This document shows, piece after piece, positions 1-64,000 of a stretch of DNA of 64,000 nucleotides. Below the pieces are notes generated by a model. That model made no database searches and had not been told where the DNA came from. It saw only the letters and a list, made by a program, of their open reading frames with translations. The stretch lies in NCBI GenBank assembly GCA_951640195.1, contig OX621173.1, positions 909,780 to 973,779 on the forward strand. The letters run 5' to 3'. Numbering within the stretch: the stretch's first letter is position 1; the number at the start of each line of letters is the position of its first letter. Source of the stretch: Porpolomopsis calyptriformis (Eukaryota; Basidiomycota; Agaricomycetes; Agaricales; Hygrophoraceae). The position numbers were made by a program, and so were the translations under genes.

Positions 1-862
1 CAAGACCAGTCTCTACGAGGTGATCCCACGCTGCGCGGATAGCGTCGGCATCTGAGGGGGGTCCCTGTGACTCCGCCGTCGACTTGGGATTTTGGAGGGA
101 CGACGAGACCTGGGCTTTGAAGTCGTGACCGAAGCCAACACGACCGATGATGTCCAAGGTTGCGGCGGAGATGTATTCGACGATATTGACGGTAGCGCCG
201 CCATTGTTTGCTAGAATATGGTTTGTGAGTCTGCTCTCGAGCTTCTCGGAGCACTCGGAGATATCAGAAGACATGCGTTTGATCGAATCTTGACTAATAG
301 CATGCGCATGAGAAACGATCCCTAAGGCGATTAGAAGGAGAGAAACGCACGAAAAAGCGGGGGAGAAGAGCTTTCGTTGGAGTTTGTGGTCGTCACCTTC
401 AGCCCACACAATCCCACGACCGAGTAGATTGATGATTGGGGGACGGAACGCGGGTGATTTGACGTAGCTGTCGATGTCTGAGAATATATAGTGAGCGGCA
501 GCATGGTCTGCCACGACGATCTGAAGAAGGGGTGTGAAGAAGTATAGGAAAAGAGAGTTAAGACGCGTACGATGTCGGGGTGGAAGAGGGCGGCTTTTAT
601 TTTGTAAAGAGGACCGAATGCGTTGCACCAGAGTGAATGCATCTGGGCGGCATCGTGTTTGAAGACGAGGAGCTCGTGCCCCCAGAGCCAGCTGGCGAAG
701 GCAGAGGACTGGAAAGGAGTCAGGAGCGGAAAAGAGGAGAAAGCGAGCACGGACTGGTCCGGGAAGGAAGCGAAGATGAGTGTTAGACCGTCTCGAGCGA
801 ATACATTTACTGCAAAGCTGGTAGAGAATGAATAAGGAGAGAAGAAGGGAATACGAAAACAT
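1..862 (-). CDS. Cytochrome P450, N-terminal part (cut by window edge)
   Basis: Haem-thiolate monooxygenase, normally ER-anchored. The start at 862 gives a hydrophobic N-terminal anchor, then a proline-rich hinge ending LPGP, then SWLWGHE, FGPLYKIKA and HPDI; a later exon holds SPAFRPPIINLLGRGIVWAE and HKLQRKLFSPAFS, the C-helix region of fungal CYP5144/CYP5150-like P450s (family assignment is inference). Three introns are visible: one splitting LPGP from SSAFAS, one after HPDI, and one after KLFSPAFS joining to QDSIKRMSSD. The I-helix, ExxR and Cys-ligand motifs lie outside the window, so substrate and activity cannot be judged. The nearest neighbour, starting at 1116, is transcribed divergently. 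Confidence 0.85.
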   Translation of the reverse strand, partial: MFSYSLLLSLFILYQLCSKCIRSRRSNTHLRFLPGPVRARFLLFSAPDSFPVLCLRQLALGARAPRLQTRCRPDAFTLVQRIRSSLQNKSRPLPPRHRTRLNSLFLYFFTPLLQIVVADHAAAHYIFSDIDSYVKSPAFRPPIINLLGRGIVWAEGDDHKLQRKLFSPAFSCVSLLLIALGIVSHAHAISQDSIKRMSSDISECSEKLESRLTNHILANNGGATVNIVEYISAATLDIIGRVGFGHDFKAQVSSSLQNPKSTAESQGPPSDADAIRAAWDHLVETGL

Positions 863-1115
863 GGTCGTTGTCTGCAAAGATCGAATTTGCTTTATAAATC
901 AACTCGTTTGTCTTTTCTGTTATCGGGTCCGATTACAAATAAAATAAATTAGCTATATCGGGTCTAGACCGATCGATCAAATCTTCATCCTTATACTGAC
1001 AACTCCATCTCTATTACCAGGGTTCCCTTGTTTTCCAATACAACCAACTCTCCCATCTGTCTCATGTCTTTTCTTATAAGCTCTCCCTCTCTTCCTCTCA
1101 AACCCGCAATCCATC

Positions 1116-2930
1116 ATGGTTGATTGGAAATCAGTGGCAGAGCTCACCAAGGAGGGCGTCATCCTCACCAATTTTGTGCATGCTCTCCTCGGTCTCTACT
1201 GGTTCGTGCTATCTCCACTCCACCCCCTCTCACCTGACACCAGCCCAGTTGGGAGTTTGCGATCTCCCTTGACTTCGAGTGGGACTTTATAACACGAAGA
1301 AAGCGGTTCAAATGGCCCTTGGTATCTACCTCCTTCCTTCTTCTTCATCTCTAAACTGACCATGTTCAGATATTCTATTTTGCTGGCCGCTACTGTCTAC
1401 TCGTCTCTTTGATCGGAGTGTACGTCCCTCTCTTATTCTCACCGACCCACTAATCACTTTCTCCCTCAGCGCTGTCGCGCTAGACACGAAACAAGAGATC
1501 AATTGTGAAGCGCTTTATACCTTCAACCAGGTCCGTCCCCTTTCCGGCATCCTACATTCCTACCCTTACCCCGTTTATGACCGTGCAGCTTACCGGCAAT
1601 GCTGCCGTCGGGCTCGCTAGTGTTAATTTATCCATACGCACGTACGTTTGCATCTTCACCTCCCCACACTCCCTCACTCACATTCACCACAGTATGGCTA
1701 TATGGTCCCAGAACAGGTTCATTATCGCACTCCTTGTCGTTATCATCCTCGGCCACTGGTCTCTCATCCTCCAAGGTCCGTTTCACTCCTTTCCCGCAGT
1801 CTTGTCTGCTAATACCTCCTATCCCTAGGCGTCCTTCTCACAGCCGCCTGGTCCCCCCAATTATCAGGCTGTGTGATAATTAAAACCAACAACACCATCC
1901 TCGCCGCTACTTTCATTTATAGCATGGCGTTCGATCTCTTAGTTCTCACCTTGAACGCCTACAAACTGATCACCACCGGGCTTGCCGGGAGGAAAACCGT
2001 CGGGACCAGTTCCGGGAGCCAGATCGGGCGACTCATTTTCGCCGATGGCTTAATTTTCTTCTTTATCGCGTGAGTCTTTTTTATCTCGTCTCCAACACCT
2101 CATTTTTTTTGGAATGGCCCTCACTCACTCTCCTTTCGTGTGGGATGGATGCAGATTCCTTTCCAATCTGTTGGCGACCGTATTCATGGTCCTCGATCTG
2201 AACCAGATAATGAGCGTCATCTTTAATGTCCCCGCGGCAGTGGCTTCCACCGTGAGTCTGTCCTCCAGCTGTCTCCTCCTTTAGCCTTCCTTTGAACCTT
2301 GAGCTTCGGACCGATGATGTAAATTGGTCATCGAATTTGCAATCAATGATCCGAGTCCACCGCTCCCATAACCACATATGCTTATTCGACCGCGTCGCAC
2401 TTGCTTTCGCTTCTATTCTCATCCCTCCCGTCCGATGTTCGGTGCTCACCTCTTTCTTTGACATGCTTCGTATCTGATCCTCAACACGGCTGCGCGACTA
2501 TGTTCTCCATCCTTCTCCCATTTACGCATCATAGATCGTTGCATCCCGTGCTGTCCGCCGATTGACAAATTTCAAAAGTCAAACCTCGTGCGTCCCCACC
2601 TTCACCCTTCACCCCTCACCCCCCACTGACCCATTCATCATCATCCCTAGCGTGTCGACCAGCCACCAGGTCTCACAAGTCCAACTCCGCACCAAACGCA
2701 GGAGTTATGGTGACGGGCTCGACCCGTCCGGTCTTGGATCTGTCAAGTCCCCCTATCAAGGCAACGTCATGGTCCCCGGAGGAGGGGTGCACGTCCAGAT
2801 GGAGACGTTTACCCGGGCGGAAGATATGTTAGAAGACGACAACTCGTCGGTGGCCGGAGGAAGGAAAGTGCTGCTCACGCTTGACTCGGGGAAGAAAGTG
2901 GTTTTATCTGGGAATGGTAGCCAAGTTTGA
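1116..2930 (+). CDS. 7TM-like agaricomycete membrane protein, copy A
   Basis: Multipass membrane protein of a family widespread in Agaricomycetes and without known function. It starts MVDWKSVAEL and is split over about ten exons. Conserved blocks in order: EFAISLDFEWDFI, NCEALYTFNQ, a segment ending ASVNLSIRTMAIWSQNR, LGHWSLILQG, FIYSMAFDLLVL, LIFADGLIFF, and IFNVPAAVAST before a cytoplasmic tail with HVQMETFTR. About seven hydrophobic segments can be counted. It resembles the gene at 3644-5353 and the one at 11718-13426 in exon order and in the HVQMET tail motif, so the three are paralogues. A receptor-like role is only suggested by topology; no ligand or G-protein motif was recognised. Confidence 0.8.
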
Positions 2931-3643
2931 GAGACGACGACGACGGTAATTGGGAAAACTCGTGCGTGAAGTTTTCGGTTTCGAATTTCGGGGGCCGTAT
3001 AATCGTCAAGTTGTATTCATCCTCCCCATATTCTCCCCATATTCTTTTCCTTTGTATCGATTACACCTCAGTTCGCATTTTTTACGCCGCTTGTGGATGA
3101 CCTGTTTCGTATAGCTCCGTATTTTCTTCGGTCCTCACCCATCTCGTTGGCATTCTTTGTACGCACCAGCACATATACCGTACATACCTAGACTGGCTAA
3201 TTAAAGTCGTCGTGCGCAAGCGCATACGATCATGACATGTTCGCGTTCCTTATTTAGTCGGCTACAGAATATTGATCGTTCTATGAGAAGTTCCATATTG
3301 GGTTAGAATGATGAAATGAAATGATCTTCACGATAACTGTTGTTTCTACTTGCCGCACAGAAAAGAACGGACGACCACAGGTATCACTGTAACAAAACAA
3401 GCTGATTGACATCCTCATCTACCGCTCTGTTTTCAGCTTCAATCCTCACCATGAAGGAGCATCCCAGCGACTACCGCTGTTCGGCGCGGTCGGTTAGAAA
3501 ATTTTCAATTTGATCCCCGTCTAAAGTGACACCAGCAACGCTCGCACTAGCGACCCAGTATTAAAAGGAATGACATTCGTTCCAAGTTCTTTGCACACGC
3601 CCTGTGCTTCAAGAAGCCTCTCTTGAATCTCGCCAAGTGAACC
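2931..3643. other. Intergenic region between tandem 7TM copies A and B
   Basis: Holds the presumed 3' UTR of copy A and promoter of copy B. T-rich stretches follow the upstream stop codon. No coding exon, RNA gene or repeat was recognised. Confidence 0.5.
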
Positions 3644-5353
3644 ATGGTCAACTGGAATTCCCCCGCTGTGACCGCCGAGGATGCATGTACGTGAACCCTT
3701 CCAGCAGGCATCTGTCCCTGACTGCCCGCTCTTAGTGGTATTCACAAAGTTCATGCATGTGTTGCTCGGACTATACACGTGAGAGTGTTCCTCATACAAA
3801 ACACAACTATGATCAAACCACGTATGATAGTTGGGAGTGGTTCATCTCACTGGATTTCGATTGGGCCTTTCTTTCTGGCAGAAAGAAGTTCCGGTGGTCA
3901 TTGGTATCCGTCTCCGTTTCTTGTAAATTCGTGAACGAAACTCTGACCGACTTGATAGACCGTTTACTTCTTGAATCGATATTGCATGCTGCTAGCTCTG
4001 ATAGGAATGTAAGCGTGTTCACATTGCTTACAGTGGTTGTTCATAGCCGACGCGTCGTTTCTTAGTGCTGTCGCTCTCGATGTCACGTCGTAAGTATTGC
4101 TTTATTGCCATACCGTTTACCTTTCCATTTATATTGCTTTATAGGAAAGTTAACTGCCAGGCGCTATACACCTTCATCCAAGTGAGAGAGCCTCAGTCAT
4201 TAATTAGCTTGCGTTTGATGCTTATTTGTTGCTCAGGCCATGGGTAATGTAGCCATCGGACTTGCCAGCATCAATCTCTCTCTCCGAACGTAACTCATCT
4301 CGACATTCCTCTGATCCACCCACTCACAAACTCGTTTCTTAGCATTGCCGTGTGGTCACGGAATTGGGTCATTGTGGTCCTCATAGTACTCGTCATCCTC
4401 GGCCATTGGACGCTCCTCTTGCATGGTGTGCAAATACATCTCCAGCTCGTTATTAAAAGTAACGTTCCCTCAGGAATCCTCCTAAAGGCCGACTGGGACC
4501 CATCAGTAGGATGTGTTATCACCTCCACCAATAGCGTCATCCTCTCTGCTACATTCATCTACTCCATGTGTTTCGACTTCTTCGTCCTCTGCCTTACCGC
4601 CTACAAACTATACGCACCCTCTGGCGGTGGCTCGCGTCTCGTCCGGCTCATCTTTACTGATGGATTGGTGTTCTTTATCGTAGCGTGAGTAAACTGCTTG
4701 CTAGAGAATAACCCGTTGAGAATTCTCACCTGATGAATCCATAGATTCCTGGCCAACCTGACCGCAGTGGTAAGGTTTTTCCTCCAACTTGGCACGTCGA
4801 TTATCGTCTCGGTTTCGTTTCCCCTTCCTCTTTGTTTGTCCTGATCGTTTTTGCCTTAGGTTTTCATACTATTGGACCTGAACCCGGTCTTGTCCATCAT
4901 TGCCAACGTTCCAGCAAGCGCAGCTTCTACCGTAAGGCTATCACCGTCCATATATGGCATGAAAATTCTTTTGAATTCGGGTCATTCTAGACTGTCGCTT
5001 GCCGGGCTGTTCGCCGACTTGTTAACTTCTCCTCGTCAGGTGTGCAAGTATACCGGTCCGTCTTTTCATCCACTCCTCCCTTCCCTACTTACGTTATTCG
5101 TCCGCTCTCAGCGATTCTTCGTCCGGCTCGACCTTCGTCAGTGGCTCCCACTTTGGCAAGAACTTCGTCTCCCAAACCACTCCACAGTTGACCGCCGTCC
5201 ACATTCAGGTTTGTCTTCCGAATTTCTGTTTGTTATATTCTTACTCGAACCCAAATCATGCATGCGTAGATGGAAACGGTTCAGAAATCGGACGACGGTC
5301 TCCCGGTTACAGTCCTCGACGTTAGCGACAATTCCAAGATGCCAGGATTATGA
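3644..5353 (+). CDS. 7TM-like agaricomycete membrane protein, copy B
   Basis: Tandem paralogue of the gene at 1116-2930. It begins MVNWNSPAVTAEDA; later exons read WEWFISLDFDWAFLSGRKK, TVYFLNRYCMLLALIGI, AVALDV, NCQALYTFIQ, GNVAIGLASINLSLRT, LGHWTLLLHG, FIYSMCFDFFVL, LIFTDGLVFF and NVPASAAST followed by ACRAVRRLVNF. The last two exons give TAVHIQ joined to METVQKSDD, ending at a TGA at 5351-5353. One exon (about 3960-4010) is only about 50 nt and its frame is clear only after splicing, so automated callers may miss it. All key blocks are present and no stop interrupts the spliced frame, so the copy looks intact. Confidence 0.75.
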
Positions 5354-6573
5354 ATTACCTTGTCGTTTCGCACCCCCGTGGCATTAGATCATTCCGTGCT
5401 TTTGAGTTTTATTCCTTTGTTATCCCCCGCAGGACCGTGCGAGTGAAAAGTACATAAAGATTTGGCTACCCACGGGAAGAAGGAATGGCATTACCTTAAT
5501 AAACGGACATCGTAGTATATCTTCTGAAGAATGACTCAAATAGAGTGTCTAGGAACTTATACAGAAAGGAAGACCAAACATAAATGTGTACCGAAATGGT
5601 CGGGCAGTCAGGCGGTGGACTCCAAGGTCTTAACATGCTAGTGGATATCACTCCTCGTTCGATTAGCCGAGAAAGATCTTTGCAGGAATGCCCGTCCTCG
5701 GGTTTAGGTTGAGGCCTTGAGAACGATAGTTTTGCGTGAGTTATATAACGGAGGTAACCCACAAGCGACAAGGTCATTCCATAGTTGAAGGAGACGCAAG
5801 CTGCAGGGGCATAGGGGGTCGAAAAACTTCATGTTTACGCTTCAGAATCATGGAGAGTTTATCCAGAAGTAAATTTCTTCCCCCACTTGAACGAAGCTTC
5901 TGTTCAAGTGGGGGAAAAAAAGGAGCTTCTTTGAGGTATGAATTGAGTCGAAAGATCGAGGGACTGCACAAGCAGACCCTGATAGGCAGGTAGAAGCAAC
6001 TGGGGGCCGATCCCAGACACCGGCGAACCGTCGCATGATTGTGCACTGTGATACAACAGCGAGACAGTCAGCGTCTAAGTGATCGACGCCGGGCTGCTTC
6101 TTCAAGTCCTCCAACGCCAGCTTGTGTTGCCCTTCGGCTCCTTCTGTCTTCCTGGTCTCATATGAATTGCAATCCTCCTGTTGGTCTGGGCCAGCCTGTC
6201 ATACATGTGTTGTTTAATGATAAACGCAGCAAGGGACCTCTGACATAGGCCCACTGTTGTGGCGACTGGGGATCGAGTAACACGGATAACTCAAGACATT
6301 TCCGCGTGTATCGCAGTCGTTTGCAACATGAATTAGACCAGGCTTTACACGTATAACCGGGTGGCTGTCCGAAAGGAATTATGAAAACATGTTGGATGCC
6401 GGTCAAAATGGAAACAGACAGTAGGTCGAAGGAAAAATCGGTGATAGTTTATCGCCAGAAGTGCTTTGCTGCGAGGAATGTTATTACCCAAGTGGTGGTG
6501 GAGCACCGGAAATGACACCTTAGACAAGCGCAGCTGGAGATGGTTAAATCAGGCGGTAAATGTCACCCGTGAC
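5354..6573. other. Intergenic region with a hairpin
   Basis: No convincing coding exon on either strand. It contains a perfect inverted repeat at 5878-5916, listed separately. The last part is the promoter of the F-box locus. Confidence 0.5.
5878..5916. repeat. Perfect 15-bp inverted repeat (hairpin)
   Basis: Arms at 5878-5892 and 5902-5916 are exact reverse complements (TTCCCCCACTTGAAC and its mate) around a 9-nt loop that itself contains the palindrome GAAGCTTC. An A-run follows the right arm. Far from any recognised gene end (about 525 bp after 7TM copy B). Confidence 0.85.
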
Positions 6574-7406
6574 ATGTCACAATCGCCTGCCATGCCGCAT
6601 CTACCTGACGAAATATTGCAGGAGATTCTTTCACCTGTGCTCAGGGTAGATGATAATTTGTTCGCTGACACCTCAACCGACTCTCCATTTTCGCTGAGGG
6701 ATTACTCCAATTCTGCCCTGCTTCTGGTTTGTAAAAGCTGGCTCCGCGTTTCCACACCACTTCTCTATCGTGTTGTCGTGTTGCGATCGACAGCCCAGGC
6801 TCATGCCCTTGCGAGTGCTCTCAGAAACAATAGGGACCTGGGTCGTTTCATTAGGAAGCTGCGTCTGGAGGGAGGTTTTGGTGCATCCCTAGACAAGATC
6901 ATTCTTGCAGCGCCCAACATCACAGACTTATTCCTCTCACTTTCAATATGGTCGCATGATAGCGTCACTGGCTTGTGCAAGGGTCTCCCGCTCATGAATC
7001 CGTCTCGTGTTATCCTTACGGTTGAAAGAAACCAGTATAATGCGCAGGCTCGTTGGCTGCGCACGAAAGTCGCAGAGAGTTTGCCGAGATGGACAAAGCT
7101 GGTATATGACTATCCGACTTCTATATCCCCTATTATATTGACAATCCTTTTAGAAAATACTAGAGCTTTCTTTCAAAACCCTTGGGCTAGGCTTAATGTT
7201 CATCCCCCAGGCTCTGCGGCATTCTTCAAGTATTGAAAGAATACGCGTGCTACATATCCCCTCGAGCACTTTCGCGATATTTCTTCAAAGGTTTTCAGAG
7301 ATTTCAACCCTATTAGCCATCGAGATCAAGACTCCGATTACTCAAGTCTCAACTATCAACTTTTTAGAGGAGGTCAAGGCCTATCCGAAATTGCAAAGAT
7401 TAATTC
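6574..7406 (+). pseudogene. F-box protein, frame-disrupted and lacking its C-terminus
   Basis: The first ATG fitting the family is at 6574 (MSQSPAMPHLPDEIL). The F-box follows: LPDEILQEILSPVLRV, then SALLLVCKSWLRVSTPLLYR, then the first helices of a repeat region (FIRKLRLEGG, NITDLFLSLS). F-box proteins of this type recruit substrates to SCF ubiquitin ligases. Around 7155-7200 the similarity jumps to another frame (ALRHSSSIERIRVLHIP continues in frame +1), with no normal-sized intron to explain it, so a one-base indel is likely. The gene fades after LEEVKAYPKLQRLIQ near 7406 and runs in frame, without a stop, into the next F-box gene. A sequencing error or a real fusion remain possible. Confidence 0.6.
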
Positions 7407-7522
7407 AATGTCAAGAACCACAGCCACCGCCTCGTTCAACTTCTCTTTCCCAATCGCAACAACATATCGCCATCAATGACGATTCTGTCCCCCCTCAAAC
7501 TCTCACCTCGTTCTATCTCCTC

Positions 7523-8933
7523 ATGGCGTCAATCGCGACCGACATTCAAGATACAATTTGGCGCCGAATACTGGAATTTGTATTGGAGTTACGCGTATGT
7601 GACGGGGAGATCAGATTGTTTGCGTATACTACAAATTCCACGCGAGCGTCTCTGCCTCTTGTATCAAAAAAATTCAGGGTGGGCCTCCGCATAGCAATTT
7701 TTTGTATTTCGCTTACCCGAGCCTTGCTAGAGACTTTCAACTCCCTGCCTTTACAGTCATCCCATTGTCATAGGGAATCGGAAGTTGAAGTTGTTTGCGA
7801 ATCAACTTGTTGAAAACCCATCTCTGGCAGAGCACATTCGCTTCTTGGGCGTGTATCTCAACGTCCCTTCTTCCACTTCGGAAACCGTGATGCATATGCG
7901 CAACATCTTGTCTCGAACTCGCAGCCTTGTTCGAGTCCACAGTTTAAAAACATTCAGTCATAATGCCATGTCGGGCCTACCAAAAATAGACTGGGATACG
8001 TTCTGCATCCTGGCTCAAACTTCGGGTTCCACCCTGGTTACTTTTCACGACACTTGGATTGGCGTACCTACCTTGCCCCCGATGCCGTTCGTTTTTAATA
8101 GCTTCACCGCACTCCGCTCTCTTTCCTGGCACAGCTCTATGGTGTTTAACAAAACCGACATTCCAGCTACTTGTCTTCCGGTTTTGGAAACTGTTCGGTT
8201 CGTAGTCTACGATCGAACTTTTGCTGAAATTCTGTGTCAGATGGAGTGCGTGTTTGTGTTGCCAGCTTGTATAGGTTTTGGTCCCTCACTGCTGCGCCAG
8301 GTTACCATCTCTATCGCACGTCGTTTTCCGTGAGATTCTCGCTGGCTCACTCATTTTTTTGTCGACACATGGAGCCAAGATTCGGAAACTAGAGTTGCAT
8401 GAATACAACAACGACCAGATATTTGACCTGTGTCCGAACTTATCACTCTTCATCTTTGGTTATCGGGATCCACCGGTTAGTCTGTTGTTTCCTGTCCTTT
8501 AACTCTACTTATTCATCCTCACCAGCCACCTGAGCCAAGTTTTTTTCGCTGTTCAACTCAACACCATGCATTAACAAAAGTGGTATTGAAGGCGATATTT
8601 TTAGAGTACGTCCGACCTTTTGTGACGAGGAGAAGGAAATAACTCTATGTCTAGTAAGACGGTCAGGAACTTCTTCCAAAATGCTGACTTTGGGAATTTC
8701 CCAGCCTTGGCTGAAATTCAGGCGTACCCGTGCACTTGGCCGAAGAACGAGTGAGTTCCCGTTTCGCCATCCACACTTAACCAACTCACCTTGTACTTCT
8801 CATCAGGCGTGAGATAAAAACCGACTCATGGCACAAATGGGCAGAGGTATTAGCGAACTCGGGTATCAAACTGACAGATCAGCAAGGGAGACATTGGAGA
8901 CCAAGATTGAAAGTATATCGACGTGGCCTATAA
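7523..8933 (+). CDS. F-box-like protein
   Basis: Starts MASIATDIQDTIWRRILEFV; the F-box-like helix pair finishes LPLVSKKFRRLSTPCLY across an intron at 7679-7730. The next exons read FANQLVENPSLAEHIRFLGV, NILSRTRSLVRVHSL, SLSHVVFREILAGSLIF (after an intron whose acceptor is near 8300), KIRKLELHEYNNDQIF, CPNLSLFIFGY and, at the end, AEIQAYPCTWP and DSWHKWAEVLANSGIKL before TAA at 8931-8933. This is the common agaricomycete arrangement of F-box plus degenerate leucine-rich helices. The role as an SCF substrate adaptor is inferred from the family. It may have been duplicated from, or fused to, the broken F-box gene directly upstream. Confidence 0.7.
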
Positions 8934-9359
8934 ATTCTATTTATTAATAAATCATGGTCCAATAATTCAATCATTCTGTGCTGTCGTTGTGGAGATTTGA
9001 GAAAGTGCCGACTTTCTCAAATCTCACACAACCATTACACAGAATTCTTCAAAACTTTGTATATAATACTCTCATGACACAGCTTTTTTTGTGTATTGAT
9101 ACTCTAATTCCCACTTGTGCCATAAATGCACTAGCGTAGCTCGAACTATGCATGATTTCAATCCTACCAAGCACTGAAGGATTGGAGACAGCGGGGCATG
9201 ACTGTTGAATTCGAGTTCTCGTTGATGGCGATGGTAACAATATCACAAAGTGAGGGCACGCGTCACGCTAGCGGAAAAGTAAGTACATTCGACCTAAGTA
9301 GAAACGGGGTCTTAAGCCGATCAGTTCAGGACAATATGGTTGAGAGTCAAGAAAATCAC
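8934..9359. other. Convergent intergenic region with hairpin
   Basis: Lies between the 3' ends of the F-box gene (plus) and the hydrolase gene (minus). Contains the hairpin at 8992-9025. No gene seen. Confidence 0.5.
8992..9025. repeat. Perfect 15-bp hairpin, 4-nt loop
   Basis: Arms 8992-9006 (GAGATTTGAGAAAGT) and 9011-9025 are exact reverse complements around GCCG. It sits about 60 bp past the F-box stop codon, so it would be in the 3' UTR or terminator region; function unknown. Confidence 0.85.
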
Positions 9360-10517
9360 CTAGCGCCTCAAAAATCTCAACAAATGTTCCACCACCACAT
9401 CCGATTTCTCTTGTTGTACCCAATGACCAGCTTCCTCAACGAGGACGAAATCCTCTTCCGCCATTCTCAAGCAGATATCATTCCTCATCGCGTTTACACT
9501 CCCCGGGGTCTTATATATTCCCCAATCCATCCTGCCAGCGATGAACATGCTTGGCACATCCACTTTTTTCCCGGAAAACACTTGCAGTTCGTCCAAGTAC
9601 CTCGGATCCCTCATGCAGCGATACCAGTTCAGCCCCCCTTGGAAACCCGTGCGGGTATATTCAGAAACATACACGTCGAGCTCTGCATCGGAGAGCCAAG
9701 AATTGTTTGCTATGGAGGAAGGAGAAGGAGTCTCGGATGAGATAACTTGGGGCATTGGTTCGTGTAAGGGCATAATATAATACTGAGGCATAAGGGCGAG
9801 ATCGGACGCCGTGGATGATGGTAAGGGGTACGGCGCAACGTGGGAGGAGTCCGCGCTCTTGACATGAAAGTATGTGCGGAGGAACGACGCCAGGCCGCCT
9901 GGAGGGTTGCACATATCAGAGTTGGCTTCGGGAGTGGAGTAGTATTGGGTGTAATGTTTTCGAGGAGGGGTTAGCGAGGCTAAATCCCTTTCCAATTGGT
10001 CTAACTGGACGCTTGGCGCTCTGGCGGGTGTGAGCGGGAGGAGAGGGGCACCGGTGAACGGGTGGCTCATCAGCACGACTGATTTGAAGATATCCGGGCG
10101 GATGAGGGCGCAATACCCAGCCACGAGTGAGCCGAAGTCGTGGCCTACGACGGAAGCCACTGAAGTGTAGCCGAGGGTGTATACCAGACACACGATGTCC
10201 TTGACGAGGTTGAGCATCCGATACGGGGACAAATCATCGTTAAATTGGATGGCTTGTTTGGGGGCCGTGTGGGACATGGTACGACCAAAACCACGTTGGT
10301 CTGGTGCGACGACGTGAAAGCCAGCATTGGCGAGTGGTTCGATGATCTTTCGCCATGAGTAGGAGATTTCTGGAAACCCATGTAGAAGTAATACGAGAGG
10401 GTTCCTTTGACCCAGCAAGGGACCCGGGTTGGACTCAAGTATGTGCATGTCGAGGTCATTGACGACTAGGGATCTTGAGGAGATTTTTTGAGATAGATTC
10501 GTCCATCTTGGAGACAT
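9360..10517 (-). CDS. Epoxide hydrolase-like alpha/beta hydrolase
   Basis: Single-exon, 385 residues. The fold is clear: LVLLLHGFPE at 41-50 (HGxP oxyanion motif), DQRGFGRT at 73-80, nucleophile elbow VVGHDFGS with Asp127, candidate acid Asp331 in AGRMDWG, and catalytic His365 in EEAGHW. Asp nucleophile plus HGFP is the signature of soluble epoxide hydrolases and haloalkane dehalogenases; a cap-domain Tyr near 287 (SEYTRTGFQGGLNWYR) agrees with an epoxide hydrolase, which adds water to epoxides to form diols. No signal peptide, so probably cytosolic. Neighbours give no pathway. Intact, with no missing catalytic residue. Confidence 0.88.
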   Translation of the reverse strand: MSPRWTNLSQKISSRSLVVNDLDMHILESNPGPLLGQRNPLVLLLHGFPEISYSWRKIIEPLANAGFHVVAPDQRGFGRTMSHTAPKQAIQFNDDLSPYRMLNLVKDIVCLVYTLGYTSVASVVGHDFGSLVAGYCALIRPDIFKSVVLMSHPFTGAPLLPLTPARAPSVQLDQLERDLASLTPPRKHYTQYYSTPEANSDMCNPPGGLASFLRTYFHVKSADSSHVAPYPLPSSTASDLALMPQYYIMPLHEPMPQVISSETPSPSSIANNSWLSDAELDVYVSEYTRTGFQGGLNWYRCMRDPRYLDELQVFSGKKVDVPSMFIAGRMDWGIYKTPGSVNAMRNDICLRMAEEDFVLVEEAGHWVQQEKSDVVVEHLLRFLRR

Positions 10518-11717
10518 TCTACTGTGCGAGATGGATAATTGTTGGTAATCGTTTCTGTGACAAGGTTCGCTTCACTCCGCACTCGAACCGGCTTTCCAGC
10601 AACTTGAACGGTGGGATGGCATCCTCGTAACATCCAAGCGCAAGTACTGGTGTCACGATTCATTTCCAAGGAGTTTGCGGCCAGGTCAAGTTATGGCAGG
10701 TACATCGCCATGAGCGAGCGCATGCAAGGAGCATTATCATACCCACGTCAATCTTGCTCTCCCAACTGTCATCGTCCAACATCCCAAATCGCCCTTCTCC
10801 GCTTCTTCCCCGCTGGCAACTCTCCTGCATATCCGACGCTAGCTTTATTGGAAAATGTGTTGCCTGTCTAAGACCGCCCTCAACGCAATCGAACCCGAAC
10901 GCATGCTATGCCTCCTCCCTCTCGACCGAGGCTGATTACTTCCCAACGTACCAAATGGTCGGCCTAAAATCCAGACCTTTCGGGTTCGATGGTGTACATA
11001 CAAACCGTGGCTGTTTGGAGTGTGGTGCTCGATCGTGGTCCGTGGGTAATCGAATGATCGACTTGATCATTCTTGGTAGTGAATATGAGAGCCAACTCTT
11101 ACTCTCGCAGAAACGTCCCCGTTCGAGGGGACTCGCCAAACTTTACCTCACCAGAATTCGATCAGGATAATCGGTCTGATGCAACCCTCCACCCCCTCTG
11201 CTCAAACTGGAATTCTGGGACAAAGGGGTAAGCATTATTTGCACGGCCGCCGCACTTATTTCACTTGAGCTATTGCGGTCGCAGTGACCATCAGCGATCA
11301 ACACTACCAGCAAGGAGATGTATTGGTAATCGATTTACTCCTATTCTGATTGGATCAGCGTTGCCAGGAAAGGCCATTGGATTCATAAAAAAGCCTCCAA
11401 ATGATATCGAATAATGTTACATACATAACCGTGGATGTCTTTGGACAGCCCTCGCATCCTCGGAAATACGATGGGCTGTTTGTCTGGGGAAGTGGAATGA
11501 GAAACACAATCAACTGCAGATACCAGGACCGAATGCTTTTCAAAAAAGTACAAAAGTTTTGTTTCTTAAAGATCCAGGTCGTGAACGAAAGTAGTCGACC
11601 CGGATATTCACTGGATGGAATGGGAAGGGGGAGGATGATGGTGTATGCTGCTGTATCACTATGCTTTTGTGTGTGGAATCTTGAGGTGTAATCGAAGCTG
11701 AGGTAACTGGTATGGGA
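10518..11717. other. Intergenic region, no recognised gene
   Basis: Contains short open frames on both strands without recognisable motifs. The part nearest 10518 should be the promoter of the hydrolase gene; the part near 11717 the 3' flank of the 7TM copy C. Confidence 0.4.
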
Positions 11718-13426
11718 TCAATACGAAGAACGCTTGAATTCTGAGCCGATGCCTTGAGCTTCCAGGTCCAAGGAATTTTCCTTGTTATGTTTCCCTGAGC
11801 CGTCGCAATCTACGAATGATTGGTCCGATGGGGTCTCGAACGTTTCCATCTTCAGTCAGTGGTTGTTAGTGGTTAAGGTGTACAAGTAAAGAAAAAGATG
11901 ATACCTGGACGTGGACGCCGCCTGCAGGGACCTTGGGGCGGACAACGGACTGCGTTCCGGCGCGGAAAGCGACGGATGTGCCGTGAAGAGTGGTGCTGAA
12001 AGGAATGAGGTGGAGCAGGATAAGAAACAGAAGAGCTATGGTAACGTACGTGAAAACTTCTGGACCTTGGGATGCATAGTTGGTCAATCTACGAACGGCG
12101 CGACAGGCAACAATCTAACCGTACAAAATCCGCAATGAATTCAAGGGTTGGGAGTGAACATCTCCAATGACTTACGGATGAGGCAATAGCCGCGGGGACG
12201 TTTGCAATGATTGACATGACTGGGTTCAGATTCAACTCCATAAAGATCTGGAAAGCGAACCCATTCATGAAAGGTTAAACAGCTGACGACACTGCATTCT
12301 CACAGTTGCGATCAAATTGGCGAGGAATCTATCACCCCAAAACACCCGTTCATCATTCGCACAAGTCATGGTAGTCGCAGATTACTCACGCAATAATGAA
12401 AAAGATCAGGCCATCGCCAAAGATGAGTGTGACGAGATGGGACCTGCCGCCTGATGGGAACGCAAGCTTCCAGCCCGTTAGGAAGAGGACGATGAAGTCA
12501 AAGACCATGGAGTAGATAAACGTAATGGCGAGAAGGTTGTTATCCGTTGCCGTAATGACACATCCTTGGCCATTGACCCAAGCGGCCTTCAATAGCACAC
12601 CTGAATAATGATGGCCGTGCGGTTCTGATAAGAATGGGGTGTAGTTGCACGTGGTGAAAAACCTACCATGCAAGAGAAGCGACCAGTGTCCAAAGATGAT
12701 AGCCACCAGGGGACCGACGATGTACCATTTTTGGGACCAAACCGCCATTCTAAGAGTGGATGAGAGATACGGTTGGACGGATCAATGGAGACAATTACGT
12801 TCGAAGTGAAAGATTGATGCTCGCGAGGCCGATAGCCATGTTACCCAAACACTGGGAAATGATATCCTTTCAGGTCCGTGACCGAAGAGTTATAGTACCC
12901 ACCTGATTGAATGTATACAACAACTGACAATTTATTTCCCTGAAAGACGGTTTCAAAATGAGGAAAGCAGCAGAAATACTTTGGCATACTTCGTGACATT
13001 GAGAGCGATCGCTCTACAGAGTGTTGATGAATATGAGGATTGAGGTGGTAAAAGAGACTTACATTCCAATGAGAGCAAAGAGAAGACAATAGCGGTTCAA
13101 GAAGTAAAATATCTTGGGGATGAGTGTCAGTTTAATTCGCTGAGCAGAATAAATGGTTACCAATGGCCAGCGGAATTTTCTTGCACCGGAGAAGAATTGC
13201 CAGTCGAAATTGAGGGAAGTGACCCATTCCCAACTGGAGGGAGTGAATGCATCAGAGCTGCAGTGGGTTCCGCATGGGCATAACCCACATGTATAATCCG
13301 AGCAGGACGTGCATGAACTTGCCGAATGCCGCTGAGTAGGCTACGTCAAATGAGGATCCGGTCTGGTCGAGAGACAGACGAACCTGCATCCTGAGCGACC
13401 TCAGCAGGAGAATGCCAATCAACCAT
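11718..13426 (-). CDS. 7TM-like agaricomycete membrane protein, copy C
   Basis: Third paralogue of the family at 1116-2930 and 3644-5353, on the opposite strand. It starts at 13426 with MVDWHSPAEVAQDAG. The clearest exon (12386-12748) gives MAVWSQKWYIVG, FGHWSLLLHG, GVLLKAAWVNGQGCVITA, FIYSMVFDFIVLFLTGWKL and LIFGDGLIFFIIA. Downstream are RRLTNYASQGPEVF and VAFRAGTQSVV, then GGVHVQ joined to METFETPSDQSF, ending at the stop at 11718-11720. The tail is of a different length from the other copies but keeps HVQMET. Function unknown. All membrane blocks appear intact. Confidence 0.75.
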
Positions 13427-15622
13427 TGGTAAAGGAGAGCAGAGGATGGGCGGGGGACCAGCCAAAGTCGGGCCTCTCTTTATAGGATGGGCGATGGAAT
13501 GAAGGAAGATGGATCTCGAAGTCCGAAGTTCTTTTTGCGAAAAAGGTTACACCGTCAGCTACTGGTATCTCCTTCACCTTCCTTCCATCCCTCACGTTCT
13601 CCAGATCCAGCCAATTTACGTATCCAAAATCTTAATGCGCGAAGACCATCAAATCTCCGCGTGCACGGCGATTTCCCACTCTGACGGCAGCGGGATCACT
13701 TCATGACAATATGTCTGTCGAACTCACTGGGAGGAATATTCGAAACCTTGAGCTCGTTCATCCTCGATTCCGTAAATAACCACTCGCCTCGGACAGATCT
13801 CGCCACGGCCCTGTTGGCCGGACATGACGTCTGTCTAGAATGGACATCCCATTGAGCACAGCGGGGAACCAGATTCAAGTCTCATTCCGGTCGAATGTTA
13901 AGTTCTATATAAATGGGTATCCTGGTTATCTCCTTGTTTGATAACGGAAATTGGACCCACATCAAGGACTCGGTGCGTAGGCCCGCTAGGTGTGCCCTTG
14001 TGCGCCACTTGCGCCACCACATCAACGAAGTTGTTCCACTTTCAATGAATGCGCTCATTCAGAAACCTTGCTTGAAGGCACCAAATTGGATCGTCCAAGG
14101 AAATGAAATCACGGGAAGTGCCGCAGGAGACTGCACCGATTTGTCCATTTCTTTGCGCCGACTAAGTGCTATTTTACTATCAATCGGACGAGAATATGTT
14201 ATCGACGCGTTGGTTATGGGGATAATTGTTGTCGCTGCCGAAAATGGAGGCCATAACTTATGATTGCCTGGTCAGGACAAAACTGTCATCAACGAAATAT
14301 GTCCATTGTGGGGCACAGTTCTTCCGCATGGCAAAGCAGAATGGAATCTCGGTCAGAACGACTTGGAGAATTGAAGAATGGAAGACGGTGCCATCCTCTA
14401 ATGTCTACGTCCTTCGCTCTTGGTGCGTGCCCGGGTTTCCCCCCATCTGTTAGTGTCCAACGTGCAGTGAGGAAGCCCGGGAACCAAACACAAAGGTCTC
14501 TCTCGTAGCTGTGCAATCGCCACCCCAGCAGCCATGAAACTTGAGGACATCCGGGCCAATTGAACATACCAACATGGTCACCACTCAGGCAACAAATAAC
14601 CATGCTAACAATCTAATCCGCTACTTCGTCTTCACACGAGTGTTCGAACACTCCTCTGCTCATTGTGTTTGCCATAGTTGAACATCACAGAGCACTTGTC
14701 ATTACTCATATGACTGATGTGTCTAATAGTGCGTATATTTCTTTCTTGGATTGGCGCTTGACTGATACGTTTATAAACAAGAGAAATAACAACAATCATA
14801 AAGAACTAGGCGGAAGACTCCTTACGTGCTTAACAGCATTGATATCGACCGGGCGAATACTCTTCTTTGGTCAAGCCGACCTGACATAGTCATCGTCGGA
14901 GAGGCAGATATCCGTTATCAGACGATCGCACCTGCAGAACCCGAAGTGTTTCGGTCTTGGAAAGTTGTGTTTTTTGGCGAGCTCTCTCCGTCAGGGTGAC
15001 ACTGGTACACTCAACAAATTCCCTCGCTCAAATTCTCCCATCATCACCATCCTCGCAAGGATAGGCCCGAACCCTGGCATTCTTCCGATCCTGTGAATAC
15101 CATGGATTCAAACAATCCAAGCATTATTTTCATGATCTCAACGGTCTATTCCATCGACACCATTCTGCAAATTTGACTGCACTACTAACGGAGGAAATGA
15201 AGGTGAGGTGGGAAAGGATCAGGAATCCCGTCCCACCGCGCCTTAATGTTATCGATCTTCCCTCCCATAAGCTTCGGGGGCACATGTCTATTTAGCGATT
15301 TGATTGATTGTACATTTAGTGAGGAGGTTGACCCCGAACCTCGCGGATATCCTGTTGATGACCCTGGCCGAGATCAGATACCGGTGGATACGGGTAAGAG
15401 TGTTTCCGAAACGGAGACCGAGTGAATGCTCGAGGCGATGATAGAACGTTATTTACATGTATTTGTTCGGATTTCTAGGCCACTTATATTAATCCCCAAA
15501 TCGGTGGTCATCATTATCTTTCGCTGCACCTTACGTTTTCAGGTACGATTAAGCGCTGGTGCTGATATTGGCCATTGACGAACCATCCCGTCCTTGATGT
15601 TCAGATCATTTAATCATCAGAG
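13427..15622. other. Long intergenic region, no recognised gene
   Basis: About 2.2 kb with only short open frames that match nothing recognisable. A short acidic reading frame near 15323-15424 (DPEPRGYPVDDPGRDQIP) could be the remnant of a gene but cannot be assigned. The last part is the GFA1 promoter. Confidence 0.4.
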
Positions 15623-18037
<2,415 letters not shown>

Positions 18038-18221
18038 ACTATTTGTACGGATCAGCAAAAGGCTGAACAGCGCGTTTTCTGTGACGCGGACTACATCGGA
18101 TTGGCAAAATTCGAAATGTACATAAGTTAACATTGGGCTCGTCCGTGTACAATTCTACGTTCGCGTTTGTCGTATCTTTTTTCCCAAGTCTCCAATTGAT
18201 TTTGTCCTTGTAACTGCATTC

Positions 18222-19763
18222 ATGTACTTTCGTGTTTCGCCTCTCTCTCTCTGGCCTCTGGTGCATCAGACTCTGCCCCAAGCTCCCAGGAGAGCATTGC
18301 ACCACAGGACCCCTCACATTCTGCGCAATGATAATCCTCGACCTTTCAAGATCCTATTCCTTGGTCGAGACGAATTCTCCTGCCTGGTTCTGAAAGAACT
18401 CTTTGGCGCGCGAGGTAAGTCTGCATATCAACCTTTTCTTTTCCTCTGGCACTTCAAGACGTGTGCACCGGAAGATGGGGTGACTTGAGCTTTTTCATGC
18501 GCGCAGACGTATGGGAGTCGATCGGGATCGTGACATACCCTGATAGGATGGTGGGTCGACATGGAACGGTCCTGTCGGTCTGTAAGTGAAGTCTATCGAG
18601 CTTTGTTAACGTGCAATAATTGCCATTACCCAGCACCATTAAAAATTTTAGCGCAATCTCTCGACCTCTCGATCCATACTATCCCTCTAGCAAAATCAGA
18701 ATTTCAATTCTGGAAGGCAACGTATCCATTCCCTCTTTTTTTCTTTTCTTGGCTTGGCTCATTCTTTTTTTTCTTTCTCGATCAGCCCCCGCTGCCGTTT
18801 GCACCATCTCAGTCGTCAGACAAGGAGATAATCTCCCCGCCTCCGCACCATCTACTGATATCAGCTTCCTTTGGGCGCATTTTGCCGTCTTCCTTTCTGC
18901 GGCTTTTTGCACCAGGACGGTGTTTGAATGTACACCCGTCCCTCCTACCTTCTTATCGTGGCGCTGCCCCCATCCAACATGCGATTATAAGAGGGGAGAA
19001 GGAAACTGGCGTTTGTGTCATCGAAATGTTGGAGCGGAAAAAGGGCATTGATAGTGGTGGGGTGTTTGGATCAGACAGTGTGGTGAGTCGCAAGCTTCTG
19101 CGGAGGTGTCGTTGCTGAGCGTGTGCGCGGTGTTTTGGTCCCAATAGTCTGTGCCAAAAAATGCGATGTTCGTGTCGTTAAGAGATATACTTGCCGAGAG
19201 GGGAGGAACGTTACTTGTGTCCGTTCTTCGCGATATATTAGCGGGCCGCGTATGTTCTCTTCGCCTTCATCTTCACGCTCGACTTTATCTCCGTGTAGGC
19301 TCAGATCACACCCCAAGAACCTACTCTTTCAGCACCACTCGCGCCTCCTATCACCGCCGATGACTCCATCATCGATTTTACAACTATGAGCGCAGAGGAT
19401 GTCGTTCGGCGGTATCGGGCCATATCTCATCAGGTATGTGTCCCCACGATCATTGACGTGTAACCCACAATGACAGCGACATCTCAGAGACCGCTAATCA
19501 CCTACATTTCCACAAGCAAAGCGCTCCAGCTACACTTTCCGTCTGTCTTCCCCTCCTCTGCCCCCTCCCCCTCAATGGTGGGCTTTGCAACTTACCACGC
19601 TCCTTCTCGCGCACTTCTCGTTCGCTGCGCCGATGATTCCGTTCTGTGTGTACCAAAAGTGAAACAAGAGAGCCGGGCGCTGATGGACTCCAAAGAATGG
19701 TGGAACGGAGTAAAATCCATGGGATTAGTGGAATGCGGGATGCTGAGATTTTACAAACGGTAG
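18222..19763 (+). CDS. FMT1: Mitochondrial methionyl-tRNA formyltransferase
   Basis: Formylates initiator Met-tRNA in mitochondria with 10-formyl-THF. A basic, acid-poor N-terminus (LPQAPRRALHHR) suits a mitochondrial presequence. Then FKILFLGRDEFSCLVLKELF (Rossmann start), SIGIVTYPDRM, LLISASFGRILPSSFL, and the catalytic stretch CLNVHPSLLPSYRGAAPIQH with the formyltransferase Asn-His pair. The later GVCVIEMLERKKGIDSG corresponds to the usual TGVTxMxxxxGxDxG motif, although Lys-Gly-Ile replaces the usual Met-Asp-x-Gly run. The C-terminal domain includes ISTSKALQLHF and MVGFATYHAPS. The gene has about six exons and ends convergently with the kinase remnant. Confidence 0.85.
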
Positions 19764-19974
19764 CACCCTCCCAGTATCCACGAGGGACTTGCAAGGATCT
19801 CGAGAGTCGATGTTCTGTTTTCAGTCATGTTTTGGTGAAAATATAGAAACGCGGAAATGTCTACTGGGTAGTCTGAAGTGCCTCCTCGGCTCTCAGGGCA
19901 TTATAATGCTCTTGGATTAATTTTGCACTTTTGCTGATAGATCTAGTCATCAAATTTTCATTGTATATTTCAGT

Positions 19975-20583
19975 GTCGAGAATCACAAAGGTAGCATCGG
20001 ACGAAGCCTTGGATTTTTGTTCAGCAACTGCGATGCAAGTTGGTCAAACTCGAAATCCTTTTCACCACATTTACCCGCAAGATACAGGAGTGTTAGACCA
20101 CAAGACCAGAGGTCTAACACTCCTGTATCTTGTGGCATGGGCTCAGGCCCATGCCGACTGCCAATCTCTGGGGCCATCCACTGAGGAGTTCCGCACCACC
20201 GATCAATCAACGCATTTGGTCCATTGACGCGGACAGAAATATCGAAGTCGATTATGTATAGATGGCTCCTACGGGCAACGACAATGTTTTGGGGCTTGAT
20301 GTCGAGGTGAGCAATACCATGGTGATGAAGAAATGCGACGCCTTCTACTAACTGTCGACTGAAATTACCAACCTTGTCGCGAAACTCCCAGATCAAGGGA
20401 AATGGCTTCGGGAAGCACAATGAATGTACCCACGTTCAAGTTAAATGTTCTGAGGAAGGGGATAGTGTGATTATAAGGTGACTTGGTCGAGCAAAGGAAC
20501 TTGACGAGTGTGAGTTCGTTAGAACGGGCACGGAGCAGCTTTAGAACAATGGCAGTGCCATCGGATTGTATGGCGTGTCGCAT
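19975..20583 (-). pseudogene. Protein kinase domain remnant with palindromic insertion
   Basis: Minus-strand pieces of an agaricomycete Ser/Thr kinase domain: TAIVLKLLRA (VAIK-like lysine), then in another frame GVAFLHHHGIAHLDIKPQNI (catalytic loop HLDIKPQN, with the usual R of HRD replaced by L), IIDFDIS (DFD in place of DFG), WCGTPQWMAPE (activation segment) and DLWSCGLTLLYLA (subdomain IX). The N-lobe and C-lobe lie in different frames around 20400, and the glycine-rich loop was not found upstream, so this is probably a decayed gene. DFD and HLD are common in fungal orphan kinases and alone would not prove inactivity. A 22-bp perfect palindrome interrupts subdomain IX (see separate entry). 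Confidence 0.55.
20078..20132. repeat. 22-bp perfect inverted repeat inside kinase coding sequence
   Basis: Arms 20078-20099 and 20111-20132 are exact reverse complements with an 11-nt loop. On the minus strand the arms encode QDTGVLD and CGLTLLYL, flanking DLWS. The extra residues before DLWS suggest that the first arm is a templated inverted copy of the second. Confidence 0.85.
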
Positions 20584-21334
20584 GGTACATATACCTCATC
20601 GGTTCGAGTCTCCACAGACATCAAAGTGTTCGGTTGCTTCGGGGGTGCCTATTTGACTCCAATGTGTACCCTGCACCTGCAAACGCTTTGGTGACTTCGT
20701 AAACATCGTAGACGTGTTCGACACTCTTGGCCCTACAGCTGAAAGGGCCTCTTTGGCCCCCAGAATTTCCTCGGGACCAGAAGAGAGCGTTTAAGTGGGG
20801 AGGAAATCCAGATCACAGGGAGAAATGTAACATGGGTGACGTGAAAGACAAGCATCCAATATCCATCGGTGATCATCAAAAATGGGAAGGAATGGGGCAA
20901 GTACCAGATTCAGGCATGGGGGATATCCGCACCAGGATGTGAATATGGTGATCAGGAGCGTTGGGAAAGTCACCTTCAATTTGGCGAAAGGACGCATTCG
21001 CTGGGACTGGATTTGCGTCGGATCCAGTGGTCTCCCTTCGATAATATCGTAAGGGATGGATACCTTTCAGACGAGCGTAAGCTTGAAGAACGAGCGAAAG
21101 TCAAACTGCTCACGTTCAAATGCATTTTTCCGCTCTTCTTTTATTGCGTCTTCTCCTCATCAATTTTGACTTGAAAGCCTCGCTCCGGGGGATCGCAAAC
21201 GCACAAGCAGTTGAGTTCGACCTGAGATACACGTTCAGAGTCAGAGATGAATTAGTGGCGCTATACTAGATACAGTGACCACCACTTTCGAAACCTAACT
21301 TTGATCCCCAACGCTCGCTGCGCCTGACGACTTC
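20584..21334. other. Intergenic region, no recognised gene
   Basis: Short overlapping frames without motifs. The right part is the promoter of the Sec2-like gene. Confidence 0.4.
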
Positions 21335-24233
21335 ATGGCCGAACCTCCTGAAGGTGCATCTCTTTCAACTCCAAAGCCCACCGAGACCGATGACGGCACT
21401 CTGAGCCCAAGAAAAGGAATCGAGGCCGACCCACAAGCCATGGTCATAGCCTCGTTGCGCTCTCAAATACAGGATCTCTTCTCTCAAGTCACACAACTGA
21501 ACAACAAACTCGTCCAATCCTACGACCGTGTCTCTGCGTTGGAGGATGACCTACATGTCGCATCATCCACCCTTCGGTCCTCCTCCCTGAAGATCTCCCA
21601 GCTGGAGCTGGAACGCACCCAGCACCTTTCGGCTCTCAACACCGGTCTTCTTGTCGAAAAATCCCACGTAACGGCGGAACTAACACGTCTAATGGAAAAG
21701 GCTACGGAGGAAGCCTCTCAGCGTGGTCAAGCCGAAAGTGCACGCGCTGATATTGAAAAGGATCTTGATGACCTGGCGGCCAGTTTGTTTAGCCAGGCGA
21801 ACACCATGGTGGCCGAGGCACGGTTTGCTCAGGCTCAAAGCGAACGAAAGGTGGAGCAGGCAGAGTTGGCTCTGAAAGGTGCGGAAGATGCGGTCGCTAC
21901 AATGCAGCAGAAAATGCAGGCATTGCAGGAGGAGAAGGAAAAATCGGATCGTCAAGCTGAAGATATGCGGGTCATTATGGGAAAGGGTAAATGGACTCAG
22001 CACAGCTCACAAAACGGCATCCCTGTTCCCAAGACGCGTTTGCTGAGTTCCCACCTGCCATACCAAGAGTTTCTTCTCTTTGTCGCTCACCTACGTTCAA
22101 TTCGCCAAGTTTCACCCACTCCACCCGTCATGTCCACATTGTTGCCATTACCATTCCTGACCCGGCTTATAACAGAAGATTCGTATGTGTTACTTCGAGA
22201 TTGTTTTATCTGAATAACGATCTCACGTCGTTCTGATATCTAGGGATCCTACCGTACGATTAGATCTCGCACCATCCCTCAACTGGCTCTCTCGCCGGTC
22301 GGTTCTCTCTGCAATCTATAGTGGCCAGCTCATCATAGAGCCCATGTCCTTGAGCACCCTTCTGACTGAATTATCGTCACCGTCCTCGTCGTCATTCTCC
22401 AACTCCTCGCCATTAATACCTGGAATAAACAGTAGTAACACTAATGTCTCTTGTGCTCTTTGTGGTGGACACATATTGGATAGCCAGTCCAAGGCCAATA
22501 CCCATTCTCGTAATCTAACTCATCCACTTGCTTTGTCGCGGTCATGGAGTGGGACAACCAACCACACGGGCACAACCTCTTGGTCCGCCTCTGCTTTATT
22601 CAAAGGTCCCTTGTCCTACTCAATGGCAAATTCCTCGAGTAACGCCCGGCTGAAATCGTCTTCTAAACAAACAATCCCAAGTCTACCCTCTTTTGCCCCA
22701 CAACAAATACACATCTTCCGCCTCTCAGTTGCATCGCTTACCCCAGCGCAATTGGTTTCTGTCCCAGCTTCCCTCTCCCTGATATCACCTTCCGCTCCAG
22801 GCACCTCTCAGTCCGCGTCCTCTTCGAAACAAGCTAACCACCATTCTACATCAAGTCGCAGTCAATCCACGATTTACCCACTATGTCCCACCGGGTGGTG
22901 CCTGACGCGCTTGCGGGCAACATGTACATTGTGGGCATTCATACGTGGTGGAGTGGTGGACAAGGTGTGGGAAGAGGAAGTACCCATTCTTCCGACCCAG
23001 CCGAAATCCAACGTGCGAGAGAAGGACACGGGTCTTGATGCTGGTGGGAAACCGCCTGTGCCACCGAGGAGAAGAGGGTTATGGGGTATGGCTTCAGCAC
23101 TCGGCGAGAGAGCAACAAGTTGGAGTGACGGAGAGAAAGAACGAACGGGTGGAAAGGATAGAGCTCTACCACCACCGCCCTCTCATCCTTCTACGAGAAA
23201 AGCGACACCTACTGTTTCACCGCCCACTCCACCTCCTCTACCCAAAAGAAATGAGGGTAGGGGAAGGAAACCGCCTCCTGAAACCACACCAGAACTTATT
23301 ATCCCGGTGCAACCGCCTTCCTCCATTAATGGTACGACCAGTGCGGAAAAACCCGTGGTTAATGGGCCGCAGGAGGCTGATGGGGAGCCGTCCATATCAC
23401 GTCCTGAGCCACTAATTATCCAGGCGACGGATTCAGCACACGAATCTGACGGCGGATCTTTCGCGACGCCAACGGAAGATCTGACATTTTTCTCTAGCGA
23501 CTCGTCTCCCCCCAATCCCCCAGCCGACTTCTCTCCACCTCGTCCTACCCCAACCCTTCCTACGCCACACCCTGAGACTTTGATACCTCCCAACAACGTT
23601 AATGTGCACCAAGTCGCAGTCCAGCCTGTAGCTTCGCGGACTGCATCCCCTGCCCCGCCTCCTCTCCCACGCCGAGCAGCTGCGCGCTCTCACGGCGCAA
23701 TTTCATCCGTCAAAGTTCCAGAATCACAAGTTTCAACTCCTAGGCCAGCTTCAGCTGACTCCAAATCAGTAAACACCCCGGCTGTTGATAGTGGTCCGGT
23801 ATCCACGAACACGCCTGCTGAGTCTTCTGGCGCCAAATCTGACGCTCCTGCCGAAGGAAATTCACAGATGGCCCAAACCACCTCTGATTCCGTCGATGAG
23901 CCCAGAGAAGAGAAATCAGAGGAGATGACCGATTCTCATGATATTGTGAACGGCAATGACGGAAAGGACTCTACTCTGTCGTCGACCCCTTCTACCCCTG
24001 CAGCTGTCGAGCCCGAGGAGACGGTTGTTCACGCGAACGGCGTGGTATCTGACTCTGGCGGTGAACCCGATGTTAATCGAACTACGGATGACGATACGAA
24101 GATTAATGATGAGGACTCGGAAGCGTATATTGGGGATGCGACTTGGGAAGAGAGAACATGGAAAGAGCTGGTGAAGTTGCGAGAAGACCTATTTTGGGCG
24201 AGAGTCGGCTGCCTTCGGGCGACACGTGCTTGA
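21335..24233 (+). CDS. Sec2-type Rab guanine nucleotide exchange factor
   Basis: The start MAEPPEGASLSTP opens a first exon (to about 21987) that is almost entirely coiled coil: MVIASLRSQIQDLFSQVTQL through KKMQALQEEKE-like heptads, including DLAASLFSQANTMVAEAR, the Sec2/Rabin signature helix that opens the Rab nucleotide site. Then come short exons (LPYQEFLLFVAHLR; DPTVRLDLAPSLNWL) and a long last exon with CALCGGHI, YPLCPTGWCLTRLRATCTLW, a proline-rich part (PPVPPRRRGLWG, a possible SH3 ligand), an acidic disordered stretch, and the ending WEERTWKELVKLREDLFWAR. By family it activates a Sec4/Rab8 GTPase on secretory vesicles in polarised growth. Intact. Confidence 0.82.
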
Positions 24234-24470
24234 TCTATGTGGTATGTAAGCTTTCACGCCGCTACATGTCACGGTTGTGCGATGGGTGGGACGGACGGTA
24301 GGGGTGGATGCCTTCTCGTTGGATTTACCCCATAAAAATAACTTATAACCCTGGCTGCATCCATCCACACATACACGCCGTTTACATTACAATGACTATC
24401 GAAAACAATTATATCCTACGTTAACAATTCGTAAGTTATCGTCGTCGAGCAAAGAGGGTTACAAAAAAAG

Positions 24471-26648
24471 TCAACAACCTCGCTCCTCCCTCGATCTCAG
24501 CCTCAGCCAAACAGTCATTAAGAATAACACCCAAGCAAAAATAATTAACGCTCCACACATCCTCACGAAGATCTCCCCGTTTCTGGAATGGACACACTCT
24601 CTCGCTGTATCTGCAGGAGAAGCCGGGTGCGACGGAGTCCAGCTACAGGCTGACGAATATTGAGGGTACGCATCGAAAGACCTGGGATTAGATAACAATG
24701 CTCGCCCTTCGTGCGAGAGTCTCCCCTCTATTGTCGAATTATCCAGTGCTTTAGCCGCACCAACATCGAGGTTTGTGGGGGCGTTCCGTTGTCTATGTTG
24801 TCTGTCTAGTTGTGCCATACCCAAAATACTGCACAATTGAAGAAGGTTAAGAACAACGAAGGTATTTAGAAGGAATTGTATCGGGGCGTCCTTGCGTGCA
24901 TCCTGCGTTGGCATGTTGTTGACGTCTAGGGAAAGCCCGGCAAGAGTCTGAAATATGGTAGAACCCGTCTGCTCGAGCTGTAAATGGCTGAGATACTGTA
25001 TAAGAGTGTGGGTGATTGCCGGGGCGACCTACACTTTTGTGGACCGCTAGAACAGTGGAAACATATTTCACTGGGACAATGTGAGGAGCAAGCAGAACAA
25101 CAATCACTGCGGAAAATTGATCGGAATTCAATCATTCCTCGTGTACGAATTTCTTACGAGGAGAGATTCCGTAGCCGCCGCCGAAAGCAGCAACCGCAGG
25201 TAATGCTGTCCTGGTCCACCGTGGAGGGAGTAAAAGCCAGGAATAGCAGCACAAAGTCATCAGAGAAGAGAGCATGAACAGCTGCATGATGATCGGTTGC
25301 TTTTTCTGGCGATCTATGAGGTATCCGCACTGACGTGCAGATCAAAATACTGGGCTAGAAACCCGCCGAGAAAACGTACCACTGGATAGAGGACTATGCT
25401 CCCCGCCAAAAGGTAAGAGGCTTGTCTCGTTGCATCTCCTTCAGATACTCCGTACCGCCGCTCGATTATGTTACTGGTCATCTAAGTTAGTTGAAGACCG
25501 TACCGGGAATAGAACGTACGCAGCCAGGTGAGTAAAGGGCGTCCAAAGGGTGCCCGCGAGGATGTTGATCCACGCGTATCTGAGCAAACGTGGACATACT
25601 TAGTTGGGCACAACGATTCGACATTGCTCCCTTCAAAACTTACATCCAGAAGATGTCTCCCAGCTGTGAAATCTCAGTAAAACGGACTTTACCGCGCGCG
25701 TCTCTTTTCTCCAATGATTGGGCACCAACAACATCAGAACACCGGGCTGCTTTGCCTATATTGAGTGTCTCTGAATCGTTTGCGCCTTGGACAAGCCACT
25801 TCGAAGCAAAAATATAGACCAGATTGACGACGACTGAGAATGCCGCAAGGAAAGTAGCGACGTAGAACGGTGCGCTGGGACCAAAATGATGGACAAGTGG
25901 ATATGAGGTCCGCACCGAGAGAAATGCAGCTCCTTTCCCAGCGATGAGACCAAGAGCCATCGAGAAGCCAAGACCATGGGATTTGAAGAAGCGTACGATG
26001 ATAGTTTCCTGGACGACTGAGAGGGGACTTATCCCGAGCCCAAATACAAACATGCCCAATGCCATTAATCGTATATTATTTGAATTTTCGCCCAGGAGCA
26101 AAAGAACTGTCCCTGTAGGCATTTACAACATAAGATGCCAAGATCCGGCGTTGGGGGTAACACTTTCAACAAACCTAAGAATATGATCCCGGTGGCAAAA
26201 ATACTGGCAAAGGTTGTCCCAAGCCTATTCGCCATGACCCCACCAACGAGAGGTGTCCATGTGCTATTCAAGCTCAACGCAGATATAAGGAGGCCGAACT
26301 CGGTGTTGGACGAGCCCAGGTCTCGCAAGAACCGTGACTTGAGTGGACCCAGAACGTAGGAGGCACTGAAAATCGTGTGAGATGATGAACCAGATATAGT
26401 CTACTTGGTGCTCACTAATGACTGCCAACGCTCAAGGAGCACGTACAGAGGAGTGCCAATATTCGGATCAAGAAGGCTCTCCGTCTCACTTGAAGTGACA
26501 CTGCAGGAGACGGTTGAATACTACACTGCGGGAAGCGTTCATCCTCGCAGACAGCTGGAAGGGAGGGGTTAGGGGACACATATTCTGGATGCTCTCCGCG
26601 ACTTTCGTTATTCATGGTGGGTGGAGAGATGGGTGGTGTTTGGTGCAC
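24471..26648 (-). CDS. MFS transporter, MFSD1-like
   Basis: Starts at 26648 (MHQTPPISPPTMNNES), with a soluble N-tail ending VRRRAFLIRILALLCTCSLSVGSH. Next exons: VLGPLKSRFLRDLGSSNTEF, GLLISALSLNSTWTPLVGG, NRLGTTFASIFATGIIFLG, MFVFGLGISPLSVVQETIIV, RFFKSHGLGFSMALGLIAGK and PFYVATFLAAFSVVVNLVYI. The C-terminal half is scattered over small exons: TLWTPFTHLAA, IIERRYGVSEGDATRQASYL, QLFMLSSLMTLCCYSWLLLP, VVLLAPHIVPVKYVSTVLA, then IQFLLNTFVVLNLLQLCSIL and a last helix at the C-terminus. Twelve helices are expected. Animal MFSD1 is a lysosomal dipeptide exporter; a similar role here is inference. Confidence 0.8.
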
Positions 26649-26805
26649 CGAACAACCAAGATCCGGAGCTCGCGCTCATCGTTTGAGAAGGCTGTAGACA
26701 TAATAGCCTGAGCTTGTTTTCACGGAACACGTGAGACAGCATTATTGGCTCAATCTAGGATTACCGCGTATGGTAAACCACAAAACAGGTACCCTCCAGT
26801 CAAAT

Positions 26806-28127
26806 TCACGGGCAGTGATTGATCCAATCAGTGTGTCTCCTAACTAGCTCTGCAACGATACCCTCCTCTATCTCTTTCGCACGTCCCGCAGTCGATGATG
26901 TGTTGTCCAATATGAGCCAAGTCTCGTCATATACCGCCTTTGGGGGATCTGCGTTGAGATTTGAGGATGGTGGTCTCTTTGAGACGAAGGCAACTCGATG
27001 TTTCCTCGTATTGAGGTTGTTTGCAATGACTGCTTGATGGCCATACCTGTCCAGAGCCGCACGTGCTTTCGGTATCAGCAAATCTTCATCTGTTTCTAAC
27101 TAAAAGGAAGTCAACATAGAGCACGAACGGAAGGGGGGTAGAGAAGACCGAACTTTAAATGAAACAATGTAGCCATCTCTTGTCCATTCCGCTACCATTG
27201 GCTTCAAAACTTTGGGCACCTGGTCCATTTCGATGAGTAGACTTCCTTTTCCTGATTGAATTTTGTGTTCAGACTGTGCATCAAAGCGAGCTAAGATCAG
27301 TAACGAAGGGCCGGCATTACATGGTTCGAACGATACTTACCATCCTTTGTTGAGGCAAAAAGAAGTCGCTGACGGCAGCAGCGAGATAATACAAGGCGTT
27401 TCTGCGAAGAATAGAGAGCTCCTGGCTGACGGCACGCAATAACCAAAGATAATCATTGACGGTGACAAACGTCAGCGTGTGCAAGGTGCCAGACTCTTGG
27501 ACAGATTTGTACATGGTCAAGACTTCGAGGAGCTCGTCACGCTTGGAAGGGGTGACGCTGATGAGTGGGTGAGGGGGTGATGAAAAAACGTATTGGGTTT
27601 GCGTGTTTGCCGGCTCGATCTCAAGAAAATCGAGGAACGGGTTCGTGGAGTGGGAGTAATGCCGGCTGAAAGGCTGGAGACTGTACTGCCTATGCATGAA
27701 AATAACTGCATAGCCCGCCTTTATGAAGTACTCCGCAGATGTGGCCCCTCGTGTACCTATATTATCTATCAATCTTGTTCCATATCTTGACGGGGAAAAT
27801 GATCACCAGCACTGAAGTTGTCGAGAAAACGCACGCTGAAGATAGGTGAGCTTTCGGCGGTACTGTTTCATGCCCTGAACGCGCTCACACATTGAGCTCC
27901 AGTGGAACGGTCGTACCACCACTCTGAAGACATTGATCTCAATCATACTGAACCTGTGCGAATGAGATGCCTCTTACAGTGATCAGTACGACTCTCCTGC
28001 CCGACGTGGCCTGTCTCTTTAGAAATTCTTTGACGCCTGAGATATCCTGCTCAAGAGTGGCCGGTGCTGGCTGCGTTGCAAAATACGACTCTGCAGAAAA
28101 GGTGGAGGATTGCGGAGCGAGTGCCAT
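26806..28127 (-). CDS. CAB2: Phosphopantothenate--cysteine ligase
   Basis: Joins 4'-phosphopantothenate and cysteine in coenzyme A synthesis (CoaB/DFP fold). The start at 28127 gives MALAPQSSTFSAESYF; LKRQATSGRRVVLITVRGI runs into an exon with SGGTTVPLE, the nucleotide-binding signature, then TRGATSAEYFIKAGYAVIFM (GARG/TRG substrate loop), YYLAAAVSDFFLP (catalytic-loop AAVSDF), VPKVLKPMVAEW, GYIVSFKLETDEDLLIPKAR (SFKLETD motif) and YGHQAVIANNLNTRKHRV (NxL/NTR loop). All the signature motifs are present. It shares a 61-bp bidirectional promoter with STN1 and lies upstream of the MFS gene on the same strand. Confidence 0.92.
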
Positions 28128-28188
28128 TGTCGCCCCAGGAATGCAGTGGCTGTGCAGTGCCTAAACTGGACCACGAGCACGATTGTTT
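28128..28188. promoter_or_regulatory. Bidirectional promoter of CAB2 and STN1
   Basis: Only 61 bp separate the start codons of the divergent CAB2 and STN1 genes, so their core promoters and 5' UTRs must overlap. No canonical TATA box was seen. Confidence 0.6.
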
Positions 28189-30157
28189 ATGACCTCTCAG
28201 TCCCCTACCGAGATATGGAAATGGACGCTAACTAAGGACGCTATTGCACCCTGTTGGGTGCGGGATGTCCTCACCATGAGAAGTCATGACGTGAAAGGTA
28301 TCCTGTTTCCTACTTCAGCACAGGTAACCGTTCTGATCGCTTGAACCTTCACAGATGCTGATTTTTTTTGGTTGGGCAGGGTGCCATGTAGGAGCGTTCG
28401 TATTGTGGGTTTGGTTGTCGGACTACAGATATACGAGAAACGAATCAAATATTCAGGTTTTCTTCTCATCCTTCACCTTGGTGACTTGTTCTTATGTCTC
28501 GCGCAGTGGATGACGGTACGTCCGTCATTGATTGTTTTCATCGCCAACCTGCATGTTCTGTTACATCGAAGAATTCCGGTCCAAAAGTTTCGCTTGCCCC
28601 TAATCCGCCACCGCCACCCATCCCAGTCGCTTCCGTAGGATCGGTAGTTTGTATTGTCGGTAGAGTTACGAAGTGGTACGATACAAGACAGATCAATGTC
28701 GACCACATCCGTGCGTGATCTCATGTCATCCTTTGCACTCCCTACCCGTTTCTTTTGTTTTATTCCCGATCATATATTGATATCCGCTCAACGCAGAACG
28801 ATGTGCCCACCCCAACGAAGAACCAGCTCATTGGAGAACCGTCCTGTCACTTCATAAATCATCTTACTCGCTTTCCCACCCGTTCATTATCCCCCCTGCA
28901 ACTCATCAGGCGGCAACACAAGACGAACCCTCACCCGATCGAAATGTCCACTCTCGTCCTACCACAGAGTACCAAAGTGATGCTGTTCGACCTCAGACGC
29001 CATCTTCTATAAAAACCTCGCCGGCTTCGAGCCCTTCCAAATCCACGTGCTCACACGATGTACGCATTGCTGGTCTCAGCAACTTGTCTATAATATGCTC
29101 AGCTGACCACTGGGTATTCTGAGTTTAGTCTCCTTCCCGCCTCCGCCATCCATCCCGTTTGCACTCTCGTGACCTCACCGCGAACACCTTCAGAATATAT
29201 CTCAAGCATTACATGGATTATATGCAGCCAGATCGCAACCCAACCCTATCTCTTGCATCCGAAGTCAAATGGGACGTTGAGATTGAACCGCCCATGTCAC
29301 TCACCCCACTCAGATCGCCCGTCACACCAACTAAGCAGGGCTATCATTATGATGACAAGACTCCACGACCCTCTAGCGCTAGCACCAACCAGACACCTCG
29401 CCCGCGCGTCTCTTCCTTAATGTTTTCCTCATTCTCTCAATGCGACCAAAACATCGCAAGTCACGAGGTACTCCGGGAAGATCTCGCATCAAACATGCAC
29501 GGGTTTACATTGTCACACCTCCGGCGCGTGCCAGAATTGGCTTACATGGCTCGGAGAGTCGTCCAGGCAGAGGCTAAAAGAAGAGAACGGGCTGAACGGA
29601 AACAAGCAAACGCAGATGGTCGGAAGCCGATGGGATATGGCAAAGGCGGCGGATTGTTGAGTCAAGAGAAAGTCAAGCCAAAAATGAAGCGTTTGTTCAA
29701 ATGGGCAATTGTGAAACTATATGAGGAAGGCAGTATTGTTCTTTGCGACGGCCTTGACCAGGTGTATGCCGAGAATGTGTGCGGAGGCACAAACGGGTTG
29801 TGGGCTGCCAAATCGAGCGTGTTCGATTCTGGCTCGCGTGCAGAAGAGGACGAGACATTGTCGGATCCAGGGTCGGATGAAGAAGCCTATGTCCCAGTTA
29901 CCGCGACGTTCCTTGCTACGCACGTCGAGAAAGCTATAGCCAGCCTCATGTCGCGTCCTTCGAAATCACACAATGGTCATCAGTCTGCGCCGTTGCTCCC
30001 AGGCCCAACGCGGGAAGATATCACGACATTCATGAGGCGATCAGATGCGCGGTGGGCCAACCTCGGTGGATGGGCTGTTGATGATGCGCTGGAGGTGTTG
30101 AAGACTCAAGGGAGAGCATGGGGGGTGGGAGGTGGGAGGTGGGAGTTGTGTCTCTGA
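28189..30157 (+). CDS. STN1: CST telomere-capping complex subunit Stn1
   Basis: OB-fold protein that caps telomeres with Ctc1/Cdc13 and Ten1 and helps lagging-strand fill-in. Start MTSQSPTEIWKWTL. The OB fold is spread over small exons: DADFFWLGRVPCRSVRIVGL, VVGLQIYEKRIKYS, VDDGTSVIDCF, VGSVVCIVGRVTKWYDTRQI, then after a disordered linker SPSRLRHPSRLHSRDLTANT and FRIYLKHYMDYMQ, a typical Stn1 OB end. The C-terminal half (VLREDLASNMHGFTLSHLRR, KRLFKWAIVKLYEEGSIVL, FLATHVEKAIASLM) agrees with winged-helix domains. The spliced frame is open to the TGA at 30155-30157. Confidence 0.88.
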
Positions 30158-30830
30158 AGGCATATTTCTTCTATATCTACATAAGATATGAGCTAAAATC
30201 ATCCATAAGCTTGCAGACGGCGAGCTGAGGTATTTCCGAAACCGGTCGTTATCTTGTATCTACGGTGTACAAAACGTGCCGACTACCGCATATTTATCTA
30301 GGTGCCTGAAGGCCGGCGGTCACTTATCCGGCCTCAATACGATAGCCGGAGCTTGGTTTCTTTTTTGTTTTGTGCCAGCCAACTCCTGTCTCAGCCAAGT
30401 CTGTGGGTCACGTGGACGATCAGGTGAGCAACGATCGACTGTGATCGACTATGAGCATCAGACAAATGTGATCTTAAGCAGAGCATCCCTTTGTAAAGTA
30501 TGGCGGGACATACCGTGTGGATACTATCTCTCATCCAGGGATTCAGAGCACCCTGTGTCGAGGTGTTTGACGATGCCAAAAACGTGAATTGGAAAATATT
30601 TGGGTATCAGGCTTGATGCTGATGAAGTGTTACATGAAAGGAGGCTCCCTGAATCCCTGGGTAAGGATAACATGACAGGATGGCCTCCAGAAATGGGCGG
30701 TGCAGTCAGGCAACTCAGGGGACGGTTATCATAAAACCTTCCCCTGAGTGCCCAAACACTATCCTTTTTCTGGAGTGGGCATCAGGTTAAAAACCTGGGG
30801 TGATGAGAGGTATGGCAAATACTGCCTCCC
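30158..30830. other. Intergenic region with a hairpin
   Basis: Region between STN1 and the 7TM gene at 30831. Contains the hairpin at 30713-30749. No gene recognised. Confidence 0.45.
30713..30749. repeat. Near-perfect 15-bp hairpin
   Basis: Arms 30713-30727 (ACTCAGGGGACGGTT) and 30735-30749 are reverse complements with one mismatch, separated by a 7-nt loop, about 80 bp upstream of the next start codon. Confidence 0.75.
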
Positions 30831-32014
30831 ATGTCAGGTCTCACTGCGCCACAAGGGGATTTCATAGCTTTCGGCGTGGAAGGGGTTTTGTATGGTATGT
30901 TTGCTACCCCGTTTGCAGCTCGGGTTCGCCACTTATCATCAACACCGCAGGAATCAATTTTGTGGTGTTCTTGCTTTCGGTTTCTGTTCTTCTCTGGAAC
31001 AGAAATGGAAAGCCTTTCAACTCTCTGATGACTCTCTCGACAATCACACTTTTTACGTTCTGCACCGTTCACTATATATTGGAATTCGAGAATCTTTACC
31101 AAGGTCTGGTGAGCGACCTTTTCTCCCCATACTATCCCGTGGGCTGTGTTCAACGAACGGAATGCTCCTAGATGGTCAAAGGCTTCGACGTGTCGTCCGA
31201 AGATAATGTCCTTAGAGCAGCTGACACCTTGTTCAGTATCACCGATTTCTTGGGACAACTGATTCTTGTACGCAAAATAACCGCTCCTGCCTAATATGGT
31301 CTCACACGTTCCGCCCAGATTTACCGATGTTGGCTTGTCTGGGAGAGGAATTACCTTCCCATCATAATTCCTTCCTTGATGTCGCTGGCTTCTCTCGGTT
31401 TGTTTTAATCATCCCAGGGATTTTTGAATTCTAACCACACTTACTATAGGATGCGCAATGGCTGGCGTCGCTGTTGCGAGTAAAATAGTTGGTCTTACGA
31501 CCACCCCCCCACAGTCACTCATCCCGCTTGGAGATGTCGCCTTTGCATTGCCTCTTGGGATCAATTTCCTCTTGACAACTTTGATCGCGGGCAGAATCTG
31601 GTACATCGCTCGAGGTCTCAAACTTTGGAAAACCCAAAGCCCCATTCGGATCGCCATAGAGGTTATCATCGAATCGGGAGCTTTGATATTCGCCATTCAA
31701 CTCGTTTTTGTCATACTTTTTGGCATCCAAAGCAACGCGCAAAACATTGCGGTTTCCGCGGCTCTTCAGATTTATGTTCGTGTCATTCTCTGGCCTTTAA
31801 CCTCCCAAGCCTCACTGATATCATCATCTAGGGTATTGCGCCTACCTTGATTATCGTCCGAGTGGGGATGGGTCGTTCGATTGAGGCGACCATCGTGACG
31901 AAAGCAACCGATCAGAAATCCTATTCTAATGTACCACCCATGGTATTCGGAGGTCGCCCCCACTCCACCGACTTGGAGGTTGCCACCTATGAATTGAAAA
32001 GCTCATCGCTGTAA
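30831..32014 (+). CDS. 7TM orphan membrane protein (second, unrelated family)
   Basis: Start MSGLTAPQGDFIAFGVEG; a 56-bp intron joins VLYG to INFVVFLLSVSVLLW. Later exons: LMTLSTITLFTFCTVHYILE, MVKGFDVSSEDNV, DTLFSITDFLGQLILIYRCW, ERNYLPIIIPSLMSLASLG, LPLGINFLLTTLIAGRIWYI, IAIEVIIESGALIFAIQLVF, VSAALQIY/GIAPTLIIVRV, then a short tail with DLEVATYELKSSSL before TAA. Seven hydrophobic segments, short loops and a cytoplasmic tail match a very common agaricomycete orphan family with GPCR-like topology but no known function. It is the nearest gene to the UstYa/precursor pair; whether it belongs with it is unknown. Confidence 0.75.
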
Positions 32015-32947
32015 CGACCTCGGTCTTTCTCTTCAATTCTTTTGTCTCCAGGTTATATGTTCTCTGTCCTGTCTTGGGTGATCAATATCACATTGCTTGT
32101 TTGACATATTATGATTACTCTATAGCTTCAATTGACACAAACTGTCAGATTGTTAAATGTATCCGAATCCCTTGCGTATGATTTCTGTAATATAATTCAC
32201 ATTCCCCTTTCGACGTGGCGAACCGAGTGCTGAGAAGTGTGAAGCACACGACTCATGTTAGTCATATATGAATCCTAGCCAGTGCTTTACCAGGACGCCT
32301 GTGCGTAACAAGGGGGTTAAGGTTAGGTGCATCCCTCCTTCAATTTTGGTTCTGAGCCCATGGAATAGACCGAACAACAGCTGTCACTGGAAGCCGTTCA
32401 GTCTATTCCATGGGATAGGAACCAAAATCGAAAAGGGGTTACAGATCCGCAACCTCAAGACCTTCGTTGGCTTTTGAGTTGGGCACAAAACTATCCTTAG
32501 CAACTTCCTGTAAGGCCGAAGACTATTACATAAGAATTCCATTCATGTAATCCGGCAACCTAGAGGCTTCTTACGATTCCTCCATCCAGATGCACACGCC
32601 GCACGTTACCCATTTTCCCAAGGACAACCTCACTACATATAGCTGAGTAAGCTGAGCTCTGGAACTGGGGGGGAAGGCATCTCCGAGACTTGTAGTGATT
32701 GGGATGATCAGCCCTTGATTCACAGAATGTATGTGTCTCCTCCATCAGCTTACACTCCATGGATTCACAGAAATATGATATCGCAAGAACCCCCCCTCGC
32801 GGTGGGATGCTATTTTATGGGTGCCATCATTACGGTTATTCAATCTGATAAATGAAAAGCGCTCAAAGTCAAAATTTCGGTCAAGTAGGACCTATCTGTA
32901 TTTCCTGATGCTATCGTCACTTGTATTCATACTTCATCACATTGCAG
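32015..32947. other. Intergenic region with a long imperfect inverted repeat
   Basis: No gene recognised. A short minus-strand open frame at 32560-32760 has no recognisable motif. The inverted repeat at 32341-32430 is listed separately. Confidence 0.45.
32341..32430. repeat. Imperfect inverted repeat, about 35-bp arms
   Basis: Arms 32341-32375 and 32396-32430 pair at most positions; the core CCCATGGAATAGAC is exact and the outer ATTTTGGTTC also pairs. Spacer is about 20 nt. It lies between convergent gene ends (7TM at 32014 and UstYa at 32948). Confidence 0.75.
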
Positions 32948-33670
32948 TCACGATTCTTTACCTCCGCTTGAGTTCACGGCGGCAATATTCGGTGATTTAT
33001 GCAGGATGCCCGGATGTTCCCCCACAAAGCTCCTTATCTGGGTCCAGTCAAGACACCTGTGAATGCTTCCGTCCCCATATCCTCCCGTGACACTCTGACC
33101 GTCTGGTCCGAATCCCATGATAGAAGACTCGAGCGTAACGTCCGCGTTGCAGAGGATTCCCTGTCGTATCAAGTCGAAGCAATGATCCGAGTGGTGGAAA
33201 GCGGCCATGGCACGATCCGAAGTGACGTTGGCTCCCTTCCGTATCAGCAAATAGGTGAACCGTATGGCGTCCAGACAGTGAAGTTGATGATACATCGATA
33301 ACGCGAACACGCGTTTATTTGGTCCCATCTCCAGCATGCCATTGTATGGTGGCACTACAGAAGCCCATTCTGCGTCGTCGAAGAGATCGTAATGTCCAAC
33401 CGTTTCTGCCAACAATGCCGCGGGTCGAAAGTTTCCATTATTCAATAGTTGCGGAAAGTCCATGTCGACATATGCTAGAGTCAACAGGACAAGTTGGATA
33501 CCTCGAACAGGTCGACATCAGCGACACTCACTGTATTCGTGACCCGTGGGTCGTCTAGCTCGGTTTAAACCAAGTAACTTCTCTGCCGTGTTGAATGCGC
33601 TCAATAGCGTGAGGACGACGAGGATGCTCCACGCGAAGGCGATGGGAGGAGCTACCGATCGACCCTGCAT
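32948..33670 (-). CDS. UstYa-family (DUF3328) oxidase
   Basis: Type-II membrane protein. The start at 33670 (MQGRSVAPP) is followed by one membrane helix, FAWSILVVLTLLSAF; an alternative in-frame ATG lies at 33724. An intron (about 33478-33535) joins GHEY to TYVDMDFPQLLNNG. The lumenal domain has the two diagnostic HxxHC motifs, YHQLHCLD and HHSDHCFD, followed by LCNADVTLE and CLDWTQIRSFV. In ascomycetes UstYa/UstYb-type proteins oxidatively cyclise the core peptides of ustiloxins, phomopsins and asperipin, acting on Kex2-processed precursors. Head to head with the repeat precursor gene at 34071. All His and Cys of both motifs are present. Confidence 0.88.
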
Positions 33671-34070
33671 GCTCTTCGTACGATGTATGAACTGGGAGAC
33701 AATGTGAGTTTGTGCAGGTACCAATTATTTGGGCAACAACCGACGGCGGTTGTCCGGAATATAAATGATCAGCTGAGGATAACCTTCGAGGAAAGGGGTG
33801 GCAATGTCGAGAACCCAAGAAAAATATCACGGCCGAGGATGGCCAGGAATATACCCAAAATTCTCATTCGTTCCCCAAACTCAGCGCCCAACAGCCACAC
33901 GGAGTTTTTTGGGTGGGACCCCACAGGCTTGCGGTGTTCCGAATATTTTCGCCCTTTCACACTCACCGGTTTTACATGGCCGTGTTCTAGTATCAGAGGC
34001 GATGGAAGGCCAAGAAGGCCGCATATAAGAACGAGAATGTGCGTCTCATTAGAGAACCATCACACCATCA
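33671..34070. promoter_or_regulatory. Shared divergent promoter of the UstYa and precursor genes
   Basis: A 400-bp gap between two divergent start codons. On the plus side a TATAA at 34024-34028 lies about 45 bp before the precursor ATG. On the other side an AT-rich ATATAAAT lies at 33759-33766. A shared control region implies co-expression (inference). Confidence 0.5.
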
Positions 34071-35275
34071 ATGACCCCTTTCAAGAGCATCTTCGCGCTG
34101 GTCTGCGTATTTACTTTCTCTCATGCTCGTCCTGTTCCTATAAACTCTATAAGCTCGAATAACGCTGGTCGATGTATGTTGTGCCGTTGATTTTGTGCAA
34201 GGCTGAGAGTAACTCATCTCTGCTGACAGCATTCGAGGAACATTCCATTGCACTACAACGTAGATGGCCACATCCTGACTTCTCTGCTGAGGCCAGATCT
34301 AAGCCCAACGGAACGTGGGTATCTTTTCTGAAAACCAAGTGATTCATCTATTCAGCTTGCACGAAAGGGCGTCCCCGTTTTTCTGGGCGCACAAGGAGTT
34401 GGCATCTGATGATCCCGACTTGCACGAGAGGTATGTGCGTCATCTCAATCCAGCGTCCCGTTCATTGAAAACATCCTCGGGTAGCAGGGAAACGAATCGG
34501 GCGAGACAAGAACGTTCCACAGAAGATATCCCTGAACTAGCAAAGAGGTGTGCGATTCTCCGCAATGCAATACCTATTCACTCAATGTCTTCGGGGAAAA
34601 GGGACAGAAAGGCATTCTGGGCACACACACGTTCTGCGGAAGACATCTCTGATCTGGAAAGGAGGTGTGTAACTCTTCTCAATCCAACATTTCATTCATT
34701 GAATGTTTTCGGGCGAAAGGGAAAAAGATGCAATCTGGAGACACGAACGTTCGGCAGAAGACATCTCTGATCTAGAAAAGAGGTGTGTACTGTAATTCTT
34801 CTCAACGCAACATTTTATTCACTAAATGTTTTCGGGCACAAGGAGCAAAAATCCATTTTGGGCACACCAAGAAAAGAGGTGTGTGACTCTTCACAATGCA
34901 ACATCTTATTCATTAAATGTTTTCGGGCGAAAGGGAAAATGGTGCACTCTGGAGATACGAACGTTCGGCAGAAGACATCTCTGATCTAGAAAAGAGGTGT
35001 GTAATTCTTCTCAACGCAATATTTTATTCACTAAATATTTTCGGGCACAAGGAGCAAAAATCCATTCTGGGCACACCAAGAAAAGAGGTGTGTGATTCTT
35101 CACAATACAAGACCTTATTCATTAAATGTTTCGGGCAAAAGGGACAAAGTGGCATTCTGGGGACACACAGAACCCACCTCTGATCTAGAAAAAAGGTATG
35201 TCACTGCACGACGGTCAGGCGGTCTGTTACACAGTTGAGAGGTCGTTCGGCAGACAGGATAGGCCCGTGATTTGA
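34071..35275 (+). CDS. Secreted multi-core repeat precursor, candidate dikaritin-like RiPP precursor
   Basis: Eleven exons by eye: 34071-34173, 34230-34314, 34368-34430, 34488-34547, 34602-34664, 34720-34782, 34843-34878, 34934-34996, 35052-35087, 35142-35195, 35263-35275. Exon 1 encodes a signal peptide (MTPFKSIFALVCVF..., ending SHA). Exons 3-10 each encode one repeat: a variable start, a core around Trp (FWAH in exons 3, 5, 7, 9; IWRH in 6; LWRY in 8; FWGH in 10), usually an acidic tail RSAEDISDLE, then KR or RR, whose second Arg codon is split by a phase-2 intron. Exon 4 lacks the Trp core (NRARQER). This is the layout of Kex2-processed precursors such as ustA; the adjacent UstYa gene supports a cyclised product. 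No similar protein was recognised. The exon 3 acceptor could instead be at 34355. Exons 1, 2 and 11 are less certain. Confidence 0.75.
34368..35195 (+). repeat. Tandem array of micro-exon/intron cassettes
   Basis: Eight cassettes, each a 36-63 nt exon plus a 54-60 bp intron. Introns share the donor GTGTGTNA, a middle TTCATT(G/A)AATG-like box and the acceptor TTTTCGGGC(A/G)AAAG, so exon and intron were copied together. Long (60-63 nt) and short (36 nt) exons alternate in the second half. Blocks 34720-34933 and 34934-35141 look like a recent two-exon duplication. Confidence 0.85.
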
Positions 35276-36081
35276 GGATGTCGATATGTAATCCAGCGAA
35301 GATACAGACTGCTGAGGTACGAGATTTCGCCGGCACCCATGTATTTATTGACGGAGTTCCACCTTTGGCCATCGGTAAACACCAACCTTCGTAATAATAT
35401 CCTTCCAGCTCGCTTAGTCCCTGGTAAGGTTTTCACCCAAGGATTGCTTTGGAGCTCATTATTCATCCGCTGTTACTGTCCAGGAGGCTCTATGCGCAGC
35501 GTGTTGAGGATCCACAATTGCGCTTACGACCCTTATTTAATGGGCTTACTCGACGACATTTGCATTCTCGGGCTTCAAGATATTTATCTACTGTGAAGTT
35601 AAAGGTCATCACATCAAAGCGTGCCTGGGGTAACTTTGTGATCGTTATGATAAGAAACATGGAACATTTTGCTTGCGGTTTTCAAAGCCCGTCTGTGCGT
35701 GTAAATCTGCGAATCTGAGCGTGAGTTGTGGTGTTGAAAACGAGCGAGAAACCTTGATGCTGTGCAGATGACAACGGTAACAGCGGCGAGTCAGGCGTAC
35801 AGTCGGAAGGCGTTTCGTGTGAGACACGGCTGGCAGTCTTCGATCACCGTGTGGTGATCGATGCAGTGGGTCTCGAGTCTCGATAGCAGACTCACCAAAA
35901 TGTTACCCCTAGCAACGGGCGGACGGCACACATATTGAATGTATTGATGGGGACAGAAAGTTTTGTCGTGGAAAATGATCACTTAGCGCGTGTGTGAATG
36001 AAAATCACAGGCGGTAAATCAAGTTATAGGTATGAGGGGTCAACGAATGCTTCCGGGAGCCCCTTGATTGAATGTTCTCGG
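35276..36081. other. Intergenic region, no recognised gene
   Basis: A plus frame at 35449-35718 (RLYAQRVEDPQLRLRPLF) and minus frames were examined; none shows a recognisable domain. A short hairpin, CGATCACC/GGTGATCG, lies near 35840-35860. Confidence 0.4.
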
Positions 36082-36588
36082 TTAAGTAATTGGGTTGTTC
36101 GATGTTGAGGGTTCCTTCCTGGATCCGGGTGTGACCGTGGCAGTTTTGGGTTTCAGCTGCACCTCTTTGAACCGGATGCGGCGGTCGGTGATAGCAATAG
36201 GTGCGATATGCCTCCTGCTACCGTCGCTGTCACCTAAAGAAAATAATATAATGGGAGAGAATTGGGTAATGGTTAAAGATCATACCTTTGTTTTCTGTGA
36301 AAAGTAGTTCTGTTCCGAGCAGTGACACATGCTGCCCCTTGAGTATGGTACCGTATAGCTGAAGGAAAGGTGTTGATGTGTCCAACCCCTGATTCGTATA
36401 GATTCTGTTGGCGCTTCGTGATTAACAATGCTTGCTTGACTTACAATCAGGCGATAAGTCGTGCTGGTCGGGAGAAGGGTTGGCTCCACGCTGCCAAGGT
36501 CGAGAGTGACGTATGAAATTTCTTCGTCCTCATAATCTTCGTCTGGCCCGAAGGTACTAACCTGCTTGAAGCCAGGATACAGCGACAT
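36082..36588 (-). CDS. TFIIIC triple-barrel subunit (Tfc7/GTF3C6-like)
   Basis: Small subunit of RNA polymerase III factor TFIIIC. Start MSLYPGFKQVSTFGPDEDYE, then DEEISYVTLDLGSVEPTLLP and STTYRLI, an intron, GLDTSTPFLQLYGTILKGQH, VSLLGTELLFTEN, a second intron, then IAPIAITDRRIRFKEVQLKP and the stop at 36082-36084. The YVTLDLG...TYRLIGLDT...GxxLxGxH...GTELLF pattern is the TFIIIC triple-barrel domain. About 130 residues, complete. Divergent from the Yra1-like gene with 77 bp between starts. Confidence 0.82.
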
Positions 36589-36665
36589 CGCGGACAGGAC
36601 GCAAATAACTCCGCTTTGTTCTCCGCGTCTCTCTTGTCGCTCTCACCTCTGCTTTGTTCCCACTT

Positions 36666-37624
36666 ATGCTCGACAGAACCAAAAAGCCCTATAGCGTCAG
36701 TTTTCTTGCGTTGAAGTCACATAATCCATTAACCTTACCTCCATCTAGCGCCCCATCGCCTCGAACGGCAACTGGTTGCACGACCGAGCCCCTGCGGCAT
36801 CAAGAGCTGCTCTCCCCAATAGCAAACTTCTGGTCTCAAACCTACACTATGAGATCACCCCGAAAGATCTCAGTGTGAGCATGTTTAGAACCTCTCGTCC
36901 TCTCGAATATTTTCAAACTTTTTTTTTTTTTGCTTCCAAGTCCATCTTTAGTCAGATTGGCATGCTCATTCGTGAGCCACAAATCAGGGTACGGACTTCC
37001 GAATGCACCGAGTTCACCTGAAAGAAATCCATCCCGACGCCTGAATCGGTTCGGTTTTCGCCCTTTAAGTACGACCGCAGCGGCCGCTCATCAGGCGTCG
37101 CCGTCATCTCGTTCGAAACTCCACTGGAAGCTACAAGAGCCAAGAAGCAATATGATGGGATTCTAGCCAAGGGTCAGTAATATCGTGCACCTTATCCCCT
37201 TCTTCGCCCCCCCCCTGTCTCTTGTTTTGCTTACCGCTACTTTTATCAGGTCAACCGATGTCAATCGTTTTCGATACCTCGCCTCCACCTCGCAACACGC
37301 GCCGTGCTGCCAGCGCACCTTCCTCGCTTCTTCACCGAATACAGAAGGCGCCGTTGTTGGATCGACTCAGCCAGAATGCTCCAGTCACCAAGGCTTCTGC
37401 CCCACCGTGTGTATTTCACTTGATGGTTTCAGAACTGTTGACGCATCTCCTTGGCTAGGAGGGGGGGAGTTGGACCTATCCGGACGAGGACCCGAGCGAA
37501 CCGACCCGTCGTTAAGAAGGCCAAGACGGCGGAAGAGTTGGATAAGGAACTGGACGCGTTTATGGGTGATGGGGAGGATACATCTCGTCAATCTCTTCCG
37601 GTAGTTGTAGACGTTGATATGTAA
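36666..37624 (+). CDS. YRA1: Yra1/ALY-like mRNA export RNA-binding protein
   Basis: Couples transcribed mRNA to export through TREX/Mex67 (family knowledge). Start MLDRTKKPYS, intron, then NSKLLVSNLHYEITPKDL (RRM strand 1, RNP2), SIFSQIGMLIREPQIR, an intron containing stops, YDRSGRSSGVAVISFETPLE (RNP1-like GVAVISF), ATRAKKQYDGILAKGQPMSI and VFDTSPPPR. The last exon gives PIRTRTRANRPVVKKAKTAE then ELDKELDAFMGDGED, the conserved C-terminal Yra1/ALY box, and stops at 37622-37624. Five exons. The start exon is short and less certain; the rest is clear. Confidence 0.8.
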
Positions 37625-37757
37625 CTCAAGGTGTTTGGTCTAATACGTTGCTCCGTAGTCTTAATTTCTCGTTCGTTTCTCTGATATCTTTGCTATGCAG
37701 TACATACGTGCACAATTCGAATATTAACTCTGCTTCGGGGGATCAAGACCACTCTAC

Positions 37758-40356
37758 TTAGGCATGAAAAGTAATTTCCCAAGTTCTAAGGCAGCCATCC
37801 GCACCAGCACTCACCAACTTTCTACTTGGAGGCTCGGTCCACAAAACGGCATCAACGCCCCCAGGTCCTGCGTTCTTGATGGCTATGTTGCGCAATGGCT
37901 TCTGGACGCTCCAGATGTAGACATGAGTGTCCAACGAACCTGAGGCGCAATGAACGCCGTCTGCGTTCCAGTCGAGGGAATTCACCCGAGCATTGTGAAA
38001 TGTCCAGCGGGAAGTGATGACCTGGGATACATTAGAATGTAGAATCGGATGAATATCTGTGCTGCAAAGGCAAACCTTGCGCTCCTTCACGTCGAATAAA
38101 ATAATGGCCCCCGAGTTCTTTTAGGGACAACCGTTCTTGATTACTTTTGAGCGCACATGACAATTAACAGATACTTACATCCCCAGCAGCCAGAAGAGTC
38201 GTATCTGGCGAAAACTTTATTGCAGTGACCGCTGCCTTGTTGCCTTTTAGCACTGCAATCTCATTTAAAGCTTGGCCGTCCCAATCATACAGGTGAATTT
38301 GGCTATCCTATATCGAGCATCATGAACATGTCTTGTAAAAATAGCATAGAAGATACGAACATTCCCACCGACGGCTACCAACATTTTTGACGCGGTGATT
38401 GAGCTCGGCTGGAACGGCGCCGGCAGCTCCAAAATCTTTTGGCCAGACTTGATCACTTCAATACAATCCGCTTCGGCTATCATGACTGAGGAATCCTCGG
38501 TAACGGTGATGGCCTTTGGTTGGGTACTAGTAGATGTCGCAGTCGGGCTACATCAAGCAAAATATGAGTCTGCGAGTCCTTTGAAAATTCAGAGAAGGAT
38601 GCAGACGTGAAACCCGTGACTTCGATCTCTCGTACTTTATCATCATACCCAGAAGAAAAGGTCCTGCCATCTAAAGTGGGCGCTAGGGCGGTAATCTTGT
38701 TAGAGTGGCCGTCTCCATCGAGGCTGTTAGCTTCTCCAGTTGACGTCGAGTAGGAGAGTATTCGCCCGCTCGCCGTACCCGCAAGGAATGTGTTCGAAGG
38801 TGAAGGCGCTAGTGCAGTAATTGATTGCTGGGGGCCCTAGATTGACGCAAATAGGTTTAATACCCAAGCATTGCTTGACTCATCTAAACATACCTTGATC
38901 ACCCGGGCAGATTTATCACCGATTCTTGCGTCGAATACATTCAAATCACCGGACATGGACAGAGAAACGATGTCTCCGATACCACTCCAGGTATTTCCGA
39001 GTTGCTGATTGCCAACACCTGCACCAAGATCCCACGTCGTGACTGCTTGGCCAGCCTGGACATCCCCTGGCAAATAGATGAGGAAACTCGTTGTGTCACA
39101 ATAATGAATACAAACAAAGTTTGACGGTGCAATCAGCGGACGAGGTAACGAGGTGATTGTCATCAGGACTCCAGACGCAGGACATCTGTGAGGGATGACA
39201 TAGTTGTCTTATTTGAGTAAACTTTAGGTAGAACTCACGATGCTCCCAGCGTGCGTGTCGTTGGTAAACTCACGTAACATATCACCAGTTTTGCCGTCGT
39301 AGATGAAGATCTTGGCATCTGAGCCAACACTAGCAAAATGTTCACCAGAGTGTGCATAACGCACATCTTGAACAAATTTGGTGTGCGTCTTGATCGACTG
39401 CAAATACCGTCGTGTTCACATGGTCAGTTCTGCATAAGGGGTATGCAACTACCTTGTCATATTTATAGGGGACGCCTACATTGAAGCTCTAGTCAGTGTC
39501 ATTCATGGTTGTCCGTGATATTGTACCTTGATGGAAGACGATCGTTGCATCGTCAGCCGCGGTGGCGGCGCGGAAAGGCCTGAGATGGCGGATGGATACC
39601 CCATTGATTGTCTAAGCTACGTTATGGTGGACGGGAGAATGACAACACAGGAACCTGCCTTGGAGTGGCCAACAATTTCCCCCGTTGATGACCCGGAATC
39701 CATCATGAAAGCATGACCGAACCTAGCTTGGGTTGAATCAATGCGTTCACATACTAATAGAGAGCAGACCGACTTTTCCTTTCCATCGCCAACCGCTATT
39801 ATTCGCTTACTTTCCCCATCCCACTCGAGATCATTGCTATTTAAAGGGCGTCTTATAGACGAGAAGGTATGTCGAGAGATAGACCTACATCCGACCGAGG
39901 AGCACACTATGTTTGCCCTTCAGGACTTGATCTTCACCCACAATGTCCCAGACCCTCACTGCGATTCGGATGCGTTCAGAGTCGCCCATTGATATGCAGA
40001 AATTGCTCACCAGTCCCGCTGATATCAGCAGAAGCGCAGTAGTATCCGCTCGGTGAGATTCGAGCAACAGTGGTGTTTGCGGTATGTCCAGAGTAAGCTG
40101 TTGTCAACGCTGGGCTCTACGATAAATCTGAGCTTAGTGAAAGCTGCCTGGTATCATGCTTCGGAATCTGGCTGACATGCAAGTCGCGGATCTTTTGGCT
40201 GGTAAATATCAGCTGGGTGGTTGGTGTTTAAACACCTACAATGATGCTTTTGCCGTTGGCATATACAATCTTGTCCTTGCTGGCACTGAGTTTTGTCGAA
40301 ACACCTCTAGAGGTATTGGGATTGGGAGGATACAATCCAACTTTCTTATAAGACAT
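37758..40356 (-). CDS. AIP1: Actin-interacting protein 1 (WD40)
   Basis: WDR1/Aip1 works with cofilin to disassemble actin filaments. Start [20 protein letters not shown] then [19 protein letters not shown], the diagnostic N-terminus (PNPxTxRG, KLxxxxxKxxYxNG). Many small exons follow with WD-like blades: [97 protein letters not shown] and finally [31 protein letters not shown] before the stop. Two seven-bladed propellers are expected in about 600 residues. The first exon starts just downstream of the U6 gene on the same strand. Confidence 0.85.
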
Positions 40357-40414
40357 GTTGATGGCAAGAGATTAGATCGATCAAAACAAATACGGAAAAA
40401 GAGTAAAATAAATA

Positions 40415-40469
40415 TTGAGACCCGTAGGTCTACCACTCCGGGAAAGCGTGTCATCCTTGTGCAGGGGCC

Positions 40470-40500
<31 letters not shown>

Positions 40501-40524
40501 TTCGTATGTCACCCCGAAGGGGAC
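40415..40524 (-). ncRNA. U6: U6 spliceosomal snRNA
   Basis: On the minus strand the 5' stem-loop GTCCCCTTCGGGGTGAC starts at 40524, followed by the near-invariant central part: ATTGGAACGATACAGAGAAG, then ATTAGCATGGCCCCTGCACA and AGGATGACACGC. It contains the ACAGAGA box (pairs with the 5' splice site) and the AGC triad. A pol III T-run (TTTT) is at 40405-40408, and a TATA-like GGCTATAGTATAG lies upstream. The 5' end is clear; the 3' end is approximate. No intron interrupts the core. Confidence 0.95.
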
Positions 40525-40903
40525 ACTATACTATAGCCAAAGATGGATGTCGTTGACAAATTCTTGCATTTCGTTCAGCTCACGGGTGTGTGCCCATATT
40601 AGGCAATTACCATGAGTACCCTCAGCTCAATCCTGTACATGTCATTAACTGAATATCCTCGCTGGTTTCCTCTGAATTTATTGGGTAGATGTGTCTTCTG
40701 AGTGTGCAAAGGGTACTTGAAGAGCATGGCAAGAATGGCTAGTCCTTGTTACCTAAGCTCGGTGTCACTATTGGTGTGTCCACATCGCCCCGTATTTTGG
40801 GCGGCATCTTCGAGGCTGTTGGCCTGGTCTGTCCTCCTACCTTGGAGCGTGAATCTCCCGTTGCTTTTAACGATTCTTCCCTTATCAGAGTCCGATAATC
40901 AAT

Positions 40904-43753
40904 ATGACTTCCGCGTATGACCAACCGCCTGAGGGTGTTCCACAACCTCACCCTTACTTGCATGAACCTCTTTTATACATCTCCGATCTTCCACCTTTTG
41001 TATCTGACTTAAATCTCGCCAACGCGCTCGTGTCCTGTGGTCCCTTCAGACCAAAGATTGCTCGAGATGGAAGCAATGCACCCTTGTCCGGGACGATCGA
41101 GTTTAAATTCCTAGAAAAAGGTCCGTTTAACCCTGATGTCACCGAAGTTTTCCTGAATGTCACCTCTTTAGCGGAGAAAGCGCTCGCCACTCTACAATCA
41201 CGGCCGATCCCCGACCTCCAACCTCCAGTGCCGCTGGTACTGTCACCCTATCCACCCACGACCCCGCCAACGCCACTACCTCCACCCTCTGCTCTACCTC
41301 GACTAATAAAACACCTCCCATATGGATTCACTGATTCACAGCTCTACGACGTATTTCGCCCTTTCGGAGCTCTTGCCTCAGTACGCACTCAAACGAGTCT
41401 GGGCCCAGACATTGGTGTCGTCGAATTTTGGAGAGAAGAGGATGCACGAAATGCCGAAACTGCCATGCATTGTGCCGAATTGGACGGTCATAACATTGGC
41501 GTGCAGGTCTATCAGCCAAGACGCGCGGCCGGTGGCATAGATGGATTTAACGCAGGGGCACCCGCTTTTGTGCCATCTGGCTCCGTGTTTCCATACCCCA
41601 GTCCAGTACGAAATTTCTCTGCTTACCTAACATTCTGCTTGATCAATGTCACAGTACTCGCAGCCTCCTTATTCCATGAGACCCTCCGTACCATCGATAC
41701 CATCGGTTCCATTCGTCCATGGTCCTGGTCAGCAAGTCCAACTGGCTCCCTTGATGGGTCCAGGCTCCAATAGTCATAGTGGCCTTATCGATCCTTGCAA
41801 CTTGTTTTGCAAGGTAAGCACCTGTGGCACAACTCAAACGAGTTAGAGATAAAGCATTGGAATTCCAGAACCTCGACCCTGATATTGACTCAAATGGGTT
41901 GTTTACCCACTTCCGTCAGGTGAGACCAGAGTAATCTTTTGAGTTGAGATGACGTTAGACTGAAGTCCTATAGTTTGGTCAAATCGTTAGGTGTGTAGAA
42001 ACATCCTCCCTATGTTTCGACGCGTACCGATCTGTAACCAGTGCCCGTGTTATGAGAAATGAGAATGGGGAAAGTCGTGGCTTCGGTTTCGTATCATTCC
42101 AGACGCCAGAACAAGGTACGCACACTTGGCACAAATACATCTATCCATTAAAACTGTGTGCAGCTACGGCAGCCATGCACGCAATGAATGGCATTCAGCT
42201 TGGCACGAAACAAATTGTAGTCAGACTCCACGAGCCGAAGCAACTACGACAAGAGAAGTTAGCCCAGCGATTTGGTCACAACGGACACCCAAGGAATTCC
42301 AGTGGCGCCACTAGCCCCACTGCCAGCGAGGGTGGCGAAAGTTACGTTGGTTGGCCGAGCCCTCGTCATCATGCGTCGAATTTGGGATCTCCCGTTGGTA
42401 GTCACTTTGAGAGGCCAGAGCGAGGAAGAAGGGGATCTGGCAGTTACTACAATGCGCGTTTTCGTCCTCTCTACCATCCTTTTGATGCTGATACTCGTTA
42501 TAGGCCGCGCTCACTGGTACCCTCAACTTACCTATGCGCTACGATGAGCTGTCGGCGTTGTCGCCTGTGGTCCGCAAGGAAGTTTTGACCGGCGAGCTCA
42601 GTAGACGCGTTAGGGCCATGGGTACCGTTCCTGCCCAAGATGTTGACGCCATCGTCGACGCTCTCGTCGGTCTCTCCCTCACCGAGGTCGTCCAGGGTAT
42701 CCAAGATCCCGCCAAGCTGGCCGAACAAGTCAATTTGGTCAAACCTCCACGACAATTATCACCAGAGAAATCTCCTGCTCCTTCGGCATCCGCATCACAA
42801 GATTCTCGTTTGCTTGACCCTAATGCACTCAGCGCGACTGCGTCTGCGCCGGAACACCCATCTACCCCTATTTCTGTGTCCGCTTCGTTGTCAACTCCCC
42901 CTCGGACATCATCCCCTTCCGGTTCAGTCCCACCGACGTCGGAACGCGATCGTATGTTGGCTGCGGTCGGTAAATTCGAATCCACCCTACAGGGTGAACT
43001 CACTGATCTTCTAATGAGCCTCCCGAAACGGGAGCGTGCGATGTGCCTGTTTAACGTTGAAGTTTTGCGCGCCAAGATTGCTGACGCGAAAAATGTATTG
43101 GATAGCGACACGGACGAGCCACCTCCACAGATACCACCCGTTAGTTCCGCGCCGAACGATCCTGTTACGCCGCAGGCGAAGAAGTCCGTAACGACGGCGG
43201 AAAATTCGCCACAAACACCCGACTTATCATCTCGCGGACCATCAGCTGCCGCCTCACCTGTGCCTGGGACGCCCAGTGGCACAGTGCATACAATTGCTTC
43301 GCTTGCCAAACTCCCAGCTGTGGAGATCATCAGGATTGCTAGGTCATCCTCTGCGACTGGGTTACCGTTACCCAAGGCAGATCCGCTTGTGGTGCAGGCC
43401 ACAGACGAGTTTGTTGATAGCTTGTTAGATAAGCCGATACAAATGCAAAAGCAGCAACTCGGAGACAAACTGTACGCGGCTTTTGTCTTGCATCTCCATC
43501 TTTTGCTCACTGGACTTCACTTGTGCATAGATATCGCGTGATTAAAAGCTTTGGCATCAAAGGAGCTGTAAGTAGTCGGTCCAGAGATCCAATTCGCCCT
43601 TTGTACCAACTCTTTTTTTCCTTTCAGCCCAAGCTTACAATCAGCCTCCTCGATCAAGACGACCTCCGATCCTTGGCACATCTCATGAACAGTTACCCCT
43701 CTATTCTGAAGGAAAAGGCTTTACTTGTGCAGGCCTCTGTGGCCAGCAAATGA
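40904..43753 (+). CDS. Rrm4-like RNA-binding protein: three RRMs and a C-terminal MLLE
   Basis: Start MTSAYDQPPEGVPQPH. RRM1 begins LLYISDLPPFVSDLNLANAL; RRM2 has RLIKHLPYGFTDSQLYDVFR and IGVVEFWREEDARNAETAMH; a proline/serine linker precedes RRM3 with NLDPDIDSNGLFTHFRQFGQ, ENGESRGFGFVSFQ and AAMHAMNGIQLGTKQIVVRL. A disordered middle (phospho-S/P rich) leads to PIQMQKQQLGDKL, then FGIKGAPKLTISLLDQDDLR and LAHLMNSYPSILKEK, an MLLE (PABC) domain that binds PAM2 peptides. Rrm4 of Ustilago maydis transports mRNA on endosomes with this layout. PABP has four RRMs, so this is not PABP. Six to eight exons; ends at 43753. Confidence 0.8.
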
Positions 43754-45730
43754 CGAGCATAACGACCTCTCCACACTACATCATCTTTCTTCTATCGTTT
43801 CACTGACCTACTTATACTGTCACTCTTTGACAATGTCTTCCCGATGGCTTCATTCTACCTCCAAAGGCGGCCACCTTGAATGAAGGTTCCCGTGCTCACT
43901 TATCGTACCCACATTTGTCTTTGCTTCATTCATTCCTACTCTTTCGTGAAAGGCGGCGATAAGTAGCTTTCTTTATCCCGCTACAATTACAAGTTCTTGA
44001 GTTAACGACTTGTAACGACACTTTCCCTTTCTACCGGATAGCTCCCGCAATTGTAGCATTTCTGATCCTAGCGATTTATCATTAGTATGTTCGTCTCCTT
44101 TCGTACTTCTTCATGTAAGTCAATAGGTCCGGTCATCAAGGCAAAAAAGCATGCATTATTACTCAGTGAATGATCTTCCACAGCGGTTGGACGTTAATCA
44201 TGACTACGATCTCAGAATTGGTCGAATTCCGAGATCGTATTCAGACCATAAAAGTAGACCATCGTATTGACCAAAACGATCTTTTATGGCCTGAATATTG
44301 AATGAGCCCGATTACACCAAGTAATTAAGCGAGCACGCCTAATCGACAGAATATACAATACTGGCGACGGTTGTACCTGTGACTACAGTAAGCGGCGAGG
44401 CAATCGAAAATATTATTTTGTAAAATTAACAGACCGATAGTCAGACAAGAGCCTCCGATAAAACTGCGCTCACTTGTTCGCAACAGGAGCGTACATAGAA
44501 GGTGGGGACGATTCCATATGGTTCATGCCATGGGTCAGTGGAATACAGCAGTTAAGAGCACACCAATGTGTCACATGGGTGTTGTCGTAGTAGACGCTCT
44601 TTGCGAATTCACAGAGAGTTCTTGAAAGCAACCAGACCCGATGCATTCAAAGTGATGCAACCATAGAAGAAGTCAGAGATGAGGGCAGGTGACCATTCAC
44701 TGATACTTTCGGGTTGTCGTGCATTTGATTGTGAGGGGCAGCCGAGATGAGGAAAGGATTGCCGGTGTCCACAAAGTGGTGAGGCGTGAAGCAAGTAGGT
44801 GGGCGCTCTTCAGGAGGTACGTTGTAATGAAGTCGTGGACAGTTATCGCGAGATTCAGTGTCTATGAATGGGATCGTTGATACGTGAGTAATTATGCGTT
44901 CGAAAAGCGGGCCTGCAGAAAAGCCACATCGATCATTGTAAAATGCGCAACGAAAGTACGTCACCAGTAGGAGGCAATTCCAAATGCCATTTATGCTATC
45001 GAGTTGTAGCCGACAACTGGCAACATTCAACAAGATGAGAAGCTCGTAATGAAGCCAGGAAACATTTCTATCATCTCCCTTGCGTGAGGGAGACGATGAC
45101 ATGGATCACTGAAGGGGGGATGTGTTCTCGTCATAGGTTCCATCACAGTTAATGATCCTTTGGCTGAAATCTCCTTGGCAGCTCGATGGAGAGGACGTGG
45201 TCGAAGTTCGATCGGGGATTCCATCTATGTCAAGTTCAGCTGTGACACAAAGATCGGGCTTGAGAGTCCCAGAAAACCGACTTCAACTCGCCTTCCGATA
45301 TGAAATAATAAGGGTCAGACTCTATTTAATCCACCTGTGGACCGCAATCTGGGGCAGAGATGTAACCTTCCTGACCGTAGAAGATTCGCATATACGGTCA
45401 AGAAGTATACATGTCTGTACGTAGCCACTTGAGAGGATTTACAGAGAAAGACTCTGCACCTGTCGATCGGGAGTACATTGCCGGATGCCATCCAGAGATC
45501 AACCTTTTGGTCGTCAAAGCTTGCAGTCTGAGTGTCAAGCACAAAACAAACATGGTATCCTGGCAGCCATACTCTTATCAAAACAGAGATTTTGCAGCTG
45601 AAGGCAACATGGATTCTGTGCAAAAAAAGAGGTTTCTGAAGGATGAATCTCCTGCGTGCACGTGATAATTGCGTGACAAGTTCGAAACGCGTTGGATTTG
45701 AAACCGACATTTCTTTATTCTCGTGTCATT
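43754..45730. other. Intergenic region with clustered hairpins
   Basis: No recognised gene. A minus open frame at 44647-45102 has a possible intron and is not recognisable. The cluster of inverted repeats at 44205-44296 is listed separately. The region near 45690 is the MAD3 promoter. Confidence 0.4.
44205..44296. repeat. Two adjacent inverted repeats
   Basis: First pair 44205-44220 / 44224-44239 (TACGATCTCAGAATTG and mate, 14 of 16 pairing). Second pair 44239-44254 / 44281-44296 (ATTCAGACCATAAAAG and mate, 15 of 16 pairing). The spacer of the second pair itself contains ATCGT/ACGAT. Confidence 0.75.
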
Positions 45731-47090
45731 ATGCTCGAACCAGACATTGACGATGTGTTCGGAGAGAACTCGGACGTGGTCGTTGACTGCGACGTTCTGG
45801 AGGCATCTAAGGAAAACGTTCAACCTCTTGCCTCCGGCCGGAGAGTGACGGCTTTGTCCAGTATACTGCAAACTCCACATGGCCAGCGCGAGAGCAAGCT
45901 CTCAGCCACTCGCAACCGTCTTCGAATTAATGTGGAAATCGCGATTGATGATCCGGACGATGATCCTCTAGAGGCGTACTGCCGTTTGGTCTATTGGACA
46001 GTGGAAAACTATCCACAGGGCCACTGCGCCGAATCCGGCTTGTTGGAGCTGCTCGAGGAAGCTACTCGGAGGTTGAAGGACGACAGGGACGGGAAATGGA
46101 GAATGGAGTTGAAATATCTGAAACTTTGGGTCCTTTACGCGAGTTTCGTAGAGAAACCGGCCATGATCTACAAGTTCCTACTTGCGAACGAGATCGGGAC
46201 GGGATGGGCATTGTTTTATGAAGAGTATGCGACTGTCTTAGAACGAAATAGGCTGTGTGTGATTTTTATCCACCCCATAATTTTTTGGCTGGATGTGACG
46301 GATTTTACAGGCAAAAAGATGCTGACGCTGTCTATATTTTGGGTATCGCTCGACACGCTTCGCCTCTAGACCATTTGAAAGGCCGATATCGCGAGTTCCA
46401 GAAAAGGATGATGTCTTCTGCAGTCCCTGCGGCGGCTCCCCCTGAGACAGAGACAGTGCCACCTCCGACTCGGAGGAGGGTTCTGGGCGACGCGACCTCC
46501 AGTTCATCCGCGTCCGCACCGGGATTGTCAGCCCGACCTCGTGAAAACATACAATCTCCTCCCCCACCATCGGGACCCAGCCGCCTTCAAGTTTTCGTCG
46601 ATCCTTCGCGCGCAGAAGGGATACAGACAAACCCTTGGCCTGACTTGGGGACGCGAAAGGGAAGGATAAAGGAGAATATCCCCGAGGTTAAGCAGATGGA
46701 AGGAACGACGATCAGACAGCCTGGGCGGTCGGCGCGGATTGCCGCCGGAACGGCTTCTGGGTCGGGAACGGCCTCACGGATTGTACCTTACAGGGATCCT
46801 ACGAGGGGGATGGAAATGCCTCCTCCGCCTGTTCCGAAGGCAGACATGGATGTCCCATCTACGCCGAAATTTACACCTTTCCGAGATGAAGTTTGTCTCC
46901 CTTGGCTTGCATTTTCATGTCACTGATGGTTATCTAGCCTGATACAACTACTCCTGCATCTGCGTCGACATCTAAGCCAGACACGGTCATGAAGACCAAG
47001 GTGGGGAAGGCAGGAACGGCCATTTCTGAGTCTGAGGCGTTGAGGAAAAATCCGTTAAAAAATTACGAGTGGAAAGTGGATGATGACTGA
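45731..47090 (+). CDS. MAD3: Spindle checkpoint protein Mad3 (BubR1-like, no kinase)
   Basis: Component of the mitotic checkpoint complex that inhibits APC/C-Cdc20. Start MLEPDIDDVFGENSD; KEN box 1 at residues 27-29 (ASKENVQP). The Mad3/BUB1 TPR region reads DPDDDPLEAYCRLVYWTVEN, YPQGHCAESGLLELLEEATR, YLKLWVLYASFVEKPAMIYK and ANEIGTGWALFYEEYATVLE, then across an intron RKKDADAVYILGIARHASPL (Mad3 homology) and HLKGRYREFQKRM. A second KEN box occurs in GRIKENIPE. The last exon ends NYEWKVDDD. No kinase domain, so Mad3 rather than Bub1. Three exons, intact. Confidence 0.9.
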
Positions 47091-47363
47091 GAGATAGAGC
47101 TCTTGAGATGATTTAGCAATGTATGATTTATGACCGATCACGATCACGTGACACACCCTAAATTGAAAAAAAAAATTCTCAAGTGAGCCGATTTTTTAAT
47201 GAGATGAATATATAAGTCAGCCCATTCGAGCTGGATTTCACATCTTCCTGTTCTTTTCATACCCGTAAGTCCCCTCCCCTTCACTGTAGTCGTGGAGTGT
47301 TTTCGGTTTTGTAGACTTCCCACCTTATCACCTGGGCTGAACTCTTGCATTTTTAGTTACAAA

Positions 47364-48657
47364 ATGTCTTCCGTCGTCGTTGACACCAAAACCAGCCATG
47401 ACGGCCGTGATGCCAGACGGATCGGGAATTACTCCCAGTTCTGGCAAAAGGATCTTTCTCAAGAAGCACAGGAAACCATTGACCGTCGTCTCGGCGACTA
47501 CACAGAAGTTGTTAATGGTATGTCAGATTCGGAACATTTTGTTAAATCGCTCACAAACACCCCGGAAAAGGTTATTACGACGGTGCAACAGATCTTTATG
47601 AATATGGATGGGCTAAATCCTTCCATTTCTCGCGTTTCTACAAGGGAGAGTCGTTCACTGCCTCGCTCACCCGACACGAGCACTTCCTCTCTGCGCAAAT
47701 GGGCCTCCGACGTGGTATGCGAGTTCTAGACGTTGGATGCGGAGTGGGCGGGCCCGCCCGCCAGATCGCTCGGTTCTCTGATGCGAGGATCATTGGCATC
47801 AATAACAACGAGTTCCAGGTACAACGCGCTAGGAAGTACACGAAAAAGGCTGGTCTCGAGGATCAGGTTACGTTCCTCGTCGGCGACTTTATGAAGCTCG
47901 TCGAACAATTCGGGGAGAATTACTTTGATGCTGGTATGATCGCCCATATGACCTGCGATTTTTCGGCAGTTCCGTTGACGGTTCGCTTATGTAGTCTATG
48001 CCATTGAGGCGACCTGCCACGCACCGACCTGGGAGGGAGTGTACGGCCAAGTCCTAAAAGTGCTCAAACCAGGAGGAGTTGTGAGTACCGCTGATCGTTG
48101 AAAGTATCCCGTTGTTCCAAGTTAGTTTTTTTAGTTCGGCCTTTACGAGTGGTGCATGACAGATACATGGGATCCATCCAATCCGTCGCACCAAACACTC
48201 GCCCATGAAATTGCCATCGGTACCGGTATCCCCGAGATGCGACCCTTGGAGAAGGCCCGTCAAGCGCTCTTATCAGTTGGTTTCCATATTGAACACGAGG
48301 AGGACCTGGCAGAGCGCCCTGATGAAATCCCTTGGTATTACCCCCTGGAGGGCGACCTCCGCAAGGCGCAGACGCTGTGGGATCTCTTTACCGTGTGGAG
48401 GTTAAGTTGGAGTGGGCAAATCGTGACTCATAACGCTTTTTGGTTGATGGAGTTTGTCGGGTTGATGCCAAAGGGAACCTGTGAGGTTGGTGAGACGCTC
48501 AAGATCTCCATCGATTCTTTGGTAAAGGGTGGTCAGACGAAGGTATGCAAGGTCATTCCTTTACGTTTGATGAGATGGAATCAATCACATCTCGTTCATC
48601 CAGCTTTTTACGCCGATGTACTTTGCGATCATGCGGAAGCCTGCCCTCCCGAATTGA
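47364..48657 (+). CDS. ERG6: Sterol 24-C-methyltransferase
   Basis: Uses S-adenosylmethionine to methylate C-24 of zymosterol or a related sterol in ergosterol synthesis. Start [15 protein letters not shown], preceded by an intron in the 5' UTR. Motifs: [35 protein letters not shown] (sterol-binding region I), [20 protein letters not shown] (SAM-binding motif), [51 protein letters not shown] and, at the end, [16 protein letters not shown]. All expected motifs are present over about 345 residues. Ergosterol genes are usually sterol-regulated (family knowledge). Confidence 0.95.
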
Positions 48658-49051
48658 ATAGATCTCGTTAGACCACGCTGCGTAGATTTTATCCCTGTTG
48701 ATATATAGTATTGAACCGGTTTTGAACACCCGTTTTCTTCTGCGATAACTGATTCGAGCACAGAACTTTTCTTAAAAAAGTACCCGGTCGTCAAATCGAT
48801 TGATGCAGAAGCGTGATAATTCCGCGAATGTTTCACACTCCTACGATCCTTCTGCTCCCTTGTCCTTGCTGCATCCAGCATCTCGAAGGCTTTGAGCGCC
48901 CGTTCAATGATGGCGATCGCACACGTGCATCCCCGGCCATCTCATATCGCCGTCACGGATGTGACCCTGACATTCTATGACAGGCTAAATTTTGTTGAAA
49001 AGGCCTTCGACCACACCCGCACGCAACCATTCACTCTCCCACTGACAGACC

Positions 49052-50446
49052 ATGAATCCTGATACGAGAGTCCTTCCCTCTGGCTGGTCCCAATATCACG
49101 ACACACAGTAAGCCTCCTTGATCTTCAACCGATTTACTTCAGATCTCATGGAATCTTACCAGGAAAGGGGTTTGGTACGAGCTCAGCTCTCTGATAAACG
49201 TGTACTATAACCTTGAATCGCAGGGTCTATATCAATAACAATGCCATGCCTCCCCGTGTGAGTGCCGTGCATCCCGCCGACATTGCCGAGACTCCCACTT
49301 CCCAAGATTCCTTCGCTCGTCAATTATATGCGAGCGCCAAATCTCAGTCTCCAGTTTCTTTAAATATGCGACCCGCTGCGCAAAATACAACTGGACGCCA
49401 GCCTCCCGTCGGACAGACGCAAGCTTCCCAATTCTACAACAGTAGCTTGGTTCCTCAGAATCCGCAACAGAGGCTACCCCCACACACCGGCCAACCTCAA
49501 GGGCGTCGCCCGAGTGGCAATGTACCGGCGGCGACCCCCCAAGCGTACAGCTCACCCCCTTCATCAGCCCCTCAGTCGGCCGCATACAACCCTGGGAGTG
49601 CCCCCTATCCCTCTCAGCCACAGTTCAGTTCAGCTCCGCAGCCACAATTTGGTTCGATGCCCCAGCCATCTTTCCCTTATCAGAACACCCCACAACCCCC
49701 CACAAAATCTGCAACCAGCCCACCTGCCAATTACGCACCCTCCGGGCCTGCAGGCTATCCTCCTCGACAGGCGACATATCCTGCGCCCCCCACCTCATAC
49801 TCAAACCCGACGGGTTCATACCCTGCTGCTCCTCAACAACGGGCACCCATCCCTCACCATGGAGCTGCCCAGCAGAAGCCGCCTGCCACAAGCTCTGTGC
49901 TTGGATTAGTGAGCAATGTCGCGGGGGGCCTTCTGAAAGAAGTTTTACACTCAGGCAATCAACAACAGCAGCAAGGGTCTGGGAATCGTCCTCAACAGCA
50001 CCACCAACAACTTCAACAACATCATCAACAACCTCAACAGCATCATCAACAACCTCACCATAGGTTAGGAATTCTCACCAGTAATTTGGGCTTGTTGGTT
50101 ACATCCTTTCTTTCATTTCAGTAACCAATTCAGCCAGTTTGCTGAGAGGGACACCTATGGTTCTCAGCAAGACAGCTACGGTTATCGGGAGGAAGACTAT
50201 AGCTTTCAGCAGACTACCTATGAGTCTCAGCAGGTCGACTATAGCTTCCAGCAGGACGACTATGAATCCCAACAGGTCGACTACAGTTTTCAACAGGACA
50301 ACTACGAACCCCAGCAGGACAACTTCAATTCTGACTTCGATGCCTATCAAAACCAGGACCAAGCTGATTATGGAGGTCAAGATGACTTTGGAGGTGACAC
50401 ATCGTTTGATAATGCATTCGATAATCAAGATTCTGGAATTTTCTAA
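49052..50446 (+). CDS. WW-domain protein with prion-like repeat tail
   Basis: Start MNPDTRVLPSGWSQYHDT; after an intron (about 49107-49221) VYINNNAMPPRVSAVHP completes a WW domain, giving LPxGW...YxNN...P...HP. The second WW Trp is replaced by Val (RVSAVHP), as in some fungal WW proteins. A long Pro/Gln/Ser/Tyr-rich region with a Gln/His run (QQHHQQ repeats) follows, containing VLGLVSNVAGGLLKEVLH. The last exon encodes an imperfect repeat of about 14 residues: DYSFQQTTYESQQV, DYSFQQDDYESQQV, DYSFQQDNYEPQQ. Composition suggests phase-separating behaviour (inference). No enzyme motif. Confidence 0.7.
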
Positions 50447-50906
50447 ATTTCCTGGAGGCGTAAAAATCGTTTTGGATATGCAACTGTCGTTTTCTTGCTT
50501 TATTTGCGGTCCCGCTGATGACCAATTTGGGTAATTAGATAATCTGATTCAGTTTGTCGGCTTTTGCCGAATTACCAAATTTGGATATGAATTTCGTTGA
50601 TCACGTGCTTAACTGACCACCGCAAATTGCTGTAAGTAAAGTCTTTCAATGTGCAAAATTATTCTCAATGTGTGGAATTTCTCTTTCAGATTCACAGGAC
50701 CTTGGTTTTTGTTATTGGAGGTTGAATGGTCCGCATGCGATTTCTACCAGTCAATGTACACATGGGCCTGTCATGATACATGCTGGTGCGGTCGTATCGA
50801 AGGCAACGTACCCCAGGTATATGAAGGGTGCATATTCTGTCTTGTTCGCTCAGCTAGGTACCGCTTGCAATCCCCTTTCCTCTCATTTTCTCTCATTTTG
50901 AATACC
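50447..50906. other. Promoter region of aspartic protease 1
   Basis: No gene. Part of it (GTATCGAAGGCAAC, GCTAGGTACC, then a CT-rich tract) recurs upstream of aspartic protease 2, showing that the tandem duplication included promoter sequence. Confidence 0.5.
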
Positions 50907-52534
50907 ATGTTCTCCAAGGCATCTTTGATCGCCACTGTCACTCTTTCTCTTCTCGCGTCCGCCTCACCAGTCTTCCAGCGCCCTCAGGGAATTCGCGTCC
51001 CTTTGCGAAAACGCGCCGGTCTCACAAAGGATGACGGCACTTTCGACATAGACAAGGCCATTGAGCAAACTGTCGTCGTTATAAACAAGCATCGCCAGAA
51101 CTTGATCAACTTGCAAAACAACCTCGGACCGGATGCATTCAATGAGGTTCGTGCATCTTTATTTGCCTCATCTATATGCAAATCCTCTACAGGGTGCTGT
51201 GATTCTCCCCCTCGCTGTTCCCACTCCGACCGTGCAAAAACGCTCGGGATCTGAGCCGCTCACTGATGAGGATGGCGACGTCGAATGGGATGGCCCAATC
51301 ACCCTGGGAACTCCTGCCCAAAATTTCTTGATCGATTTCGACAGTGCGTCCCTTAAATTCTATACAGATGCAACCTTTTTAACCGCTGAAACAATTTCAT
51401 CACTATTCGTTAGCCGGTTCCTCCGATCTGTGGGTGCCCTCCTCGAGCTGCGCAGATCCTGTGTGCTCATCGAAGAATCAATACCAGGCCAGGGCCTCGT
51501 CGACCAGCCAACAGCAAAGTGGAAATTTCTCGATTCAGTACGGCGACGGCTCCACGGCTTCCGGTCCCATTTTTACTGATACAGGTGAATTCAACCCTCG
51601 AGACTGAAATTACGATTGCAATCTCAACATTGTCATCTCCCAGTCTCTGTAGCTGGCGTCACCGTCACCGACCAATCTTTCTCACCTGTTACCACCCTTA
51701 CTGGTAACTTCGGCCAGACCCCCTCAGATGGGTAAGATTTCTCATCACCGAACCGTACATAAACACTCAAGTCCTACGGTACCTTTTTTTAGTATCCTCG
51801 GCATGGCATTCCCCGCCATCTCCCAGCTGAACAACAACCCCTTCTTCTTCACGGCGGAGGCACAAGGCCAGCTTCAGGGCGGATTTAGCTTCAAGCTTGC
51901 CAGCACAGGATCCGAGCTCTTCCTTGGTGGGACGGACGGCTCCACCTTCACGGGCTCCGTCGAGACTCACCCACTCTCGGCCTCGAATGGATTCTGGCAG
52001 ATCGGCGGCGCGAGCGCGCTCGTGGGCGGCTCCGCCGCCGTCTCTGGATTTGACACCATCATCGACACCGGCACGACGATCATGTACGGACCGCCCGACG
52101 CGGTCCGGCAGTTCTACGCTGCTGTCCCCGGCTCGCAGGTGTTCGATTCCCAGAACGGGCTCTTCTCATACCCTTGCAATTCTTCTGCTTCCGTTTCCTT
52201 CTCATGGGGTGGTCGGGCATGGCCCGTGAGCGACGCAAAGTAAGTACTACCTTATAGGTTGCATTTTTTTAAAATTTATTGAACATGTGCCTTTTTTTTC
52301 TTGGTTAGCTTCAATCTTGGGGAGACGGCCTCTGGATCGGGACAGTGTGTGGGTGCAATTGCTGGCCAGGATCTCGGTCTTGGCTCGAACGTCTGGCTCC
52401 TTGGCGACAGGTGAGAAAGTTCCTTGTTATAGTTCGGATTATAGTAACACAGAGATCTTTTTAGCTGGTTGAAGAATGTCTATACTGTTTTCAGCGTAGA
52501 CGATAACAGCGTCGGCTTTGCTCAACTCGCATGA
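50907..52534 (+). CDS. Secreted aspartic protease 1 (family A1)
   Basis: Pepsin-like endopeptidase, tandem with a close paralogue at 53484. Start MFSKASLIATVTLSLLASA is a signal peptide; the propeptide has INKHRQNLINLQNN and a dibasic-type VQKRSGS processing site. First active site DFDTGSSDLWVP is formed across an intron, then FSIQYGDGSTASGPI (flap Tyr in YGDGS), SDGILGMAFPAISQL, GFSFKLASTGSELFLGGTDG, and the second active site IIDTGTTIMYGPP. C-terminus: WLLGDSWLKNVYTVF then VGFAQLA. Several introns. Both catalytic aspartates are present, so it should be active at acid pH outside the cell. Confidence 0.92.
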
Positions 52535-53483
52535 AACCTCTTGATTGACTGCTGCGCTGTGATACATATACCGTGGTCGCGTCTAATTTTGTATTTTATT
52601 AGACCAACTTTATTATAAGCTGAGAAACTATCAAGAGAAATCAGAAAGTAGCAGAAGGTGTCATGAATGCTGTATAATTCACTGTGGGAAGTATCACGCG
52701 GTCTTCGCTGCTGATTGTTGGGTCACTTGTTTTATCACTGATCGCTGGTTTTCAGTGAAGGATCGCTGATTTCGAGTCGTTGGTATTAATGAGCAACATC
52801 GCTGCACTGATTTTCTTGTTAAGCTAAAGGTCTGTATGGCGTTGTGGATCAGCTAACTTGTATTTTTTTTTTCACTGCATTTTGGACGGCTGGTTTTTCT
52901 GGGAAAAATACATACATTGAACCGCAGATTTTTTCAGTGCCTTTGTCGTGAACAAAATCGACAATCAGTGACAGTATGCTGATTTCCGGATACAGCGGTG
53001 TTGAGGGTGAATAAAGAAGTGATGTTTAGCGGATTTACTTCCCGCAGTGTCTCCGCTCTCCGCCTACCAAAGTACTTACGATTAACCATGAAATCACCCT
53101 TTCGACTTTCAATAGTTTTCCTCTCTCTCACCCTTTTGCGGTACGACTACACCAGGATATGCAACTACTAATGCCGTCCCTCGCTACTGCACTCGCCAGC
53201 TTTGAAGTAGTGGCTTGCTGCCCCACCCCGCCTCTGATACGGTAATGATGGGACGAAAACGGAAAACGTCGGGGAGCTCAGTTCTTAGAATACCCAAGCC
53301 TAAATATACATTCAGGGCTCGGAATGCACCCACCCATCTCCCTCATGGCACACTATGATTCCAGTGGTATCGAAGGCAACCGTTACAGCCCGTACATGAA
53401 TAGGGCGGGCGGCTTCTGGTTTCTTTCAGCTAGGTACCTACTCACAACTTCCCTTCCTTTCATTATCATTCATTTTGGAGCCC
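52535..53483. other. Intergenic region between tandem proteases
   Basis: AT-rich 3' flank of protease 1, then the promoter of protease 2. Runs like TTTTTTTTTT and repeated GATCGCTG words occur near 52735-52765. No gene. Confidence 0.45.
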
Positions 53484-55123
53484 ATGCTCTTCAAGGCGTC
53501 TTTGATCGCCATTGTCACACACTCTCTTCTTACGTCTGCCTCACCGTTCGTGCACCGCACTTCAGGCACTCGCCTCCCGTTGAAACCGCGTGTGAACCTC
53601 ACGAACGCGGATGGTACTTTCGATGTGAACACAGCGGTTGCGCAGACTGTGGTCATCAAGAACAAGCATCGCCAGAACTTGGTCAACTTGCAACGCAACG
53701 TCGGGAGGCACGTCTTCAACCAGGTCTAACCGCGTCCTGATTTTCGTCATCTATATTGTTTCTCATCGGAATCTTCCACAGGGTGCCAGGATTCTCCCCC
53801 TCGCGAGCACCCCGCCAACTGTGCAGAAACGGGCAGGTTCCGAGTCGCTCACCGACGAGAATGGAGATCTCGAATGGGACGGCTCGATTGCCATTGGGAC
53901 CCCCTCTCAAGGTTTCCTGATCGATTTCGACAGTAAGCTCCTAAAATTCTATACAGATGCAATCTTTTTAACCGCTGAACCAATTTCATTATTATTATTC
54001 CTCTCGTGATAGCCGGTTCCTCTGATCTGTGGATAACCTCCACCGGCTGCACAAGCTCTATATGCTCATCAAAGCATAAATACAAGTCCAGTTCCTCGTC
54101 ATCTAGTCACAAGAAAAACGGAAATTTCTCAATTCAGTATGGTGACGGTTCCACCGTCGCTGGTCCCATTTTCAGTGAAACAGGTGAGTGAAACTTTCTA
54201 GATTATAATCATCATTTCAACATTGCCATTTCTCAGTCTCTGTCGCTGGCATCACCGTCTTCAGCCAAGTCTTCTCCCCTGTTACCACCCTTAGCGCTGA
54301 CTTCGATCAAAGTCCTTCCAATGGGTAAGCGGTGGTTTCTCGTCACCAAGCCGTACGTAAAGTCCTACATCACCTTATTTTTCTTCTAGTATCCTTGGTA
54401 TGGCATTCCCCTCCATCTCCCAGACGAACAGCAACCCGTTCTTCTTCACGGCGCGGAACCAAGGCAGAGTGCCGGGCGAGTTCAGCTTCAAGCTCGCCAC
54501 CACAGGGTCCGAGCTCTTCCTCGGCGGCGCGGACACCTCCGCTTTCACAGGCGCCATCGAGACCCACGGACTCTCAAGCTCGAACGGGTTCTGGCAGATC
54601 GGCGGCGCGAGCGCGCTCGTGGGCGGCTCCACCGCCGTCTCCGGCTTCGATACCATCATCGACTCCGGCGCGTCGTTCATATACGGACCGCCCGCCGCGG
54701 TCCAGCAGTTCTACGCTGCTATCCCCGGCTCGCAGCTGTTCGACGCCCAGGGCGGGTTCTACTCGTACCCTTGCAATTCTTCTCCTTCCGTTGCCTTCTC
54801 GTGGGGCGGTCAGAGATGGTCTATGAGCGACGCAAAGTGAGTGGCCACTGTATACGTTGCGGAGATATATTATTGAGCACATGCCTTTTTCTTGATTAGC
54901 TTCAATCTCGGGCAGACGTTCGCTGGATCGACACAATGTGTAGGTGCCATTGAAGGCCAGGATCTCGGGCTTGGTTCGAATGTCTGGCTTCTCGGGGACA
55001 GGTGAGATCAATTTCTTAAAGTTGTTCATGAACCGAATGAACCTTTTTTCCAGCTGGCTGAAGAACGTTTATACCGTTTTCAACATCGACAATAACAATG
55101 TCGGCTTTGCTCAACTTTCATGA
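53484..55123 (+). CDS. Secreted aspartic protease 2 (family A1)
   Basis: Close tandem copy of protease 1 with the same exon layout. Signal peptide MLFKASLIAIVTHSLLTSA; propeptide IKNKHRQNLVNLQ and VQKRAGS. The first active site forms DFDTGSSDLWIT across an intron at about 53932-54012. A Ser/Lys-rich loop (YKSSSSSSSHKKNG) replaces the shorter loop of copy 1. Flap FSIQYGDGSTVAGPI. Second active site IIDSGASFIYGPP: the Asp is kept, but DSGA replaces the usual DTGT/DSGT. C-terminus WLLGDSWLKNVYTVF, VGFAQLS. The DSGA change may alter activity. Confidence 0.9.
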
Positions 55124-55385
55124 AACTATTGATCGATTACTTTATTACTAAAATGCGCCCTGACTCCTTTGTTTTCTTTCTAAAAATGACACTGTTATAC
55201 ATACCATGTATAGATACCACGATTTTCGCATTTGGAATAGTAAAAAACGTTCAAACAATCTTTTTTCCATTACAAGCAGGCTCAGATCTACAGTAAAAGA
55301 AATTACAAAAAAAAAAATCTATTCTATTCTATTAGCAGAAGAGGTTGTATACGACGTTCCCCTCTCAAGTCTCAACCACGAAAGA

Positions 55386-57827
55386 TTACTCTTCAAATTT
55401 CCTCTTCCTGACACTACTATCCCGACGCGTCCGATTAGCGATGCCGCCCTCCGCCGCAGCTGCCGCCGCCGCCGCGCGCGTCATCACCCGATCGGTCGAG
55501 GTGGAGGCCACCCTGCGTTGTCTTCCCCGTGTGGTGTCGCGGGATGCGGCCGAGGACGAAGGATCTTGTGCAACAGGGGTAGCAGCAGTAGCAGCAGCAG
55601 TGGAAGTCGAGGGTACTATCAAGGTCGCCGGAACCGACGGGAACGTGAGGACGGGGATCGGCAGGGATGTGGGACCGGGGGGTTGGGCGCTGGTACCTGT
55701 CGTAGCCGTTGTCGTAGCCGTTGTCGCTGTCGTAGTCGTTGTCAGGGCTTGCAGGCCAGACCACGAAACGGCGCGCACGGCGACGTCGGTGGGACCTCCC
55801 GCGCTCCTGTTCATACTCGCATCGGAGTCGACGTCCATCATCGACGACGAGGACTCGTTCGCGCGCTCTTCCTCGGCGGTGTCCTTGTCCTTGTCCTTGT
55901 CGAGATAGAAGGAGACGCGGCGGCTGGGCCGGCTGCGGCCCCGGGCGGGCGGGGTCCTCCCTCTGGTAGCGGTGGCGGGCGTCGTAGTGGCGGGGACGGT
56001 ATTACCGGAGGACCTGGCTCCAGGGATGGTAATGGTCGTCGCCGCCGCCGCCGCAGTCGTCGTCCGGCGAGTGTTGGCTTCGTCCGCAGACGCGCGCCGG
56101 ATCAACTCCGCCTTTTTCACTTGCGAGGCGTGCAGAGCTCGTTCGGTCTGTTTCACGCGGCGCCCGGAGCGGGTGCGGTCGGCGAGTTGTTGGGGAAGAC
56201 GAGGGGTTAATTTCGCTATAGGGGGGGGGGGAGTGGGCGGGCATATTGTTTGAAGAAACAGAGGACTTACGGTGGTCCGAGTCGAACATATCGCGAATTC
56301 GATGGTTACTGTCGACAAAGAAAGGCATTTCCTGGCTCATGTGCATATCTATTTTGTCGTCAGTAGAGTCAACAGTGGGGAGGGGTCAGCCTCACCAAAA
56401 CCAAAAGAGAAATCGACAAGTTCTAAAGAGGAACTCTGACGACGTTGCATGTTCTCGATTGCGCGGTAACAAATCTCATCAATGAGTCGGGTGTTGGCAT
56501 CGTAAAAATTGTCGACGATGATAGTGAGAAGCTAAGTCGGACAGGTGATTAACAACCGGTGACCAAGAAAGGAAAACGTACAATGGCAATACTGTCGTCG
56601 GTTGCGATCCCAAATCTCCTTTGGAAATAGACAGATGCCCATTGTTTCACATCCAAGAAGCTCTCGATTGGCATCACCTTTTTCACCTTTTTCTTGCTGC
56701 TTTCTGGAGTTTGGGAATTGAGATTGAGATTGTGGCCTTGGTTGTAGGCGAGCATCTTGATCGCTGCTTCCAAGAACTTGGCCGGTTCGGCCATCTGCAG
56801 CGGGGTGGCACTGAGTGTCAAAGCGAGGCGGGAGAGGGAAGGGGACGCACGTCAACTCTGAGCCTTTCGCCTTGAGGCGGGTGGACCTGCCTGGCTGCGA
56901 ATTCGGCGAGAATGGGTCGGTTGTGGGCTACCCATTCTTGATTATACTGGAAAAGGAATGAGTGTATGGGAGAGGGAGAGAGTAGAGTGGGGGGGACTTG
57001 CGGAAATACGGTCGAGAACGGTCCGTAGTCCCTGGGTGAGCCAAGGGATGTCACGCCGGTCACTGCTGGTGATGAAGTTGGTTCCGTCGGCAGAGCCGTC
57101 ACCGCACCATCTGCAGCCGCACAAGCACATGCAAGACCTTTGGGCGGTGGAGTCTGGCTGGGCAGTGGCGAGATTTAACCAGGCGGGATCGATTGAGAAA
57201 GGGTTGTCTGACTCAAAGGGAGGCATTGCGCCTTCGGTGTTGACACTAGGGAATGTTGGTCGAGTGAGAAAAGTTGAGATTGAGAACGGACTGACTCATT
57301 AGTGCTTTGGGGAGCCGAGGGTTGGTTTTCTGGTGGGGAGGTGAGCAACGTGGGCGTGGTAGAGCAGAGGGGCAAACCTATATCGTTGCGGGTTAGCTGT
57401 GCAAAGTTGGAGACAGGGTTGTCGAAGCCAATGGCAGTGGCCGAGTGGTCGTGGGAAGGGTTTTGAGCGGTGGCTGCGAGGAAGGGATGAAAAACGAAGG
57501 TGGTGGTGTTGTTTAACACGTACCAGGATCGACCATGGCCGAGTCATCAAGTTGCCACCTATGAGCCTGATTGAGCATGAATTCGCTGTAGTCCCTTTGG
57601 GGGTAGTGCGTTTCCTCTTCCTCGTCGCTGGTGTTTGAAGGCGAGATCATGTTCAAGGCGGATTCCAAGAGGTCAGAAAGATCTGTGGCAGAGGATGAGA
57701 AGGGCGAGAGTGAGAGGACAAGAACTGAACCTGGTGAAGGAGATGACTGGTGGTTGTGAGCAAGAGTGAGAATATGTAAAAAGAGAACGTACCATGAGTT
57801 ATGAAGAGAGAGAGGTAAATATTGCAT
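55386..57827 (-). CDS. Unrecognised low-complexity nuclear-type protein
   Basis: Multi-exon minus gene. An ATG at 57827 opens a frame through DLSDLLESALNMISPSNTSD; ATG 57650 is an alternative, safer start. Later exons: YPQRDYSEFMLNQAHRWQLD, SNFAQLTRNDIGLPL, NPFSIDPAWLNLATAQ, RSCMCLCGCRWCGDG, YNQEWVAHNRPILAEFAARQ, MAEPAKFLEAAIKMLAYNQG, FLDVKQWASVYFQRRFGI, DNFYDANTRLIDEICYRAIE. The last exon is basic and Thr/Ala/Pro-rich (RTRSGRRVKQTERALHASQV, DKDKDKD) and ends RDSSVRKRKFEE. No family recognised; composition suggests a nuclear or DNA-associated protein (weak inference). Exon joins are approximate. Confidence 0.5.
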
Positions 57828-58013
57828 TGTTAAATTGTAAGTGGCATTCAGCCACTAACATAGTCTAAGCGACGATCGTGGCAGTGCAAAGAAGTGGCTT
57901 TGGTTCAATAACCAAAAAAGGTAATTAAGGAGATCCGAATTCCGATCACGTGTCGTTGCTTAGACAACCTTTTCCCTTATAAACACTCTCTTTCCTTTAC
58001 CTCCCAAAACCAA

Positions 58014-59120
58014 ATGTCTTTTCTCGTCCCTCCTCCTCCCACCACAAACTCTCTCAATTCTGACCAGAGACACCGTCTCTTGCGTTCAACTCGCAAACTC
58101 GGCGCTCTCCTCGGTACAACCCCCCTCGTCCTCGAACCACACGCTTCCACTCCCCAATCTTCCTCTTCTCGCAGACTCCCTCCTCCCCTCGTCCTCCGTC
58201 TGAACCCGGTCCATCTCTCCCAAGATGACCTCCGTCTCCCTTCTCCGACTTCCCCAACCTCTCTTACCCGCGCCAACACTTTCCCTTCTCCCTCGACACC
58301 CACTTTCTCAGTCCCTCCTCCCGCCATCGCCCGTCGTCGCAAGATGGCTAAGCTGATGCGCACACTCGGAGAAAACGTCCCACAGGAGCTGGTCTTCCCA
58401 TCCGATCGTTCCTCCCTCACCTACTCACCCGCCGCCTCCATGTCCTCCACCTCCCTCAATTCCTCCGCCTCCTCCACCTCCCTCCCCGTCTCCATCTCCT
58501 CCTCTTCCTCCTCTAATGACTCCTCCGCCCGTCCCGCCGCCTTCGCCTCAACAAGACGCCCTTTCATCTTCACCTCAGCCACCTTCCGCACCATCAGCTC
58601 CCCCCCTTTCAAGAAAACCTCCTTCAAATCCAAAACCCCAACCAACCCCACCACCCCAAGAGCCGCGCCACCCCGATCCCCGATCCCCACAACCCCGCCC
58701 ACAACACCACCCACACCCAACCTTAGACACAGCCGCTCCCGCTCCCTCGCCTCCGTCCTCAGTCCATCCACCTACTTCCCACCTCCCCCCATCACACTCG
58801 AACCCGCCCCTCGCCAATACCACTACCGTCGCCGCGGTCGCCCTCGCTCCGCCGCCCCCTTCTCCACCGCGGAGCCCATCGTCATCATCACCGAATCTTC
58901 CCCGTCTCACGCCAACGACAACGATATCGACCGTCATAGAGCCGTCATAGATCCCGATACCGAGTCTGCATGGGTCAATATCTCTATCAACAAGCCGCCT
59001 CCTTCCACTCTCCCTCAGACCAACGACTCGAGAGACAAGCAGAAGAAGAAGGAGTGGAGCGGCCAGTGGAATTTGCCTGATATCTCCGAGGTGCAGAAAG
59101 GTCTGAGGGCGTTGAAATGA
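58014..59120 (+). CDS. Conserved Pro/Ser-rich hypothetical protein
   Basis: Single-exon, 368 residues, start MSFLVPPPPTTNSLNSDQRH. Ordered islands in a disordered Pro/Ser/Thr-rich chain: RLLRSTRKLGALLGTTPLVL at about 20-40, ARRRKMAKLMRTLGENVPQE at about 105-125 (MAKLxRTLGENVP), and the C-terminus EWSGQWNLPDISEVQKGLRA. These islands recur in agaricomycete hypothetical proteins as far as can be recalled; no function is known. GC-rich codon use and a Ser run (SSSSSSND) give long shadow frames on the other strand. Divergent from the gene at 57827 over 187 bp. Confidence 0.72.
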   Translation: MSFLVPPPPTTNSLNSDQRHRLLRSTRKLGALLGTTPLVLEPHASTPQSSSSRRLPPPLVLRLNPVHLSQDDLRLPSPTSPTSLTRANTFPSPSTPTFSVPPPAIARRRKMAKLMRTLGENVPQELVFPSDRSSLTYSPAASMSSTSLNSSASSTSLPVSISSSSSSNDSSARPAAFASTRRPFIFTSATFRTISSPPFKKTSFKSKTPTNPTTPRAAPPRSPIPTTPPTTPPTPNLRHSRSRSLASVLSPSTYFPPPPITLEPAPRQYHYRRRGRPRSAAPFSTAEPIVIITESSPSHANDNDIDRHRAVIDPDTESAWVNISINKPPPSTLPQTNDSRDKQKKKEWSGQWNLPDISEVQKGLRALK

Positions 59121-60787
59121 TCACGCAAATCTAATGGATAATTCATATTGCTGCTGGGACAGCCCGGAACATCACTTATGGAATGCAACAAGACACATTT
59201 ATTTAGACAATCTAATCATACTTGTATTGATAATTACAATCAGGAATCATAATATCATTACTGCTTTGGAATTTTACAATAAATGCTGTGAACATCGAAA
59301 CGTTCAAGTTTTGATCGGTTTCCATCTCTTCTTTCCTTGTCAAAAATCCCCTAGAGCAACCATGGTTTGGGTATGCATCAATCTACGTTGCGGGGGGAAA
59401 GTATTTGCAACGCAAGTACGACACCTGATGAGAGCTTCAACTTCCTACCGGAATGCGAGAGCGGAAACACACGGTCGCCGCTGCTGCGCGCTCGATTCAC
59501 GGCGTCACGTAGATCGGAACGACAGAAGACACCGGGACACTCCTACGTACCAGATGCCGTCCATATCAACCACGATCCGTTGCGTTTCGTCGTCATGTTC
59601 TGGGATATCAATGTTCTCCGATAAAAAAGGGGTTCACCCAATCCAGCTAAAAGCCGCCGTATCGGAAACGGGAGTCGACGAGGGGGGGGGGGGAATCCCA
59701 CCTCCATCTCTCTTCGAACAGCAACCAACCCCCCCTAACTGCAGAAGCCTCAGGGACAGGGTCTGATGCGCGATGCGTGCGTCGTGTAGTGTAGGGACGG
59801 GAGTCGACCGACCGGGAATCATACAGTAGACTCCAAACGGTGGTCAATCACCCGCCCTCCTATCTGAACGGCAGCACGCATCATATTGTCAAGAAGAAAC
59901 CCAGGTCCACGACTGATGTTGAAATCGAATCAAAAAAAAAAAAAAAAAACTGTTGTGTGTTCAGTTGCACCTTTTTCCCTGGTGATTCCCACACCAGAAG
60001 AGCGAATATGGTATTTCCGATGTAAGCACCCGTCTCTGACCGATTCGCGTAGCTTTGGAGCAAAGGGATCCGATACGGCGCGACCCGCGGGAGACTACAG
60101 TCCGAGCGGGTACATTCACCGGGGTGCCATATATGTTGGTCCGGCCGGTGCGCACTCGCCTCCCTATCGCACGCTGTGCCTCGCCAGCCGTGATGTACGG
60201 TACTGCACGGGTCGCGCTCTCTGTTTTTTTTTTTTTAAAATGGTTGTACTTTGCTCTAACGCCGGAGTTTTTCGCCAGCCATCAGGATTTTTTTAAAGGG
60301 ATTGATAACAGCCTGTGAGGACTTGGTGACAAGGCTTTTTTGATTTTTTTTCTTCATTCGAATCTGTTACAGGTGCCGATCGGCTAGAGTATATCTAGAT
60401 ATGACTGCACCAAGTTGTACTGAATGTGACCACTTACCTGACCGTATCTAACGGCTGCGGTGCCAGTCATGACATCCGGCTGCACGCAGAGAACGGCTGC
60501 AGAGGTTCATCGATCATCTGGTGGGTTGACCTTGCGATGGGTGCAATAATCTAAGCCTAATACCTGTCTCATTTTTTGTGTTAGTTTTAATTTTACTGTA
60601 ACTCGCGAGGCAGAAACAAACTGAAAATGTATACACACAGGATTGAAACAGGATTGAAACAGGATTGAAACTCGAGGCCGAGACGCGACGGCGCTGACTC
60701 AAAGAGGAATTATGCAAAGATTTGCGGTGGCGGTAGTCCACGTGGGAAATTCTTCTGTCCCAGTCCTCCATCCATTCACGTTTCTCA
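59121..60787. other. Intergenic region, low complexity
   Basis: Contains an A-run at about 59933-59950, a G-run near 59682-59691, and three copies of an 11-bp unit, AGGATTGAAAC, near 60641-60671. Open frames here show no recognisable domain. The end is the NLR promoter. Confidence 0.45.
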
Positions 60788-63700
60788 ATGTTTCGCTCTA
60801 ATAAATCAAAGTTGGATAACAATGCAAGGTCGAAGCGGGCGTGTTCTGCTGCTGTTAATGGCCTGCAAACAACCCTTCGAATAGTCCAACAGGCAACCGG
60901 AGACGCCGGATTGCCCAGACTCCAGACGGGTATAGGTGATCTGCTATTCGTGCTAGATGTGATCAAGGTGGATTGCAACCATTTTTTCTATGTTGACATT
61001 TTCTGATAAGTGATGCAGAAAACATCTCAAAATGTAGAGGATGTAGAGAAACTTTCGGAGCAGATCGAAGGTCTCAACCTATTCCTTGAAAATTCCAAGA
61101 ATGGCGAAACGGTAGCCACTAACCGGATAGATCGTCTGTTCATGTCCGTCATTTTTAAAGTTAATAATCCTCTAGTCTGATCTATGTTTCTATAGCGTGC
61201 CGGATACAGCATTGGAAGAATTACGAAAGATGACTTCCCGCAACGCCATAAAGCGTTTCATTCGCTACTCCGATGATGCACAGTCGATCAGCAATCATAT
61301 CCAGACAATTGCGTGGTCGATCCAAAGTTTTATGGTATGCTTATCGGCTTCGGTACTTCTACCTTTGACTGATATAAATTGGTGTAGGTGGAGACTACAC
61401 TTGCTATCGAATTCGCACTTGACGTTTGTTGATCTCGCACCACCCCGATGGGGTTAATGCTCATGCATTCCCAGGAACATGCCATCAGGATCCAGGACGA
61501 TATCAGGAAACTTAATGAAACCACGACAAGTGGAGTTGAGGTTTGTGTTCATGGTGCACTAATTATTACGACTTGACTACTTAATACCATCCAGAAAATA
61601 ACGACTCGATTATACATGAAAGGTGAAGACTAAGTGGTTGATACGTGATCAAATCACTTAGACATTTTAGAAGGTCGCCCACCATACGCCACCTTTTCTG
61701 CATTCAACTCCAAAGATCGACCACAGTGTTTGAAAGGCACGAGGGTGGAGATTCTCAATCAGATCTTTCACTGGATCAGGCGCGCATTGAAGGGAAAATC
61801 ACGAGTGGCCCATGTTGTCGCGGCGAACATCTGCATATTTTGGATTAACGGATCAGCTGGAACAGGGAAAACCACGATTGCTTATACTGTTGCCGCAGCT
61901 TGCAAAGAACGTGGTGTTCTCGGTGCAAGCTTCTTCTGCTCGCGCGACGATGCAGAATGCAGCAACCCTCGTCTAATATTCACCAGCATTGCCTACCAGC
62001 TCGGAAATTTCAACCGGTCATTCAGAGCCGAGGTTACTCGTGTTATGAAATCAACACCCGGTATCGCCTATGCAAACCCTTTATATCAGCTTGAAGAGCT
62101 TATCGTAAAGCCTATTCGTACGCTTGGGAGCTCATTTTCTCCGTGTGTTGTTGTAGTGGATGCACTGGACGAGTGCAAGGAGACCGGAACGACCTCCGCC
62201 ATCTTATCGTCACTCTCTCTCCATGTCGACGAACGCTTCCCATTGAGGTTTTTGATCACCAGTCGGCTGGAGAGTCATATTACTACGATCTTTCAATCAA
62301 GCAATTTGACGCCCATAACTCGGCCCTGCAATTTGCATGAAGCTGAACTAGTGGTCGTGCAGAGCGATATCAAACATTATCTTTCCTCAAAACTTGCCTC
62401 GACGAGAAAGCTATACCGTATCCAAGACGAATGGCCTTCTGAAGCAGATATCCATTCCCTTACGCTGCTGTCTTCTGCACTTTTCATATATGCATCCACC
62501 TCGGTCAGGTTCATTGAAGATCGAACCTATTCCAACCCCAGAGATCAGCTCGCGCGCCTTTTGTGTCATGCGACCCCTGCGACAGAACCTTCGTCACCCG
62601 ATTATCGCCTTGATCAATTATACACTCAAGTGTTGGATGATGCCTTTCCTACCATATCCCCTGGTCTTTCTGGTTGGCTGAAAAGGATTCTAGGGACTAT
62701 TGTTCTTCTTCAAGATCCGCTCTCTTCATGTGCCATCCAACGATTACTAGGTGTTCAATCAGGAATGGTTAAAAAGACACTGCGTCATCTTCACTCGGTT
62801 ATCATGATGCCAGATGATGATAACAAAATGATTCGAACGCTTCATCCATCCTTCTTCGACTTCATAACAAGCCCAGCTCGATGTCGGAATTCGAAATTCG
62901 TTGTTAACCCTGGAAGCCAGCATACTTTACTTGCGCGTGCCTGTCTAGATGTTATGAAAGGGCTGAAGCGGGATCTGTGCGGAATAAGAAACTCCTCGAT
63001 ACTCAATAACGAAGTGGACGACCTTTCTGCACGGGTCATGACATGCATTCCACTTGAACTGCAGTATGCATGTCGTCACTGGGCTTGGCACTTGTCAAAT
63101 GCGATGTTGTCTGACACTCTCCTTGACCTGTTGAAGGAATTTTGTTTGAAATATCTGCTGTATTGGGTTGAAGCACTAAGTCTAATGGGAGATCTTCGAA
63201 ATGGCCTGCTCGCATTGGATGCCGCTCGACAAGCCATTGGTGTTCGTTAATTTCCCTTTCAGCAATGCGCAAATCTGATCGAGTTTGACAGAAAGCAGGC
63301 AGAGACGTGACTGGCACGATGGATTTACTTCGTGATTGCGAGCGCCTTACCCTTGAATTTTTCCCGATCATCAGTACTTGTTCTCTTCAAGTCTACCACT
63401 CTGCATTACTGTTCACTCCCGAAGAAGCCTTAATTAAGAAGTCGTATAGGAGAGAGTTGGATATTCCAATAACAGTGTCCAATGGATTGGATACTAGCTG
63501 GAGTTTATGCATCCGGACGATAGAAGGACATTTAGGTTTCGTAACATCGGTCACATTTTCCTCCGATGGCACGCGTATCGTTTCTGGATCCGATGACAAT
63601 ACTCTTCGGCTGTGGGACGCCGTCAGCTGTGCACATCTGAACACTTTCAAGGGACATTCCAGCGTCATAAAATCGGTCTCATTTTCTCCTGATGGCACGC

Positions 63701-64000
63701 GTATCGTTTCTGGATCCAACGACCGAACTGTTCGGCTGTGGGACGCACTCAGTGGTGCACATCTGAACACTTCCGTAGGACACTCTAATTCAGTAACATC
63801 GATCGCATTTTCCCCTGATGGCACCCGTATTGCTTCTGGATCCGATGATGAAACTGTTCGGCTGTGGGACGCAGTCAGCGGTGCTCATCTGACTACTTTC
63901 AGGGGACATTCCAGTTTCGTAAATTCGGTAGCATTTTCTCCGGATGGCACGCGTATCGTTTCTGGATCCAACGACAAAACTGCTCGACTGTGGGACACAG
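60788..64000 (+). CDS. NACHT-WD40 STAND (fungal NLR), cut by window edge
   Basis: Fungal NLR-type signalling protein. Start MFRSNKSKLDNNARSKRACS, then a helical N-terminal region (LQTTLRIVQQATGDAGLPRL, KLSEQIEGLNLFLENSKNGE) over several small exons; the effector type is not certain. The NACHT domain starts near FHWIRRALKGKSRVAHV with P-loop WINGSAGTGKTTI (61850-61876), ASFFCSRDDAECSN, Walker B VVVVDALDEC (about 62147), LRFLITSRLES and the helical LHPSFFDFITSPARC. An intron at about 63246-63291 leads to the C-terminal WD40 repeats, period 126 bp from 63526, with FSPDGTRIVSGSNDRTVRLW. The repeat array continues past the window. Probably nonself recognition or programmed cell death (family knowledge). 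Confidence 0.85.
63526..64000 (+). repeat. Near-identical WD40 repeats, 126-bp period
   Basis: Repeats begin at 63526, 63652, 63778 and 63904 and differ at few bases; the segments GGATCCAACGACAAAACT- and GATGGCACGCGTATCG-like recur almost exactly. Such high internal identity is a mark of repeat arrays kept similar by recombination in fungal NLRs. Confidence 0.9.

Follow-up and report, generated by a model that had tools for sequence, protein, structure and literature searches.

A candidate two-gene, dikaritin-like RiPP locus with tryptophan-centred cores in Porpolomopsis calyptriformis

A window of 64,000 nucleotides from contig OX621173.1 of the basidiomycete Porpolomopsis calyptriformis contains a gene of eleven exons (34071-35275, plus strand) whose product carries short tryptophan-containing peptides repeated between dibasic sites. 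Directly upstream of it, on the opposite strand and head to head, lies a gene of the UstYa/DUF3328 family (32948-33670, minus strand), the two ATGs being 400 bp apart. The two genes most likely form a minimal two-gene, dikaritin-like RiPP system. We put the probability that precursor and enzyme act together, with the core being oxidised by a dicopper enzyme, at roughly 0.7; that the oxidation takes the form of a cross-link within the core is a narrower claim, for which the odds are slightly short of even. The evidence consists of the structure of the precursor gene as read from the DNA, the layout of its repeats, the adjacency of the two genes, the intact copper motif of the enzyme, and the opposite substitution patterns of core and follower.

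As the preliminary description had maintained, the precursor becomes visible only after splicing: when reconstructed from the sequence, the eleven exons join in frame with GT-AG splice ends into a protein of 223 amino acids, with the stop codon at 35273-35275. Exon 1 (34071-34173) bears the start codon and the N-terminus MTPFKSIFALVCVFTFSHA, which by eye has the typical look of a signal peptide, and continues with RPVP; exon 2 (34230-34314) encodes a leader segment, of which residues 45-46 are RR. Exon 3 (34356-34430) contains the first core, FWAH, within ASPFFWAHKELASDDPDLHER and ends in a monobasic ER, and exon 4 (34488-34547) is a repeat with a degenerate core (ETNRARQERSTEDIPELAKR) that lacks Trp and ends in KR. 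Exons 5 (34602-34664), 6 (34720-34782) and 8 (34934-34996) hold core 2 (FWAH), core 3 (IWRH) and core 5 (LWRY), followed by SAEDISDLERR in the first case and by SAEDISDLEKR in the other two. The 36-nt exons 7 (34843-34878) and 9 (35052-35087) carry cores 4 and 6, both FWAH, within SKNPFWAHQEKR, while core 7, FWGH, belongs to exon 10 (35142-35195; DKVAFWGHTEPTSDLEKR). Exon 11 (35242-35275) adds a short tail, SFGRQDRPVI, and the stop. Its acceptor, GAG, is ambiguous, as a nearby CAG would give a protein ending in KS before the stop in place of KRSFGRQDRPVI.

The ten introns, all GT..AG, are 41-60 nt long, introns 4-9 measuring 54, 55, 60, 55, 55 and 54 nt. Exons 3-10 (75, 60, 63, 63, 36, 63, 36 and 54 nt) are each divisible by three and have the same phase at start and end, and at the ends of exons 4-10 the AG/G Arg codon of the Kex2 site is interrupted by the intron (the slash marks the splice junction). 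Dropping or adding any of exons 4-10 therefore preserves both the reading frame and a dibasic site. Introns 4-9 start with GTGTGY and end with AAG, which would be expected to make them weaker splice sites, and to judge from the sequence some skipping of exons may be possible. Retention creates an in-frame stop in only four of the ten introns (1, 2, 6 and 10); introns 3, 4 and 9 each have a length divisible by three and stay open if retained, and introns 5, 7 and 8 are also open but shift the frame, so that the status of these six is derived from the splice consensus and from homology to sister introns, not from stops. A frame on the plus strand (34303-34767) runs open through introns 3 and 4, whose retention would thus yield longer in-frame variants. 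That both of them are coding was considered and rejected, since intron 4 resembles its sister introns 5-9, from which it differs by 0, 1 or 6 bases in length and with which it shares 74-85% identity and identical splice ends. For intron 3, which is 61-67% identical to the sister introns, the non-coding case appears weaker than for intron 4.

The precursor contains eight [KR]R sites (residues 45, 107, 128, 149, 161, 182, 194 and 212) and seven [FIL]-W-x-[HY] cores, FWAH being present four times and IWRH, LWRY and FWGH once each. The chain of Trp-core peptides ending in KR or RR that had been noticed earlier is borne out, with two qualifications: a core is present in seven of the eight repeat exons (3-10), exon 4 being the one without, and exons 4-10 each have a dibasic end, exon 3 a monobasic one. 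Six core peptides are accordingly bounded by dibasic sites in the predicted protein, and the first, from exon 3, by monobasic sites only. Near-identical peptides in tandem with KR/RR between them are the mark of a KEP, and this arrangement gives good support to the earlier idea of a multi-core precursor processed by Kex2. In every one of the seven cores, position Trp+2 is occupied by His or Tyr (the latter once), and the residue just ahead of Trp is Phe, Ile or Leu.

The two halves of the best-matched repeats have changed in opposite ways. In a codon alignment of exons 5, 6 and 8 (three pairs), the core halves (DRKAFWAHTR, EKDAIWRHER and ENGALWRYER) give pN 0.34 and pS 0.02, and the follower halves (SAEDISDLER/K) pN 0.03 and pS 0.30. 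Expressed as differences over the three pairs, this is about 24.7 amino-acid-altering against 0.3 silent in the core half and 2 against 6 in the follower half, counts that are small and come from mutually non-independent pairs. Exons 6 and 8 differ from each other at 4 of 63 bases, all protein-altering and all within the core half. The introns after these two exons agree in 53 of the 55 bases that align, one of them being 5 nt longer; those before them agree in 49 of 55, and because they differ at the other 6, exons 6 and 8 are not unusually fast-evolving overall. The opposite patterns support the reading frame, and suggest that the cores are variable and the follower tail is a conserved, putative recognition segment. 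They point one way: the follower seems to be held, and the core around its fixed Trp seems free to vary or driven to vary. A held follower with a varying core is what one would expect to see in a RiPP precursor in which one segment serves for recognition.

The neighbouring gene has two exons and encodes 221 amino acids with a Pfam match to PF11807 (E 6.3e-22). Exon 1 (33532-33670) supplies the N-terminus with a hydrophobic segment that looks TM-like by eye; exon 2 (32948-33474, stop codon 32948-32950) contains the DUF3328 domain, in which the HxxHC(x)nHxxHC copper motif is intact as HQLHC and HSDHC. The exon-2 piece (174 aa) was modelled with AlphaFold at low confidence (pLDDT 46.5), and the model places the HxxHC motifs on helices 57-80 and 86-109. 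A protein search returned four relatives. Two, labelled jgi as source, share 75% identity with the query across 70-71% of its length, and the others 41% and 38%; both HxxHC motifs are kept in all four, P0001 and P0002 included. Among viral contigs, 46 pattern stretches yielded no confirmed relative, and no match was found among solved structures at E<=1. The divergent intergenic region of 400 bp between both start codons (33671-34070) is likely a promoter common to the two genes.

The HxxHC(x)nHxxHC motif is reported to bind two coppers and to be required for the activity of CctR, a dioxygen-dependent dicopper enzyme of the DUF3328 family, of which ApnU and AprY are two further copper- and dioxygen-dependent members (PMC12435403); the family as such has been called dicopper (PMC12186524). 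The KEP route described for Agaricomycetes comprises a signal peptide, Kex2, Kex1 and secretion (PMC9769878). The precursor, if expressed, would enter the secretory pathway and be cleaved by Kex2 after KR/RR into short peptides that contain the [FIL]-W-x-[HY] core. The UstYa-family enzyme, which by prediction is a dicopper oxidase anchored to the membrane in the secretory lumen, would bind the conserved acidic follower (SAEDISDLE) as its recognition element and oxidise the core. The likeliest outcome would be a side-chain cross-link within F/I/L-Trp-x-His/Tyr, with 2 H lost per bond; the proposed bond would join side chains of these core residues, and Trp itself may take part in it. Cyclisation of the Trp/His cores, as put forward in the preliminary description, is plausible. 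Trp alone does not predict modification, since the share of KEPs with W is no higher where a DUF3328 gene is adjacent (20.5%) than where there is none (24.5%; PMC7329392). For the predicted Kex2/Kex1 products the computed [M+H]+ values are 1243.585 for SKNPFWAHQE (1241.570 after loss of 2 H), 1831.850 for DKVAFWGHTEPTSDLE (1829.834), 2299.095 for EKDAIWRHERSAEDISDLE (2297.079) and 2253.042 for ENGALWRYERSAEDISDLE (2251.026).

The enzyme might also alter the core without cyclising it, by hydroxylation, dehydrogenation or halogenation, a possible though rather unlikely course that agrees with the proposed system in everything except the bond. DUF3328 enzymes are reported to carry out hydroxylation (CctR) and halogenation besides cyclisation (PMC12435403), but the retention of His or Tyr at Trp+2 in every core suits a cross-link, without proving one.

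Family and protein searches of the 33.5-Mb genome found one further UstYa gene, at C3:508816-509250, with 41% identity; a total of two is a lower bound, as six-frame searching may miss intron-split copies. This second gene (L003:1345-1800, plus strand; 263 aa, frame otherwise open) reads HQFRC and RADPC, having lost three of the four motif histidines and kept one, and is possibly a pseudo-enzyme. By eye, it is close to an orotidine decarboxylase-like gene. A repeat scan detected no KEP beside it, and a scan of 19 kb around it for at least three dibasic-spaced segments gave six frames, of which none was repetitive by eye. On motif evidence, the gene at 32948-33670 is the only intact family member found in the genome. 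A P_proprotein domain (Kex2-type) was matched once elsewhere in the genome. For Pleurotus, 16 UstYa-like genes have been reported (PMC8893723).

That this sole motif-intact UstYa gene sits 400 bp from the precursor, head to head, supports the reading of the two as a pair, as does an eleven-exon model that is in frame with exons 3-10 divisible by three; the simplest reading is that the substrate of the enzyme is the adjacent precursor. The same position, along with a Trp that is invariant in seven cores while neighbouring residues change, speaks against an unmodified KEP whose secreted peptides stay linear and act in signalling or defence or in a pheromone-like way, next to an enzyme with another substrate. 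We hold this to be improbable, even though the KEP peptides detected in four Agaricomycetes are reported to be linear or minimally modified (PMC9769878) and a DUF3328 gene is near only 103 of 1680 Basidiomycota KEPs (PMC7329392). A search with PF08015, the CaaX pheromone family of basidiomycetes, was uninformative, as neither the family nor the control matched anything.

Seven [FIL]W.[HY] motifs were reached in none of 20000 residue shuffles of the precursor, the maximum being two. The longest chain of in-frame AG/G..AG/GT microexons with a dibasic end is seven on the plus strand of the window and one on the minus strand, and in 60 simulated windows (order-1 Markov, one strand each) it was one in 50 and zero in 10, by a criterion defined after the gene had been seen. 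Genome-wide, the pattern of two successive microexon units has four matches, all inside the precursor gene, and its reversed version three; since chance matches evidently occur, a single match says little and the weight lies on the four found together. No precursor homologue was found with the full protein at E<=1 (3480 word-sharing protein candidates) or with an 87-aa repeat piece at E<=10 (1091 candidates). Searches of the genome for further copies of the precursor found none elsewhere, the single match by DNA being the gene itself and the nine by protein all lying inside it. A decaying or chance repeat without an expressed gene is very improbable, for although a core is lost in exon 4 and homologues are absent among the proteins searched, every repeat is in frame, the follower-half changes are in the main silent, and the chain of seven microexons compares with at most one in the simulated windows.

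The locus shares with the dikaritins (ustiloxin, phomopsin, asperipin-2a and victorin), which have a signal peptide, a start that resembles one by eye, multiple cores between dibasic Kex2 sites and a DUF3328/UstYa gene clustered with the precursor; asperipin-2a, too, has a single DUF3328 gene (PMC7329392). It differs from them in its invariant Trp, rare Tyr, one core per microexon and basidiomycete host, and no further tailoring gene was recognised directly beside the pair. Precursors of the ustiloxin/phomopsin type have an EDYxI-like core (PMC6339444), and the core sequences led to the rejection of membership in that type: the cores here read [FIL]W.[HY], and an EDYxI-like core with N-terminal Tyr is absent. 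The label dikaritin-like, given before the neighbouring UstYa gene had been remarked upon, is strongly helped by that gene, but does not extend to the ustiloxin type proper.

Of all KEP genes, 22% have a DUF3328 gene nearby, and the distribution of these DUF3328 genes peaks at the adjacent position (PMC7329392, Umemura 2020). As Basidiomycota KEPs, including those near DUF3328 genes, are described there with the same precursor layout, a KEP next to a DUF3328 gene in this phylum is an already known kind, of which the present locus is a variant, set apart by its Trp-x-His/Tyr core, its single-enzyme pair and its one core per microexon. KEP type P-3 of that study (W with P; seven KEPs, four with DUF3328; Galerina, Psilocybe, Coprinellus and two ascomycete genera; PMC7329392), compared here by its description, may include the gene of this locus, which the study may itself already list without comment. 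The epichloecyclins (gigA) likewise arise from imperfect Kex2-bounded repeats that give several variant peptides, with an N-terminal aliphatic residue and an internal aromatic one, but their linkage is Tyr-Ile (PMC9233826), whereas the cores here are Trp-centred. Plant burpitides, moroidin and its relatives, are made on ribosomal cores by dicopper four-His BURP cyclases, whose four-His plane is like that of DUF3328 (PMC12435403). BURP cyclases belong to another protein family than the UstYa-matching enzyme, and the likeness is in chemistry only. Moroidin has a Trp-His bond.

The window was surveyed by scanning 40 entries (some overlapping, from a subset of frames and short exons) against Pfam; no tyrosinase was found among them, and no methyltransferase or protease was seen directly beside the pair. 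A frame with a methyltransferase domain is found about 12 kb from the pair, at 47.5-48.0 kb. An MFS-like match below the cut-off (25.6-26.1 kb), a WD40 match (37.8-38.8 kb) and an RRM gene with a sub-cut-off MLLE match (40.9-43.5 kb), which we read as poly(A)-binding-like, are housekeeping or unrelated neighbours. A hydrophobic multi-pass protein at 31428-31847 (plus strand), convergent with the UstYa gene, has no Pfam match and has the look of an Agaricomycete protein. Downstream of the UstYa stop, an inverted repeat (32328-32443) has 48-nt arms, 79% complementary, and a 20-nt loop; no further copy was found in the genome. At 61649-63247 (plus strand) a large open frame encodes an NLR-like STAND protein with an NPHP3_N/NACHT-type NTPase domain (E 1.4e-26). 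The basidiomycete origin given in the preliminary description fits the genome, with 15 DUF6533 and 3 DUF6534 matches above the cut-off, both of these being Agaricomycete-type families; taken with the shortness of the introns, they point to an Agaricomycete.

Searches of the open-access literature in PMC brought up no basidiomycete dikaritin that is both cyclic and characterised, and Umemura 2020 considered it possible that KEPs are hardly ever cyclised in Basidiomycota (PMC7329392). The locus makes this question testable, since a single precursor stands beside a single intact enzyme, core and follower are sharply delimited, and the masses to expect have been computed. The build of one core per microexon is a possible route to fast peptide diversification. 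A bolder and doubtful proposal is that a DUF3328 dicopper enzyme here builds Trp-centred cross-links, from Trp either to the His/Tyr two residues on or to the beta-carbon of the preceding Phe/Ile/Leu, and is served by a cassette gene of frame-neutral core microexons with the Kex2 site AAG AG/G astride the splice junction. Were it true, the system would be a fungal parallel to the plant Trp-His burpitides, and exon duplication or skipping would exchange cores with frame and processing unharmed.
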